From Firmicutes bacterium ZOR0006 (GTDB taxonomy: Bacteria; Bacillota_I; Bacilli_A; Culicoidibacterales; ZOR0006): a DNA stretch of 46,789 bases. Positions 1 through 46,789 of this stretch are shown here, in pieces (within the stretch, counting starts at the first letter, position 1; each line of letters opens with the position of its first letter). The stretch lies in the NCBI GenBank assembly GCA_000798955.1, contig JTLC01000035.1, forward strand, positions 1 to 46,789, in the 5' to 3' direction. The notes beneath the pieces were generated by a model, which was not told where the DNA came from, did no database searches, and saw only the letters and a list, made by a program, of their open reading frames with translations. Made by a program: the position numbers and the translations under genes.

Positions 1-18
1 AAAAAAATATTTTTTGCG

Positions 19-24
19 TATAAT
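19..24 (+). promoter_or_regulatory. Candidate -10 box for the pot operon
   Basis: A perfect TATAAT lies about 80 bases before the first gene of the polyamine operon. Any -35 box would fall at or beyond the left edge of the window, so the promoter can only be half seen. Confidence 0.5.
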
Positions 25-36
25 TGAGAAGGCACT

Positions 37-78
37 GTGTTAAACACGATGTTTACTATTACTAAACAAACCTGTTTA
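37..78. promoter_or_regulatory. Candidate operators of the XRE-cupin regulator
   Basis: Two inverted repeats lie between the -10 box and the first gene. GTGTT-A-AACAC (37-47) has 5-bp arms around one base, and TAAACA-AACC-TGTTTA (63-78) has 6-bp arms around four bases. Both contain the half-site TGTT/AACA. Their place just after the -10 box fits repressor sites for autoregulation by the HTH protein encoded next, which is an inference. Confidence 0.4.
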
Positions 79-102
79 AGACAGCAAAAGGAGTAGATGA
101 TG

Positions 103-645
103 ATGTTAATCGGAAAAAAATTAAAAAATTTACGAATTGAAAAAGGATTGACACAAGAAGAACTCGGTGAACGTACTGATTTAAGCAAAGGGTATATTTC
201 GCAATTAGAACGCGATTTAAGTGTTCCAGCAATTGATACTTTTTTTGCTATTCTTGAAGTCCTCGGTTGTTCTCCCAAAGAATTTTTTGATGAAGAAGAA
301 AGTCGTCAAAAAGTTGTATACCATCAGGAAGAAATTACGGTTTTTGAAGATGAGGACAAAGGCTATAAAGTAGAGTGGCTAATTCCCGAATCAAATGAAA
401 ACGAAATGGAACCAATTCGACTGACATTACAAAAAAATGGTGATTTCAAAGAATTTGAACCATCACTATCGGAAACATTTGCCTATGTGTTACGTGGTCA
501 AGTTGCGATTCGTCTCGGAAAACAATTCTTTCACGCTCAAGCTGGGGAAACAATTTATTTTTATGCATCGGAAACTCACCAAATTGTCAATGATTTTGAT
601 GGCGAAAGCGAACTCCTCGTTGTCGTCACGGATTCATATTTATAA
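103..645 (+). CDS. XRE-cupin transcriptional regulator of the pot operon
   Basis: Predicted cytoplasmic DNA-binding regulator with two parts. Residues 3-60 are a Cro/C1-type helix-turn-helix (TQEELGERTDLSKGYISQLE, where the second helix reads DNA), and residues ~105-175 are a small cupin beta-barrel with the typical G(D/E)TIYF and H-Q strand. This PuuR-like architecture commonly precedes potABCD in Firmicutes and is thought to sense polyamines or a derivative through the cupin. Three ATGs follow each other at 97, 100 and 103; AAGGAG at 88-93 gives 9 bases of spacing to 103, and MLIGKKLKNLR matches the usual family N-terminus. The gene ends 25 bases before potA and probably controls its own operon through the upstream inverted repeats. 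Confidence 0.88.
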   Translation: MLIGKKLKNLRIEKGLTQEELGERTDLSKGYISQLERDLSVPAIDTFFAILEVLGCSPKEFFDEEESRQKVVYHQEEITVFEDEDKGYKVEWLIPESNENEMEPIRLTLQKNGDFKEFEPSLSETFAYVLRGQVAIRLGKQFFHAQAGETIYFYASETHQIVNDFDGESELLVVVTDSYL

Positions 646-670
646 ATAAAATTAGGAGGTTATCTTTATC

Positions 671-1756
671 ATGAGTAACACGATTATTCGTTTTGAAAAT
701 GTCACAAAAGCTTATGATGACACTGTTGTCCTAAACAATGTCAACTTTGAAATTGAGCGTGGGAAATTTTACACCCTGCTTGGACCATCTGGATGTGGAA
801 AAACAACAATTTTACGCTTAATTGCTGGATTTATCCAACCAACATCAGGGAAAGTTTTTATCGATGATAAGTGCGTAAATACAATCCCGGCCCACTTACG
901 ACCAGTGAATACGGTCTTTCAAGATTATGCACTCTTCCCGCACTTAAATGTCTTTGAAAATGTTGCCTTTGGATTACGTATTCAAAAAGTTAAAGAAGCA
1001 GAAGTCAAAGAACGCGTTGCGAATGCATTAAAATTCGTCAATCTTGAAGAATATCAAACTCGGGAAATTTCTGAAATGTCGGGTGGACAACGGCAACGTG
1101 TAGCCATTGCTCGAGCAATTGTCAATCGCCCACAATTAGTGCTTCTTGACGAGCCACTTTCAGCGCTTGATTTAAAATTACGGACAGAAATGCAGTATGA
1201 ATTGCGCGAATTACAACAACGTTTAGGCATTACTTTTGTGTTTGTTACTCATGATCAAGAGGAAGCTTTAGCATTATCGGATGAAATCTTTGTTTTAAAT
1301 AAAGGGATTATTCAACAATCAGGAACACCTACTGATATTTATGATGAACCAATTAACCGCTTTGTTGCCGATTTCATCGGTGAATCAAATATTGTTGATG
1401 GCTTCATGTTAGAAGATAACCTCGTTTCCTTTGCAAACCGTTCATTTGAATGTGTCGATCAAGGATTTAACCAAAACGAACCAGTTGAAGTGATCATTCG
1501 TCCTGAAGATTTAGAAATTACTACTGCTGAACTCGGGAAAATCACGGTACAAGTCGATTCGATTCTTTTCCGTGGTGTTCATTATGAAATGTCATGTTAT
1601 GATGAGTTCAAAAATGAATGGCTCGTTCATAGTACAAAAAAAGTGGACGTGAATAGCAAAATCGGTCTGAATTTTGGGCCAGAAGCGATTCACATTATGC
1701 GTTTAGGGGAAACAGAAGCTGAATTTGACAAACGTTTGGAAGCATATGAAGAATAA
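671..1756 (+). CDS. potA: Spermidine/putrescine ABC transporter ATP-binding protein PotA
   Basis: The ATPase subunit that powers polyamine import, acting as a dimer on the cytoplasmic face of PotB-PotC. All motifs are intact: Walker [10 protein letters not shown] (38-46), Q-loop Q84, signature MSGGQ (136-140), Walker B LVLLDE (156-161), D-loop SALD and switch His194. The C-terminal third (~275-350) is a TOBE-like regulatory domain, and 361 residues is normal for PotA. AGGAGGT lies 10 bases before the ATG. The last codons overlap the start of potB, which points to coupled translation. Many ABC importers share this ATPase form, but the potBCD context makes the polyamine assignment firm. Confidence 0.96.
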
Positions 1757-2543
1757 TCGTTTTGCACGTTTAGCACTTATTCCCTATGCACTTTGGATTG
1801 TAATCTTTGTTGTTGCTCCCCTTGTCCTCATTGCTTACAATTCTTTCCTCGATATTGAAGGGCACTTCACATTCGCCAACTACGGAAAACTTCTGTCACC
1901 GGTATATATGAAAATGATGTTTAACTCATTCTTCTACTCCCTAATTGTGACGGCAGTCTCACTCCTTGTTGGGTATCCTGTTGCCTATTTTATTTCACGA
2001 ACGAAACATAAGGGTCTATGGTTAATTTTACTAATCCTCCCTTCATGGATTAATTTATTATTGAAAACATATGCGTTCTTAGGAATTCTTGGGACTGCGG
2101 GACCGATCAATGCCTTTTTAGAGGTCATTGGTGTTGGTGGTCAGCAATTATTATTCAATGATTTTAGTTTCGTCCTCGTATCAACCTATATTTTTATTCC
2201 GTTTATGATTTTACCAGTGTATAATGCGATTGAAAAAATCAATCCATCCCTGATTTATGCTTCACGTGACTTAGGTGCTTCAAACTGGAAAACATTCCAA
2301 CGTGTCATTTTCCCACTCACAACCGATGGAATTATGTCCGGATTTCAGCTTGTGTTCATCCCAACTTTATCGTTGTTCATGATTACGCGTTTAATTGCTG
2401 GAAACCGTGTCATTACCCTGGGAACTGCTATCGAACAGCACTTCTTAGTGACACAAGACTGGGGAATGGGGGCAGCTATTGCAGTTGTTTTGATTCTCGT
2501 GATGGCGATTGTGATGTTTGCAACTCGCAAAATCATCAAATAA
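1746..2543 (+). CDS. potB: Spermidine/putrescine ABC transporter permease PotB
   Basis: Integral membrane permease of the polyamine importer, pairing with PotC. About six hydrophobic segments are visible, with the cytoplasmic EAA loop around residues 171-190 ([19 protein letters not shown]), the docking site for PotA. The ATG at 1746 is preferred: it overlaps the potA stop by 11 bases and gives the expected [17 protein letters not shown]-terminus. A TTG at 1725 in the same frame would extend the protein by seven unlikely residues. Length (265 residues) is normal for the family. Confidence 0.95.
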
Positions 2544-2562
2544 ATCTGAAGGAGCATTTACT

Positions 2563-3366
2563 ATGGAACAAACAAAAAAATGGTTCGCTAACGGCTATTT
2601 GATTTTAGTTTTTGTCATTCTCTATGCCCCAATCCTCTTTTTAACTGCTTACTCATTCAACAGTGGTGGTTCAATGGTCGGATTTGATGGCTTTACGTTA
2701 GAGTGGTATCAAGAATTATTTAGCGATACACGACTTTTAATTATCGTCTTAAATACACTTGTGATTGCCTTAATTTCAGCAACAATTGCCACAATTGTTG
2801 GTGTTGCTGGTGCTGTCGCTATCCATAACATCGAAAAAACAAAATACCGTTCAATGTTATTAACACTGAATAACATTCTTGTTGTGAGCCCAGATGTTAT
2901 TATCGGTGCATCATTCTTAATTTTATTTACGATGCTTGGCATCAGCTTAGGCTTCTTCTCGGTATTACTGTCACACATTGCGTTTTCAATTCCAATTGTT
3001 GTGATTATGATTTTACCAAAATTAAAGGAGATGAGTCCCACACTTGTCGATGCCGCACAAGATTTAGGGGCTTCACAATGGCAAGTCTTTAGCAAAGTTA
3101 TTTTGCCATATATTTTACCTGGTGTCTTTGCCGGTTTCTTTACAGCCTTAACATTCTCACTTGATGATTTTGCCGTTACCTTCTTTGTCACTGGGAATGG
3201 GTTCAATACTTTAGCGGTTGAAGTCTATTCTTTAGCTCGCCAAGGAATATCATTGAAAATCAATGCATTATCAACGATTATCTTTGCGATTACATTAGCC
3301 CTCGTGCTTGGTTATTACTTTTTATCAACGCGAAAAAAACCCAAAACGTTAGGAGGAACTGATTAA
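2563..3366 (+). CDS. potC: Spermidine/putrescine ABC transporter permease PotC
   Basis: Second membrane permease of the polyamine importer. It has six predicted membrane segments and an EAA loop near residues 163-182 (DAAQDLGASQWQVFSKVILP). GAAGGAG at 2548-2554 sets the ATG at 2563. Open frame continues upstream into potB but lacks a better start. The stop codon TAA shares its last base with the ATG of potD (TAATG), so potC and potD are translationally coupled. Length (267 residues) matches the family. Confidence 0.95.
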   Translation: MEQTKKWFANGYLILVFVILYAPILFLTAYSFNSGGSMVGFDGFTLEWYQELFSDTRLLIIVLNTLVIALISATIATIVGVAGAVAIHNIEKTKYRSMLLTLNNILVVSPDVIIGASFLILFTMLGISLGFFSVLLSHIAFSIPIVVIMILPKLKEMSPTLVDAAQDLGASQWQVFSKVILPYILPGVFAGFFTALTFSLDDFAVTFFVTGNGFNTLAVEVYSLARQGISLKINALSTIIFAITLALVLGYYFLSTRKKPKTLGGTD

Positions 3367-4439
3367 TGAAAAGTCTCGTTCGTGCTTTTATCGCAATTGT
3401 GACAATTAGCATTGCCCTCCTCTTCGGAATCAGTTATCTCAATGCTGCTGAAGGTTATAGTGGTGATAATACTTTGACAATTTTCAACTGGGGTGATTAT
3501 ATTGATCCCGAACTCATTACTCAGTTCGAAGAAGAAACTGGTATCAAAGTCATTTATCAAACGTTTGATTCAAATGAAGCGATGATGACAAAAATCGAAC
3601 AAGGTGGGACAACATTTGATATTGCTGTCCCTTCAGATTATACAATTGCAAAAATGATTGATGAAGATTTAATCCTCCCAATTGATTATAGTCAAATTGA
3701 AGGTATCGAAAATATTGATGAACGCTTCCTTGACCTCTCTTTCGACCCTGATAATAAGTATTCAATCCCTTATTTCTGGGGAACGGTTGGTATCGTCTAT
3801 AATCCAGACTTGCTCGATGGCAAAGAGCTCACGAGTTGGAATGATTTATGGGATGAATCGTTAAGAAATCAAATTTTTCTTGCCGATGGTGCTCGTGAAG
3901 TAGTAGGAATGGCACTCAACAGCCTTGGGTTTTCACTCAACTCTACTGATCCAGCTGAGCTCGCGGCTGCAAGTGGTAAACTTCAAAGCTTAATGCCTAA
4001 TGTGAAAGCAATTCTTGGTGACGAAATCAAGATGTTACTCGCAAATGAAGAGGCAGCAGTTGGCCTTGTTTGGTCAGGTGATGCCGCAGAAATTATGTAT
4101 GAGAATGAGGCCTTAACTTATGTAATTCCTGAAGAAGGAACAAACCTTTGGTCAGATAATTTAGTCATTCCTAAAACGGCAAAAAATATTGATGCTGCCT
4201 ATGCATTCATTAACTTTATGCTCCGTCCGGATGTTGCTGCTCAAAATGCTGACTATGTTGGATACTCAACACCAAATGCTGCTGCTATTGAATTGATGGA
4301 TCCTGAAGTAACTGAAGATGAGCGTTTCTATCCACCCGCAGAAATTACTGATACACTCGAATACTACGATAATATTGGAAAAGCTAACTTAGCAACATAC
4401 AATGATATTTTCTTGGAATTCAAAATGTCAGGTCAATAA
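3366..4439 (+). CDS. potD: Polyamine-binding protein PotD, membrane-anchored
   Basis: Extracytoplasmic receptor that captures spermidine or putrescine and delivers it to PotBC. Residues ~6-27 form one hydrophobic export segment, followed by the conserved start of the mature domain (NWGDYIDPELITQFEEETG) and typical PotD blocks such as FDSNEAMMTKIEQGGTTFDI, IPYFWGTVGIVYN and DGAREVVGMALNSLG. No cysteine follows the hydrophobic segment, so there is no lipobox; the protein is probably held by an uncleaved N-terminal helix or processed by signal peptidase I, as in streptococcal PotD as I recall it. The AGGAGG at 3351-3356 lies inside the end of potC. This is the last gene of the operon. Confidence 0.95.
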   Translation: MKSLVRAFIAIVTISIALLFGISYLNAAEGYSGDNTLTIFNWGDYIDPELITQFEEETGIKVIYQTFDSNEAMMTKIEQGGTTFDIAVPSDYTIAKMIDEDLILPIDYSQIEGIENIDERFLDLSFDPDNKYSIPYFWGTVGIVYNPDLLDGKELTSWNDLWDESLRNQIFLADGAREVVGMALNSLGFSLNSTDPAELAAASGKLQSLMPNVKAILGDEIKMLLANEEAAVGLVWSGDAAEIMYENEALTYVIPEEGTNLWSDNLVIPKTAKNIDAAYAFINFMLRPDVAAQNADYVGYSTPNAAAIELMDPEVTEDERFYPPAEITDTLEYYDNIGKANLATYNDIFLEFKMSGQ

Positions 4440-4480
4440 AAAAATGCACCCCGTCCTTAATTGGGCAGGGTGCATTTTTT
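4440..4480. terminator. Bidirectional terminator between potD and yaaA
   Basis: AAAATGCACCC (4441-4451) pairs with GGGTGCATTTT (4468-4478), with an A-run on the left and T-run on the right. It begins right after the potD stop and ends at the yaaA stop, so it can serve both converging genes. Confidence 0.9.
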
Positions 4481-5189
4481 ACGTTGTGGCAAGATAGACA
4501 AAATGTTGTGCTGTTGAATGTACGTCACTATAGTGATAGCGTTGGGTTGTCAGCAATTTCAACTCTGCTGGTGTCCGTACTCCTTCGTGGATACACTGAT
4601 GTAAAAATTGACCACGGGCAATTTTGGCATATGTTGCCAAGCGTTTAGGTTTGCCATTCGTATAAGACTCAACAAAATCAATTGTAATCGCTGTTTTTGG
4701 TAAGAGCTTCGCAAATTCACTCGATGCCAAATTCACCATCACTGGCTGGCCATCTTCAAACAAGCAGCGCTCTTGCCAAAAACTTGTCAGTGATTGCTCC
4801 AGTATTGGCAGACTTTGTTTTAAATCGAGTCGATACGGTTGAATGCCGTCAAAAGGTCGGACGCAGCCATATAAAGCTGATAAAATCATCACATGGTTTT
4901 GTAAATAGTCACGTTGCTCTTGTGTATATGCCTCTGGTTGTAATTGTTGGAAGACACTGCCTTGATAGAGGTCAATCGCTGCAAATGCCTGTGTAGTTTG
5001 ATAATAGTGTGCGACTAATTCGGCTTGTTTGGCAGATATTTTCAATTGTTTTTGGAGTTCATCCTCCGTTAAACCTCGAAAATACTGCCGAAATTGTTGT
5101 GCTTCAGCCTCAAAACGAGGATGACTGTGAATTTCATGACAGTGCTGAAGTTTCATCGTTTTACTTGGTGATAAGAAAAAATAAATCAT
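4479..5189 (-). CDS. yaaA: YaaA-family peroxide stress protein (DUF328)
   Basis: YaaA proteins lower intracellular free iron and protect DNA and protein during hydrogen peroxide stress; E. coli YaaA binds DNA and has a helix-hairpin-helix-like fold. The family marks are present: LSPSKTM at the N-terminus, ILSALYGCVRPFDGIQPYRL in the middle, NLASSEFAKLLP, the KIARG block and RYHYSD near the end. At 236 residues it is slightly shorter than the usual ~250. LSPSKT must lie at the very N-terminus, which fixes the start at 5189 although the ribosome binding site there is weak. Stands alone, convergent with potD. Confidence 0.93.
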   Translation of the reverse strand: MIYFFLSPSKTMKLQHCHEIHSHPRFEAEAQQFRQYFRGLTEDELQKQLKISAKQAELVAHYYQTTQAFAAIDLYQGSVFQQLQPEAYTQEQRDYLQNHVMILSALYGCVRPFDGIQPYRLDLKQSLPILEQSLTSFWQERCLFEDGQPVMVNLASSEFAKLLPKTAITIDFVESYTNGKPKRLATYAKIARGQFLHQCIHEGVRTPAELKLLTTQRYHYSDVHSTAQHFVYLATT

Positions 5190-5493
5190 GTCTATCTGCT
5201 TGCCAATTTGGTAGCAACCTTTCTCTACTCTGAGCTATGCTTCCCAAATCGGCTTCCTTTCTTCGTTTTTTTCATGTTTTAGGCAATCAACTTTTGCTAG
5301 CAGCTACAATTAGCTCTCGCATCACGAGCTGTTTCTTTTGGTTTTAGTTTCGGATTTGTTGTTATCACTTGTCTAAAATGCATCGTATCCTTTATTGATT
5401 GATTATTTCCCCCACTTTAGCTGTTACAAGCCTTGTTTTTTGGTTTTTTTTTGATTATACTCATTTCAATCAAAAAAAGAAAGGGGGAGCTCT
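5190..5493. other. Gene-free spacer between divergent yaaA and DUF2871 gene
   Basis: About 300 bases with both promoters presumably inside. A hairpin-like AGCTC...GAGCT lies near 5311-5330 and is too weak to call. No open frame with a ribosome binding site and no RNA element were recognised. Confidence 0.5.
5433..5461 (+). promoter_or_regulatory. Candidate promoter for the DUF2871 gene
   Basis: TTGTTT (5433-5438), 17 bases, then TATACT (5456-5461), 33 bases before the start codon. The -35 match is poor, the -10 match good. Confidence 0.45.
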
Positions 5494-5904
5494 ATGCGCC
5501 GTTGGTTTTGGAGTAGCGTCTTTTGGCTCATTATTAGCCTGAGTTTTGGTGTGATTGCACGTGAATGGACACGTGCAGCCGGATTTACTGGTGACACAGC
5601 CTTATTTCGCGTTCATGGACATGCACTCGTTTTAGGTTGCTTGTGTTCATTACTTATTTTAATCTTGCTCACTGTTTTCAAGTTATCACTCTCACGAGCG
5701 TTTTTCTGGTTGTTTCAAATTAGCCTCATTCTCGTGATCAGTGCAATGGCAATTCGTGGGGCTTTGGATATTTCTGCCACTGAGCTGATAGGTCTCAATT
5801 ATTTCGCTGGTCTCGGTCATATCGCCTTAAGTGTAAGTTTTGGCTGGTTCTTCGTCCGACTCTATCAGGCATTACGTCCTTATGAAAGTTTCCACCAAAA
5901 ATAA
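5494..5904 (+). CDS. DUF2871-family four-helix membrane protein
   Basis: A 136-residue integral membrane protein of unknown function with four hydrophobic segments. It fits DUF2871 as I remember that family: an N-terminal helix ending in REWTRAAGFTGDT, then RVHGHALVLG at the start of helix 2, and GLGHIALSVSFGWFF in helix 4. The repeated membrane histidines (HGH and GH) are reminiscent of haem or metal ligands in other membrane proteins, but no such role is known to me here. GAAAGGGGGAG precedes the start. Single-gene unit with its own terminator. Confidence 0.75.
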   Translation: MRRWFWSSVFWLIISLSFGVIAREWTRAAGFTGDTALFRVHGHALVLGCLCSLLILILLTVFKLSLSRAFFWLFQISLILVISAMAIRGALDISATELIGLNYFAGLGHIALSVSFGWFFVRLYQALRPYESFHQK

Positions 5905-5916
5905 TCAGTGTCAAAG

Positions 5917-5948
5917 AAAAAACACACTTCGTGGAAGTGTGTTTTTTT
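5917..5948 (+). terminator. Terminator after the DUF2871 gene
   Basis: AAAAAACACACTTC (5917-5930), loop GTG, GAAGTGTGTTTTTT (5934-5947): a 14-bp stem ending in a T-run, 12 bases after the stop. Confidence 0.9.
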
Positions 5949-6047
5949 GCGTAACTCGTGGACATCTAGCCTTTGACCACGTTTCTATTTTACCATGTGT
6001 TTCGCAACTAAAACATAAATTTCTGGTATAAAATCAACATTTTTTTT

Positions 6048-6070
6048 AAAAATTCCTAAAACATTAGGAA
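6048..6070 (-). terminator. Probable terminator of the coiled-coil gene
   Basis: TTCCTAA (6053-6059), loop AACA, TTAGGAA (6064-6070). Read leftward the stem is followed by a T-run (6052-6048 and beyond). The stem is short and AT-rich, so it is weaker than the others here. Confidence 0.55.
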
Positions 6071-6073
6071 AAT

Positions 6074-6736
6074 TCACGATTTTTTAGGTTCGTTACTATT
6101 TTGTTCGTGCCAATGGTGGAGTACTTGTTTTTGAATTTCCGCTTGCAATTGTGCCATCTCACGGAGTAATTGTTCATTTTCACTTTCGAGTGTAACTTGA
6201 TTTTGACTGCTAGCATGTAGTTCTTGCTCTTGGTAACGAAGTTTCTCGCGCAACTCATCAATATGCCGGACTTTTTCTTCTAAACGTTGAATCCAATCCG
6301 ACTTCTCATGGTAGTGGTAGCGTTCTTCTGTTTCAAACTGGTGATTCAGTTGTAACACATGTTGCTCGAGCAAATTTTTTTCTTGCTGTAAAGTCAAGAT
6401 TGCACTTTCTCGTGCATAAATTGTCCCTTTGAGCATTTGATTTTGGACTTGCAAGAGTTGCGTTTGTTGTTGCAAATGATCAATGATAGCACGTAAATCA
6501 TCCTTATCGTGATATGCCGATTTTGCCTGTTCGTTCAGTGTTTGTTCTAAATGTCGATTAACTTGCCGCATTTGTTGTAATTCGTGTTGTAAGTAGCTCA
6601 ATTGTTCCAAATTCATCGATACGAGTCGTTGGTAATTTTCAATTGTTAATTTCGCTGTCAACGTTTGTGCAGTTTGTCCGTCCTGTTTTTGGGCACGTGC
6701 CTCATTTTCATTGGTAAATGTTGCCATTTTCTCCAT
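6074..6736 (-). CDS. Gln-rich coiled-coil protein of unknown function
   Basis: I do not recognise a family. The 220-residue product is almost entirely predicted coiled coil from about residue 30 to 205: continuous heptad-like leucine spacing with many Gln, Glu and His residues (for example LQHELQQMRQVNRHLEQ). There is no membrane segment, signal peptide or cysteine. Such proteins usually act as structural or scaffolding partners in the cytoplasm. The start at 6736 has GGAAGGA about 10 bases upstream; a second ATG three codons on (6727, preceded by GGAG) is also possible. It is transcribed away from the MATE gene and sits in its own unit. Confidence 0.7.
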   Translation of the reverse strand: MEKMATFTNENEARAQKQDGQTAQTLTAKLTIENYQRLVSMNLEQLSYLQHELQQMRQVNRHLEQTLNEQAKSAYHDKDDLRAIIDHLQQQTQLLQVQNQMLKGTIYARESAILTLQQEKNLLEQHVLQLNHQFETEERYHYHEKSDWIQRLEEKVRHIDELREKLRYQEQELHASSQNQVTLESENEQLLREMAQLQAEIQKQVLHHWHEQNSNEPKKS

Positions 6737-6888
6737 CTGTTAGCATCCTTCCTTCCGACTACTCTCTTATTTTCCCTTTGAGAATAACAAAAACCACACC
6801 ACTTTGCATGTACACTCGCACAATATTTACTTGTTTTTTTCTTAAAAGAAATTCATTCGTTTCCCTTTCTTTTTCAGAAAAATTCTTT

Positions 6889-6894
6889 TATAAT
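6889..6894 (+). promoter_or_regulatory. Candidate -10 box for the MATE gene
   Basis: Perfect TATAAT 53 bases before the start codon. Only a weak TTTCTT is found at the -35 position (6866-6871). Confidence 0.45.
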
Positions 6895-6947
6895 GAGAAG
6901 AGTTTATATTTAGTTAGCATGCGAAGCTTTTAAGGAGGAATTTTTTT

Positions 6948-8357
6948 ATGAAAAGTAGTAATACTGATTTTCTGGGTACCGCACCACTCGGAAAAGTTTT
7001 AATGCAAATGTCAGCGCCAATGGTTGTTGGCTTTGTCGTTCAGGCCCTATACAACATCGTTGATACGATGTTTGTCGGACAATCTGTTGGTGCGATTGGG
7101 ATTGGTGCCCTTGGCATCGCCTTCCCACTCCAAATTATTTTAATGGCGCTTGGTGGTTTAATCGGTGCTGGTTCTGCCGTCATTATTTCTGTTGAATTAG
7201 GGAAAAAAAATAAAACAGTCGCTCGTCGCGTCCTTGGTTCTGCACTTATCACAATTGTGGCACTGGCCTTGTTGTCTGCCGTCATTATTTTCCCAATTTT
7301 ACCGCAAGTCCTCACTATCTTTGGTTCAACACCGGAAATTTTACCGGGAGCGGTCACATATATGAAATATATCTTGATCGGAATTCCTTTCTTTGCGACA
7401 ACAATGGTAATTAACCAAACGATGCGTGCTGAAGGAAAACCACAAATTGGGATGACATCAATGGTCATTGCTGCAATTGTCAACGTTGTCCTTGATTATA
7501 TTTTAATCTTCCCAATGGGTATGGGGATTGAGGGAGCTGCGATTGCAACTATGATTGCACAATTAACAGGATTAGCAGTTACTGTCGGATATGCCTTTGT
7601 CTTCAAACATGCCGATGTACAACCACAATTCACTCGTAGCCTGACACTTTTCTTCACTGATGTCAAAGAAATTATCCAACTTGGATTCCCGGCTTTCTTT
7701 AATAATATCGCCTCTTCATTAGTGATGATTGTTGCGAATAACTTACTCCGCGCTTTCGGAACATCTGATGATATTGCTGTTTATAGTACAATTTCGAAAA
7801 TTTTACAATTTGTCACAATGCCGACATTTGGAATTGCGAGTGGTGTCCAGCCAATTGCTGGATATAACCTCGGTGCAAAAAAATTCGATCGCATCCAAGG
7901 TGTTTATCACTTAGCTTTAAAAGTGACCTTTGTGCTACTCGTCTTCTTAGCAGCAGTTATCTTCTTCTTCCCTGGACAAATCCTTGCACTCTTCGTGACT
8001 GATCCTGAATTTATCGCGTTTTCAATTCAACCAACCCGAATTGCCTTTTTAGGAATTTTCAGCCTTGGATTCTCTATGGTTAGCGCGATTACCTTACAAG
8101 CACTCCAATTACAAAAACAAGCAAATATCATTTCGTTATTACGCCAAATTTTAATTTATGTTCCTTTGAGCTTAGTCTTAACGATTGTTTTTTACCTTGT
8201 TGATCCACAACTCGCTGTCTTTGGTGTGTGGATTGCTTTCCCTATTGCTGATGTGCTTGCTGCTGTTATTGCCTATGCTATCACTGTAAAAGCGTTGAAA
8301 AATTTAACGCATACACATGCTAGTGTACCAGCAAGTGAGTTACAACCTGCACAATAA
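6948..8357 (+). CDS. MATE-family multidrug/sodium antiporter
   Basis: Cytoplasmic-membrane efflux pump that exchanges cationic drugs or metabolites for Na+ or H+. At 469 residues with about 12 hydrophobic segments it has full MATE size and the two-fold repeat of six helices. Family landmarks include the N-terminal LGKVLMQMSAPMVVGFVVQALYNIVDTMFVG, with its PM and YNIVDTMFVG motifs, and the matching second-half block GFPAFFNNIASSLVMIVAN. It most resembles the DinF/NorM-like branch common in Firmicutes. AAGGAGG at 6932-6938 fixes the start. Nothing nearby tells the substrate. Confidence 0.93.
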   Translation: MKSSNTDFLGTAPLGKVLMQMSAPMVVGFVVQALYNIVDTMFVGQSVGAIGIGALGIAFPLQIILMALGGLIGAGSAVIISVELGKKNKTVARRVLGSALITIVALALLSAVIIFPILPQVLTIFGSTPEILPGAVTYMKYILIGIPFFATTMVINQTMRAEGKPQIGMTSMVIAAIVNVVLDYILIFPMGMGIEGAAIATMIAQLTGLAVTVGYAFVFKHADVQPQFTRSLTLFFTDVKEIIQLGFPAFFNNIASSLVMIVANNLLRAFGTSDDIAVYSTISKILQFVTMPTFGIASGVQPIAGYNLGAKKFDRIQGVYHLALKVTFVLLVFLAAVIFFFPGQILALFVTDPEFIAFSIQPTRIAFLGIFSLGFSMVSAITLQALQLQKQANIISLLRQILIYVPLSLVLTIVFYLVDPQLAVFGVWIAFPIADVLAAVIAYAITVKALKNLTHTHASVPASELQPAQ

Positions 8358-8374
8358 CAATACTTGCTACCAAA

Positions 8375-8407
8375 CAAAAAAACTGACGAATTTTCGTCAG
8401 TTTTTTT
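8375..8407. terminator. Bidirectional terminator between MATE and cyclophilin genes
   Basis: CTGACGA (8383-8389), loop ATTT, TCGTCAG (8394-8400), flanked by A7 and T7 runs, so it can end transcription from both sides. Confidence 0.9.
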
Positions 8408-8418
8408 ATTTGGTCTTT

Positions 8419-8940
8419 TTAGAATAAATCCGCAAAGTTTTTTTGTAAAACAGCAACACGTTGTTGGTGTGCTTCAGGATGAGCTGCTAAAAAGGCTTCC
8501 ACATCACCAGTGATTTCAATTGTTTCAATCACATCACCTTGTGTCACGGCATTCACCACTTCTTGATCGGCTTCAGAAACAACTTGTCCAAAGATTGTGT
8601 GCGCATTGTTTAACCATGGTGTTGGTACATGCGTAATGAAAAATTGTGAACCATTTGTTCCTGGTCCAGCATTTGCCATTGCTAATTTACCTGGTGCATC
8701 GAATGTCACATGAGGCACGAATTCATCACCAAAGTTATATCCTGGGCCACCCATTCCTGTTCCAGTTGGATCTCCACCTTGAACCATAAAATCTTCAATA
8801 ACACGGTGGAATTTGATTCCATTGTAAAATCCAACACTTGCTAACGTCACAAAGTTTACAACTGTTTCTGGTGCAATTTCAGGAAATAGTTCTAAGTGAA
8901 TTGTTCCTGCTGATGTAATCATTTTTGCTTCTAACTGCAT
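8419..8940 (-). CDS. Cyclophilin-type peptidyl-prolyl cis-trans isomerase
   Basis: Catalyses proline cis-trans isomerisation during protein folding in the cytoplasm; there is no signal peptide or lipobox. The active-site blocks are intact: [19 protein letters not shown] (catalytic Arg in FHR, Phe and Gln in FMVQ), [16 protein letters not shown] and [13 protein letters not shown]. The Trp in PWL corresponds to the cyclosporin-contacting Trp of cyclophilin A. At 173 residues it is a single-domain PpiB-type enzyme, with a ~25-residue C-terminal extension after the usual core. GGAG lies before the ATG. Its stop shares a bidirectional terminator with the MATE gene. Confidence 0.95.
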
Positions 8941-9008
8941 GTTTCATTCTCCTTTAGTTCAATTACTTTCATTATAGCATATCAATTTTTGAACAGATAG
9001 TTTTTCTG

Positions 9009-9203
9009 TTAATTTTCAATCTTAACTTCAAGAATATCTTCAGCATAGAAAATATTTTCGTCAATTTCTAAACTTTCTGGTTCTTTTTCGAACTCGTCAG
9101 CATCTACCCAAATGGCAAATCCTTGATATGTTTGTCCGTCTACAGCGACTAAGCGCACATTCTTTTTATGGAAATCATATAAATCTAATTCAGGTTTCTT
9201 CAT
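9009..9203 (-). CDS. Small Sm-like (LSm-fold) protein
   Basis: A 64-residue acidic protein. The pattern KKNVRLVAVDGQTYQGFAIWVDADEFE followed by IFYAEDILEVKIEN is the Sm-fold layout: strand, DGQ turn, G-x-A-x-x-x-D strand, then a final IxxVKI strand. Sm-like proteins usually bind RNA or short nucleic acids as rings, but small LSm-type proteins of this kind in Firmicutes have no known role. Its ATG follows directly on the TAA of the upstream gene (TAAATG), so the two are translationally coupled. No cyclophilin coupling: there are about 70 bases before that gene. Confidence 0.7.
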   Translation of the reverse strand: MKKPELDLYDFHKKNVRLVAVDGQTYQGFAIWVDADEFEKEPESLEIDENIFYAEDILEVKIEN

Positions 9204-9899
9204 TTAGTTTTCCTCGATTTTGGTCATATTTTGAAATAATGTTAAGCGAAAATCACGAACATGTGTGCCATAGTTTCCTTTATGGTATGGTGTTACTTTG
9301 GCTTGAAACTGAATTCGTTGACCACTTTCATATGGTTGCTGTGCTTGAAAAACTGCTGTATATGTCGTCCACAAGTGATCCGTAATCAGTTCACCTGTTG
9401 TTTGTAACCGTACATCAGTTAACAAAATCGTTTTTCCTTCGTCGTAACTACCACGTTTTTCTCCAAAGCGCATGACTTTTGCCTCACAGTTGATTGTTTG
9501 GTTCGCCCACGTGAGCAATGGTCGGACAGCACCGTGTGCTTGCTTGCGTAAACTCGCCAATTGTTTCAATGTTGCGAGTTGGGAAAACTGCTGTGTCATT
9601 GCCAATTCTTGAAAAACATCATACCCATGTTCACCAACATAAATTCCAATCTCGAGCTTTTGGCATTGCGCAAATAAGTCGAGAATCACCTGTTGTTCCG
9701 CTGCGGTAAAAGGCATACCTGTCCGATAATAATCACTACTATTATATTCGAGTTTGGCAATTTGGCAGTACCCATCCGGGCGTACGGCTTCGATGATTAA
9801 TTGCTGGGGATCATAGCCACCTTGAAACTCAATGCCACGCACCTCAATAATGTCATGTGCTTGAATCTGTGCTATTTCCAATGTTTGATAATGAATCAT
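9204..9899 (-). CDS. Conserved protein with a C-terminal OB-fold-like region
   Basis: A 231-residue cytoplasmic protein I cannot name. Residues ~135-225 show an OB-like strand pattern: INCEAKVMRFGEKRG, TILLTDVR, DHLWTTYTAVF, GQRIQFQAKVTPYHKGNYG, then RDFRLT. The order 'DHLW ... G-x-x-x-x-F-x-A-x-V ... Y-x-K-G ... D-(F/Y)-R-L' recurs in uncharacterised phage and chromosomal nucleic-acid-binding proteins. The N-terminal half holds a short beta region and a helical middle. AAGGAG (9910-9905) is 5 bases before the ATG at 9899; an in-frame start at 9932 has no ribosome binding site. It is directly followed by the Sm-like gene. Confidence 0.65.
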   Translation of the reverse strand: MIHYQTLEIAQIQAHDIIEVRGIEFQGGYDPQQLIIEAVRPDGYCQIAKLEYNSSDYYRTGMPFTAAEQQVILDLFAQCQKLEIGIYVGEHGYDVFQELAMTQQFSQLATLKQLASLRKQAHGAVRPLLTWANQTINCEAKVMRFGEKRGSYDEGKTILLTDVRLQTTGELITDHLWTTYTAVFQAQQPYESGQRIQFQAKVTPYHKGNYGTHVRDFRLTLFQNMTKIEEN

Positions 9900-9978
9900 A
9901 TGTGCTCCTTGTTTCCTTGATTTCTGATTCATTATACCAAAAAAAGTGTCCTGATGATATCATTGATTCCCAAAAAGC

Positions 9979-10215
9979 TTATTCTGCTGGAGTGGCAATT
10001 TCAATTGTTGCTATCGCTGCTTGTAATAAGCGCATTTCTTGAGGGGTTAACGTAATGCCTTTCGTCATTTTATCATGTTCTGGTGACCACTCGCGCAAAT
10101 CATATTTTGCTGGATGGCCATTCCAACTAATTACATTTAATTCTTTTGTCCAGCCTTGATTCGATTGTGATAAAATTCCTAAGTTCTGTTCAATTGTGTA
10201 CGTAAAATTATCCAT
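9979..10215 (-). CDS. ydbC: YdbC-like PC4-fold single-strand nucleic-acid-binding protein
   Basis: A 78-residue protein of the bacterial PC4-like YdbC family, which forms a dimer with a curved beta-sheet that binds single-stranded DNA, as shown for Lactococcus YdbC. The diagnostic run is visible: GILSQSNQGWTKELNVISWNG, PAKYDLREWSPEHDKMTKG, then ITLTPQEMRLLQAAI as the C-terminal helix. Aromatic and basic residues (W, K, Y, R, W) lie on the expected binding face. AAGGAG precedes the ATG. It lies just upstream of two other putative nucleic-acid-binding genes on the same strand. Confidence 0.9.
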   Translation of the reverse strand: MDNFTYTIEQNLGILSQSNQGWTKELNVISWNGHPAKYDLREWSPEHDKMTKGITLTPQEMRLLQAAIATIEIATPAE

Positions 10216-10325
10216 ATTTTGTCTCCTTTTTCGACAATCAAATTTGAAGAAAATTTATTCTTCACTTATATATACCCACTTTGACACGCTAGTGGCTTTT
10301 TTTTGATAAAAAAATTGATTTTACT

Positions 10326-10365
10326 GAAAAAGAAGATCACTTCCTGACTTAAAGTGACCTTCTTC
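10326..10365 (-). terminator. Terminator after the ABC exporter operon
   Basis: Read leftward, a hairpin with arms 10363-10352 and 10342-10331 (11 of 12 bases paired, one mismatch) is followed by TTTTTC. It lies about 10 bases after the stop at 10373. Confidence 0.75.
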
Positions 10366-10372
10366 GACGATT

Positions 10373-12163
10373 TTATTCAACAAATTGATTATGATATAGT
10401 TCCGCGTAAAAGCCATTTTCTTGCATTAATTCCTGATGATTCCCACGTTCAATGATTTCACCATCACGTAATACGATAATGACATCAGCACGTAAAATTG
10501 TTTTCAGGCGATGAGCAATAACAAAGCTCGTCCGTCCATGTAAGACATTATCCATTGCTTTTTGAATTTTTGCTTCCGTAACCGTATCAACATTACTTGT
10601 TGCTTCATCAAGAATCAACAAGTCTGGATCAGTTAAGATTGTCCGAGCGATACTTAACAATTGTTTTTGCCCAGTGCTAAAAACGCTCGTCGCATTCGTT
10701 ACTTCGGTTTCATACCCTTTTTCTAAACTCATGATAAAATCATGTAGATTGGCTAATTTGGCTGCAGTTTCAACTTCGCTCTGGGCTGCATCATGCTTCC
10801 CATAACAAATATTCTCCCGAATTGTTCCCGAAAAAATCGTTGATTCTTGCAAAACAATTCCGACTTTTTCACGAAGTGACTCTAATGTGTACGTTTTAAT
10901 GTCATTTCCATCAATGGTAATCACCCCTGATTCAACATCATAAAAGCGATTCATTAAATTCATCACAGTCGTTTTACCTGATCCAGTTGGTCCGACTAAC
11001 GCAACCATCTGACCGCGCTTCACAGTCATCGAAATATCTTTTAATACGGGTTTTTCTGGTTCATAGCCAAATGAAACATGCTGTAATTCCACGGCACCAG
11101 AAATTTTCGCGATTGGCTGAGCATCAGTCTGATCTGTAACATCACTTTGTTGCGAGAAAATGTGTGACACCCGATTTGCTCCTGTCAAAGCTAATTGCAA
11201 TAAATTATATTGAGAAGCAATTTGACTCAAAGGTTGAAAAAATCGCTGTGAATACTGTACAAATGCCACAAGTAAGCCAATTGTCACTGTGCCATTAATC
11301 GCCAAGTTACTCCCAACAAAAATAATCATCGCTGTATTCAACAAGCTAATCCCTTGAATCATTGGAAAGAGAATACCTGAATAAATTTGCCCTTTTATCG
11401 ATGTTTTTTTCAAAGCTTCATTATACGTTAGAAAGCCTTCCACTGTTTCTGCTTCTAAACCATAACTAATAATGACTTTTTGACCGGAAATTTTTTCATC
11501 AATATACCCATTTAATTCACTCAATCGTGCTTGCTGTGCATCGACATAAATTTTTGCTTTTCTGACAATGATTGACGATAAAAAGACGACGATTGGCCCC
11601 ATAATGAGCGTAACAAGTGCTAAGGTAATATTTTCACGAATCATCATAATAATAATTCCTATTAATAAGGCAATATTAGACAAAACTTGGATTAATGATT
11701 GGCTCATCATTGTCGAAATATTATCAATGTCATTCGTAAAATTACTTTGAATCTCACCATCACTACTTTGATCAAAAAAACGAATTGAGAGCGATTCTAA
11801 TTTTTTGAATAATTCAATTCGCATCGCATTCGTGGCTTTTCCAGCCATGGTTGACATCATAAAGTTTTGAATAAACATCCCAAATGACGTCGCTACAAAT
11901 GCTCCAATTAAAAAGACAATTGCTTGTGTAAATGTCTCAAAAGCTGCGGTGGGATCACCATTTGGCGCAAAATTACTCGTAACATAAGTCGCTAGTGCAT
12001 CAATGGCATCTCCAAGCAGAAGTGGTGAAATGACTTGGAAATACGTTGAGGTAACAATCATAATTGCTACGACTACTAATTGCCAGCGATATGTTTTGAC
12101 ATATTGCCATAAAAAACGAATACTTTTAATATTTTCTTTTATTCCTGATTTTTTATTCGCCAT
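10373..12163 (-). CDS. ABC exporter half-transporter, catalytic subunit of a heterodimer
   Basis: Fused membrane-plus-ATPase exporter subunit (LmrCD/BmrCD/TM287-288 type) for drugs or lipids. Six membrane helices occupy residues ~25-320, and the ATPase domain follows. Walker A GPTGSGKTT (391-399), Walker B LLILDE with catalytic Glu520, and switch His551 are all canonical. The signature, however, is STGQK (496-500) instead of SGGQ. That odd signature faces the degenerate half-site of the partner encoded upstream, as in known asymmetric heterodimers. The ATG at 12163 overlaps the partner's stop by 11 bases; longer in-frame starts lie inside the partner gene and lack good ribosome binding sites. 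Confidence 0.93.
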   Translation of the reverse strand: MANKKSGIKENIKSIRFLWQYVKTYRWQLVVVAIMIVTSTYFQVISPLLLGDAIDALATYVTSNFAPNGDPTAAFETFTQAIVFLIGAFVATSFGMFIQNFMMSTMAGKATNAMRIELFKKLESLSIRFFDQSSDGEIQSNFTNDIDNISTMMSQSLIQVLSNIALLIGIIIMMIRENITLALVTLIMGPIVVFLSSIIVRKAKIYVDAQQARLSELNGYIDEKISGQKVIISYGLEAETVEGFLTYNEALKKTSIKGQIYSGILFPMIQGISLLNTAMIIFVGSNLAINGTVTIGLLVAFVQYSQRFFQPLSQIASQYNLLQLALTGANRVSHIFSQQSDVTDQTDAQPIAKISGAVELQHVSFGYEPEKPVLKDISMTVKRGQMVALVGPTGSGKTTVMNLMNRFYDVESGVITIDGNDIKTYTLESLREKVGIVLQESTIFSGTIRENICYGKHDAAQSEVETAAKLANLHDFIMSLEKGYETEVTNATSVFSTGQKQLLSIARTILTDPDLLILDEATSNVDTVTEAKIQKAMDNVLHGRTSFVIAHRLKTILRADVIIVLRDGEIIERGNHQELMQENGFYAELYHNQFVE

Positions 12164-13892
12164 TTGTTTCACCACCATTTCCTTTTTGGGTTGTATAAAT
12201 TTCTTGATAGACAGGACTGATTTGCAATAATTCTTCATGTGTTCCAATGGCTTCAAGCCGCCCTTGATCTAATACTAGAATTTTATCTGCCCGTAAAACA
12301 GAGGAAATCTTTTGGGCAACAACAAATAATGTTGTCTCAGCCAGTTCCCGATCTAGTGCCTGTTTCACGAGTTGTTCAGAACGTGCATCTAATGCACTCG
12401 TACTATCATCGAGAATTAAAATACTTGGTTCGCCAACAACACCACGAGTAATCGAAAGTCGTTGCTTTTGCCCACCAGAAAAGTTGCTTCCACGTTGGTA
12501 GACTTCGGAATCGTATCGTGATTCTAGCCGTTCAATGAACTCTTTCGCCTGTGAAATTCCCGCAGCATATTCCATTTCAGGTAATGTTGCATCAAATTTC
12601 CCATGCCGAATATTTTGTGAAACTGTCCCCGAAAAGAGCAAAGCCTGTTGGAGTACAATCGCGACACTTTGGCGCAAGCTCGCCTTAGGAATTGCTTGTA
12701 AATCTTGATTCCCGATTTCAATGTGTCCTGAATCAATCTCATATAGACGTGCTAGCAATTGCACAAGGGTTGTTTTCCCCGAACCTGTCGCTCCGACAAT
12801 TCCGACAAATTCGCCAGGTTCAGCTTGAAATGAAATCTCTGTGAGCGTTGGGATTTCATCACCTGGATAAGTAAAAGAAACTTGATCAAAGACGACGCGA
12901 CCAGCTAACTTTTCTGAAACTCCTTCCGGATACTGAATTTCTGAATCAGTGACAAAAATTTCTTGAATCCGCCGCATCGATACCATCGCCCGCGAAACCG
13001 TAATGAGTAACGTACCACCAATAATTAATGCCATCATAATTTGGAAGAGGTAGCTTGTAAAGGAAACAACTTCGCCAATCACCTCAGGGTTCGCCACCGC
13101 AATATCACTCGCAAAATAAATGGCTAATCCGACTGCAATATTTGCCATCAACATAAATGCTGGAATAACAGTTGAGAAGATATGACCGATTGAAATTGTT
13201 GTTTTTGCGAGAACATTACTACTACTTTCAAAGCGATTGATTTCGTAATCTTCTTGGACAAATGACTTCACTACCCGAACACCCTCAAAATTTTCTTTGA
13301 TGATTGTGTTGACACGATCCAGACTTTTTTGCAAGCGTTTAAAAAATGGGATTGCTCGTCCCATCGCCCCTGCTAATAAAACTAGCACTGCAACGACTAA
13401 GCCAATGATAACCCACCATAACTCCGGCAATGTTGTCATCGCCAACACAAAACTCCCAACGAAGAGGATGGGAATTTGTAATAGCGACTGCACTGCCATC
13501 ATCACAAACATTTGAACTTGATTGATATCGTTCGTCAAACGTACAACGAGGTTACTTGTGCTAAACGTTTCAATATTACTGAAAGAAAATGTTTGAATCT
13601 TCTTGAAAGCATCTTCACGAATTTGTGCACCAATCCCTAATGATATTTTCGCACCAATAATCGTATTGAGCATCCCAGCAATCAGACCAATTGCACCAAC
13701 AACGAGTAAAATAATCCCATACTCATTAATAATCGCTTGATCTGGTCCCGTTTGCGCCGCAATCCCCTCATTAATAATTGTTTGTAATAACCGTGGTTGG
13801 AGCAGCATTGCTGTTGCTGATAAACTCACACAAATAAAAGAAATCAATACCAGCGCTTTATAGCCTTTAAAATACCGTAACATGACTTTCAT
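12153..13892 (-). CDS. ABC exporter half-transporter, degenerate-site subunit
   Basis: Partner of the next gene in a heterodimeric ABC exporter in the cytoplasmic membrane. Six helices fill residues ~10-310. In the ATPase domain Walker A GATGSGKTT (367-375) and signature FSGGQ (471-475) are intact, but Walker B reads ILILDD (491-496), with Asp496 in place of the catalytic Glu, and the switch histidine is Gln527 (VVAQKIS). These two changes define the non-hydrolysing site of LmrC/BmrC/TM287. Its good signature completes the catalytic site of the partner. GGAGGGTG sits 8-9 bases before the ATG. First gene of the two-gene operon. Confidence 0.93.
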   Translation of the reverse strand: MKVMLRYFKGYKALVLISFICVSLSATAMLLQPRLLQTIINEGIAAQTGPDQAIINEYGIILLVVGAIGLIAGMLNTIIGAKISLGIGAQIREDAFKKIQTFSFSNIETFSTSNLVVRLTNDINQVQMFVMMAVQSLLQIPILFVGSFVLAMTTLPELWWVIIGLVVAVLVLLAGAMGRAIPFFKRLQKSLDRVNTIIKENFEGVRVVKSFVQEDYEINRFESSSNVLAKTTISIGHIFSTVIPAFMLMANIAVGLAIYFASDIAVANPEVIGEVVSFTSYLFQIMMALIIGGTLLITVSRAMVSMRRIQEIFVTDSEIQYPEGVSEKLAGRVVFDQVSFTYPGDEIPTLTEISFQAEPGEFVGIVGATGSGKTTLVQLLARLYEIDSGHIEIGNQDLQAIPKASLRQSVAIVLQQALLFSGTVSQNIRHGKFDATLPEMEYAAGISQAKEFIERLESRYDSEVYQRGSNFSGGQKQRLSITRGVVGEPSILILDDSTSALDARSEQLVKQALDRELAETTLFVVAQKISSVLRADKILVLDQGRLEAIGTHEELLQISPVYQEIYTTQKGNGGETNGE

Positions 13893-14012
13893 TTCTTCAC
13901 CCTCCTGAACATATTTCGCGTTCTCACCGAAAACTAATTTCAGTGTACCACTTTCACATGACTATTCAACATTATCGTTGATAATTTCATTTTTTTTCAT
14001 AGCTTTTTAGCC

Positions 14013-14041
14013 AAAAAAAAAGACAGGTTTGGTACCTGTCT
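14013..14041 (-). terminator. Terminator after the DedA/TVP38-like gene
   Basis: Arms AGACAGGT (14021-14028) and ACCTGTCT (14034-14041) with loop TTGGT; read leftward the stem is followed by nine Ts. It overlaps the stop codon of the gene at 14040. Confidence 0.88.
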
Positions 14042-14711
14042 AATCTTCAAGTGTTTGTTCTGGTGCTGTCGTCAAATATCGTTTTTCAATAGCTAGTGTT
14101 CCAAAGTAAATACCCGCCATAATCACAACCCCAGCAACTAAAACTAACGGATTATCGAAAATTTTCGTCACCCCTTGACCAATCATCGTCGATAAAGCGA
14201 TTGCGATAAATTTTCCGCTCAGCAAACCAATTAAAAATGTTTTTTTGCTGATATTTGCTAATCCCGCTGTAACATTTACAAGTGCTGACGAAACGACAAA
14301 TGCCATTGGCCCGTATAAAATAAATAGTAAAACTAATCCGCGCTTTTCAATTCTTGTCAGTAATTTTTTGATTATTGTGGCTTGTTTTGGTAAGCGATGA
14401 TCCAGAACATGCCAAGCACGATCGTGAAACACATGACGAACAATCAAAAAGACCAAATATGAGCCGAGTGTCGTCCCAATCCACGTATACAAAAAGCCAA
14501 GCACTGGTCCAAAGAAAACGACGTTTAACACAGTCATTCCCATTAATGGTAAAAACGGTAAAAATGATTCAAGAAGTGGTAAGCCAATGCCTAACACCGG
14601 TCCTAAAAAAGCATAGTTCGTAAACAAAAATTGGATGAGTGTACTACTATGTTCAAACCAATACAGCAACTCTTCAAAAATACGTTGCGCCCAAGTAGAC
14701 AGAGTGCCCAC
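14040..14711 (-). CDS. DedA/TVP38-TMEM64-family membrane protein (SNARE-associated domain)
   Basis: Integral membrane protein of about 223 residues with four to five hydrophobic segments. The core fits the TVP38/DedA fold: GLPLLESFLPFLPLMGMTVLNVVFFGPVLGFLYTW..G resembles the conserved re-entrant loop, and a second half-repeat lies at ILYGPMAFVVSSALVNVTAGLANIS. Members move lipids such as undecaprenyl phosphate or phosphatidylethanolamine across the membrane; which one is unknown here. The start is unusual. AAGGAGG (14717-14711) overlaps the only GTG (14711), whereas an in-frame CTG at 14702 has an ideal 8-base spacing. The product could therefore be 220 residues from a CTG start. Confidence 0.8.
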   Translation of the reverse strand: MGTLSTWAQRIFEELLYWFEHSSTLIQFLFTNYAFLGPVLGIGLPLLESFLPFLPLMGMTVLNVVFFGPVLGFLYTWIGTTLGSYLVFLIVRHVFHDRAWHVLDHRLPKQATIIKKLLTRIEKRGLVLLFILYGPMAFVVSSALVNVTAGLANISKKTFLIGLLSGKFIAIALSTMIGQGVTKIFDNPLVLVAGVVIMAGIYFGTLAIEKRYLTTAPEQTLED

Positions 14712-14730
14712 CTCCTTCTTTTAAAACAAC

Positions 14731-15555
14731 TTACATTTGTGCAATGAGCCCTTTTACTAATTGGACAAATTGGTGGTGGACACGATTTGCTACATCCATT
14801 ACTTCACTGTGATCAAGTGGTTGATTCATTACCCCGGCTGCCATATTCGTAATGCATGAAATTCCCACGACTTCCATTTGTGCATGACTTGCAACAATTA
14901 CCTCTGGCACTGTTGACATCCCGGCTGCATCACCACCAATAATGCGGGCATAGCGAACTTCTGCTGGTGTTTCATATGCTGGACCAGTAAAGCCAACGTA
15001 AACACCTTCACGAACTGGAACGGCAAGTTTTGCAGCGACTGTTTTGGCTAACTCACGTAATTTTGGTGTGTATGCATACGTCATATCTGGAAAGCGTGTC
15101 CCGAATTCAGCAATATTTTCACCAATCAGCGGGGAAGTTCCCATTAAATTGATATGATCTTCAATAATCATTAGCGTTCCTGGTTCAAATGTGGTATTCA
15201 CGCCACCAGCTGCATTAGTCACGATTAATTGTTTAACTCCGAGTAATTGCATCACTCGAATCGAAAATGTCGCTGTTTGCATTGAAATACCTTCATAGAA
15301 ATGGACACGTCCTTGTAACGCAATCACTGTCTTCCCCTCTAGTTGCCCAATCACCAAATTCCCTGCATGGCCAACAACGCTTGATTGTGGGAAATATGGA
15401 ATCGTTTCGTATGGTAAAACAATTTTATCTTCGATTTGATCAGCTAAGCTCCCTAATCCTGATCCGAGTACTAACCCGATTGTTGGTGTTGTTGTTACTT
15501 GTGTTTGAATATAGGCTACAGCCGCTTGTACTTGTTCATAATATGTTTTTGTCAT
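14731..15555 (-). CDS. punA: Purine nucleoside phosphorylase (trimeric type)
   Basis: Cleaves inosine and guanosine with phosphate to the free base and ribose-1-phosphate for purine salvage in the cytoplasm. Clear PNP-I motifs are present: phosphate-binding GSGLG (31-35), VVGHAG with His63, QGRVHFYEG with Arg83, His85 and Tyr88, VTNAAGGVN (112-120), purine-contacting Glu195 in GPAYETPAEVR, Met213, and Asn237 in TNMAAG. Asn at 237 is typical of enzymes taking 6-oxopurines. The 274-residue length is normal. It stands next to an esterase gene 52 bases upstream, without sign of coupling. The symbol follows Gram-positive usage (also pupG). Confidence 0.95.
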   Translation of the reverse strand: MTKTYYEQVQAAVAYIQTQVTTTPTIGLVLGSGLGSLADQIEDKIVLPYETIPYFPQSSVVGHAGNLVIGQLEGKTVIALQGRVHFYEGISMQTATFSIRVMQLLGVKQLIVTNAAGGVNTTFEPGTLMIIEDHINLMGTSPLIGENIAEFGTRFPDMTYAYTPKLRELAKTVAAKLAVPVREGVYVGFTGPAYETPAEVRYARIIGGDAAGMSTVPEVIVASHAQMEVVGISCITNMAAGVMNQPLDHSEVMDVANRVHHQFVQLVKGLIAQM

Positions 15556-15607
15556 TGTCTTTCAATCCTTTTTTTCTAAATTCACATTCATGTGCTTTCC
15601 GATTATA

Positions 15608-16501
15608 TCATTTTTCATTGTGTTTTTCGATAAAATTCACAATTTTCTTGATTGCTGCTTCACTTTCGGGAACGAATGGGGCTGCTAATTGAAAAACATG
15701 CCACATTTTCGGAAAAATCTCAAATTCAACTGGGACTTGAGCAGTCTTCAATTTTTCATGCATGGCGATACTGTCAATCAATAACAACTCATCTTCACCA
15801 ACTTGAATCAACGTCGGTGGGAACCCACGAAGATTTTCAAAGACTGGTGAAATTTTCGCACTTTGCACAGAATGGCCATCAGCATAAGCTTTTGCACCTG
15901 CTTGTAATTCCGCTAATGTAATGACTGGATCGGTCGCTTGTGTCCGTTTCAATGTAAAGCTCAAGTCCGTCCACGGAGATAACGTTGTCAGCGAGTGGGG
16001 CATATGTAAATGTTTATCACGTAACACGGCAACTGTCGCATAGGACAAGCCCCCGCCTGCAGAATCGCCAACGATATGAATCGGCAAGTCTGGATATTTT
16101 CCCGCTAACCATTCATAGAAAATCACCGTATCGACCAAAGCTCCTGGAAATGGCGTTTCTGGTGCAAGCGAATAATTAATCACATAGACCGATGCATTTG
16201 TCAGTTGCGCAAGCCGTGTCGTCAGGGCACGATGGCTCCAACTCGATCCCTTAAAATAAGCACCGCCATGAATATACATAATAATTTTGTCACTATTCGG
16301 TACTGCTTGTAAATGTTCAATCAGATGACCAAACAAGGTAAATTGCTTTAATGTGATTCCTTTCGGTATAGGTTGTAGCTTCGCTAATTGTTTTTCTTGG
16401 TCCCTTTGTTTAGAAACTGACTGGACTCGGTTTTTTTGTTGCTTACTAACAAGCTCCGAACTCGCTTTCATAATCCGTCCTTGCCAACTCATCTTTTTCA
16501 T
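15608..16501 (-). CDS. HSL-type alpha/beta-hydrolase (esterase)
   Basis: Cytoplasmic carboxylesterase of the hormone-sensitive-lipase family. The oxyanion motif is YIHGGAYFKG (77-86), the nucleophile Ser147 lies in GDSAGGG (145-151), the acid is in VGEDELLLIDS, and the histidine is in MWHVFQL near the C-terminus. No signal peptide is seen. The first ~45 residues are basic and polar and lack the usual cap hydrophobicity, so this may favour small soluble esters. Substrate unknown. GGGGAGG lies 9 bases before the ATG, with a second ATG three codons further as an alternative. Confidence 0.88.
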   Translation of the reverse strand: MKKMSWQGRIMKASSELVSKQQKNRVQSVSKQRDQEKQLAKLQPIPKGITLKQFTLFGHLIEHLQAVPNSDKIIMYIHGGAYFKGSSWSHRALTTRLAQLTNASVYVINYSLAPETPFPGALVDTVIFYEWLAGKYPDLPIHIVGDSAGGGLSYATVAVLRDKHLHMPHSLTTLSPWTDLSFTLKRTQATDPVITLAELQAGAKAYADGHSVQSAKISPVFENLRGFPPTLIQVGEDELLLIDSIAMHEKLKTAQVPVEFEIFPKMWHVFQLAAPFVPESEAAIKKIVNFIEKHNEK

Positions 16502-16612
16502 GAAAATCGCCTCCCCTGCGTATCTTTATTGTAGCTTGTTTGAATCTTAAAAAGCAATTTTTTCTGCATTTAAGTCGCTTTTTTTTTGATACCGTTAACA
16601 CGCATGAAGTGA

Positions 16613-16641
16613 TTGCAACGTCAGCGCTTTCACTTTATACT
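16613..16641 (+). promoter_or_regulatory. Promoter of the glucosidase-esterase operon
   Basis: TTGCAA (16613-16618), 17-base spacer, TATACT (16636-16641). Transcription would start near 16648, leaving a leader of about 25 bases before the start codon. Confidence 0.65.
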
Positions 16642-16672
16642 AAATACGAATCATATTAGTAGGGGGAATATT

Positions 16673-18697
16673 ATGGAATTACAATATACGCTTGGTCGTG
16701 GTGCTTGGCGAACATTAGCCGAAGGAAATGAAAAAGAGTGGTTAATCACCAACGGGATTGGTGGCTTTGCTGGACATACTGTCAGCGGGGGTGGCTTTCG
16801 CTCATTTCATGCCTATTTAGTTGCTGCTTTTAATGCACCGGTTGAACGCTACACGATCTTAACACGGACACAAGAACAACTCACAATTTGTGGACGCGAA
16901 TACGATCTCACTTCGCAGCAATATGTCAATGATGCCAAAAATGGCCAAGAATACTTACAACGTTTTTGTTTGAATGCTGTGCCACAATATACATATCAAG
17001 TTGAAGATATTCAAATCAAAAAAACAATTGCCTTAGAACACAAAAAGAACACAGTTGTGATTTGTTATGAAATTCACAATGGGATGCATCCTGCTGAATT
17101 CAACATTGTACCATTACTCAACTATCGCCCTTCTGGTGAATATAGTGAGAGAGCCGATTTACAATTTGATATTCATATCGACGGACAAACATTAACGGCA
17201 CGTCCTGCTGCTAATCCTACACGGGCAATCCAGCTCTTTGCTTCAGAAGGAAGTTTCCTTGATCGGCAGTTACGACCAACGAGTGCTGCCACACCAAATT
17301 ACTTAATTGAGGAAAACCATTACTATGAATTTGATAATCGCAATGGTGGCAGAGCGTTGGATAACCATTACACCCCGTATGATATTCGCGTTAATTTGGA
17401 ACCATTCGCTCATAAGCGCTTTTACCTTAAATGTACTGTGGAAACACTCGATACGCGGGATGGATTTGAAATCGTGGCTGCAGCAAACGCACATGCTAAA
17501 AACTTAATGACTCAATCCGCACTAACAGATTCGTTCGCTTTAAATTTAGTGAAAGCTGCCGATAATTTTATTGTTGATCGGAAAAGTACGGGTTTAAAAA
17601 CGGTTTTAGCCGGCTATCCTTGGTTTGCTGACTGGGGTCGGGATACGATGATTGCATTTGAAGGCTTAACGTTATCAACAAAACGATTTGATGATGCCCG
17701 TGAAATCTTGGAATCATTTGTCAGATACATCAAAAATGGCCTTGTCCCGAATGTCTTCCCTGACACTGGCTCAGATCCACAATATAATACTGTCGATGCT
17801 TCACTTTGGTACATCCAAGCAGTCTATCAATATTTGCAATATACCGGTACGCAACAAGACTATGACTTTGTCCAAACTACATTGTATGCCAAAATGATTG
17901 AAATTATGCAAGCATATTCGACAGCGACTGATTTTTCGATTCGGATGGATGATGATGGGCTCATCTGTGCTGGAAGTGGCCTTGATCAAGTAACCTGGAT
18001 GGATGTTCGCGTTGGTGAAATTGTGGTTACTCCACGTCACGGGAAACCCGTTGAAATCAATGCCCTTTGGTATAATGCTTTAAAAATCATGGCCGAATTA
18101 GCACGCAAATTTGGTGATGTTCCAGACACATATCTTGAACTAGCCGAACAAGTTAAAACTTCATTTACGACAAAATTCTGGAATGAAGCAACTCAGTGCC
18201 TCTATGATGTAGTCGATGCGGATGATCCAAGTATTCGTCCTAATCAAATTTGGGCTGTCTCTTTACCATTTACGATGCTGTCAGCCGAACAAGAGCAAAA
18301 AATTGTTCAAACTGTCTACAGTAAGCTTTATGCAACATATGGCTTACGTTCACTTAGCTTTGATGATCCACGATTTCGCCCACAATATCTCGGTCCACTT
18401 CTTAGCCGTGATTTATCCTACCACATGGGAACGACTTGGGGCTTTCCAATCGGTGCCTTCATCAGTGCTTACTGCAAAGTCTATGAGTACCAACCACATG
18501 CAATTCAACGTGCGAAAGAAATGTGTGATGTCTTTGCCGATCATTTACAAGATGGGTGCCTAAATGGTATTGCTGAAATTTTTGATGGTGACTTTACCGC
18601 CACTAGCCGTGGTTGCTTTACACAGGCTTGGAGTGTTTCTGAAGTGCTCCGTGCTTATGTCAGTGATGTCTTACCATATTTGCCAGAACACAACTAA
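16673..18697 (+). CDS. Amylo-alpha-1,6-glucosidase (glycogen-debranching type, GH133-like)
   Basis: Probably hydrolyses alpha-1,6 glucosidic branch points in glycogen, amylopectin or related glucans. An N-terminal beta-rich domain (GDE_N-like, WLITNGIGGFAGHTVSGG at residues ~24-41) is followed from ~290 by an (alpha/alpha)6 catalytic barrel. The barrel carries WFADWGRDTMIAFEGL (about 316-331), NTVDASLWYIQAVYQY and GSGLDQVTWMDVRVG. No signal peptide is visible, so it acts inside the cell. GGGGG 8 bases upstream supports the ATG at 16673; a longer frame starts inside the promoter's -35 box and is not credible. It is 674 residues long. No glycogen synthase or branching enzyme gene is nearby, so the substrate may be an imported dextrin. 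Confidence 0.88.
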   Translation: MELQYTLGRGAWRTLAEGNEKEWLITNGIGGFAGHTVSGGGFRSFHAYLVAAFNAPVERYTILTRTQEQLTICGREYDLTSQQYVNDAKNGQEYLQRFCLNAVPQYTYQVEDIQIKKTIALEHKKNTVVICYEIHNGMHPAEFNIVPLLNYRPSGEYSERADLQFDIHIDGQTLTARPAANPTRAIQLFASEGSFLDRQLRPTSAATPNYLIEENHYYEFDNRNGGRALDNHYTPYDIRVNLEPFAHKRFYLKCTVETLDTRDGFEIVAAANAHAKNLMTQSALTDSFALNLVKAADNFIVDRKSTGLKTVLAGYPWFADWGRDTMIAFEGLTLSTKRFDDAREILESFVRYIKNGLVPNVFPDTGSDPQYNTVDASLWYIQAVYQYLQYTGTQQDYDFVQTTLYAKMIEIMQAYSTATDFSIRMDDDGLICAGSGLDQVTWMDVRVGEIVVTPRHGKPVEINALWYNALKIMAELARKFGDVPDTYLELAEQVKTSFTTKFWNEATQCLYDVVDADDPSIRPNQIWAVSLPFTMLSAEQEQKIVQTVYSKLYATYGLRSLSFDDPRFRPQYLGPLLSRDLSYHMGTTWGFPIGAFISAYCKVYEYQPHAIQRAKEMCDVFADHLQDGCLNGIAEIFDGDFTATSRGCFTQAWSVSEVLRAYVSDVLPYLPEHN

Positions 18698-18720
18698 TTG
18701 ATACACAAGGAGATGAAACG

Positions 18721-19494
18721 ATGTTTGAACAATTTACAACCACAATTGATACTTTAGAGCGTGAACGGATTATTACCATCCTATTACCTGATAATTACTA
18801 CCAAACAACGAAGCACTACCCCGTTGTGTACATGCACGATGCACAAAATGTCTTTGATGATAGCACTGCATATGGTGGGCAATCATGGCGAATTCAAGAT
18901 TATCTCAATCACCATGATTATCCTGAAGCCATTGTTGTTGCAATTGCGAATAGTGAATTCCGTTTAGACGAGTATAGCCCCTTTCCAATCTCTGATTATG
19001 GCCGAACACTTGTTGGTGAGTTCCCCGTCGTAACTGCTCAAGGAATTGCCTATATCGATTGGTTAGCTACTGGACTAAAACCTGCAATTGACGCACTGTA
19101 TCGTACGTTACCAGCAGCGAAGTCGACTGCAATTGTCGGTTCAAGCATGGGTGGGTTAATTTCTCTGTATGCCGGTATTGCTTATCCAGATATTTTCGCA
19201 AACCTTGGTGTACTTTCACCAGCATTCTGGTTTTGCAAACATGCAATTGCGGAATTTGTCACTTCGCATCCTCTACCGGCAACTTCACGCGTCTTTATGA
19301 GTGTTGGTACCACGGAAGGTGGTGGTCTGGCTCATGATGAAGATTATTTAATCGATGCACTGGAAATGAAAAACTTATTAGTCGACCAAGATTGTGCACT
19401 TGAATTCATCATTATTCCAGATGGTAAACACCATGAAAGTGCTTGGGAATTACTCACACCAAAGTGGTTACAATTCTTTCACTATCATAATTAA
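18721..19494 (+). CDS. Putative esterase D/Fes-like alpha/beta-hydrolase
   Basis: A 257-residue serine hydrolase of the COG2819/esterase D group. Visible are MHDAQNVFDD near residue 38, nucleophile Ser142 in GSSMGGL, a downstream acid and a histidine in GKHHESAWE. No export signal is seen. Family members deacylate feruloyl, acetyl or enterobactin-like esters, and some are linked with polysaccharide breakdown. It follows the debranching glucosidase by 24 bases with AAGGAG in between, and both share one promoter and one terminator. It may therefore remove acyl groups from the glucan substrate, which is inference from position only. Confidence 0.82.
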   Translation: MFEQFTTTIDTLERERIITILLPDNYYQTTKHYPVVYMHDAQNVFDDSTAYGGQSWRIQDYLNHHDYPEAIVVAIANSEFRLDEYSPFPISDYGRTLVGEFPVVTAQGIAYIDWLATGLKPAIDALYRTLPAAKSTAIVGSSMGGLISLYAGIAYPDIFANLGVLSPAFWFCKHAIAEFVTSHPLPATSRVFMSVGTTEGGGLAHDEDYLIDALEMKNLLVDQDCALEFIIIPDGKHHESAWELLTPKWLQFFHYHN

Positions 19495-19506
19495 TTATGA
19501 ACTGCT

Positions 19507-19539
19507 GACACTCGCACCTCGGACGAGTGTCGCTTTTTT
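19507..19539 (+). terminator. Terminator of the glucosidase-esterase operon
   Basis: GACACTCG (19507-19514) pairs with CGAGTGTC (19524-19531), followed by GCTTTTTT. Confidence 0.9.
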
Positions 19540-19663
19540 GTTGCTTGTGAAACTATTAGTTCAACCGCTGTATCTAGCCAAAACGTGCCCTGAGTCTGCT
19601 TGAAAATTCTAACCTTTTTTTTCGTTTTTACAGGAAAAAACACTACAAAATCAGGAAAATTTT

Positions 19664-19672
19664 TGTTATAAT
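19664..19672 (+). promoter_or_regulatory. Extended -10 promoter for the YczE-like gene
   Basis: TGTTATAAT: a perfect -10 hexamer (19667-19672) with the TGn extension, 41 bases before the start codon. No clear -35 box. Confidence 0.5.
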
Positions 19673-19712
19673 CAGTTGTCTGGATTTAAGAAAGGTTTGG
19701 TGAAAAAACTTT

Positions 19713-20336
19713 ATGCAACAACCTCTACTTGCAAAAAAATTAGTTTTTTACTTCGGTGGCATGATTGCTATCGGATTCGGCGTTGCCGCGATTATCAACT
19801 CTAGCCTTGGTGCTGGTTCATTTGATGCTTTTGTCGCAGGACTTGCTGGTAAATTAGGTATTACTCTTGGACTTTCGATGAACATCATCGCAATTTCATT
19901 TTTACTGATATCTGCTCTTGTGGAACGAAAAATGCCACGCTTTTTATCAATGATTACCTCAATCATTTTAGGACTCATTATTGATATTTGGATGCTCGTT
20001 ATTTTCCGTGATATCACTGTTTCTCATCTTGCATGGCAATGGGTTCTTCTTTTAAGTGGTGCTTTCGGGATTGCTTTTGGTGTGGCCCTGATGATTAGTT
20101 CACGGATGCCACTGAATCCAACTGATGTGCCCGTGATTGTGATGACTGAACATTTTGGTCTGAAAATCGGAACAGCAAAATTATTATTTGATGCCACGAT
20201 GTTAATTCTCGCATTTTTACTTGCGGGACCAATTGGTATTGGGACAATCGTCATCACATTCTCACTCGGTCCAGTTATTGGTATTCTTAGTCGCCATACT
20301 GAACACTGGATGTTTGTTCGTCCACATAAAAAATAA
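19713..20336 (+). CDS. YczE/YyaS/YitT-type multi-pass membrane protein
   Basis: A 207-residue integral membrane protein with five or six hydrophobic segments, closest to the YczE family. Its hallmarks are GMIAIGFGVAAIINSSLGAGSFDAF at the start, GIAFGVALMISSRMPLNPTDV in the middle, and LKIGTAKLLFDATML before the last helices. YczE in Bacillus subtilis is needed for good surfactin production, but the molecular role of the family is unknown; some members look like transporters. No regulator or substrate gene is adjacent. Own promoter and terminator. The ribosome binding site (AAAGG) is ordinary. Confidence 0.8.
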   Translation: MQQPLLAKKLVFYFGGMIAIGFGVAAIINSSLGAGSFDAFVAGLAGKLGITLGLSMNIIAISFLLISALVERKMPRFLSMITSIILGLIIDIWMLVIFRDITVSHLAWQWVLLLSGAFGIAFGVALMISSRMPLNPTDVPVIVMTEHFGLKIGTAKLLFDATMLILAFLLAGPIGIGTIVITFSLGPVIGILSRHTEHWMFVRPHKK

Positions 20337-20359
20337 CGCTTCAATTGAAGCGTTTTTTT
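20335..20359. terminator. Bidirectional terminator, YczE-like gene and PLC-like gene
   Basis: Perfect palindrome AACGCTTCAA|TTGAAGCGTT (20335-20354) followed by seven Ts. It overlaps the stop codon of the rightward gene and ends at the stop of the leftward gene. Confidence 0.85.
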
Positions 20360-20927
20360 ATTGATATTTTTTTTGGTTTGCCAATAAAAGTTCACTCAAT
20401 AACATGGATGAAATCCCGATTGCGAAGCGAATATCTTTTTCTTGGCTGTGTGGCGTTGTATGGTAAACTGTTTCATAATCTTGCATGCGCTGCCGATAAA
20501 AGGCGATCTCAGTCGTTGGGTTTACTATCGGCTGTAATTCAAGTTCTAAATTAGAAAAGTGCTTAAGCTTCCGATGAATTTGAACTTCATAACGAAAGTG
20601 CGCCCGAAAGTTATCTGCGAACTTTTCATTATAGACATGCGGATAACAGCTATAATCAGAAGTGAAATGACAAATCAAACCAAGTAAATAGGACTGGCGA
20701 TAGCGATTCTTTTGTGTCCATTTCGTTTCAATAATTTTACGCATCAAGCGACAGACAAACTCTTGGCTATCTTCACGATAGTGATGCATCCCAAAGAAGA
20801 GATGTGGATGTAAGTCTGGTGCAATCGTGCCATAACGGAAAAACTTTTGTTCAATTTCTACCCCTGATAATTGAGCAATATTTTCTTGTACATGTTTCGC
20901 AATTAAGCGATGAGTTGGCGATAACAC
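20358..20927 (-). CDS. Zinc-dependent phospholipase C-fold protein, probably intracellular
   Basis: About 189 residues matching the zinc-dependent phospholipase C/S1-P1 nuclease-like family. The metal-ligand pattern is visible: SPTHRLIAKHV at the N-terminus, the FFRYGTIAPDLHPHLFFGMHHY block, then SYLLGLICHFTSDYSCYPH. Members are hydrolases of phospholipids or phosphoesters; many small bacterial copies have unknown substrates. No signal peptide is seen. The start is probably GTG at 20927, with AAGGGGGG (20940-20933) 5 bases upstream. The longer frame adds a Lys-rich leader from 21020 without a ribosome binding site. It is followed by the shared palindromic terminator. Confidence 0.75.
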   Translation of the reverse strand: MLSPTHRLIAKHVQENIAQLSGVEIEQKFFRYGTIAPDLHPHLFFGMHHYREDSQEFVCRLMRKIIETKWTQKNRYRQSYLLGLICHFTSDYSCYPHVYNEKFADNFRAHFRYEVQIHRKLKHFSNLELELQPIVNPTTEIAFYRQRMQDYETVYHTTPHSQEKDIRFAIGISSMLLSELLLANQKKYQ

Positions 20928-21020
20928 ACAATCCCCCCTTTTTTTCATTTTCTTAATATTATTATACTCTTTTTTTATCCTTTCGAACATTAAAACGACT
21001 CTTTTTTTGGAAAAAAACAC

Positions 21021-21069
21021 AAAAATACACGTATATTTTTCAACTTTTGATGAAAAATATACGTGTATT
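21021..21069 (-). terminator. Terminator after uppP
   Basis: A perfect 19-bp stem (arms 21024-21042 and 21051-21069, loop ACTTTTGA) begins 2 bases after the uppP stop. Read leftward it leads into TTTTTGTGTTTTTTT. Confidence 0.85.
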
Positions 21070-21071
21070 AA

Positions 21072-21893
21072 TTAAAATAATTGCCCGCTAAAGAAAAAGA
21101 ATGCTAAAATAACAATTCCGAGGACAATTCGATAATATCCAAAGACTTGGAAATCATGTTTACGAATATAATCAAGTAAGAATTTAATCGCTAAGATTGA
21201 CACAATGAACGAAACAAGCGTCCCCGTTCCTAAGACCAACCATTCCATGCCACTAAAGTCAAAACCTGTTTTGACAAGTTTTAGTGCACTCGCCCCTAAC
21301 ATTGTCGGGATGGCTAAGAAAAATGAAAACTCGGTCGCCACAAATCGTGATGTCCCCAATAATACTGCTCCAATAATTGTCGCAGCTGAACGTGAAGTTC
21401 CCGGAATTAAAGCTAAACACTGGAAAAACCCAATCATTGCCGCTTTGCGATAGCTTAACTGCTGAAAGTTTTCAATTTGTGGTTTTGTATCTCGACGTTC
21501 TAAAATAATCATGATTACCCCATAAATTACTAACATCGTCGCTACCGTGACTGGATTGAAGAAATGTAATTCTAACCAATCATCAAATAATAATCCTAAA
21601 ACTGCTGAAGGAATTACGGCAACAATAACTTTCGCCCATAACCGCCACGTTTGGTTTTTCTCGCGCGTTGATTTAGTCGGACTAAGCGGATTCAACTTAT
21701 GGAAAAATATGACGACTACCGCCAAAATCGCTCCCAACTGAATTACAACATTAAACGTGTTCGTGAACTCTGGTCCATAACTAAACTTAAAAAATTCGCC
21801 TGCTAAAATTAAATGTCCAGTACTACTAATCGGTAACCATTCAGTAATTCCTTCAATAATTCCTAGCAAGACAGCATAAATAATTTCAATCAT
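21072..21893 (-). CDS. uppP: Undecaprenyl-diphosphatase UppP (BacA)
   Basis: Membrane enzyme that removes one phosphate from undecaprenyl diphosphate, recycling the lipid carrier of peptidoglycan synthesis; extra copies give bacitracin resistance. The two active-site blocks are intact: GIIEGITEWLPISSTGHLIL at the N-terminus, with the catalytic Glu and Ser residues, and PGTSRSAATI in the middle with Ser and Arg. It has about seven or eight hydrophobic segments and 273 residues, as expected. Stands alone, with a long stem terminator. Confidence 0.96.
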   Translation of the reverse strand: MIEIIYAVLLGIIEGITEWLPISSTGHLILAGEFFKFSYGPEFTNTFNVVIQLGAILAVVVIFFHKLNPLSPTKSTREKNQTWRLWAKVIVAVIPSAVLGLLFDDWLELHFFNPVTVATMLVIYGVIMIILERRDTKPQIENFQQLSYRKAAMIGFFQCLALIPGTSRSAATIIGAVLLGTSRFVATEFSFFLAIPTMLGASALKLVKTGFDFSGMEWLVLGTGTLVSFIVSILAIKFLLDYIRKHDFQVFGYYRIVLGIVILAFFFFSGQLF

Positions 21894-22000
21894 ACTATCA
21901 TCCTTTTCTCATTTTAAAAATATGTACATTCTTTTCCATTATACCAATTTCCAACTAAATAGCAATTATTCTTTGTTCCCACTCATACTTTTTGGTAGTG

Positions 22001-22024
22001 GCACACAAGCTTTTGTGCTATAAT
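22001..22024 (+). promoter_or_regulatory. Extended -10 promoter with overlapping palindrome
   Basis: TGCTATAAT (22016-22024) is an extended -10 box 28 bases before the start. GCACACAAG/CTTTTGTGC (22001-22018) is an imperfect palindrome with 8 of 9 pairs, and it abuts the -10 hexamer where a repressor would block polymerase. No clear -35 box. Confidence 0.45.
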
Positions 22025-22051
22025 GTTGCTGAATGAAACGGAGGTTTTCCT

Positions 22052-22768
22052 ATGGCAAAATTATATACGATTACTGAAACAATTCTTTCAACTGGCACTG
22101 CTGATGTTGAAGCTGTAATTGCTTCGAGTTTACAAACTTGGACCTATGCCAATGAAGAACATAGCCAACTCGCTTTGACAAGTCTCAAAGATGAACTTTT
22201 AGTTGCTTATCCCAAGGGCAATGACGGTGAATTCCGCATTACTCACGAACAGCATGAACAACTATTCACAATTACTATTCTTAAGAATCAGTTTGTGTAT
22301 GAAACGATTACATTAGCTTATCACGTACATACTGATACTAGCATGGGTCCGTGGTGGCAGACTTTATCACAGCTCCACCAAGAAGCAATTGCCCAACAAT
22401 TTGCGCCAACAGCTTCACACACAACCGTGGTAAAATCGCTTATTTCTGGTTTTAGCCCGAAAGATGATGATGGCTTAGCAACAAGTTTACAAACATGGAC
22501 GTATCATCAACCAGCTGATGCTGAGGCTGATTTTGGACTTTTAGCAACTGAACTCAAAACTGATTATCCGCTTGGGGTTCACGAAGAAGGTTTCGAAGTC
22601 ACTCGTGCTGAACAAACCGCAACGACAGCTTGTGTTGAAGTTACACTTGATGGCGAAGATTATGAAAAAATCACATTAACACATATGGCACTGCTCCCAA
22701 CTGATCCCCAGCCATGGTGGCAAAACCATAGCCAGGCATTTCACGAAAAATGTTTGCCAAGCAAATAA
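22052..22768 (+). CDS. Protein of two tandem copies of an unknown ~110-residue domain
   Basis: I do not recognise the family. The 238-residue acidic, cytoplasmic product is an internal duplication. SLQTWTY at 26-32 recurs at 145-151; the following L-(K/T)-x-(D/E)-L...YP block at 45-54 recurs at ~164-173; Y-E-(T/K)-I-T-L at 83-88 recurs at 204-209; and PWWQ at 100-103 recurs at 221-224, so each copy ends with a P-W-W and a Gln/His-rich helix. There is no membrane segment, signal peptide or obvious catalytic motif. CGGAGG precedes the ATG. Single gene with its own promoter and terminator. Possibly a binding protein. Confidence 0.75.
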   Translation: MAKLYTITETILSTGTADVEAVIASSLQTWTYANEEHSQLALTSLKDELLVAYPKGNDGEFRITHEQHEQLFTITILKNQFVYETITLAYHVHTDTSMGPWWQTLSQLHQEAIAQQFAPTASHTTVVKSLISGFSPKDDDGLATSLQTWTYHQPADAEADFGLLATELKTDYPLGVHEEGFEVTRAEQTATTACVEVTLDGEDYEKITLTHMALLPTDPQPWWQNHSQAFHEKCLPSK

Positions 22769-22814
22769 AAAAATGGTCAACTCAGTCTGTTTTAGACAAG
22801 AGTTGACCATTTTT
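22769..22814. terminator. Bidirectional terminator
   Basis: AAAAATGGTCAACTC (22769-22783) pairs perfectly with GAGTTGACCATTTTT (22800-22814). An inner GTCT...AGAC pair shortens the loop. It lies between converging genes. Confidence 0.92.
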
Positions 22815-22815
22815 A

Positions 22816-23559
22816 TTAGTGATGTAATGCCAAAAGGTGTTGCACACGTTCTGTAGCATAGCGCCAAGCCATTGGTTCTGTCTTCATCGCTACTTTGACA
22901 ATTGCTTCATCATCTCGTAGTGGTAATGCTGCATATTTCAATGACTTCCCATTTTGTTTGACTGCTGTTTTGACAAAATCATAATCTTCACGATATTCAT
23001 GGAATGCATGTTTTAACATCATCCCTTCACTTCGAATCGCTGCCCACCAAAATTCTGGTTGTCCCCAATATTTTTTACTGAGCTCATGTACACCAATCAG
23101 TGCCGAACCTTTAATTAAGACAACACGTAACGCAAATTCTGGATCAGCCCATAATTCTGCCGGTACAAAGGCTAAATTGCGCTCATAGCTATCCCCAACT
23201 AAGGCAATTTGGCTCACAGACGGCTTCAAGCGTAAATTTAAGCCTAAATACGGATAAATATGAGCCAACTCCTCAACTGTTAATCCATATAAAATTCGCT
23301 CATCATATAAAACACTCACATCAGCGTACATAATTAAATGCTCTTCTGATTGTCCGCGGTCAGCAACTTGCAAAATAAACTCGACATCACGTCGCAAGCG
23401 ATCACTCGCATATTTAAAATTGGCAGTATCTTGGTAGATTGCTGCTGCCATCACAGTTTCATCATCGTTGATTGCTGGATGTTGTTGATACAAATTGATG
23501 AATGTTTCCCCCATCATCAATTGATTAATGATTGTTTCTTGAAGATTTTCTTTCATCAT
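22816..23559 (-). CDS. DUF4116-repeat protein
   Basis: A 247-residue soluble helical protein. The recurring pattern 'D-x-(E/D)-x-V-x-x-A-x-x-x-(D/E)...(L/F)-x-(Y/H)-A-S-x-x-L-R-x-D' matches DUF4116-type repeats: NDDETVMAAAIYQDTANFKYASDRLRRD near the N-terminus and YDFVKTAVKQNGKSLKYAALPLRDDEAIVKVAMK near the end. Only the outer repeats are well conserved; the middle (~100-190) is divergent. DUF4116 repeats form helical solenoids of unknown role, often multi-copy in protists and some bacteria. AGGGGG precedes a double ATG, so the start may be 23559 or 23556. Alone on its strand. Confidence 0.72.
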   Translation of the reverse strand: MMKENLQETIINQLMMGETFINLYQQHPAINDDETVMAAAIYQDTANFKYASDRLRRDVEFILQVADRGQSEEHLIMYADVSVLYDERILYGLTVEELAHIYPYLGLNLRLKPSVSQIALVGDSYERNLAFVPAELWADPEFALRVVLIKGSALIGVHELSKKYWGQPEFWWAAIRSEGMMLKHAFHEYREDYDFVKTAVKQNGKSLKYAALPLRDDEAIVKVAMKTEPMAWRYATERVQHLLALHH

Positions 23560-23662
23560 TAATTCCCCCTATTTACTTTTTTCCCTTTTGCTCTTTTATT
23601 ATACATCATTTTTTTCGTCTGTGCTCGGGTTTTCGTTTTTTGGAAGCCTCTTTTTTTCTAAC

Positions 23663-23691
23663 TTGCAACATTCGCCTTTTTTCCGTATAAT
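23663..23691 (+). promoter_or_regulatory. Promoter of the 107-residue orphan gene
   Basis: TTGCAA (23663-23668), 17-base spacer, perfect TATAAT (23686-23691), 35 bases before the start codon. Confidence 0.7.
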
Positions 23692-23726
23692 AAATGTAAT
23701 ATTTTCTTATAAAGGAGTTAAACATT

Positions 23727-24050
23727 ATGGACCCCGAATCGACCAAGCAGCCACTCATCGACGTGAGTCAAGTTATGGCTGTCGACATTTATCCTGAACA
23801 CCAAAGCTTGAGCATTTGCTCATTATCAAACTATGAAAATTCACTCATTGAGACAACTGTGTCCTTACAAGTGGATAGTCCGGATTTACAACTCGTCATC
23901 CGGTTAGCAGAAGAAAATTTAATCGCTGCTACAACCCCCTTGTTTGATGCAACTGGAAAAAAGATTTTAACAATTAAGCATTTTCTTGATTCCCAAGAAA
24001 AATCCGGTTTTTTGCGTAAAAAATCGCGCCGACGTGTGCTTATACCTTAA
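23727..24050 (+). CDS. Hypothetical small protein, orphan
   Basis: Unrecognised 107-residue protein. Residues ~15-85 read as alternating beta strands (AVDIYPEHQSLSICSL, IETTVSLQV, LQLVIRLAEENLIAATTPLFD), and the C-terminus is strongly basic (LRKKSRRRVL). No membrane segment or known motif. AAAGGAG lies 9-10 bases before the ATG, and a good promoter and a strong terminator frame the gene, so it is very likely real. Convergent with the 96-residue gene downstream. Confidence 0.7.
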   Translation: MDPESTKQPLIDVSQVMAVDIYPEHQSLSICSLSNYENSLIETTVSLQVDSPDLQLVIRLAEENLIAATTPLFDATGKKILTIKHFLDSQEKSGFLRKKSRRRVLIP

Positions 24051-24095
24051 TTTTTAGGCTACACAATTTTGTACCAATGTTTATATACAAAACGC

Positions 24096-24132
24096 AAAGG
24101 GACTGCCCACTTTTAGTGGCAGTCCCTTTTTT
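24096..24132. terminator. Bidirectional terminator
   Basis: AAAGGGACTGCC (24096-24107) pairs with GGCAGTCCCTTT (24118-24129), extended inside by CAC/GTG around a one-base bulge, then a T-run. Confidence 0.92.
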
Positions 24133-24421
24133 AGATGCGAACATCATCATCGTTATACATCACTTTTGAATAATCACCAAGGTCAATGCCTTTTACACCG
24201 CGCGGATGATAATACGCTAACGTTTTCAAGGCATCCAAGGCATCACCAATTTCATTATCTCGCCGAAGTTGTTGTGCAATATCAAGGACTTTCATCTCGT
24301 ATTTATAGCCTTGACGACCACCACAACGGAGATAAAATTCAAGACAAAACGGAACAAGGTCAATAATGGAAATATGTGTATAATCAATTTCGGCTAAGTG
24401 CGCGTAGTTATCTTTTTTCAT
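24131..24421 (-). CDS. Hypothetical small protein at the end of the yceG-like cluster
   Basis: Unrecognised 96-residue soluble protein, mixed alpha/beta. Notable runs are FCLEFYLRCGGRQGYKYEMKV and TLAYYHPRGVKG, with an acidic tail (MYNDDDVRI). AGGAAG lies 7 bases before the ATG. It is the last gene of the leftward run beginning at 29049 and ends at a strong terminator. It is separated from the 43-residue gene by only 11 bases, so co-transcription is likely. No function can be proposed. Confidence 0.65.
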   Translation of the reverse strand: MKKDNYAHLAEIDYTHISIIDLVPFCLEFYLRCGGRQGYKYEMKVLDIAQQLRRDNEIGDALDALKTLAYYHPRGVKGIDLGDYSKVMYNDDDVRI

Positions 24422-24432
24422 CGCTTCACTTC

Positions 24433-24564
24433 CTATGCTGTCACTTTATCTGTTCGTTTCAAGGCGCGCAGAATTACACCGCAGACTGTGGTGATTGTCA
24501 GCAAAACCGTTGCTGCTAACATTCCTGCCAGTAGTATTAAACCAAAAATGTCCATTTGTGTCAT
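24433..24564 (-). CDS. Small single-pass membrane protein (43 residues)
   Basis: Translating the space between the two neighbouring genes gives a 43-residue frame starting MTQMDIFGLILLAGML and ending LKRTDKVTA. Residues ~5-34 are hydrophobic, forming one membrane helix, followed by a basic tail (RALKRTDK), so the C-terminus should be cytoplasmic. GAGGAA (24576-24571) is 6 bases before the ATG. It fits exactly between its neighbours without overlap, in the same direction, which argues that it is a real gene. Another in-frame ATG at 24588 has no ribosome binding site. Family unknown. Confidence 0.6.
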   Translation of the reverse strand: MTQMDIFGLILLAGMLAATVLLTITTVCGVILRALKRTDKVTA

Positions 24565-24591
24565 TTTTTCTTCCTCATTTTCATTCATAAA

Positions 24592-25218
24592 TTATTTTGA
24601 ATTTATTTGATCAGCTGTTTGATCAACAACAACCGTTTCTTTTGCTTGAATCGGATTTTCTTCTCGTGTTGGGGCACTGACTTCCGGCTCTAGCTCACTC
24701 TCTACAACTGTACTTTCTGCAAAGTTACTGTCCCCACTGTCAGTTTCAGGAGTTGGCACTGCTTCAGATGGCATTGCCGTATTTGTCCCCTCTGCTGTTG
24801 GCGATGGATTCGCAGTTGAACTATCGGCTGGTGCTTTCGTCATTGTTTTAAATTTTTCAAATAATTTATTCCCTTTTTCTTGAAGTTTTTCACCAACTTC
24901 ACGGAAATCAACATCATTTAAATGATTACTTGCTTGGCCTAGTTTTTCCGCAACAAAATCCTTCGCTTGATTGGCAGTCTGCGCTGCTTGTTCTTGTATT
25001 TTTGCCCCTTTATCTACCAATTGCTCATCTAATTGTGCTTGTAGCCCTTGAATTCTCGTTTCAAAATCGGCTGTTCGTTGTTCTAATTGTTGATCTAATT
25101 CACCAATTTTCGTATTTGCTGCGAGTAATTTTTGCTCTAGTTCAGTAATTTTCTGTTCTAATTCTACTGTGTACTGATTAATTTTTTGATCAACTTCTTT
25201 ATTATTCCAAAGTGCCAT
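24592..25218 (-). CDS. Coiled-coil protein with disordered acidic tail
   Basis: A 208-residue protein in two parts. Residues ~8-75 form a strong coiled coil (repeats such as ELEQKITELEQKLLAANTKI and LDQQLEQR), followed by an Ala/Gln-rich helix to ~130 (IQEQAAQTANQAKDFVAEKL). From ~130 to the end it is low-complexity Pro/Ser/Thr/Glu (PADSSTANPSPTAEGTNT), probably unstructured. No membrane helix or signal peptide is seen, so it is cytoplasmic. It looks like a scaffold or adaptor. The next gene upstream ends 24 bases earlier and is probably co-transcribed. Not a family I recognise. Confidence 0.7.
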   Translation of the reverse strand: MALWNNKEVDQKINQYTVELEQKITELEQKLLAANTKIGELDQQLEQRTADFETRIQGLQAQLDEQLVDKGAKIQEQAAQTANQAKDFVAEKLGQASNHLNDVDFREVGEKLQEKGNKLFEKFKTMTKAPADSSTANPSPTAEGTNTAMPSEAVPTPETDSGDSNFAESTVVESELEPEVSAPTREENPIQAKETVVVDQTADQINSK

Positions 25219-25241
25219 AAAAAATCCCTTCTTTCTTGTGT

Positions 25242-25751
25242 TTAAAACAGTGTTCCTCCCGCACGAATAATCTTAATCCGTTGTTCTTCCGGCGAAAGCT
25301 GACTGATTTTTTGCATTGCGATAAATTGTGTTGCTTTTAAATAATATAAACGATTTGCACAGAGTGCTAAAATAAATGCACCAAAAATACTGGTGATCAT
25401 CAAAATCAGAAACCATAATGCTGCTTGAGCGTACATTTTGCGATACACGAGCCAGAGTGGTCCGAGAAAAAATGCTGCCCAATTCCAACTGACTTTACCA
25501 CCACGCAAACAAAACTTAGGAAGATAATAATTTTGATTCTTTTGAATGTAGTTCGCATATTCACTTTCAAGAACTCCTGACCGTGTTGACTTCCCCTGTG
25601 GCTGTTGCGGCGGTGGTTGTTCGGATGTTGCTTGTTGTACCGGTGCTTCTGGCTCTGGTTGAATTTGCGGTTCAACACTTCCATACGGTGTACGTGGTTC
25701 AACTTTAGCATACGGTCGACCTTTTTCATCGAATTGTGGCTGTTGATTCAT
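25242..25751 (-). CDS. DUF2628-domain membrane protein with Pro/Gln-rich head
   Basis: A 169-residue protein. Residues 1-~65 are polar and Pro/Gln-rich (EPEAPVQQATSEQPPPQQPQ), probably disordered. From ~70 comes a DUF2628-like domain: NYYLPKFCLRGGKVSWNWAAFFLGPLWLVYRKMYAQAALWF, a signature hydrophobic block, then a second membrane segment and a short Gln/Glu-rich tail. The domain's function is unknown; members tend to sit in the membrane with soluble heads inside the cell. The ATG at 25751 (MNQQPQF) with AGGTGAGAG upstream is preferred to a GTG three codons earlier. It lies 15 bases after the YceG-like gene. Confidence 0.78.
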   Translation of the reverse strand: MNQQPQFDEKGRPYAKVEPRTPYGSVEPQIQPEPEAPVQQATSEQPPPQQPQGKSTRSGVLESEYANYIQKNQNYYLPKFCLRGGKVSWNWAAFFLGPLWLVYRKMYAQAALWFLILMITSIFGAFILALCANRLYYLKATQFIAMQKISQLSPEEQRIKIIRAGGTLF

Positions 25752-25766
25752 CTCTCTCACCTACTT

Positions 25767-27317
25767 TCATTTACGCCAAAACCATTTCCGCTGTTTAGTC
25801 ATACTCGCTTTTGGTTGCGGATATTCAAACCAGTGGTGTGGTAACTGGTGAATTTGAATAGCTTCTGGAGCCAAAAACCGATCCAAATCGCTCCGACTCG
25901 AAGGATTTAAGCTAATAATATCATATCCTAAGTGATGAAGAAAGCGTAAAACGATGGCATCTTCAGCACTTAACAATCCCGAAACTTGACTATGAATTGT
26001 AAGCACTTTTGGTACTTCTCTTGCATAGTCAAATTGCTCTAGTTGTTGAATAAACGGATCCGGCAAATCAATGAGTGTCCCTAAGATTTGTCCTTGTTGT
26101 TCCCGTTTTGATTCTGAGTTAATATGTAAGTTTATATCTTCTAATGTACTAATCATCGCTGCTGTAAGCTTTTTTTGTAACGCGATACTTAAACTTTGAT
26201 ATCGCCACCAAATCGCTTTCATCATATACTCCGGAACAAATTGACCATTTGCACTCTCGATTTCTGCCAAATAATATTCGTAATTCATCAGAATTGGTGA
26301 CATAAATGGAAACTGTTCAAGAATAATGGTATTGGGAAGTGCGCGAACTAACTGAATCAATTCACTTAGTTGTTCTGGCGTTTCAACACCATTGATTTTC
26401 GTCAATAAAACCGGTAGCGAAACAATCCCTTTTTCAACATGAAACCCGGGACGAAATGGTGCCTGTTGACCAAGATACAAAGCAACTTCAGCAAAAGTCG
26501 TCGTCAAATGTAGGCTTTTCGTTTGGTAGTTACGTAATTGCCATGGACGATATAACCCGCTAATCCCATCATCTAATAACTGCTCAAGCTTATTTGAAGC
26601 TTGTTGTGCAGTTGTTGCTACAACTGCTCGGCGTTTAGTTGGGAATGCAATAACTTCATGACAATTGGGAAACTTCTGCATGTGACTCCATTGATTACAG
26701 TCGGGGAAAAACTGATGGAGCCAGTCAGTTTGATCAGGTGCAAAAATCAAAACATCAAAATGAAGTTGCATCCACACTGCTAAAAATCCGGCTTGCGCAT
26801 ATGTCATTGGACCATACCAAATACATTTTGCTGTCGGGACTGTACGTGCAATGACAACGTTCAAATAGCGCTGGAGGTACGAAATTATTTCAATAATTTG
26901 GGGAATTGTCATCCCACTTGGACCGAGCAAGGTTTCAAAAACAGTGACATACGCTTGATAATAAAATTCATGGAACTGTGATTGAGCTGGTAGTGGTAAA
27001 ATATTTTGACCAAGCAAGTGAACAACAAATGGTTCTGCTGGCTTCCCAGTTTGTAACAATTGCTGAATGCTACTGACTTGCTCACTACTCAATATGTGAC
27101 TTTGAATATTAAACTGATGGAGCACAAACAAATCCACTTGCAAACTATAGTCATACAAGAGGTTAAAGTAGTGATCCTCATCTTCAAAGCAACCAAGCAT
27201 TCGGCCACTAAAATACCCTGGTGTTTCATTATTTAAAATTTCGGCTCGTGACGTACTATTCAAAGGGAATAATTCTTCAAAGCGGGCTAAATCAATTTGC
27301 CAATCAGGGATTTGCAT
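25767..27317 (-). CDS. YceG-family protein ('biosynthetic module' component)
   Basis: A 516-residue soluble protein with the two signature segments of the bacterial YceG family (distinct from the MltG/YceG lytic transglycosylase). Segment one is IWYGPMTYAQAGFLAVWMQLHFDVLIFAPD around residue 170, and segment two is PKVLTIHSQVSGLLSAEDAIVLRFLHHLGYDIISLNP near 455. In other Firmicutes yceG lies with yceH (TelA-like) and TerD-family genes, in operons proposed to make or use a small metabolite in metal or membrane stress; the reaction is not established. Here neither TerD nor TelA is adjacent. The ATG at 27317 has AAGGAG 9 bases away and overlaps the end of the cyclase gene by 14 bases. Confidence 0.75.
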   Translation of the reverse strand: MQIPDWQIDLARFEELFPLNSTSRAEILNNETPGYFSGRMLGCFEDEDHYFNLLYDYSLQVDLFVLHQFNIQSHILSSEQVSSIQQLLQTGKPAEPFVVHLLGQNILPLPAQSQFHEFYYQAYVTVFETLLGPSGMTIPQIIEIISYLQRYLNVVIARTVPTAKCIWYGPMTYAQAGFLAVWMQLHFDVLIFAPDQTDWLHQFFPDCNQWSHMQKFPNCHEVIAFPTKRRAVVATTAQQASNKLEQLLDDGISGLYRPWQLRNYQTKSLHLTTTFAEVALYLGQQAPFRPGFHVEKGIVSLPVLLTKINGVETPEQLSELIQLVRALPNTIILEQFPFMSPILMNYEYYLAEIESANGQFVPEYMMKAIWWRYQSLSIALQKKLTAAMISTLEDINLHINSESKREQQGQILGTLIDLPDPFIQQLEQFDYAREVPKVLTIHSQVSGLLSAEDAIVLRFLHHLGYDIISLNPSSRSDLDRFLAPEAIQIHQLPHHWFEYPQPKASMTKQRKWFWRK

Positions 27318-27963
27318 GCTCACACTCTCCTTTCTCTTCTATTTCTACGACAGCAACCGCACGGACTGGACTACCATCACTTGCAATTGGTAAAGGATAC
27401 GCTTGAATTTCACACCACATTGGGAGCTTATCTAGCTGGCACAAATTTTCAATTAAGAGAATTTCAGCACCTAATAGTACTTCATGGTTCGCAAATTGCG
27501 TTGCTGTCAATGCATCAAAAGATGGTGCGTCAATACCAATCAGGTGTAATGATTGGGTCGCAAGCCAACGAGTCAGTGCCACTGGCAATACCGGATACTC
27601 TTGATAATATTGTGATTGTCCATAATATTGTGACCATCCTGTGGTAATGAGCAGAATTTCTGCCTGTTGTATCGCCGCTTCGTGCTGCGCAATCCACTCA
27701 TTCATTGGTGTTATTGGGAATGGTGCAACATACGCCTTCCCTTGAAAATATTCCAGGGGAAAAGCCGTTATCAGTTTACCGTCAGCAAACATATGTGCTG
27801 GTACATCAACATGCGTTCCTAGATGTGAATGAATCATATATGTTGTCAATGCATAGCCATCATTGGCAACTGTCGCTTCTCGATTACTGCCAAACTCGGG
27901 ATCACCGGGATAATTACTGATGTGGCTCCAAGGTTGTGTTAAATCAATTATTTTTCGTTTCAT
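27304..27963 (-). CDS. Metal-dependent cyclase/kynurenine-formamidase-like hydrolase
   Basis: A 219-residue enzyme of the cyclase family (Pfam 'Cyclase', which includes bacterial kynurenine formamidase KynB). The metal motif HxGTHxDxPxH is perfect: HLGTHVDVPAH at residues 47-57. A later metal or catalytic region is GIDAPSFDALT. Members hydrolyse N-formyl or cyclic amide and ester substrates with zinc or manganese in the cytoplasm. No tryptophan catabolism genes are nearby, so the substrate is probably something else. GGGGGTG is 8 bases before the ATG at 27963. It overlaps the reductase gene upstream by 20 bases, and its own end overlaps the YceG gene, a strong sign of one operon. Confidence 0.85.
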   Translation of the reverse strand: MKRKIIDLTQPWSHISNYPGDPEFGSNREATVANDGYALTTYMIHSHLGTHVDVPAHMFADGKLITAFPLEYFQGKAYVAPFPITPMNEWIAQHEAAIQQAEILLITTGWSQYYGQSQYYQEYPVLPVALTRWLATQSLHLIGIDAPSFDALTATQFANHEVLLGAEILLIENLCQLDKLPMWCEIQAYPLPIASDGSPVRAVAVVEIEEKGECEHANP

Positions 27964-28792
27964 CTTCACTACACCCCCATTTTAATGGCCATGATGTAAA
28001 GCCTTGTTGTTCCAAGGCTAGCGGTGCTGCACACAATTGCACATTTTCACGAGTATTATCAGCTTGCAAATAGCTTTCAATTTGCTCAGCAGTGAGACCA
28101 AGTGATTGGAATACTTGAGCAAAGACACGACCCAATTGCAGTGGTGTCGTTTGTGCAACATTATAAATTCCAGGGGCCAAAGCTTGTTCACACGCTGCCT
28201 GCACAACGGCACATGTCAAACGAACATCACATGGATACTGCCATGCTTGCGGATGATACGCGAGCCTTTGTTCTTGGAGTTTCGTATTTGCTACGAGCCG
28301 ATAGATACCGTGTGGTTGTTGCTTATCTGCGAGTGCTTGCCAACCAAGACGTAAAATAATAGCATTGGGTATCAAAGCCTGTACTTTTTTTTCGGCTATA
28401 AGTTTTAATTCACCATAATATGTTTGTGGCCGTGGGAGTGTTGCTTCCGTCTTTATTTCAGCTGTGAATTTATCATAGACTTGATCAGAACTGATAAAAA
28501 TAAAACGACTCCCCTGTTCTTTTGCCGCCTGTGCTAGCGTTTCACTCAAAACGACATGGCTTTGATAGGCAGCCTCACGTTCAATGTCACATTGGCGGAC
28601 ATCAGCCATTGCTGCCGCATGAATAATAATGTCCGGTTGATATTTTTGGAGCTGTGCTTGTACAATCGACAATTGTGTTAAATCTCCATGTGTCCGGTTT
28701 AAACCAATAATTTCCCAAGTTTGTGGGAGACGTTGTTTCAATTGCTTGCCTAAAAAACCACGATCTCCAGTTAAAATAATTTTCATTGTCAT
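27944..28792 (-). CDS. RmlD-like NAD(P)-dependent sugar reductase (extended SDR)
   Basis: A 282-residue short-chain dehydrogenase of the RmlD substrate-binding type. The Rossmann fold starts with ILTGDRGFLG (6-15), and AAAMADVRQCDIE is the usual early helix. Catalytic residues are in SSDQVYD (101-107) and in the YxxxK pair Tyr126/Lys130 of TYYGELK. Family members reduce dTDP-4-keto-rhamnose, or act as epimerase/MAT2B-like proteins. Sugar-nucleotide genes rmlABC are absent nearby, so the substrate is uncertain. The ATG at 28792 has AAAGG 5 bases upstream; an in-frame ATG two codons later is also possible. The last bases overlap the cyclase gene. Confidence 0.82.
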   Translation of the reverse strand: MTMKIILTGDRGFLGKQLKQRLPQTWEIIGLNRTHGDLTQLSIVQAQLQKYQPDIIIHAAAMADVRQCDIEREAAYQSHVVLSETLAQAAKEQGSRFIFISSDQVYDKFTAEIKTEATLPRPQTYYGELKLIAEKKVQALIPNAIILRLGWQALADKQQPHGIYRLVANTKLQEQRLAYHPQAWQYPCDVRLTCAVVQAACEQALAPGIYNVAQTTPLQLGRVFAQVFQSLGLTAEQIESYLQADNTRENVQLCAAPLALEQQGFTSWPLKWGCSEDETKNN

Positions 28793-28812
28793 CGTTACCT
28801 TTCTCGACACAC

Positions 28813-29049
28813 TTACTGTTCAGTTGCTTCCGTGTATAATAATTGTGCAATCCCGTACATGACTGCTGCTATCGCCAGCCAGATGCCTAAGCTCACGATT
28901 GCATCGGCAATTGGAAAAACGACTTCTGGATAGAGTCCTTTAATTTGAATCGTATATTCAAACCCTTGACGAATTGCGATAATTATTCCAATACCACCGC
29001 TAGCAAGTGTTAAAAAAAGAAATAACATACGTAGCCCTTTTTTCATCAT
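28813..29049 (-). CDS. Small two-helix membrane protein
   Basis: A 78-residue hydrophobic protein with two clear membrane segments (about residues 8-26 and 45-70) joined by a short polar loop, and a Glu-rich end (TEATEQ). No family recognised. AAGGTGG lies before an ATGATG double start. It is the first gene of the leftward run into the RmlD-like gene, which starts 20 bases after its stop, so it may be co-transcribed. It could anchor a complex at the membrane, but nothing in the sequence shows that. Confidence 0.65.
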   Translation of the reverse strand: MMKKGLRMLFLFLTLASGGIGIIIAIRQGFEYTIQIKGLYPEVVFPIADAIVSLGIWLAIAAVMYGIAQLLYTEATEQ

Positions 29050-29185
29050 TATCCCACCTTTTATAACTTCTATTATACCTGATTTTTATGGATGTTAAAA
29101 GTCTCCTTCCTGAACACACTTGTTTTTCTGACGAAAATGTGGCATGATATGAAAGAAAATTTTATGGAAGAAAGGTGGCATCATC

Positions 29186-29560
29186 ATGACTTGCCTTGGT
29201 AATTTTATTTGGTGGTTTTTAGGTGGTTTTTTCGGCGCCATCACTTGGTGGTTCTTTGGTATTCTCTGGAGCATCACAATCATTGGTCTCCCAATCGGAA
29301 AACAATGTTTTAAAATGGCACGCCTCCAATTCGCACCATTCGGTAAAGAAGTTGTTACCGTTGATGATTCAAAAAGTAGTTTCTTTTTAAATATTTTATG
29401 GCTGATTTTTGGTGGTCTTGAACTTGCCCTTGTGAATCTTATCAGTGCTGTGTTACTGACAATTTCAATTATTGGTATTCCTTTTGCAATTCAATCATTA
29501 AAACTCGCGAAACTTTCACTCATGCCTTTTGGGAAAGATATCGTGGCAAAAATCGACTAA
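29186..29560 (+). CDS. YccF-domain membrane protein
   Basis: A 124-residue inner-membrane protein of the YccF (DUF307) family. Two copies of the domain are visible: NFIWWFLGGFFGAITWWFFGILWSITIIGLPIGKQCFKMARLQFAPFG and NILWLIFGGLELALVNLISAVLLTISIIGIPFAIQSLKLAKLSLMPFG. Each is a pair of hydrophobic segments ending in P-F-G. The function is unknown. AAAGGTGG lies 9 bases before the ATG. Divergent from the small membrane protein gene on its left, with a shared terminator on its right. Confidence 0.88.
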   Translation: MTCLGNFIWWFLGGFFGAITWWFFGILWSITIIGLPIGKQCFKMARLQFAPFGKEVVTVDDSKSSFFLNILWLIFGGLELALVNLISAVLLTISIIGIPFAIQSLKLAKLSLMPFGKDIVAKID

Positions 29561-29568
29561 TTCAAAAC

Positions 29569-29606
29569 AAAAACGCGTGAACGTATTAGTGTTCATGCGT
29601 TTTTTT
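29569..29606. terminator. Bidirectional terminator
   Basis: AAACGCGTGAAC (29571-29582) pairs with GTTCATGCGTTT (29591-29602), with one G-T pair and an 8-base loop, then a T-run; A-run on the other side. Confidence 0.85.
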
Positions 29607-29617
29607 GTTCATCTATT

Positions 29618-29866
29618 TTAGAAAAAAACTACAATGAATGCGAGTCCAATTGAAAACCCGCCCGCAAACGAAGTCGCAACTCCACATTTTTTGTACTGTT
29701 TCAGCATGAACGTATATGCATAATAAATTGTTTGCATACCGAGTGACAGTAATGTAAAAGCTAACAGCATATTTCCCAATTTTGGAAAAAGCAGGGCACT
29801 ACCTCCCGTCAAAATTGTGACCATTGCTACTACTAGTACACTGAGTGCTACCTGTTTTTGTGTCAT
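29618..29866 (-). CDS. Small three-helix membrane protein
   Basis: An 82-residue hydrophobic protein with three predicted membrane segments (about 6-25, 30-52 and 60-82); the second runs into YKKCGVATSFAGGF. Looks like a DUF3953-type small membrane protein, but this is only a resemblance (GNMLLAFTLLSLGMQTI). The ATG at 29866 has AAGGG 9 bases upstream; an ATG three codons earlier at 29875 touches the ribosome binding site and is unlikely. No partner gene. Confidence 0.6.
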   Translation of the reverse strand: MTQKQVALSVLVVAMVTILTGGSALLFPKLGNMLLAFTLLSLGMQTIYYAYTFMLKQYKKCGVATSFAGGFSIGLAFIVVFF

Positions 29867-30006
29867 TGTCGTCATCCCTTTCAATTTACGAAGCAACTTG
29901 TGCTCTTCTTGGGACTCAACTAAACGCCCCTTGGTTGTTTTCTTATTTTAAATTTTAACGATTTCGACATCTAATTACAATTTAAAATTTCCTAAGGATT
30001 TTCCTT

Positions 30007-30576
30007 TTATTCATCAGTTGCTGTCTGTGCCTCGTTCGCTAGTTCTTGAATAAACTGCTGTGCAAGCGTCCGCGAAACATTGCTTAAATGAGCCAACATC
30101 ACAATTTGTGTCAATTTTTCTTCGTATCGCGTTTGTGCTGGTGCATATTCACTCACCTGTTTTGCCTGTTCTTGAAGATATGTTGCAAACTCTTGATGTT
30201 GCCAAGTTGTGACTGTCGTCATTTGATCATATAAAGTAAAAAAATCGGTCTCATCTTCTGATGCTATTTGGACTTTTTCGTTCAGTGGTGCTAATAATGT
30301 TTTGATTTCTGTCAATGAAATGGTTCCCTTCAATTGAAAAATCAAATTTAAAAACATAATTTGCGTTTTATTATATTTTTTATTTTTGACAGGTGGAAAT
30401 AACTTTCCTTTCGCATAATTATTAATCATCGTTTTTGTGAGTCCCTTATCATCCGGTGCTTGCTGTTGATAGCAACTCGCAAATAATTGAATTACTTGAT
30501 CCATATACAAATCTAAGTCAGGGATGTCTTGACTTGTCAGTTGTTCTAACTCTGGCATTATTTCTTTTTCGTTCAT
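30007..30576 (-). CDS. DUF1836-family protein, putative HTH regulator
   Basis: A 189-residue soluble protein of the DUF1836 family. Diagnostic runs are DIPDLDLYMDQVIQLFAS and the HTH-like stretch DDKGLTKTMINNYAKGKLFPP followed by NKKYNKTQIMFLNLIFQLKGTISLTEIKTLL. This resembles a MerR-like DNA-reading helix with a Y-K-G linker, so a transcriptional role is likely but unproven. The ATG at 30576 has AAGGAG about 10 bases upstream; longer frames begin in the promoter region. Divergent from the hemolysin III gene, with 150 bases between, so it may control that gene. Confidence 0.8.
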   Translation of the reverse strand: MNEKEIMPELEQLTSQDIPDLDLYMDQVIQLFASCYQQQAPDDKGLTKTMINNYAKGKLFPPVKNKKYNKTQIMFLNLIFQLKGTISLTEIKTLLAPLNEKVQIASEDETDFFTLYDQMTTVTTWQHQEFATYLQEQAKQVSEYAPAQTRYEEKLTQIVMLAHLSNVSRTLAQQFIQELANEAQTATDE

Positions 30577-30644
30577 CTGGCTAACGCTCCTTTTCTTGCA
30601 TGTGCAAAAGCTTTCTGTTGTTATTATACGAAAAAAAAATCCGC

Positions 30645-30673
30645 TTGACAATATAATAACTGTGTTTTAGAAT
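30645..30673 (+). promoter_or_regulatory. Promoter of the hemolysin III gene
   Basis: Perfect TTGACA (30645-30650), 17-base spacer, TAGAAT (30668-30673). The strongest promoter match in the window; leader about 47 bases. Confidence 0.75.
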
Positions 30674-30726
30674 TTAAATATATCAACAAGTAGTTTTCAA
30701 AACTATATGAGAGAGGTGTTTATATT

Positions 30727-31377
30727 ATGACTAACATTTTACGCGAACCTGTTAATAGCTTAACACATTTAGGCGGAGCTGCTTTTGGACTCTTTGCCCT
30801 GATTTTAATGCTCAGCAAACAACTCCTTGCCCAATCATTTGGATTGGCAACTATTGCTGTTCTTGTTTTTGGCTTCAGCATGATTTTACTCTATGGGACA
30901 TCTGGAATTTATCACGCCGTTTTCGGTGATTCAGCAGTCATCCAAAAATGGCGGCGACTTGATCATTCAATGATATTCGTTTTAATTGCTGGCTCATATG
31001 CACCTTTTTGTTTAATTACATTAAATAATCCTGCTGGTTGGGGCCTTTTTGCAACAGTTACAAGTTTAGCTGTTGTTGGTATTATTTTTAAACTCGTCTG
31101 GTTTGATGCGCCACGTTGGCTCTCAACAGCTATTTATATTGTTATGGGCTGGTCAGTGATTTTCCTAGTCTCACCATTGATGCAAGCACTCTCTGCTCTC
31201 CCACTGTTCATCTTAGTCCTTGGAGGCATCTTTTATACAATTGGGGGTGTGATTTATGCCACCAAACCAAAATTCATGACAATTCCAGGATTAGGCTTTC
31301 ACGAAATTTTCCACATTTTCACGCTTCTTGGAAGTATTTGTCACTTTATCTGTGTGTACTTCTTTGTCCTCGGATAA
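30727..31377 (+). CDS. trhA: Hemolysin III / TrhA family (PAQR-like) membrane protein
   Basis: A 216-residue seven-helix membrane protein of the hemolysin III/PAQR superfamily. Motifs run in order: REPVNSLTHLGGA, LYGTSGIYHAVF, RRLDHSMIFVLIAGSYAPF, and HEIFHIFTLLGSICHF. The conserved Ser, His and Asp residues form the metal-ligand triad of this superfamily (Ser/His/Asp pattern as in adiponectin receptors). Bacterial TrhA has been linked to membrane energetics and phospholipid balance rather than to haemolysis. GAGAGGTG precedes the ATG. Single-gene unit with promoter and terminator. Confidence 0.93.
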   Translation: MTNILREPVNSLTHLGGAAFGLFALILMLSKQLLAQSFGLATIAVLVFGFSMILLYGTSGIYHAVFGDSAVIQKWRRLDHSMIFVLIAGSYAPFCLITLNNPAGWGLFATVTSLAVVGIIFKLVWFDAPRWLSTAIYIVMGWSVIFLVSPLMQALSALPLFILVLGGIFYTIGGVIYATKPKFMTIPGLGFHEIFHIFTLLGSICHFICVYFFVLG

Positions 31378-31390
31378 AAGATTCCTCTTC

Positions 31391-31414
31391 AAGACGCCTT
31401 AGGCGTCTTTTTTT
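31391..31414 (+). terminator. Terminator after trhA
   Basis: AAGACGCC (31391-31398), loop TTA, GGCGTCTT (31402-31409), T-run to 31414. Hairpin with a very tight loop. Confidence 0.92.
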
Positions 31415-31435
31415 CTGTTCATTTCCTCATTTTTT

Positions 31436-31444
31436 TGATATAAT
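31436..31444 (+). promoter_or_regulatory. Extended -10 promoter of mntP
   Basis: TGATATAAT: perfect -10 hexamer (31439-31444) with TGn extension, 34 bases before the start codon. The space is too short for a yybP-ykoY manganese riboswitch, which I looked for. Confidence 0.5.
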
Positions 31445-31478
31445 TGTAAAATCATTTGTAGATTTGAGGAGAAGAAAA

Positions 31479-32096
31479 ATGACGCAATTAATTATCAGTG
31501 TTCTGTTTTTATCAGTTGCTTTAGCAATGGATGCTTTTGCCGTATCAATTTCAATGGGAATGGGTGGAACTGCCTATCATCGCAAAGATCGCTACGCAAT
31601 TGCGATTACTTTCGGACTCTTTCAAGCGATTATGTTTGGTCTTGGGTTCTTAGCTGTTGGCTTCTTTTCACAAGAGATGACACAGTTCAATCAATTTTTG
31701 GCTGTGATTTTACTTAGTGTCCTAGGGGTGAAAATGATTCGTGATGGCTTTGAAGAGCAACTCAACGATTGTGAGCACGACAGTTGTCAGTACGAAACTT
31801 GTAACGAAGATGTGTGTCGTCGAACTGGAAAAAAACGCCGCTTGTCTTTAAAGATGCTCGTTGTCTTTGGGATTGCCACGAGTATTGATGCTTTTGCCGC
31901 CGGATTATCATTTGGGTTAATTTACTCACAAGCAGAAACGGGCGTCTTCGCGATGATTGCGATTGGGATTATTACTTTTGTACTCTCACTCGGTGGGGCC
32001 TTCTTTGGCAAGAAACTCGAAACGATGATTGGCAATCGTGCGAATATCATTGGGGGAATCATCTTAATTATCCTCGGACTACAATCACTCTTTTAG
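31479..32096 (+). CDS. mntP: Manganese efflux pump MntP with a four-cysteine loop
   Basis: Six-helix membrane exporter protecting against manganese excess. The paired motifs ALAMDAFAVSISMGMG (Asp18) and TSIDAFAAGLSFGL (Asp137) are the MntP repeat signatures that carry the metal. It has 205 residues, about 15-20 more than most. The surplus is a loop between helices 3 and 4 (about 92-122): C98-x4-C103-x4-C108-x4-C113, rich in Asp, Glu and His, ending with KKRR. The regular spacing suggests a metal- or disulphide-forming element not typical of the family. GAGGAGAAG lies before the ATG. Own promoter and terminator. Confidence 0.92.
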   Translation: MTQLIISVLFLSVALAMDAFAVSISMGMGGTAYHRKDRYAIAITFGLFQAIMFGLGFLAVGFFSQEMTQFNQFLAVILLSVLGVKMIRDGFEEQLNDCEHDSCQYETCNEDVCRRTGKKRRLSLKMLVVFGIATSIDAFAAGLSFGLIYSQAETGVFAMIAIGIITFVLSLGGAFFGKKLETMIGNRANIIGGIILIILGLQSLF

Positions 32097-32103
32097 AAAT
32101 AAG

Positions 32104-32150
32104 AAAAACACCATTATTGTACCAAAGCTGTACAGTAGTGGTGTTTTTTT
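32104..32150 (+). terminator. Terminator after mntP
   Basis: AAAAACACCATTATTGTA (32104-32121) pairs with TACAGTAGTGGTGTTTTT (32131-32148) with two G-T pairs and a 9-base loop; T-run beyond. Confidence 0.88.
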
Positions 32151-32242
32151 GTTCAGAATGTTCTTAAGTTGGAAAAAATTACATTGATTTTTTTACTGAA
32201 TGAAACCACGCTTTCCAATTTTTTTTTAAAATGTTGATTCAA

Positions 32243-32258
32243 ATTTGTCTAGACAAAT
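32243..32258. promoter_or_regulatory. Perfect 16-bp palindrome, candidate operator
   Basis: ATTTGTCTAGACAAAT reads the same on both strands. It lies 45 bases upstream of the -35 box of the small SSB-like gene pair and in no gene. The form fits a dimeric repressor or activator site; the binding protein is unknown. Confidence 0.45.
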
Positions 32259-32302
32259 GACTGATCTTGGAATTTCAGAGTAAAGATTTTTGACAAATAA
32301 GT

Positions 32303-32331
32303 TTGATTGCTTTTTCAAAAAAATGTATAGT
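32303..32331 (+). promoter_or_regulatory. Promoter of the small SSB-like gene pair
   Basis: TTGATT (32303-32308), 17-base spacer, TATAGT (32326-32331), 33 bases before the start codon. A TTGACA at 32290-32295 has no -10 box at usable distance. Confidence 0.5.
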
Positions 32332-32364
32332 GATATGGAATTTTAAGAATAAGGAGGTCCTATT

Positions 32365-32601
32365 ATGGTCAACAAATCACATTTCATTGCTCAAATTAGA
32401 CAAATTAGTCACCCAAAAACAATATATTTTTTTCTAATTGATTCAGAAACACTCATTCAAAGCGAACTTCCAAAAAATTGCCAGTTTCTGCAAAAAGAGC
32501 CAATAAATTCGCAACAACTATTTTATGTTCGTGGACGACTTCAGTGTAAAGAAGTCAATCACACGCAAAGCTTCATTACTGAGCAAATCATTCCCATTTA
32601 A
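32365..32601 (+). CDS. Small protein, possible OB-fold fragment
   Basis: A 78-residue protein of uncertain family. Its C-terminal half (FYVRGRLQCKEVNHTQSFITEQIIPI) looks like the last strands of an OB-fold of the SSB type, where a 'RGRLQ' strand precedes another beta strand. The N-terminal half (TIYFFLIDSETLIQSELPKN) reads as two strands. It is too short for a full SSB. AATAAGGAGG precedes the ATG, with 6-8 bases of spacing. The stop is followed at once by the ribosome binding site of the next gene, so the two are coupled. Confidence 0.6.
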   Translation: MVNKSHFIAQIRQISHPKTIYFFLIDSETLIQSELPKNCQFLQKEPINSQQLFYVRGRLQCKEVNHTQSFITEQIIPI

Positions 32602-32612
32602 GGAGGGTTATT

Positions 32613-32999
32613 ATGTTTATACTCAATCATTACTCTAGCCAGATAATTGGTCCAATCTTCCAAGTAGAAAAACTTACGACCGATGATAGTCTCGAAGTGA
32701 ATTTCTTACTCACCTTAAAGGTGCTCCGTGCCTTTCATGATTCTAACAATCAACCTGTCTATGACTTCCTCAACTGCTTGGTTCCTGCTCCTCAATTTTA
32801 CGCACTCAAAAATGACAGTCTCATCGGTGAAACTGCCATTATCTCGGGTTCGCTCACTACTCTTGTTTGTGATGGTCAAGAGCAACTTTTACTTCAAGCG
32901 CATTCGGTTGTTTTGAAATCTGCATATGCGCAGCATGCTTATGTGCCAGCTGCTGGAGTTGTTGAAAATAATTCACAGTCAGTGCCAATAATCTGCTAG
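32613..32999 (+). CDS. Divergent SSB-like OB-fold protein
   Basis: A 128-residue protein resembling a reduced single-strand DNA-binding protein. The order matches an SSB core: IIGPIFQVEKL, VNFLLTLKVLRAF, QPVYDFLNCLVPAPQFYAL, LIGETAIISGSLTTLV, then QLLLQAHSVVLKS. The usual aromatic residues and the acidic C-terminal tip of true SSBs are missing, and identity is low, so DNA binding is uncertain. AAGGAGGG lies 5 bases before the ATG, overlapping the stop of the previous gene. The last 143 bases overlap the convergent exporter gene, and no terminator is seen between them. Confidence 0.6.
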   Translation: MFILNHYSSQIIGPIFQVEKLTTDDSLEVNFLLTLKVLRAFHDSNNQPVYDFLNCLVPAPQFYALKNDSLIGETAIISGSLTTLVCDGQEQLLLQAHSVVLKSAYAQHAYVPAAGVVENNSQSVPIIC

Positions 33000-33816
33000 T
33001 ACTCCATGTGCTCACGATAAAATGTTCTGGTATCGTATAACAAAACAAAGTACCTCGTTCCTGTTTCGCAACGAGAACTTGGAAATAATCATGGTGCATC
33101 CGCAATGCATATTGTAACTCTTGTTGAACTGGTAGTGGCAGTGATTCTTTGCTTGTCCGCATTTCCGACTGAAGTTCAAGTAAGTGTTGATTGAGCTGAA
33201 CAAAATCGGATTCATCTTCACTTAACAATTGAATGGCTACTGCCGGTAGTGGCTCGAGTTTTGGGAATGAAAGCGTCATGATTTCTCGCGGTGTGCGCCA
33301 CATAAATTCATGGAGCAATTGTGAAAGCTGCAGAAATTGGTGATAGACTAATTTTGTTGCTTTCTTTTTTGTATACCTTTGAGCAAATAACCAGGAAACA
33401 ACAAAGGCGATACTTAAGCTCATCGCTTTGATCAAAATTCGTTCCACTGTCGCATCAGCTAAGGTTTCAGCTTGAAAAATGATAAAAGCCGCAATTGCCA
33501 ATGGCAATGATGGAATCCAAAATTTTAACCAAATTGGTAAGGTTAACACTAGCACTAAAATCATGGCGACTCCGATATAGACGTTGTGAATCGTCAGTGC
33601 CAACATCACTCCGAGTGAAATCCCTACAATTTGTGCTGAAATTTGACCTTTGATATTAAATGTTGCCGATTCTTGTGTTGGCGATAAAATTAAAATAATA
33701 AAGTTTGCAATCAGGGCACTGCTTGTTAAAGGATAATCAATGAACCAAAAAAAAGCAATTGTGGCACTCATACCTGTTAACACTTGAAAAATTTGTCTTT
33801 TATCAATGGTTTGCAT
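32857..33816 (-). CDS. Aromatic-acid-exporter-like membrane protein (FUSC/ArAE type), second of a pair
   Basis: A 319-residue protein. About 150 N-terminal residues hold five or six membrane segments (for example GMSATIAFFWFIDYPLTSSALIANFIILILSP), and ~150 C-terminal residues form a soluble helical domain with a final coiled region (LALTVNYFQQLQQLAHKHAAH). This is the layout of Firmicutes YgaE/FusC-like aromatic acid exporters, which expel small organic acids. AAGGAG is 7 bases before the ATG at 33816. The start lies 14 bases inside the first gene of the pair. Its 3' end overlaps the convergent SSB-like gene. Confidence 0.78.
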   Translation of the reverse strand: MQTIDKRQIFQVLTGMSATIAFFWFIDYPLTSSALIANFIILILSPTQESATFNIKGQISAQIVGISLGVMLALTIHNVYIGVAMILVLVLTLPIWLKFWIPSLPLAIAAFIIFQAETLADATVERILIKAMSLSIAFVVSWLFAQRYTKKKATKLVYHQFLQLSQLLHEFMWRTPREIMTLSFPKLEPLPAVAIQLLSEDESDFVQLNQHLLELQSEMRTSKESLPLPVQQELQYALRMHHDYFQVLVAKQERGTLFCYTIPEHFIVSTWSTSRLLALTVNYFQQLQQLAHKHAAHMQISKQPNALEVKVALDHHKQE

Positions 33817-34759
33817 CACATAACTCCTTTTGCCATAACTCAACTGCTTGCTCGAGTTGTTGTAAATACTGCGATAATGTATAAATAGCCAGCGAGTGAC
33901 TCAATTCATGATCATAGACTGCTTGTGGACGTTGGTAGCGCAAAATTGGACATGATCCTAAATCTTGGTACAACGTTTCTAACAGTAAGCGATGCACCCT
34001 TTGCCCATGATGAAATTCTTCTCGAATCCATTGCGGTGCATCAGCTTCATTTATTTGGTTCAAGACATCGAGTGCCCGTGCAGTTAATTCATTCGCATTT
34101 TCATATAAAATAACATGTTTGTGGTAGCGTGCTCGCCAATCACTCCCCCACATATGGTAACTCGTAATTGTTTGTTGTAATAACCGGTATTCTTCCATAA
34201 ATGTCGCTTGTTCGCGCGGTGTAATCAGTTGTTTTTTCTGACAATTACGTTCTGTATAGGTGAAAATTTTGAGTGTTTGTTGATAAATTCGCTTATCGAT
34301 AAACCAACCATTCCCAAGCGGCAATAATACCCGTGAAAGTGGGTATGCAATGGCTGCTGTCGCTAATAATGGCAATAAATATTGCCAAATTGATTGTGTT
34401 GGTTCAAGTAAATATTCACTGCCAACTAAAAACACGGCAATCAGCATCATCAACGAAACACCTTGACCAAGCACATATGGTAATAGTAGGACAATGAGTC
34501 CATACACTAGAATTGCTAGCGGTCCGGACAGTAATAGTACCAAGAAAGGAAGTGCTACGAAAGCTCCATACTGCGCAACAATTACTTTCCAGCTCCATTC
34601 TTGTTTCCTTGTGAGTGGGGGAACGAGAAAGAAAAACCACATAAAAATAATTAAAATTGTCGTCAATTCAAATTGCAGCAACTCTAAGAGTCCCATTGTG
34701 ACCAAAATACCAATAATTTGTTTACTGATTTGCCAAAGGTAGACACTATATTTTGTCAT
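33803..34759 (-). CDS. Aromatic-acid-exporter-like membrane protein (FUSC/ArAE type), first of a pair
   Basis: A 318-residue protein with the same plan as the next gene: about five N-terminal membrane segments (TILIIFMWFFFLVPPL, ALPFLVLLLSGPLAILVYGLIVLLLPYV) and a long helical cytoplasmic tail from ~155 (ATFMEEYRLLQQTITSYHMW, QYLQQLEQAVELWQKELC). The two halves overlap by 14 bases and are probably subunits of one transporter, since one family member alone carries only half of the ~650-residue ArAE fold. A GGAG precedes the ATG. Substrate unknown. Confidence 0.75.
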   Translation of the reverse strand: MTKYSVYLWQISKQIIGILVTMGLLELLQFELTTILIIFMWFFFLVPPLTRKQEWSWKVIVAQYGAFVALPFLVLLLSGPLAILVYGLIVLLLPYVLGQGVSLMMLIAVFLVGSEYLLEPTQSIWQYLLPLLATAAIAYPLSRVLLPLGNGWFIDKRIYQQTLKIFTYTERNCQKKQLITPREQATFMEEYRLLQQTITSYHMWGSDWRARYHKHVILYENANELTARALDVLNQINEADAPQWIREEFHHGQRVHRLLLETLYQDLGSCPILRYQRPQAVYDHELSHSLAIYTLSQYLQQLEQAVELWQKELCDANH

Positions 34760-34883
34760 TTTTCTTCACTCCTTTCATTACGGTGATACTATTCGCAATT
34801 ATAACAAAATTCACCTAACACTGCTTTTATTTTGCATTATTTTCTCCCATTGCTTTCGTGAGTTTCCCTAGCTTTGCACACCA

Positions 34884-34927
34884 AAAAATAAAAAGCAGCG
34901 GTGACGAATTTTCGTCACCGCTGCTTT
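34884..34927 (-). terminator. Terminator after mnmA
   Basis: AAAGCAGCGGTGACGAA (34892-34908), 2-base gap, TTCGTCACCGCTGCTTT (34911-34927): a 15-17 bp GC-rich stem. Read leftward it is followed by TTTTATTTTTTG, just past the mnmA stop at 34941. Confidence 0.93.
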
Positions 34928-34940
34928 CAGCTTATTAGCT

Positions 34941-36125
<1,185 letters not shown>

Positions 36126-36264
36126 TCATGCCACCATCATATTTTATCTGATTTATTGTATCACATTCTTTCCTTTTTTGTCGCCATCTTAACCTTTTTC
36201 TCGTTTTTCTTCATCAAATACTTACAAATGCATCCTTCGATAAGCCTCATCCCCTCCAGATTCA

Positions 36265-36273
36265 TGCTATAAT
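36265..36273 (+). promoter_or_regulatory. Extended -10 promoter of rarA
   Basis: TGCTATAAT: a perfect -10 hexamer (36268-36273) with TGn extension, 32 bases before the start codon. The same TGC-TATAAT form occurs before the tandem-domain gene and the second thioredoxin gene. Confidence 0.55.
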
Positions 36274-36305
36274 AACAGTAACACTATTCATAAAGGAGCA
36301 TTTCC

Positions 36306-37538
36306 ATGGTTCAAACCCCTCTTGCCCATCGCCTTCGACCAAAAAGTATCGCTGATGTCGTTGGTCAGCAACATTTACTCGGTCCCAATAAGTTATTTTC
36401 TCAGCTTTTACACCATCGTCGCCTCATCTCAATGATTTTTGCTGGCCCTCCAGGAACAGGAAAAACAACAACTGCACAATTGTTAGCTCAAGCAATTGAT
36501 TTACCTTATGAAGTGATGAATGCTGTTACTTGTAATAAATCACAAATTGATTTGATGATTCATCGTGCTCAAATGGAACGACAGTTAGTTTTAATTATGG
36601 ACGAAATCCACCGCCTCAATAAAGACAAACAAGATTTATTGTTACCTCATCTTGAAAGCGGCTTAATTATCTTAATTGGGATGACAACCGCAAACCCCTA
36701 TCAAGCGATTAATTTGGCGATTCGTAGTCGTTGCCAAATTGTGAACTTTCAAACTATTACTACTGAAGATATTGTGCTCGCCTTAGAGCGTGCCGTCCGT
36801 GTCGATAGTTTGTTTCACGATTTAAGTGTCACCCCTGAGGCTTTCGTTTTTATCGCTCGACAGGCCAGTGGTGATATTCGCTTTGCCCTTAACACCTTAG
36901 AAACGGCTACTTTAATGTGTGCTGATCACGTCATTACAGTGGATACAATCACGGCTTTTCTCGATAAACCAAATTTACGCCATGATGGGAATGAAGAGCA
37001 GCACTACAATTTAGTGTCCGCTTTTCAAAAATCCATTCGCGGGAGTGATGTCGATGCGGCGCTGTACTGGCTCGCTCGCCTCGTCAGTGCCCAAGACTTA
37101 GAAGCGATTGCTCGGCGGCTACTTGTCATCGCCTATGAAGATATTGGTCTTGCTAATCCCAATGTTGCCTCACGAACATTAGTCGCGATTCAAACTGCTC
37201 GTGAAGTTGGCTTTCCTGAAGCAATGATTCCTTTAAGTGTTGCTGTTGCTGATCTGGCGCTGTCACCAAAATCGCGTTCTGCTTACAGCGGAGTCAAAAA
37301 AGCCTTGGCAGATATTGAATCTGGCTTTGCTGAAGATGTTCCTGAATTCATCAAGTTACACCCGCAAGGCGTTCCGCAACATGAACGCTACGACTGGGAA
37401 CAGCGTGACAAATGGTACCACTATAACTATTTACCTGAAAAGCTTCATGGTCGCCAATACTATCACCCTGAGTTTACTTCAAGTTACGAAAAAGCGCTCG
37501 CTACTCATTATCAACCACGCACAGCAAAAAAAGATTGA
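36306..37538 (+). CDS. rarA: Replication-associated recombination protein RarA (MgsA), AAA+ ATPase
   Basis: AAA+ ATPase that acts at stalled replication forks and ssDNA gaps, related to clamp loaders and RuvB. The start reads LAHRLRPKSIADVVGQQHLL, as in the family. Walker A is GPPGTGKT (47-54), Walker B LIMDE (96-100), sensor-1 GMTTANPY, and an arginine-finger region lies in IRSRCQIV. The MgsA C-terminal tetramerisation domain follows with RLLVIAYEDIGLANP and ALSPKSRSAYSGVKKALADI. At 410 residues the length is slightly short of the usual ~430. Single gene, terminator shared with the AI-2E-type permease. Confidence 0.96.
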   Translation: MVQTPLAHRLRPKSIADVVGQQHLLGPNKLFSQLLHHRRLISMIFAGPPGTGKTTTAQLLAQAIDLPYEVMNAVTCNKSQIDLMIHRAQMERQLVLIMDEIHRLNKDKQDLLLPHLESGLIILIGMTTANPYQAINLAIRSRCQIVNFQTITTEDIVLALERAVRVDSLFHDLSVTPEAFVFIARQASGDIRFALNTLETATLMCADHVITVDTITAFLDKPNLRHDGNEEQHYNLVSAFQKSIRGSDVDAALYWLARLVSAQDLEAIARRLLVIAYEDIGLANPNVASRTLVAIQTAREVGFPEAMIPLSVAVADLALSPKSRSAYSGVKKALADIESGFAEDVPEFIKLHPQGVPQHERYDWEQRDKWYHYNYLPEKLHGRQYYHPEFTSSYEKALATHYQPRTAKKD

Positions 37539-37559
37539 CCCTTCTGGGCCAATCTTTTT
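37526..37559. terminator. Bidirectional terminator between rarA and the AI-2E-family gene
   Basis: GATTG-A-CCC, loop TTCT, GGG-C-CAATC with one mismatch, flanked by A- and T-runs. It begins inside the last codons of rarA and ends at the stop of the opposing gene. Confidence 0.8.
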
Positions 37560-38661
37560 AATTTGTCTCTGCCATATTCGTTTCCGCCGCCAGTTTCTCA
37601 GCTTTTCTCGCGCGGAAGAATTTCATTGTGTGTAAAACCATCACCATCCCCGGAATCGCGAAGATAACACCGATTAAACCAAGTAAGTTCCCACCAACAA
37701 ACATTGCCAACAAGATTAATAAATCGTGCGACTGCATTGAATGTGAATAAATCCGCGGTTGAATGAAGTTTGCATCAACTTGGCTATAAATAACCAAACC
37801 AATTCCAGTAATAAAAAAGAGTTGTAACGAAATTGGGAGCGTGATAATCGCGATCACAACTGAGCCAATGATACTACCAAACATCGGAATCAACTGAATC
37901 AAGTTAAAGACTAACGCTAATGCAATTGCATTAGGTGTTCCCGTGATTGTCAGCAGTACCGATACAATTACAAAACCAATACTCGTAATGATCGCGAGTG
38001 CTTTTAAATAGCGCCGCATTTCCAAATCCAATGTTTCAAAATAATGAATCCAAACATCACGACTCCGTTTTGGGAAAATCAACGTAAAGCCTTGCATAAT
38101 CCGTCGGTGATCAATCAGGAAGTAAGCTGCAATGATTAACATCATAAACCCGTTAAACAAATATCCCGTCGCTAGTGAAATGTAGCCAGTAGCTGTTGTT
38201 AATAACCATCCGGAAACATTTGCCAAAACTTCAGGCCATTTCTCAGCGACAATACTATTAATTTGGGCAACTAATGTCGAATCAAGCTGTGTTGCCAGCC
38301 AATCAAAGAATACAGTCACTGATGAAAAGACAGAATACAGTTGGCTTGCCACGAGCGGAAAAATAAAGAGAATCAAATAAATCAAAATACTAGCAAAAAT
38401 CGTCAAAACTAAGAGCGATGTTAATGCCCGAAACTTGCCACGAAGCCATTTAGTTGAGATGAGTTCAACAAGCGGTAAAAATAAATACGCAATGATAAAC
38501 CCACCAATAAATGGTGTTAAAATTGTCAACATAATCGTCAAGACTGGACTGTAGTCACTCCACACCATTGGGAGTAACAAGAGAATTAGCAATAATATTG
38601 CCACCGATGCAAGCCCGCGCACCGTAAATAAGCGTTCAATAATTTCTTTTTTGTTCATCAT
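37558..38661 (-). CDS. AI-2E-family transporter (PerM/YdbI type)
   Basis: A 367-residue multi-pass membrane protein with about eight hydrophobic segments, first a pair near residues 15-70 (ILLLILLLLPMVW, GFIIAYLFLPLV), then the long conserved stretch ALALVFNLIQLIPMFGSIIGSVV and QPRIYSHSMQSHDLLILLAMFVGGNLLGLIGVIFAIPG near the end. The last block is the family signature. The family was named for autoinducer-2 export, but most members, PerM-like ones included, lack proven substrates and some move ions. TTCACC/GAGGG precedes the ATG. Single gene. Confidence 0.9.
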   Translation of the reverse strand: MMNKKEIIERLFTVRGLASVAILLLILLLLPMVWSDYSPVLTIMLTILTPFIGGFIIAYLFLPLVELISTKWLRGKFRALTSLLVLTIFASILIYLILFIFPLVASQLYSVFSSVTVFFDWLATQLDSTLVAQINSIVAEKWPEVLANVSGWLLTTATGYISLATGYLFNGFMMLIIAAYFLIDHRRIMQGFTLIFPKRSRDVWIHYFETLDLEMRRYLKALAIITSIGFVIVSVLLTITGTPNAIALALVFNLIQLIPMFGSIIGSVVIAIITLPISLQLFFITGIGLVIYSQVDANFIQPRIYSHSMQSHDLLILLAMFVGGNLLGLIGVIFAIPGMVMVLHTMKFFRARKAEKLAAETNMAETN

Positions 38662-38693
38662 TCACCCTCCAAACACACTTCTGCTTTTTCTTG

Positions 38694-38734
38694 CTGAAAA
38701 AGAGGCAGCTTAGGTATCCTTATTACCTAAGCTG
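38694..38734 (-). terminator. Probable terminator of the two-component operon
   Basis: CAGCTTAGGTA (38706-38716), loop TCCTTAT, TACCTAAGCTG (38724-38734): a perfect 11-bp stem. Read leftward it is followed by CCTCTTTTTC. It lies 78 bases past the kinase stop, so a role as operator of the next gene cannot be excluded. Confidence 0.7.
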
Positions 38735-38811
38735 TTACTAATTGTATCATAGCACAAAGAATTGCTTTTTGGTGTCATTGACAACTTTTTTGTGGAAACT
38801 TTTATTTTTCA

Positions 38812-40134
38812 TCACAGATTTTCTTCATTTTTAAGCTTTTTCTTGAATCTGAACATCACGCCAGCTTCTTGATTTTCTGCTTGTAATTGTAGTTCATAGC
38901 GATGTGCAAATTCTTGACAAATTGCTAATCCGAGCCCAGACTTCCCATCTTTGCCACTAACAAAGGCTTCAAAAATTGTTGATAGTTCATCTGGTGCGAA
39001 TTTAGGTCCATCATTCGCAATGGTAATTTCAGTTTTTGTTGCGGTCAATGTTATTTCTTTTTGCGCATAGCGAGAAGCATTTGCCAAGAGATTTTCAATG
39101 ACTTGTTCCCATTCCGCTTGAGTTCCTGGCCAAATGGCAGTTTCTGATGCAAGGACAACAATTGCTACTTGCGGATATAGTGGTTGCAGTTTTTGTTGCT
39201 GTTGTTGCATAATTGCCACAACATCTGTCACTTCCTGCGGGGTTTTTGGTGCCTTCTGCATTTTTGCATAGCTAAGCAATTGCTCGACTTTATGATTGAG
39301 GGCTTTCGCTTCATGAATAATCACTGCCACACTCGCATCTAATGTTCCTTGTGGGTAGATATCATCTTGAATTGCTTCAGCATAACCCTGAATCACAGCA
39401 ATTGGTGTCTTCAAATCATGGGAAGTTTGGTGAAAAAATCGTTGCTGTTGTGCTTCATTATTTGCCAATTGTTGCTGTACAGCTTGAAGATTTTGTGCAA
39501 CCGCTCCTAATTCATCATTTCGTCGAAAAGTGAGCTGTGCTTGCCAGTCGCGTTCACCAATACGTTGCGTAAAATCATTAATTTTTTGCAAATCACGGGC
39601 TAAATATAAGCCCCAAAACAAGAAAATTGCACTCCCAATCACAAAAAGAAAGGCAAATAAGACCATGACTTCTTGTAATAACACATTCGATAAAAATGAT
39701 GGGACTCCTGTTAGCACATATGAAATCACTGTGATTGGCTGGGGACCACTGACTTTAGTAATTTGCACATTCATCAATTCAGCGCCAATTTCATAATGAT
39801 ACTGCAAAGTTGGTTGTTGTTGCGAAGCCGCAATTTGTGTTAATTCATTGAATAAACGTTCTTCAGGGAAGCCACTTTGGGCCACAACGAGCCGTTGATC
39901 AGTTAAAATTAAACTTTCAACGCCATTCACTGCTGGAAATGTTGGTTGCGCTACGTAGATTGGCAAATTTTCTAGAATGACGGCTTGTTGCTGTGAAAGC
40001 TCTGCGATTTTTTGTTCGATGAAAATACTCTGATAGCGTTGTTGAATAATATTAACCGACAGTAGCACCCCGGCAATCAAGACGGTTGCATAAATTGCTA
40101 TAATTTTCCAACGTAATCCAATTTGAACTCTCAT
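38812..40134 (-). CDS. Two-component sensor histidine kinase
   Basis: A 440-residue membrane sensor. Helix 1 is at 11-30, an extracellular region of ~120 residues follows (31-150; PAS/Cache-like, mixed strands), then helix 2 at 152-178 and a HAMP-type linker (179-225). The DHp domain has the H-box FFHQTSHDLKTPIAVIQGYAE with phospho-acceptor His239. The ATPase domain shows the N-box VIENLLANASRYA, the ANDGP loop and GKSGLGLAICQEFA. All catalytic motifs are intact. The ATG overlaps the stop of the regulator gene (ATGA), so translation is coupled. The ligand is unknown; this TCS lies opposite two thioredoxin-fold genes. Confidence 0.94.
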   Translation of the reverse strand: MRVQIGLRWKIIAIYATVLIAGVLLSVNIIQQRYQSIFIEQKIAELSQQQAVILENLPIYVAQPTFPAVNGVESLILTDQRLVVAQSGFPEERLFNELTQIAASQQQPTLQYHYEIGAELMNVQITKVSGPQPITVISYVLTGVPSFLSNVLLQEVMVLFAFLFVIGSAIFLFWGLYLARDLQKINDFTQRIGERDWQAQLTFRRNDELGAVAQNLQAVQQQLANNEAQQQRFFHQTSHDLKTPIAVIQGYAEAIQDDIYPQGTLDASVAVIIHEAKALNHKVEQLLSYAKMQKAPKTPQEVTDVVAIMQQQQQKLQPLYPQVAIVVLASETAIWPGTQAEWEQVIENLLANASRYAQKEITLTATKTEITIANDGPKFAPDELSTIFEAFVSGKDGKSGLGLAICQEFAHRYELQLQAENQEAGVMFRFKKKLKNEENL

Positions 40135-40799
40135 GATAATCGATATCCTTGACCATAAATTGTCACAAGCTCAAGCGTTGGCATTTTCTTGCGTAATCGG
40201 CGGATTAAGTCATCGACAACTCGATCACTGCCAACATAATCAAGCCCCCATAATTCATTGAGCAATTGTTCGCGTGTCACTGGTCGTTGACGTTGCTTCA
40301 GTAAATACACAAGTAATTGAAATTCGCGATATGTTAACTCAACTTTTTCCTGCTCGAAAAAGACTGCTTCTTTTTCTAAATCAACGACGTATGCCCCAAT
40401 TTCATACGTAACTGCTTTGACTTCCTCACCGTAAGCCCGAACCAATAACCGCTTCATCCGCAAGAGCACTTCTCGTGGGGAAAATGGTTTGGTGATATAA
40501 TCATCACTCCCTAATTCCAGGCCTTGAATCCGATCGTACTCACTATCACGAGCCGATAAGCAAATGACAGGAATCGCTTGATTATACGCACGAATCGCAG
40601 CCAATAAGTCCCGACCATCGCCTTGCGGTAACATAATATCTAAAATCCAAGCATCAATTGTCGCATTTTCACACTGTGCACGTGCACTCGGATAATCATG
40701 AAAACATTGAACAAGAAAGCCTTCCCGCTGAAAGTAACTCGCTAATAATTGTTGTAAATTTTTCTCATCTTCAACGATGGCGATTGTGTGTCTCGTCAT
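40131..40799 (-). CDS. OmpR/PhoB-family response regulator
   Basis: A 222-residue DNA-binding response regulator, partner of the kinase that follows. The receiver domain has IVEDEKN (acid pocket), phospho-acceptor Asp54 in ILDIMLPQGDG, Ser in CLSARD and Lys in DYITKPF. The C-terminal winged helix has ELTYREFQLLVYLLKQRQRPVTREQLL and the recognition region SDRVVDDLIRRLRKKM. AAGGAG lies 8 bases before the ATG at 40799; the longer frame has no ribosome binding site. The stop overlaps the kinase ATG. Likely targets include its own operon and perhaps the divergent gene 158 bases away. Confidence 0.95.
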   Translation of the reverse strand: MTRHTIAIVEDEKNLQQLLASYFQREGFLVQCFHDYPSARAQCENATIDAWILDIMLPQGDGRDLLAAIRAYNQAIPVICLSARDSEYDRIQGLELGSDDYITKPFSPREVLLRMKRLLVRAYGEEVKAVTYEIGAYVVDLEKEAVFFEQEKVELTYREFQLLVYLLKQRQRPVTREQLLNELWGLDYVGSDRVVDDLIRRLRKKMPTLELVTIYGQGYRLS

Positions 40800-40920
40800 T
40801 TTCTTAACTCCTTGATTGTATCTCCTTGTATTGTACGGTATTTGAGGGTGTACTGGCAAGTTTTCCCATCTTTCCCATAATTTCCCATAATTCAACGATG
40901 ATTATTCGAATATTTATCAT

Positions 40921-40926
40921 TATAAT
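40921..40926 (+). promoter_or_regulatory. Candidate -10 box of the first thioredoxin-fold gene
   Basis: TATAAT 32 bases before the start codon, in the divergent space with the response regulator. -35 region weak, as in activator-dependent promoters. Confidence 0.4.
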
Positions 40927-40957
40927 AAAAACAAGAACGATCTTTGGAGGTAAAAAG

Positions 40958-41419
40958 ATGAAAAAGTCACTTTTATTATTTATTGGTACAGTAGTCACTG
41001 TCCTTGCTCTTGGTATTGGTGGTTATTATGGTTACGGTTGGTACCAAGATAACGTCACACCAGTCACAAAAATCATGGAAGAACATGATGTAGCAACGTT
41101 AACAACACTGATTGCTGAAACAGATGATGCAATTTTATACGTTGGTGATCCGAGTTGCGGTGATTCCGATGTCTTTGAAGCTTGGTTTTTAGAGGTGTTA
41201 CCAGAAACAACTTGGGCAGAAGATTTCGCGTGGGACTATGTGAGTGTAAAATCACTTCGCGAAAATGGCACATTTGAAGATTTTAAAGTAACCTATGAAA
41301 TTACGACAACACCAACACTTGTACATATTGTGAATGGTGAAATTGTTGATAAAATTGCTTGGTCTCTCCGTGACGGCTTTGACCAAAGTGAAGTAACCGC
41401 TTGGATAAATGCCCAATAA
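40958..41419 (+). CDS. Membrane-anchored thioredoxin-fold protein without CxxC
   Basis: A 153-residue protein with one N-terminal helix (about 4-29) and an outward-facing thioredoxin-like domain. The expected redox site is AILYVGDPSCGDSDVFEAWF: the second Cys of CxxC is Ser (Cys67-Gly-Asp-Ser70), and the domain has no other Cys. The cis-proline loop ITTTPTL (Pro119) and the last strand LVHIVNGEI are in place. A monothiol or non-redox, binding role is likely. TTTGGAGG is 7 bases before the ATG. The start lies in the promoter region of the divergent two-component system. Confidence 0.82.
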   Translation: MKKSLLLFIGTVVTVLALGIGGYYGYGWYQDNVTPVTKIMEEHDVATLTTLIAETDDAILYVGDPSCGDSDVFEAWFLEVLPETTWAEDFAWDYVSVKSLRENGTFEDFKVTYEITTTPTLVHIVNGEIVDKIAWSLRDGFDQSEVTAWINAQ

Positions 41420-41421
41420 AA

Positions 41422-41430
41422 TGCTATAAT
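41422..41430 (+). promoter_or_regulatory. Extended -10 promoter for the second thioredoxin gene
   Basis: TGCTATAAT, with the hexamer at 41425-41430, sits only 5 bases after the stop of the first thioredoxin-fold gene and 32 bases before the next start. It gives the second gene its own promoter. Confidence 0.5.
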
Positions 41431-41462
41431 ACAAAAGAAATGAACAGAAAGAAGGTTTTACT

Positions 41463-41924
41463 ATGGCAAGTAAAGAAAAAACACCGATGAGTGGAACAAC
41501 TCGTATTGGTTTAATTGTTGGAGGAATCGTACTCGCGGTTGCCTTGTTAGTTGGACTTCAATTTGCTCGTACTGCGAGCACCGAACCAGTTTTACCACCA
41601 GTAACGACATCAGAGCTCGCTACAAAACTTGATAATCAAGAAGATTTTATCGTCTATATTGGACGTCCAACATGTTCAGCATGTGTGGAATTCTTACCAA
41701 AAGTTGAATCTGCTGTAACTGAGAATGGCATCACTATTTCTTATTACAATGTTGATGACGCTGCGGCTGAAGACGATACAGCAAAAAACACGATGCTTGA
41801 TCGTCTCCAAATTGAAGGGACACCAACTCTTATTAGTATCAAAGGCGGCGAAGAAGCTGGTCGTTTAGTCGGAAATAAAACGGCTGAAGAATTAGCAACT
41901 TGGCTGACAGAAATGGGCTATTAA
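41463..41924 (+). CDS. Membrane-anchored thioredoxin with CSAC active site
   Basis: A 153-residue protein, the same length as its neighbour. One N-terminal helix (about 13-35) is followed by a short linker and an extracytoplasmic thioredoxin domain. The redox site is YIGRPTCSACVEFL, with Cys71-Ser-Ala-Cys74, and the cis-proline loop is EGTPTLISI (Pro121). It probably oxidises or reduces disulphides at the cell surface, or passes electrons to a partner. Clearly related in plan to the upstream gene, but that copy lost one Cys. The ribosome binding site is GAAGG. Ends at a bidirectional terminator. Confidence 0.88.
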   Translation: MASKEKTPMSGTTRIGLIVGGIVLAVALLVGLQFARTASTEPVLPPVTTSELATKLDNQEDFIVYIGRPTCSACVEFLPKVESAVTENGITISYYNVDDAAAEDDTAKNTMLDRLQIEGTPTLISIKGGEEAGRLVGNKTAEELATWLTEMGY

Positions 41925-41935
41925 TACTACCAGAC

Positions 41936-41969
41936 AAAAGGCAGGGAACCAATGTTTCCTGCCTTTTAT
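41936..41969. terminator. Bidirectional terminator
   Basis: AAAAGGCAGGGAA (41936-41948) pairs with TTTCCTGCCTTTT (41955-41967), one G-T pair, 6-base loop, between converging genes. Confidence 0.9.
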
Positions 41970-41990
41970 TTATGCTGATTTATTTAACAT

Positions 41991-42638
41991 TCATTCTTGT
42001 TCAGCACTTCCTTCAAGAAATACGTGCCAAACAGCAATTTCTGTCTCTTTGAAAATGTAATGGTCTAGTGCCGCATCAATACCACCACCCACAAAAGGAA
42101 AAAGCGTTTCTAAATTCAGCAGCCCCGTTTCTCCTAGTAAAACGGCAAATCGCATCCCAATTTTTTCAGTAATTTTCACAACAACTTCTTCAGTAATCGA
42201 TTCTACTGCTGTTTCGCCAAACTTAAACCCAATTTTGATCCCCATTTCATTCGCAATTTCTTCAGCCGATGAACCCGCTAAAGCCAGTAGTACTTTAATT
42301 TTATTGACTGGTTGAGCTAAATCATAGCCCAAAAGGATGGCGACTGTCGCACTCAAGCGCACTTGCAGTAATGTAATCAATGTCACATTGGCTGGTAAGG
42401 TAATCGGTAACGTGAAAATACCACCAAGACCACTAAAGAAACCGATTGTTGTTGCCTCACGTAATTGATCATGAAATAATTGCTCTATTTTTTCAATTTG
42501 AGCGAGACCTGGCTCTGCTTGATATTTTTCTGCCAGTTTACTCGCACTTTTGAAGCTGCCCTTACCAGTTAGTGCTGTTGTATACGCCCACTCAATGACG
42601 TCTTCCATCTTTGCTTCTAATTTTGGATGAACTTTCAT
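41991..42638 (-). CDS. EcsC-family protein
   Basis: A 215-residue protein of the EcsC family. Diagnostic is TTIGFFSGLGGIFTLPITLPANVTLITLLQVRLSATVAILLGYDL (about residues 62-106), a hydrophobic, membrane-associated region, and a second half with LALAGSSAEEIANEMG and FPFVGGGIDAALDHYI. EcsC in Bacillus lies with the EcsAB ABC transporter, but here no such genes are nearby. The function is unknown; ferredoxin-dependent and stress roles have been suggested for relatives. The ATG at 42638 follows AAAGGA/GAGGG; an ATG three codons earlier overlaps the ribosome binding site. Confidence 0.83.
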   Translation of the reverse strand: MKVHPKLEAKMEDVIEWAYTTALTGKGSFKSASKLAEKYQAEPGLAQIEKIEQLFHDQLREATTIGFFSGLGGIFTLPITLPANVTLITLLQVRLSATVAILLGYDLAQPVNKIKVLLALAGSSAEEIANEMGIKIGFKFGETAVESITEEVVVKITEKIGMRFAVLLGETGLLNLETLFPFVGGGIDAALDHYIFKETEIAVWHVFLEGSAEQE

Positions 42639-42782
42639 AGCCCTCATTCCTTTCCCTTTTCTTCATTGTCGCATAACGCATATCGTTGTGCAATTTTTTT
42701 GTTTTAATTGACAACAAATACTGTTTTTTCTCATCTTTTTTCGTTATACTCAATTTAACCACATCTTTAAAGGAGTTTTTCG

Positions 42783-43721
42783 ATGACAGTTAAAAAAGCG
42801 ATTCCGTATGCCTTAGTCGGTACAGTGGCGACAATGGCCAGCATCTTCACAATCAGTAAGCATTTACAAAAAAAACTTTTATACCCAATCAAAGCTGAGT
42901 TGCTGCCGTTACCTACTGAGCTTGCCCAAAAAGTTGGTCTCACCTTTGATTCACGGACACCAAACTACGAGTTATTTACTTTTCAAGGCGATGATGGGTA
43001 TGAATTAGAAGCCTGTTATCTTCCTGCTAACGATATTAGTAGCAAAAAATTTGTCATTCTCGTTCACGGGATTACCCAAAACTTAAAAGCTTCACTGAAA
43101 TTTTACCCGCTTTTTCATCAACTTGGCTATCATGTTATTACCTACAGCCATCGAAATCACGGTCAAAATGAAGCTAGCTATACATCATTTGGTGTTCGCG
43201 AAAAATATGATCTCCAAGCACTTGTTGACTCATTACTAACACGCTTCGGCCCGGATATATATCTGGGACTTCATGGTGTTTCTATGGGTGCAGCAACTGT
43301 CCTCCAATACCTAGGTCTCAATCATCACAAAATTGCTTTTGCGATTAGTGATTGTGCTTATTCCGATGCGCTCCAAGAATTTCAATACCGTTTAGAAGTT
43401 GAATTTCCCTATTTCAGTTGGTTGCCTCTTGTGCAAACAAGTCGCTTACTTACCAAAATTACTCATCAGCTTGATTTAAAAGCAGCTTCCCCAATTGCAA
43501 CTATTTCCCATGTCTCTACCCCCATTCTTTTCATTCATGGACTTAGTGATACCTATATTTTACCTGTGATGTCACAGGCCCTTTTTACGGCGAAAACAAC
43601 TGGCTTCAAACAAATTTGGCTAGTACCAGGTGCCCACCATGATAACTGCCTAGAAACTGATACTCGTGGATATGAACAAACAGTTACATCTTTCTTAGCT
43701 GATACGCCTGCATACGAATAG
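42783..43721 (+). CDS. Membrane-anchored alpha/beta-hydrolase (YqkD/BAAT-like)
   Basis: A 312-residue serine hydrolase. An N-terminal hydrophobic segment (about 7-26) likely anchors it, with the enzyme domain from ~60 outside or at the membrane. The oxyanion motif is ILVHGITQN (92-100), nucleophile Ser167 is in HGVSMGA (164-170), the acid is Asp256 in IHGLSDTYI, and the histidine is in VPGAHHDNC (285/286). This is the layout of Bacillus YqkD-type hydrolases with a cap of about 50 residues. Substrate unknown. AAAGGAG lies 6 bases before the ATG. Single gene. Confidence 0.9.
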   Translation: MTVKKAIPYALVGTVATMASIFTISKHLQKKLLYPIKAELLPLPTELAQKVGLTFDSRTPNYELFTFQGDDGYELEACYLPANDISSKKFVILVHGITQNLKASLKFYPLFHQLGYHVITYSHRNHGQNEASYTSFGVREKYDLQALVDSLLTRFGPDIYLGLHGVSMGAATVLQYLGLNHHKIAFAISDCAYSDALQEFQYRLEVEFPYFSWLPLVQTSRLLTKITHQLDLKAASPIATISHVSTPILFIHGLSDTYILPVMSQALFTAKTTGFKQIWLVPGAHHDNCLETDTRGYEQTVTSFLADTPAYE

Positions 43722-43722
43722 A

Positions 43723-43768
43723 AAAACCCGAAAGTTTTGCTTGATTTGCAACTGCTTTCGGGTTTTCT
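43723..43768. terminator. Bidirectional terminator
   Basis: AAAACCCGAAAG (43723-43734) pairs with CTTTCGGGTTTT (43755-43766) around a 20-base loop. It lies between the converging hydrolase and GGDEF genes. Confidence 0.88.
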
Positions 43769-44641
43769 TTATTTCTTCTGTTTCTTATGATGATACATTG
43801 CTTCATCGGCACGAGCTAAGACGCTTTCGGCCGTATCACCAGTTTGCACAACGCTATAGCCATAGCTCACTTGAACTTGGATATATGCTTGGTTCGCAAC
43901 GGTAACTTGCGTTTTTTCAATAATAGTTTTCACCTGGCCAAATAATTGGGCTGCTTGTGCTGGTGTTGCATTTTCACTGACAAAAACCAATTCATCACCA
44001 CCGACCCGAGCCATCCAAAAGTGTTCATTCAAAATTTGTTTCCGTAAATTTCGACCTATCGCACGCAAAAATTGATCACCAACTTGATGCCCATAACGGT
44101 CATTAATCAATTTAAAATTATCTAAATCAAAAAAGCTCACAGCAATTGGGTGCGTCATTGGTGTTTTTTGTTGGGCAATCATTGCTGGTAAGCGATTATC
44201 GAGGTACATTCGCGTATAACAACCAATCATGTCATCTTTGATGAGGCGATTGTTTAACGCTTGAATTTCACTTTGAATTTCCTCACGAGTTTTATGCTCA
44301 ATTTGCTCAATGAGAGTTGAATCTGTTACATTCCGTATAGCTTCAACAACATATTCAGTTTGCCCATCATACATCACCCGAGCCATAATTAAGAAAATAT
44401 CACGATCAATATATTCGAGTTTTTCAACTGTTTCTTTTGTCCGTAGCGCTTGAATTGAAATACAATTTTCACATGATCGTGTACATCCCCAAATACCATA
44501 ACAAGGTTGATTTTCTTGTTGTTTCACAAATTGCCCATTCTCCTCTTGCCAGAGAATATGATTGGTAAGTGGGTTCACAATCCGTACAGTATCAAAAAAC
44601 AGTCTGAGTGTTTGTAGTTGTGTTGTTAGTTCATCGCCCAT
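43769..44641 (-). CDS. Diguanylate cyclase (GGDEF) with Cys-rich sensor domain
   Basis: A 290-residue soluble protein that probably makes the second messenger c-di-GMP. Residues ~1-115 are a PAS-like sensor region with PCYGIWGCTRSCENC at 46-60, a C47-x5-C53-x3-C57-x2-C60 cluster fit to hold a metal or Fe-S centre. A coiled helix (~108-135) links it to the GGDEF domain: SFFDLDNFKLINDRYGHQVGD, then active-site GGDEL (214-218) with Leu for Phe. No RxxD inhibitory site is present. The ATG at 44641 has AAAAGG 9 bases upstream; the longer start (44665) touches an AAGGA. It is the only c-di-GMP gene in the window. Confidence 0.88.
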   Translation of the reverse strand: MGDELTTQLQTLRLFFDTVRIVNPLTNHILWQEENGQFVKQQENQPCYGIWGCTRSCENCISIQALRTKETVEKLEYIDRDIFLIMARVMYDGQTEYVVEAIRNVTDSTLIEQIEHKTREEIQSEIQALNNRLIKDDMIGCYTRMYLDNRLPAMIAQQKTPMTHPIAVSFFDLDNFKLINDRYGHQVGDQFLRAIGRNLRKQILNEHFWMARVGGDELVFVSENATPAQAAQLFGQVKTIIEKTQVTVANQAYIQVQVSYGYSVVQTGDTAESVLARADEAMYHHKKQKK

Positions 44642-44823
44642 AGTTCGTATCCTTTTCGCATTCATTTCCTTACTATTTCATTATAGCAGTATCTTTTTTG
44701 AATTTCAGTATTTTTTCAGCTTCATTTCATAAAAAAATCAGATGATGCTCGTCAAATTTTTCTTGTATTTTAGCAACTTTCCGTCATAATATGAAGCAAG
44801 AAAATTGAAAGGAGGCGATGATA

Positions 44824-45195
44824 ATGGCAACTCTCCTCGAACGTTTAACACATTTAGGTAAGAAACATCGTGCTGAAGCCGATCGTGAAGAACCGAATCG
44901 GATTTGGAGTGAGCTTGATGAAATGGAAATTCATGATAAACTTCATCAAGATGCATTATGGCAAGAAGTTTCACAAACTGCTGGACTAGAAACGAGTCCA
45001 GTCACACCAGAAAAAGCGCTACTCATTTATCGGAACGCCTTTTTAACAGTTAACACTAGTCCACCACCTATGAAAAAAGTACTGACAAAATCGGCACATA
45101 TTCCGGAAACACATTTAGAGGCACCGAGTTATGATTCTTGTTACGCTGATGATGATGAGTTCGAAATCCAACCACTTATGTCAAAAAATATTTAA
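44824..45195 (+). CDS. Hypothetical acidic protein, orphan
   Basis: Unrecognised 123-residue cytoplasmic protein, acidic and mostly helical at the start (LERLTHLGKKHRAEADREE, IWSELDEMEIHDKLHQDALW), with a short low-complexity tail (SYDSCYADDDEFE). No membrane segment or catalytic motif. AAAGGAGG lies 8 bases before the ATG at 44824, an ideal spacing; an ATG two codons earlier is too close. It has its own strong terminator, so it is very likely a real gene with a narrow distribution. Confidence 0.7.
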   Translation: MATLLERLTHLGKKHRAEADREEPNRIWSELDEMEIHDKLHQDALWQEVSQTAGLETSPVTPEKALLIYRNAFLTVNTSPPPMKKVLTKSAHIPETHLEAPSYDSCYADDDEFEIQPLMSKNI

Positions 45196-45205
45196 CTACT
45201 GACGC

Positions 45206-45243
45206 AAAACGAGGTATCACCACTAGGGAACACCTCGTTTTTT
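45206..45243. terminator. Bidirectional terminator
   Basis: AAAACGAGGT (45206-45215) pairs with ACCTCGTTTT (45232-45241), T-run beyond. It lies between the orphan gene and the converging DUF1048 gene. Confidence 0.85.
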
Positions 45244-45259
45244 CACGTATTGTTATGAA

Positions 45260-45604
45260 TTAATTATGCCGTGCTGCTTCATTTTGCAAAGCATTATTCA
45301 ATTTTTTGCGATATCGATCTGTCCATTTGTCTGTATCACTAATAAATTCATCACAGAAACTTGCTACATCATCACCAGTGATGTCGAGCACATGTTTATT
45401 TTCACGTGCGCTTTCTTCAAAAAGTTCAATTAATTCATATTGTTTTTTTAGCATTGCATTACCATCGCCACCTGCAAAAGTCCACATATAACTTTGGATT
45501 TTTTCAAAAACAAAGCGATAATCTTCGGGCAATTTTTTCACTCTTGCCATCTGCTCTTTATATTCTTGCTTATCCTGTATCAATTGATTAATTTTATTTA
45601 ACAT
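45260..45604 (-). CDS. DUF1048-family protein, last gene of PadR cassette
   Basis: A 114-residue soluble helical protein of DUF1048. The family blocks are clear: EQMARVKKLPEDYRFVFEKIQSYMWTFAGGDG, YELIELFEESARENKHVLDITGDDVASFCDEFI. Members often sit beside PadR-type regulators, so a shared stress or effector role is likely but unknown. The ATG at 45604 has AAAGGAGG 9 bases upstream and overlaps the previous gene by 11 bases; a longer frame is not supported. Paralog of that gene. Confidence 0.85.
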   Translation of the reverse strand: MLNKINQLIQDKQEYKEQMARVKKLPEDYRFVFEKIQSYMWTFAGGDGNAMLKKQYELIELFEESARENKHVLDITGDDVASFCDEFISDTDKWTDRYRKKLNNALQNEAARHN

Positions 45605-45977
45605 GATTTTTCTCCTCCTTTTGAAAGTATGCCTGTATCTCGGCATTTAATTTTGTTCGTGTTGTTTCGGGATTTTTTGAATTTGCTAGCATCAAATTAT
45701 CAGCAAATTGATCAGCATCATTACCAATAACCTCATTCACGCGTTTTCCTTCTGCTACTGCCTCTTCAAAGAGCTCTAACATATTGACAAAAATTGTTAA
45801 ATCATTGAATACTTCCATGTCTCCATTTGGTGCTGAAACTGTATACATATATTTTCTGATTTTTTTGAAGGCAACATTATATTCTTTTGGTAACTGATTG
45901 ATTCGTTTTTCTAGTTGACGGTATTCTTTTTTTCCAGATATATCTCCTATCACAAACTCAAGGGCTTTATTTAACAT
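45594..45977 (-). CDS. DUF1048-family protein, second gene of PadR cassette
   Basis: A 127-residue helical protein related to the next gene: LEKRINQLPKEYNVAFKKIRKYMYTVSAPNGDM and LELFEEAVAEGKRVNEVIGNDADQFADNLM line up with the DUF1048 blocks LPEDYRFVFEKIQSYMW and IELFEESARENKHVLDI. It has less of the conserved Trp and Cys residues, so is the more divergent copy. Its ATG overlaps the padR stop by 11 bases (ATGTTAAATAA). Function unknown. Confidence 0.8.
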   Translation of the reverse strand: MLNKALEFVIGDISGKKEYRQLEKRINQLPKEYNVAFKKIRKYMYTVSAPNGDMEVFNDLTIFVNMLELFEEAVAEGKRVNEVIGNDADQFADNLMLANSKNPETTRTKLNAEIQAYFQKEEKNHVK

Positions 45978-46302
45978 GATCTTCTCTCTCCTTTAGTTGA
46001 TGGATTTTTGACGAGACAAAATCCCATTTTTTCCAAAATACAGCTAATTCTTCTTGTCCTAACGCTGTTAGAGTAAAGAATTTTCGCGGTGGTCCTATTT
46101 CAGAGCGTTTTTTTTCTACTTCTACTAGTTTATTTTTTTCTAGGCGTAGCAAGATTGTATACACTGTCCCCTCAACAACTCCGGTAAATCCCAAGTCATT
46201 TAATTCCTTCGTTATTTCATAGCCATAGGTTTCTTTACGATTAATAATTTCTAAAATACATCCTTCTAAAACACCTTTTAACATTTCCGTGATGTTTTCC
46301 AT
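45967..46302 (-). CDS. PadR-family transcriptional regulator
   Basis: A 111-residue winged-helix repressor. The family pattern is clear: LKGVLEGCILEIINRKETYGYEITKELNDLGF, EGTVYTILLRLEKNKLVEV, then the wing and PPRKFFTLTALGQEELAVFWKKW with a C-terminal dimer helix. PadR proteins sense phenolics, drugs or other small ligands. It leads a three-gene cassette with two DUF1048 genes. GAAGGGAGG lies before the ATG. A palindrome between its promoter boxes is a likely autorepression site. Confidence 0.94.
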   Translation of the reverse strand: MENITEMLKGVLEGCILEIINRKETYGYEITKELNDLGFTGVVEGTVYTILLRLEKNKLVEVEKKRSEIGPPRKFFTLTALGQEELAVFWKKWDFVSSKIHQLKEREDHVK

Positions 46303-46332
46303 ATCATTTCCTCCCTTCTACTCTGTACCACT

Positions 46333-46362
46333 ATTATTCAGTAGTACTTACTACTAGTACAA
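46333..46362 (-). promoter_or_regulatory. Promoter and candidate operator of the padR cassette
   Basis: Leftward promoter: TTGTAC (46362-46357), 18-base spacer, AATAAT (46338-46333). The spacer holds AGTAGT-ACTT-ACTACT (46340-46355), a 6-bp-arm inverted repeat, where PadR binding would block polymerase. Leader about 25-30 bases. Confidence 0.55.
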
Positions 46363-46442
46363 TGTAACACTTAGTAGGATTGGTGTCAACGTTATTCTCT
46401 TTTTTTAATATAAATAATTTTTAAAGTTAGTCTTTTTTACTC

Positions 46443-46488
46443 AAAAAAAGACAACGTTACACTTCTTTGTGTTTACGTTGCCCTTTTT
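46443..46488. terminator. Terminator-like hairpin in the terminal gene-free region
   Basis: CAACGT/ACGTTG (46452-46457 with 46475-46480) and inner ACAC/GTGT form a stem flanked by A7 and T5, usable in both directions. No complete gene is seen ending here on either strand. Confidence 0.5.
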
Positions 46489-46560
46489 ACCTATATCATT
46501 GTTAAGCACTCATTGATTATCAGTAGCTCTTGCCTGGCTGCTTCGGGTTTCGCCAAAACA

Positions 46561-46608
46561 AAAGTACAGCTCTTCCTCTTTTTGGGAATGGCTGTACTTT
46601 CTTTTTTG
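46561..46608 (+). terminator. Second terminator-like hairpin
   Basis: AAAGTACAGC (46561-46570) pairs with GCTGTACTTT (46591-46600), then CTTTTTT. Inner TTCC/GGGAA may extend the stem. It would end a rightward transcript, but none with a known gene lies immediately upstream. Confidence 0.5.
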
Positions 46609-46789
46609 TCATACCAACCCGCTGCCATAATTGGCACCGCAGTCAGGCACTCTTTTTGGAAACGTGCTTCCTGCTTCAAATCTCATGAAAACGAAAACCC
46701 AGCTCCACTACTTTTTATCGTACTGATCTGGATTTCCTTTTTTCACATCCCGATTTGATGCCAACTCAGAAAATTAATTTGGCACCGCA

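What the first reader, a model, noticed from the sequence alone, without database searches (positions are those of the whole stretch)
24131..29049. Orphan YceG module: YceG with an RmlD-like reductase, a metal cyclase and membrane/coiled-coil partners, without TerD/TelA
Seen: eight leftward genes with tiny gaps or overlaps (20 bp reductase/cyclase, 14 bp cyclase/YceG). Known: the YceG_bac family is normally part of the 'biosynthetic module' of tellurite/Ter stress operons, whose reaction is not established. Here it is placed with two enzymes (SDR sugar reductase, HxGTHxDxPxH hydrolase), a DUF2628 membrane protein with a disordered head, a coiled-coil protein with a disordered tail, and two tiny proteins. 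Inference: a stand-alone pathway that makes or modifies a small metabolite, possibly at the membrane, derived from or independent of the Ter systems.
Basis: partly seen in the sequence, partly recalled or inferred. Interest (0 to 1): 0.62.

Follow-up and report, generated by a model that had tools for sequence, protein, structure and literature searches.

The report
YceG displaced into a composite operon
A bacterial stress-resistance protein of unknown chemistry (YceG), which normally sits beside its partner TelA in tellurite/stress operons, is here found apart from TelA, inside an eight-gene operon built from a five-gene block placed in front of three older genes; this gives a new but unproven clue to what YceG does.

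Summary
In detail: eight co-directional, tightly packed genes (29049 to 24131, minus strand) with a terminator at the end. They include a genuine two-repeat YceG_bac protein, an RmlD-like reductase, a cyclase/formamidase-like hydrolase, a DUF2628 protein, a coiled-coil protein and three small proteins. The YceG is the only one in the genome. TerD and the C-C bond lyase are absent, but TelA is present, alone, on another contig, so 'without TelA' is true only locally. The sister species carries a complete canonical Ter locus: lyase, PRTase, StiP, HAD, YceG, TelA and three TerD. At the place matching this operon it has only the last three genes (coiled coil, tiny membrane protein, 96-aa protein) next to yccF. 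The operon is therefore composite: a conserved three-gene unit plus a five-gene block (tm78, SDR, cyclase, YceG, DUF2628). The window's YceG and the lone TelA both fall with Turicibacter and Lactococcus, on the other side of a supported split from the sister's pair. I read it as a YceG-TelA unit that lost TerD and was split apart, with YceG placed beside two small-molecule enzymes, probably in cell-envelope or oxidative stress. The reaction is unknown; structure prediction was uninformative. New variant of a known kind.

The parts
28813..29049 (-). tm78: 78-aa protein with two predicted membrane helices; first gene of the operon and of the five-gene block
   Evidence: ORF; hydropathy segments 5-28 and 42-72; no Pfam family above cut-off
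27944..28792 (-). SDR: RmlD-like extended short-chain dehydrogenase/reductase with intact TGxxGxxG, SSD and YxxxK motifs
   Evidence: PF04321 112.5 bits; TIGR01214 rmlD equivalog 110 vs cut-off 224, so not RmlD proper; motifs; no match in the sister species
27304..27963 (-). Cyclase: metal-dependent hydrolase of the kynurenine-formamidase type, motif HLGTHVDVPAH
   Evidence: PF04199 81.2 bits; arylformamidase model 84.5 vs cut-off 223; matches PDB 2b0a and KynB 4co9/4cz1; no match in the sister species
25767..27317 (-). YceG: 516-aa protein made of two YceG_bac repeats; the only YceG in the genome
   Evidence: PF14266 148 bits, two stretches; keeps 27 of 37 conserved family columns
25242..25751 (-). 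DUF2628 membrane protein with a disordered Pro/Gln-rich head; last gene of the five-gene block
   Evidence: PF10947 31.5 bits vs cut-off 23; hydrophobic segment 105-134; no match in four related genomes
24592..25218 (-). Coiled-coil protein with a disordered acidic tail; first gene of the conserved three-gene unit
   Evidence: Ortholog at the matching place in the sister species, L091:2980-3393, 63/132 identical
24433..24564 (-). Tiny 43-aa single-helix membrane protein
   Evidence: Counterpart at the same place in the sister species, L091:3396-3536, 14/43 identical, similar length and hydrophobicity
24131..24421 (-). 96-aa soluble protein of unknown family, last gene
   Evidence: Ortholog L091:3533-3823, 69/96 identical; no Pfam, NCBIfam, PADLOC, plasmid or significant PDB match
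24085..24130 (-). Intrinsic-terminator-like hairpin closing the operon
   Evidence: dG -23.3 kcal/mol, z -5.96 against shuffles
29186..29560 (+). yccF, divergent neighbour; marks the upstream edge of the matching place in both species (not part of the operon)
   Evidence: PF03733 121 bits; 68% identical ortholog directly upstream of the coiled-coil gene in the sister species

Best explanation
This is a composite operon. A three-gene unit (coiled coil, tiny membrane protein, 96-aa protein) is shared with the sister species. In the window's species a five-gene block (tm78, SDR, cyclase, YceG, DUF2628) stands between the divergent yccF and that unit and shares its direction. The YceG derives from a YceG-TelA pair of the Turicibacter/Lactococcus type that lost TerD and was split, since the genome's lone TelA is of the same type. 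Most likely mode of action (inferred): YceG still works with TelA, made elsewhere in the genome, in resistance to cell-envelope or oxidative stress, as the yceG-yceH pair does in Bacillus. The reductase and the formamidase-like hydrolase make or detoxify a small molecule for that response, and the membrane and coiled-coil proteins hold it at the cytoplasmic membrane. Shown: gene content, intact motifs, single YceG, lone TelA, absence of TerD and of the lyase, the arrangement in the sister. Inferred: one transcript, partnership with TelA, stress role, metabolite chemistry.
For: YceG_bac in two repeats, the only copy. TelA alone on contig C57, TerD absent, C-C bond lyase absent. All six reference YceGs whose downstream gene can be read are followed directly by TelA; in the sister, YceG and TelA end two contigs in matching orientation. 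Sister species: full canonical Ter locus, and at the matching place yccF - coiled coil - tiny - 96-aa with no block. SDR, cyclase and DUF2628 absent from the sister. Trees: {window, Turicibacter, Lactococcus} against {sister, Niameybacter, Aneurinibacillus, gut contigs}, support 96.7/97 for YceG and 100/100 for TelA. Catalytic motifs intact. yceGH of B. anthracis is linked to defence against reactive oxygen species (PMC6813211), YceGHI overexpression contributed to nisin resistance of B. subtilis (cited in PMC7864038), and the B. subtilis operon is in the sigma-W regulon (PMC3498285).
Against: No transcript or phenotype data. Only eight YceG and eight TelA sequences in the trees; the exact TelA topology is rejected by the YceG data (p-AU 0.008), so congruence holds only for the deep split. 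The block is seen in one genome only, so selection for the combination is not shown. YceG keeps slightly fewer conserved columns than its relatives (73% against 76-89%). Gain in this lineage and loss in the sister cannot be told apart without an outgroup.
Confidence: 0.5

Rival explanations
1. Independent metabolite pathway: YceG has been taken over by the SDR and cyclase to make or modify a small metabolite at the membrane and no longer works with TelA.
For: Two enzymes with intact motifs overlap each other and YceG by 14-20 bp. TelA is unlinked, TerD and the C-C lyase are gone. YceG is divergent: 19-24% identity to all relatives and the longest branch.
Against: A TelA of the same type is kept in the genome; the combination is seen in one genome only; the YceG reaction is unknown.
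Confidence: 0.25
2. Loose assemblage: genes shuffled into one transcription unit without shared function, with YceG a displaced survivor of a lost Ter locus.
For: The block is missing in the sister species; no family ties DUF2628, SDR and cyclase to YceG; the literature search found no paper on such a cluster.
Against: Tight packing with overlapping starts and one terminator; catalytic motifs and most conserved columns intact.
Confidence: 0.2
3. Non-functional relic: the YceG is decaying after loss of its partners.
For: Slightly fewer conserved columns kept (73% against 76-89%).
Against: Full-length open frame of 516 aa; most invariant polar residues kept (R24, Y168, D188, T235, Q260, R289, K307, Q381, D430, D466).
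Confidence: 0.05

Closest known systems
Canonical Gram-positive Ter locus with biosynthetic module (Lactococcus pFI430; complete in the sister species G001)
   Same: YceG of the same family; TelA present in the genome
   Different: No TerD, no C-C bond lyase; YceG not next to TelA; SDR, cyclase and DUF2628 in place of lyase, PRTase, StiP and HAD
YceG-TelA pairs without the full module next to them (Turicibacter MAG, Aneurinibacillus plasmid, gut contig MT837772)
   Same: No full biosynthetic module next to YceG; Turicibacter lies on the same side of the deep split
   Different: There YceG and TelA are adjacent; here they lie on different contigs, YceG in an unrelated operon
B. subtilis yceCDEFGH (sigma-W/B/M regulon)
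   Same: YceG family member in a multi-gene operon; likely stress role by analogy
   Different: No TerD-type neighbours here; TelA (YceH) not in the operon (PMC3498285; gene identities from established knowledge)
Kynurenine formamidase (KynB) / RmlD
   Same: The hydrolase and the SDR belong to these superfamilies, with motifs intact
   Different: Both score well below the curated equivalog cut-offs, so their substrates are likely different

Membership tests
YceG_bac (PF14266) | Two YceG domains above the curated cut-off | tested here: met
   148 bits vs 25, two stretches
YceG_bac (PF14266) | Conserved family columns kept | tested here: met
   27 of 37 columns (73%); relatives keep 76-89%
Ter system with biosynthetic module | TerD present | tested here: not met
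   No TerD in the own genome; controls rang
Ter system with biosynthetic module | C-C bond lyase present | tested here: not met
   Absent in own genome, present in sister at 365 bits
Ter system with biosynthetic module | PRTase_2/TRSP, StiP/PELOTA and HAD next to YceG | tested here: not met
   None among the neighbours; the rest of the own genome was not searched for them
YceG-TelA unit | TelA directly downstream of YceG | tested here: not met
   TelA lies alone on contig C57; the next gene here is DUF2628
YceG-TelA unit | YceG and TelA of the same lineage | tested here: inconclusive
   Same side of the deep split in both trees (97 and 100 support), finer order unresolved, full topology rejected p-AU 0.008
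Kynurenine formamidase (TIGR03035) | Score over equivalog cut-off | tested here: not met
   84.5 vs 223 bits; HxGTHxDxPxH motif present
dTDP-4-dehydrorhamnose reductase RmlD (TIGR01214) | Score over equivalog cut-off | tested here: not met
   110 vs 224 bits
MltG/YceG of E. coli (lytic transglycosylase) | Homology to MltG | tested here: not met
   Only PF14266 is hit; the shared name is a coincidence

The most novel reading that the evidence does not exclude
YceG has been recruited out of the Ter systems into a membrane-linked pathway with a dehydrogenase and a formamidase-like hydrolase, so that its neighbours here disclose the type of substrate the YceG family acts on.
Probability: 0.2. Interest if true: 0.6.

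Novelty: new variant of a known kind. Interest (0 to 1): 0.42.

Why it matters
The reaction of YceG is not known, and in the reference loci seen here it is always beside TelA and often among TerD and a large biosynthetic module, which makes its own role hard to isolate. A genome with one YceG, one unlinked TelA and no TerD is a reduced natural setting in which YceG and TelA can be tested apart, and the two neighbouring enzymes suggest candidate chemistry. The sister species gives a clean comparison at the same chromosomal place.

Tried and rejected
Structure of YceG: full-length model pLDDT 50 and C-terminal half pLDDT 64; Foldseek found nothing at E <= 0.001, and the ABC-ATPase and eIF2B matches have query TM-scores below 0.3 and are disregarded. 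Sequence search of PDB with the YceG profile: no match. Genome-collection scans for close relatives of this YceG: none with the single sequence, three loci with an alignment; viral collection: none. Anti-phage defence: no convincing PADLOC hit, only coiled-coil noise. Mobile-element signature around the block: no significant boundary repeats, similar GC. Surveys of 395 and 392 genomes of the class/phylum found YceG proteins over the cut-off only in the window's genome, its sister and a Turicibacter MAG, so no conserved-neighbourhood statistics were possible. Anantharaman 2012 and Franks 2014 are not held in the library.

Full report
What is there. Eight minus-strand genes run from 29049 to 24131: tm78 (two membrane helices), an RmlD-like SDR, a cyclase/formamidase-like hydrolase, a two-repeat YceG_bac protein, a DUF2628 membrane protein, a coiled-coil protein with a disordered tail, a 43-aa membrane peptide and a 96-aa soluble protein. 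Pfam assigns YceG_bac at 148 bits (cut-off 25), RmlD_sub_bind at 112.5, Cyclase at 81.2 and DUF2628 at 31.5 (cut-off 23). The SDR keeps TGDRGFLG, SSDQVY and YGELK, and the hydrolase keeps HLGTHVDVPAH. Both enzymes fall well below the equivalog cut-offs of RmlD and kynurenine formamidase, so their substrates are probably others. A strong hairpin with a U-rich tail follows the last gene. The reported 20 bp and 14 bp overlaps are exact with ATG starts. One transcript is likely but not shown.

The rest of the genome. The genome (1.97 Mb, 93 contigs, scored 100% complete) has this YceG only, no TerD and no C-C bond lyase of the biosynthetic module. It does have one TelA, 309 bits, alone on contig C57 between a PTS gene and a 72-aa membrane protein followed by an aminopeptidase-like gene (neighbours recognised from sequence). 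The title's 'without TerD/TelA' is therefore right for the neighbourhood, half right for the genome.

What YceG usually sits with. In a Turicibacter MAG, an Aneurinibacillus plasmid, Lactococcus pFI430, Niameybacter and two human gut contigs, YceG is followed at once by TelA. pFI430 has the whole order lyase, PRTase, StiP, HAD, YceG, TelA, three TerD and a DUF475 protein (the HAD gene is annotated there only as hypothetical). The sister species G001 has the same order, with lyase to YceG on contig C40 and TelA plus three TerD on C32. Both contigs end in the same Met/Asn/Gln/Pro/Gly repeat, so they very likely adjoin (family names for C40, TerD recognised from sequence).

The same place in the sister species. 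Contig C33 of G001 is colinear with window 8.4-24.05 kb, UppP being 85% identical, and ends just before the operon's end. The end of contig C2 holds yccF, then directly the coiled-coil gene, the tiny membrane gene and the 96-aa gene (69/96 identical), with no tm78, SDR, cyclase, YceG or DUF2628 between. SDR, cyclase and DUF2628 have no match anywhere in G001. The eight-gene operon is thus a conserved three-gene unit plus a five-gene block. No boundary repeats or compositional shift mark the block, and without an outgroup gain here and loss there cannot be told apart. The junction of C2 and C33 is not sequenced.

Descent of the YceG. Trees of eight YceGs and eight TelAs both separate {window's genome, Turicibacter, Lactococcus} from {sister G001, Niameybacter, Aneurinibacillus, two gut contigs}, with support 96.7/97 and 100/100. 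Although the two species share 85% identical UppP, their YceGs share only 21%, so the two YceGs are not simple orthologs. The simplest reading is that the window's YceG and TelA stem from one pair of the Turicibacter/Lactococcus type that was later split. The finer TelA order is unresolved, and the YceG data reject the full TelA topology (p-AU 0.008), so this rests on the deep split alone. The YceG keeps 27 of 37 conserved columns, near the range of its relatives, so it is probably functional.

Likely function. In B. anthracis yceGH is linked to defence against reactive oxygen species and to fitness in infection (PMC6813211). [quoted passage not shown] subtilis (cited in PMC7864038). A disrupted telA-like gene in Listeria raises susceptibility to nisin and tellurite (cited in PMC12791056). 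B. subtilis yceC-yceH is in the sigma-W regulon (PMC3498285). I infer an envelope or oxidative-stress role for this operon, with YceG acting with the unlinked TelA and the SDR and hydrolase handling a small molecule. The chemistry of YceG remains unknown: AlphaFold models are poor and Foldseek gives nothing usable. The two halves of YceG align with each other, sharing R, G, P and D columns, which supports an internal duplication.

Verdict. New variant of a known kind, moderate interest.

Noticed in passing
L025 (MT836648.1) 9444-11717: A 757-aa YceG with an extra N-terminal stretch that looks like a third YceG repeat, in a contig with PRTase, StiP, TelA and three TerD.
   Followed up: no
L024 (MT837772.1) and L025 (MT836648.1): Two records filed as bacteriophage from human faeces carry YceG-TelA beside leuA/leuC-like genes, or a full Ter operon with ordinary bacterial genes; they are probably bacterial contigs.
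   Followed up: partly
G001 contigs C40 and C32 (L008, L044): In the sister species TelA begins with a tandem Met-Asn-Gln-Met-Asp/Asn-Pro-Met-Gly repeat, which appears to have split the assembly between YceG and TelA.
   Followed up: partly
window 32857-34759: Two overlapping minus-strand genes occupy about the size of one FUSC-like exporter that is a single 616-aa gene next to yccF in the sister species (L091:462-2312); no Pfam hit for either half.
   Followed up: partly
G001 C33 end and C2 end (L049 15846-15934, L091 3900-4000): Both contig ends near the matching place look like insertion-sequence ends, suggesting an IS copy between the 96-aa gene and the next gene in the sister species.
   Followed up: partly
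L040, L041 (G055 C73, C66): The Turicibacter MAG holds two further partial TelA-like stretches, each broken by a stop codon.
   Followed up: no
window 22816-23559: A protein with DUF4116 repeats (80 bits) next to the operon, conserved in the sister species at 53% identity.
   Followed up: no
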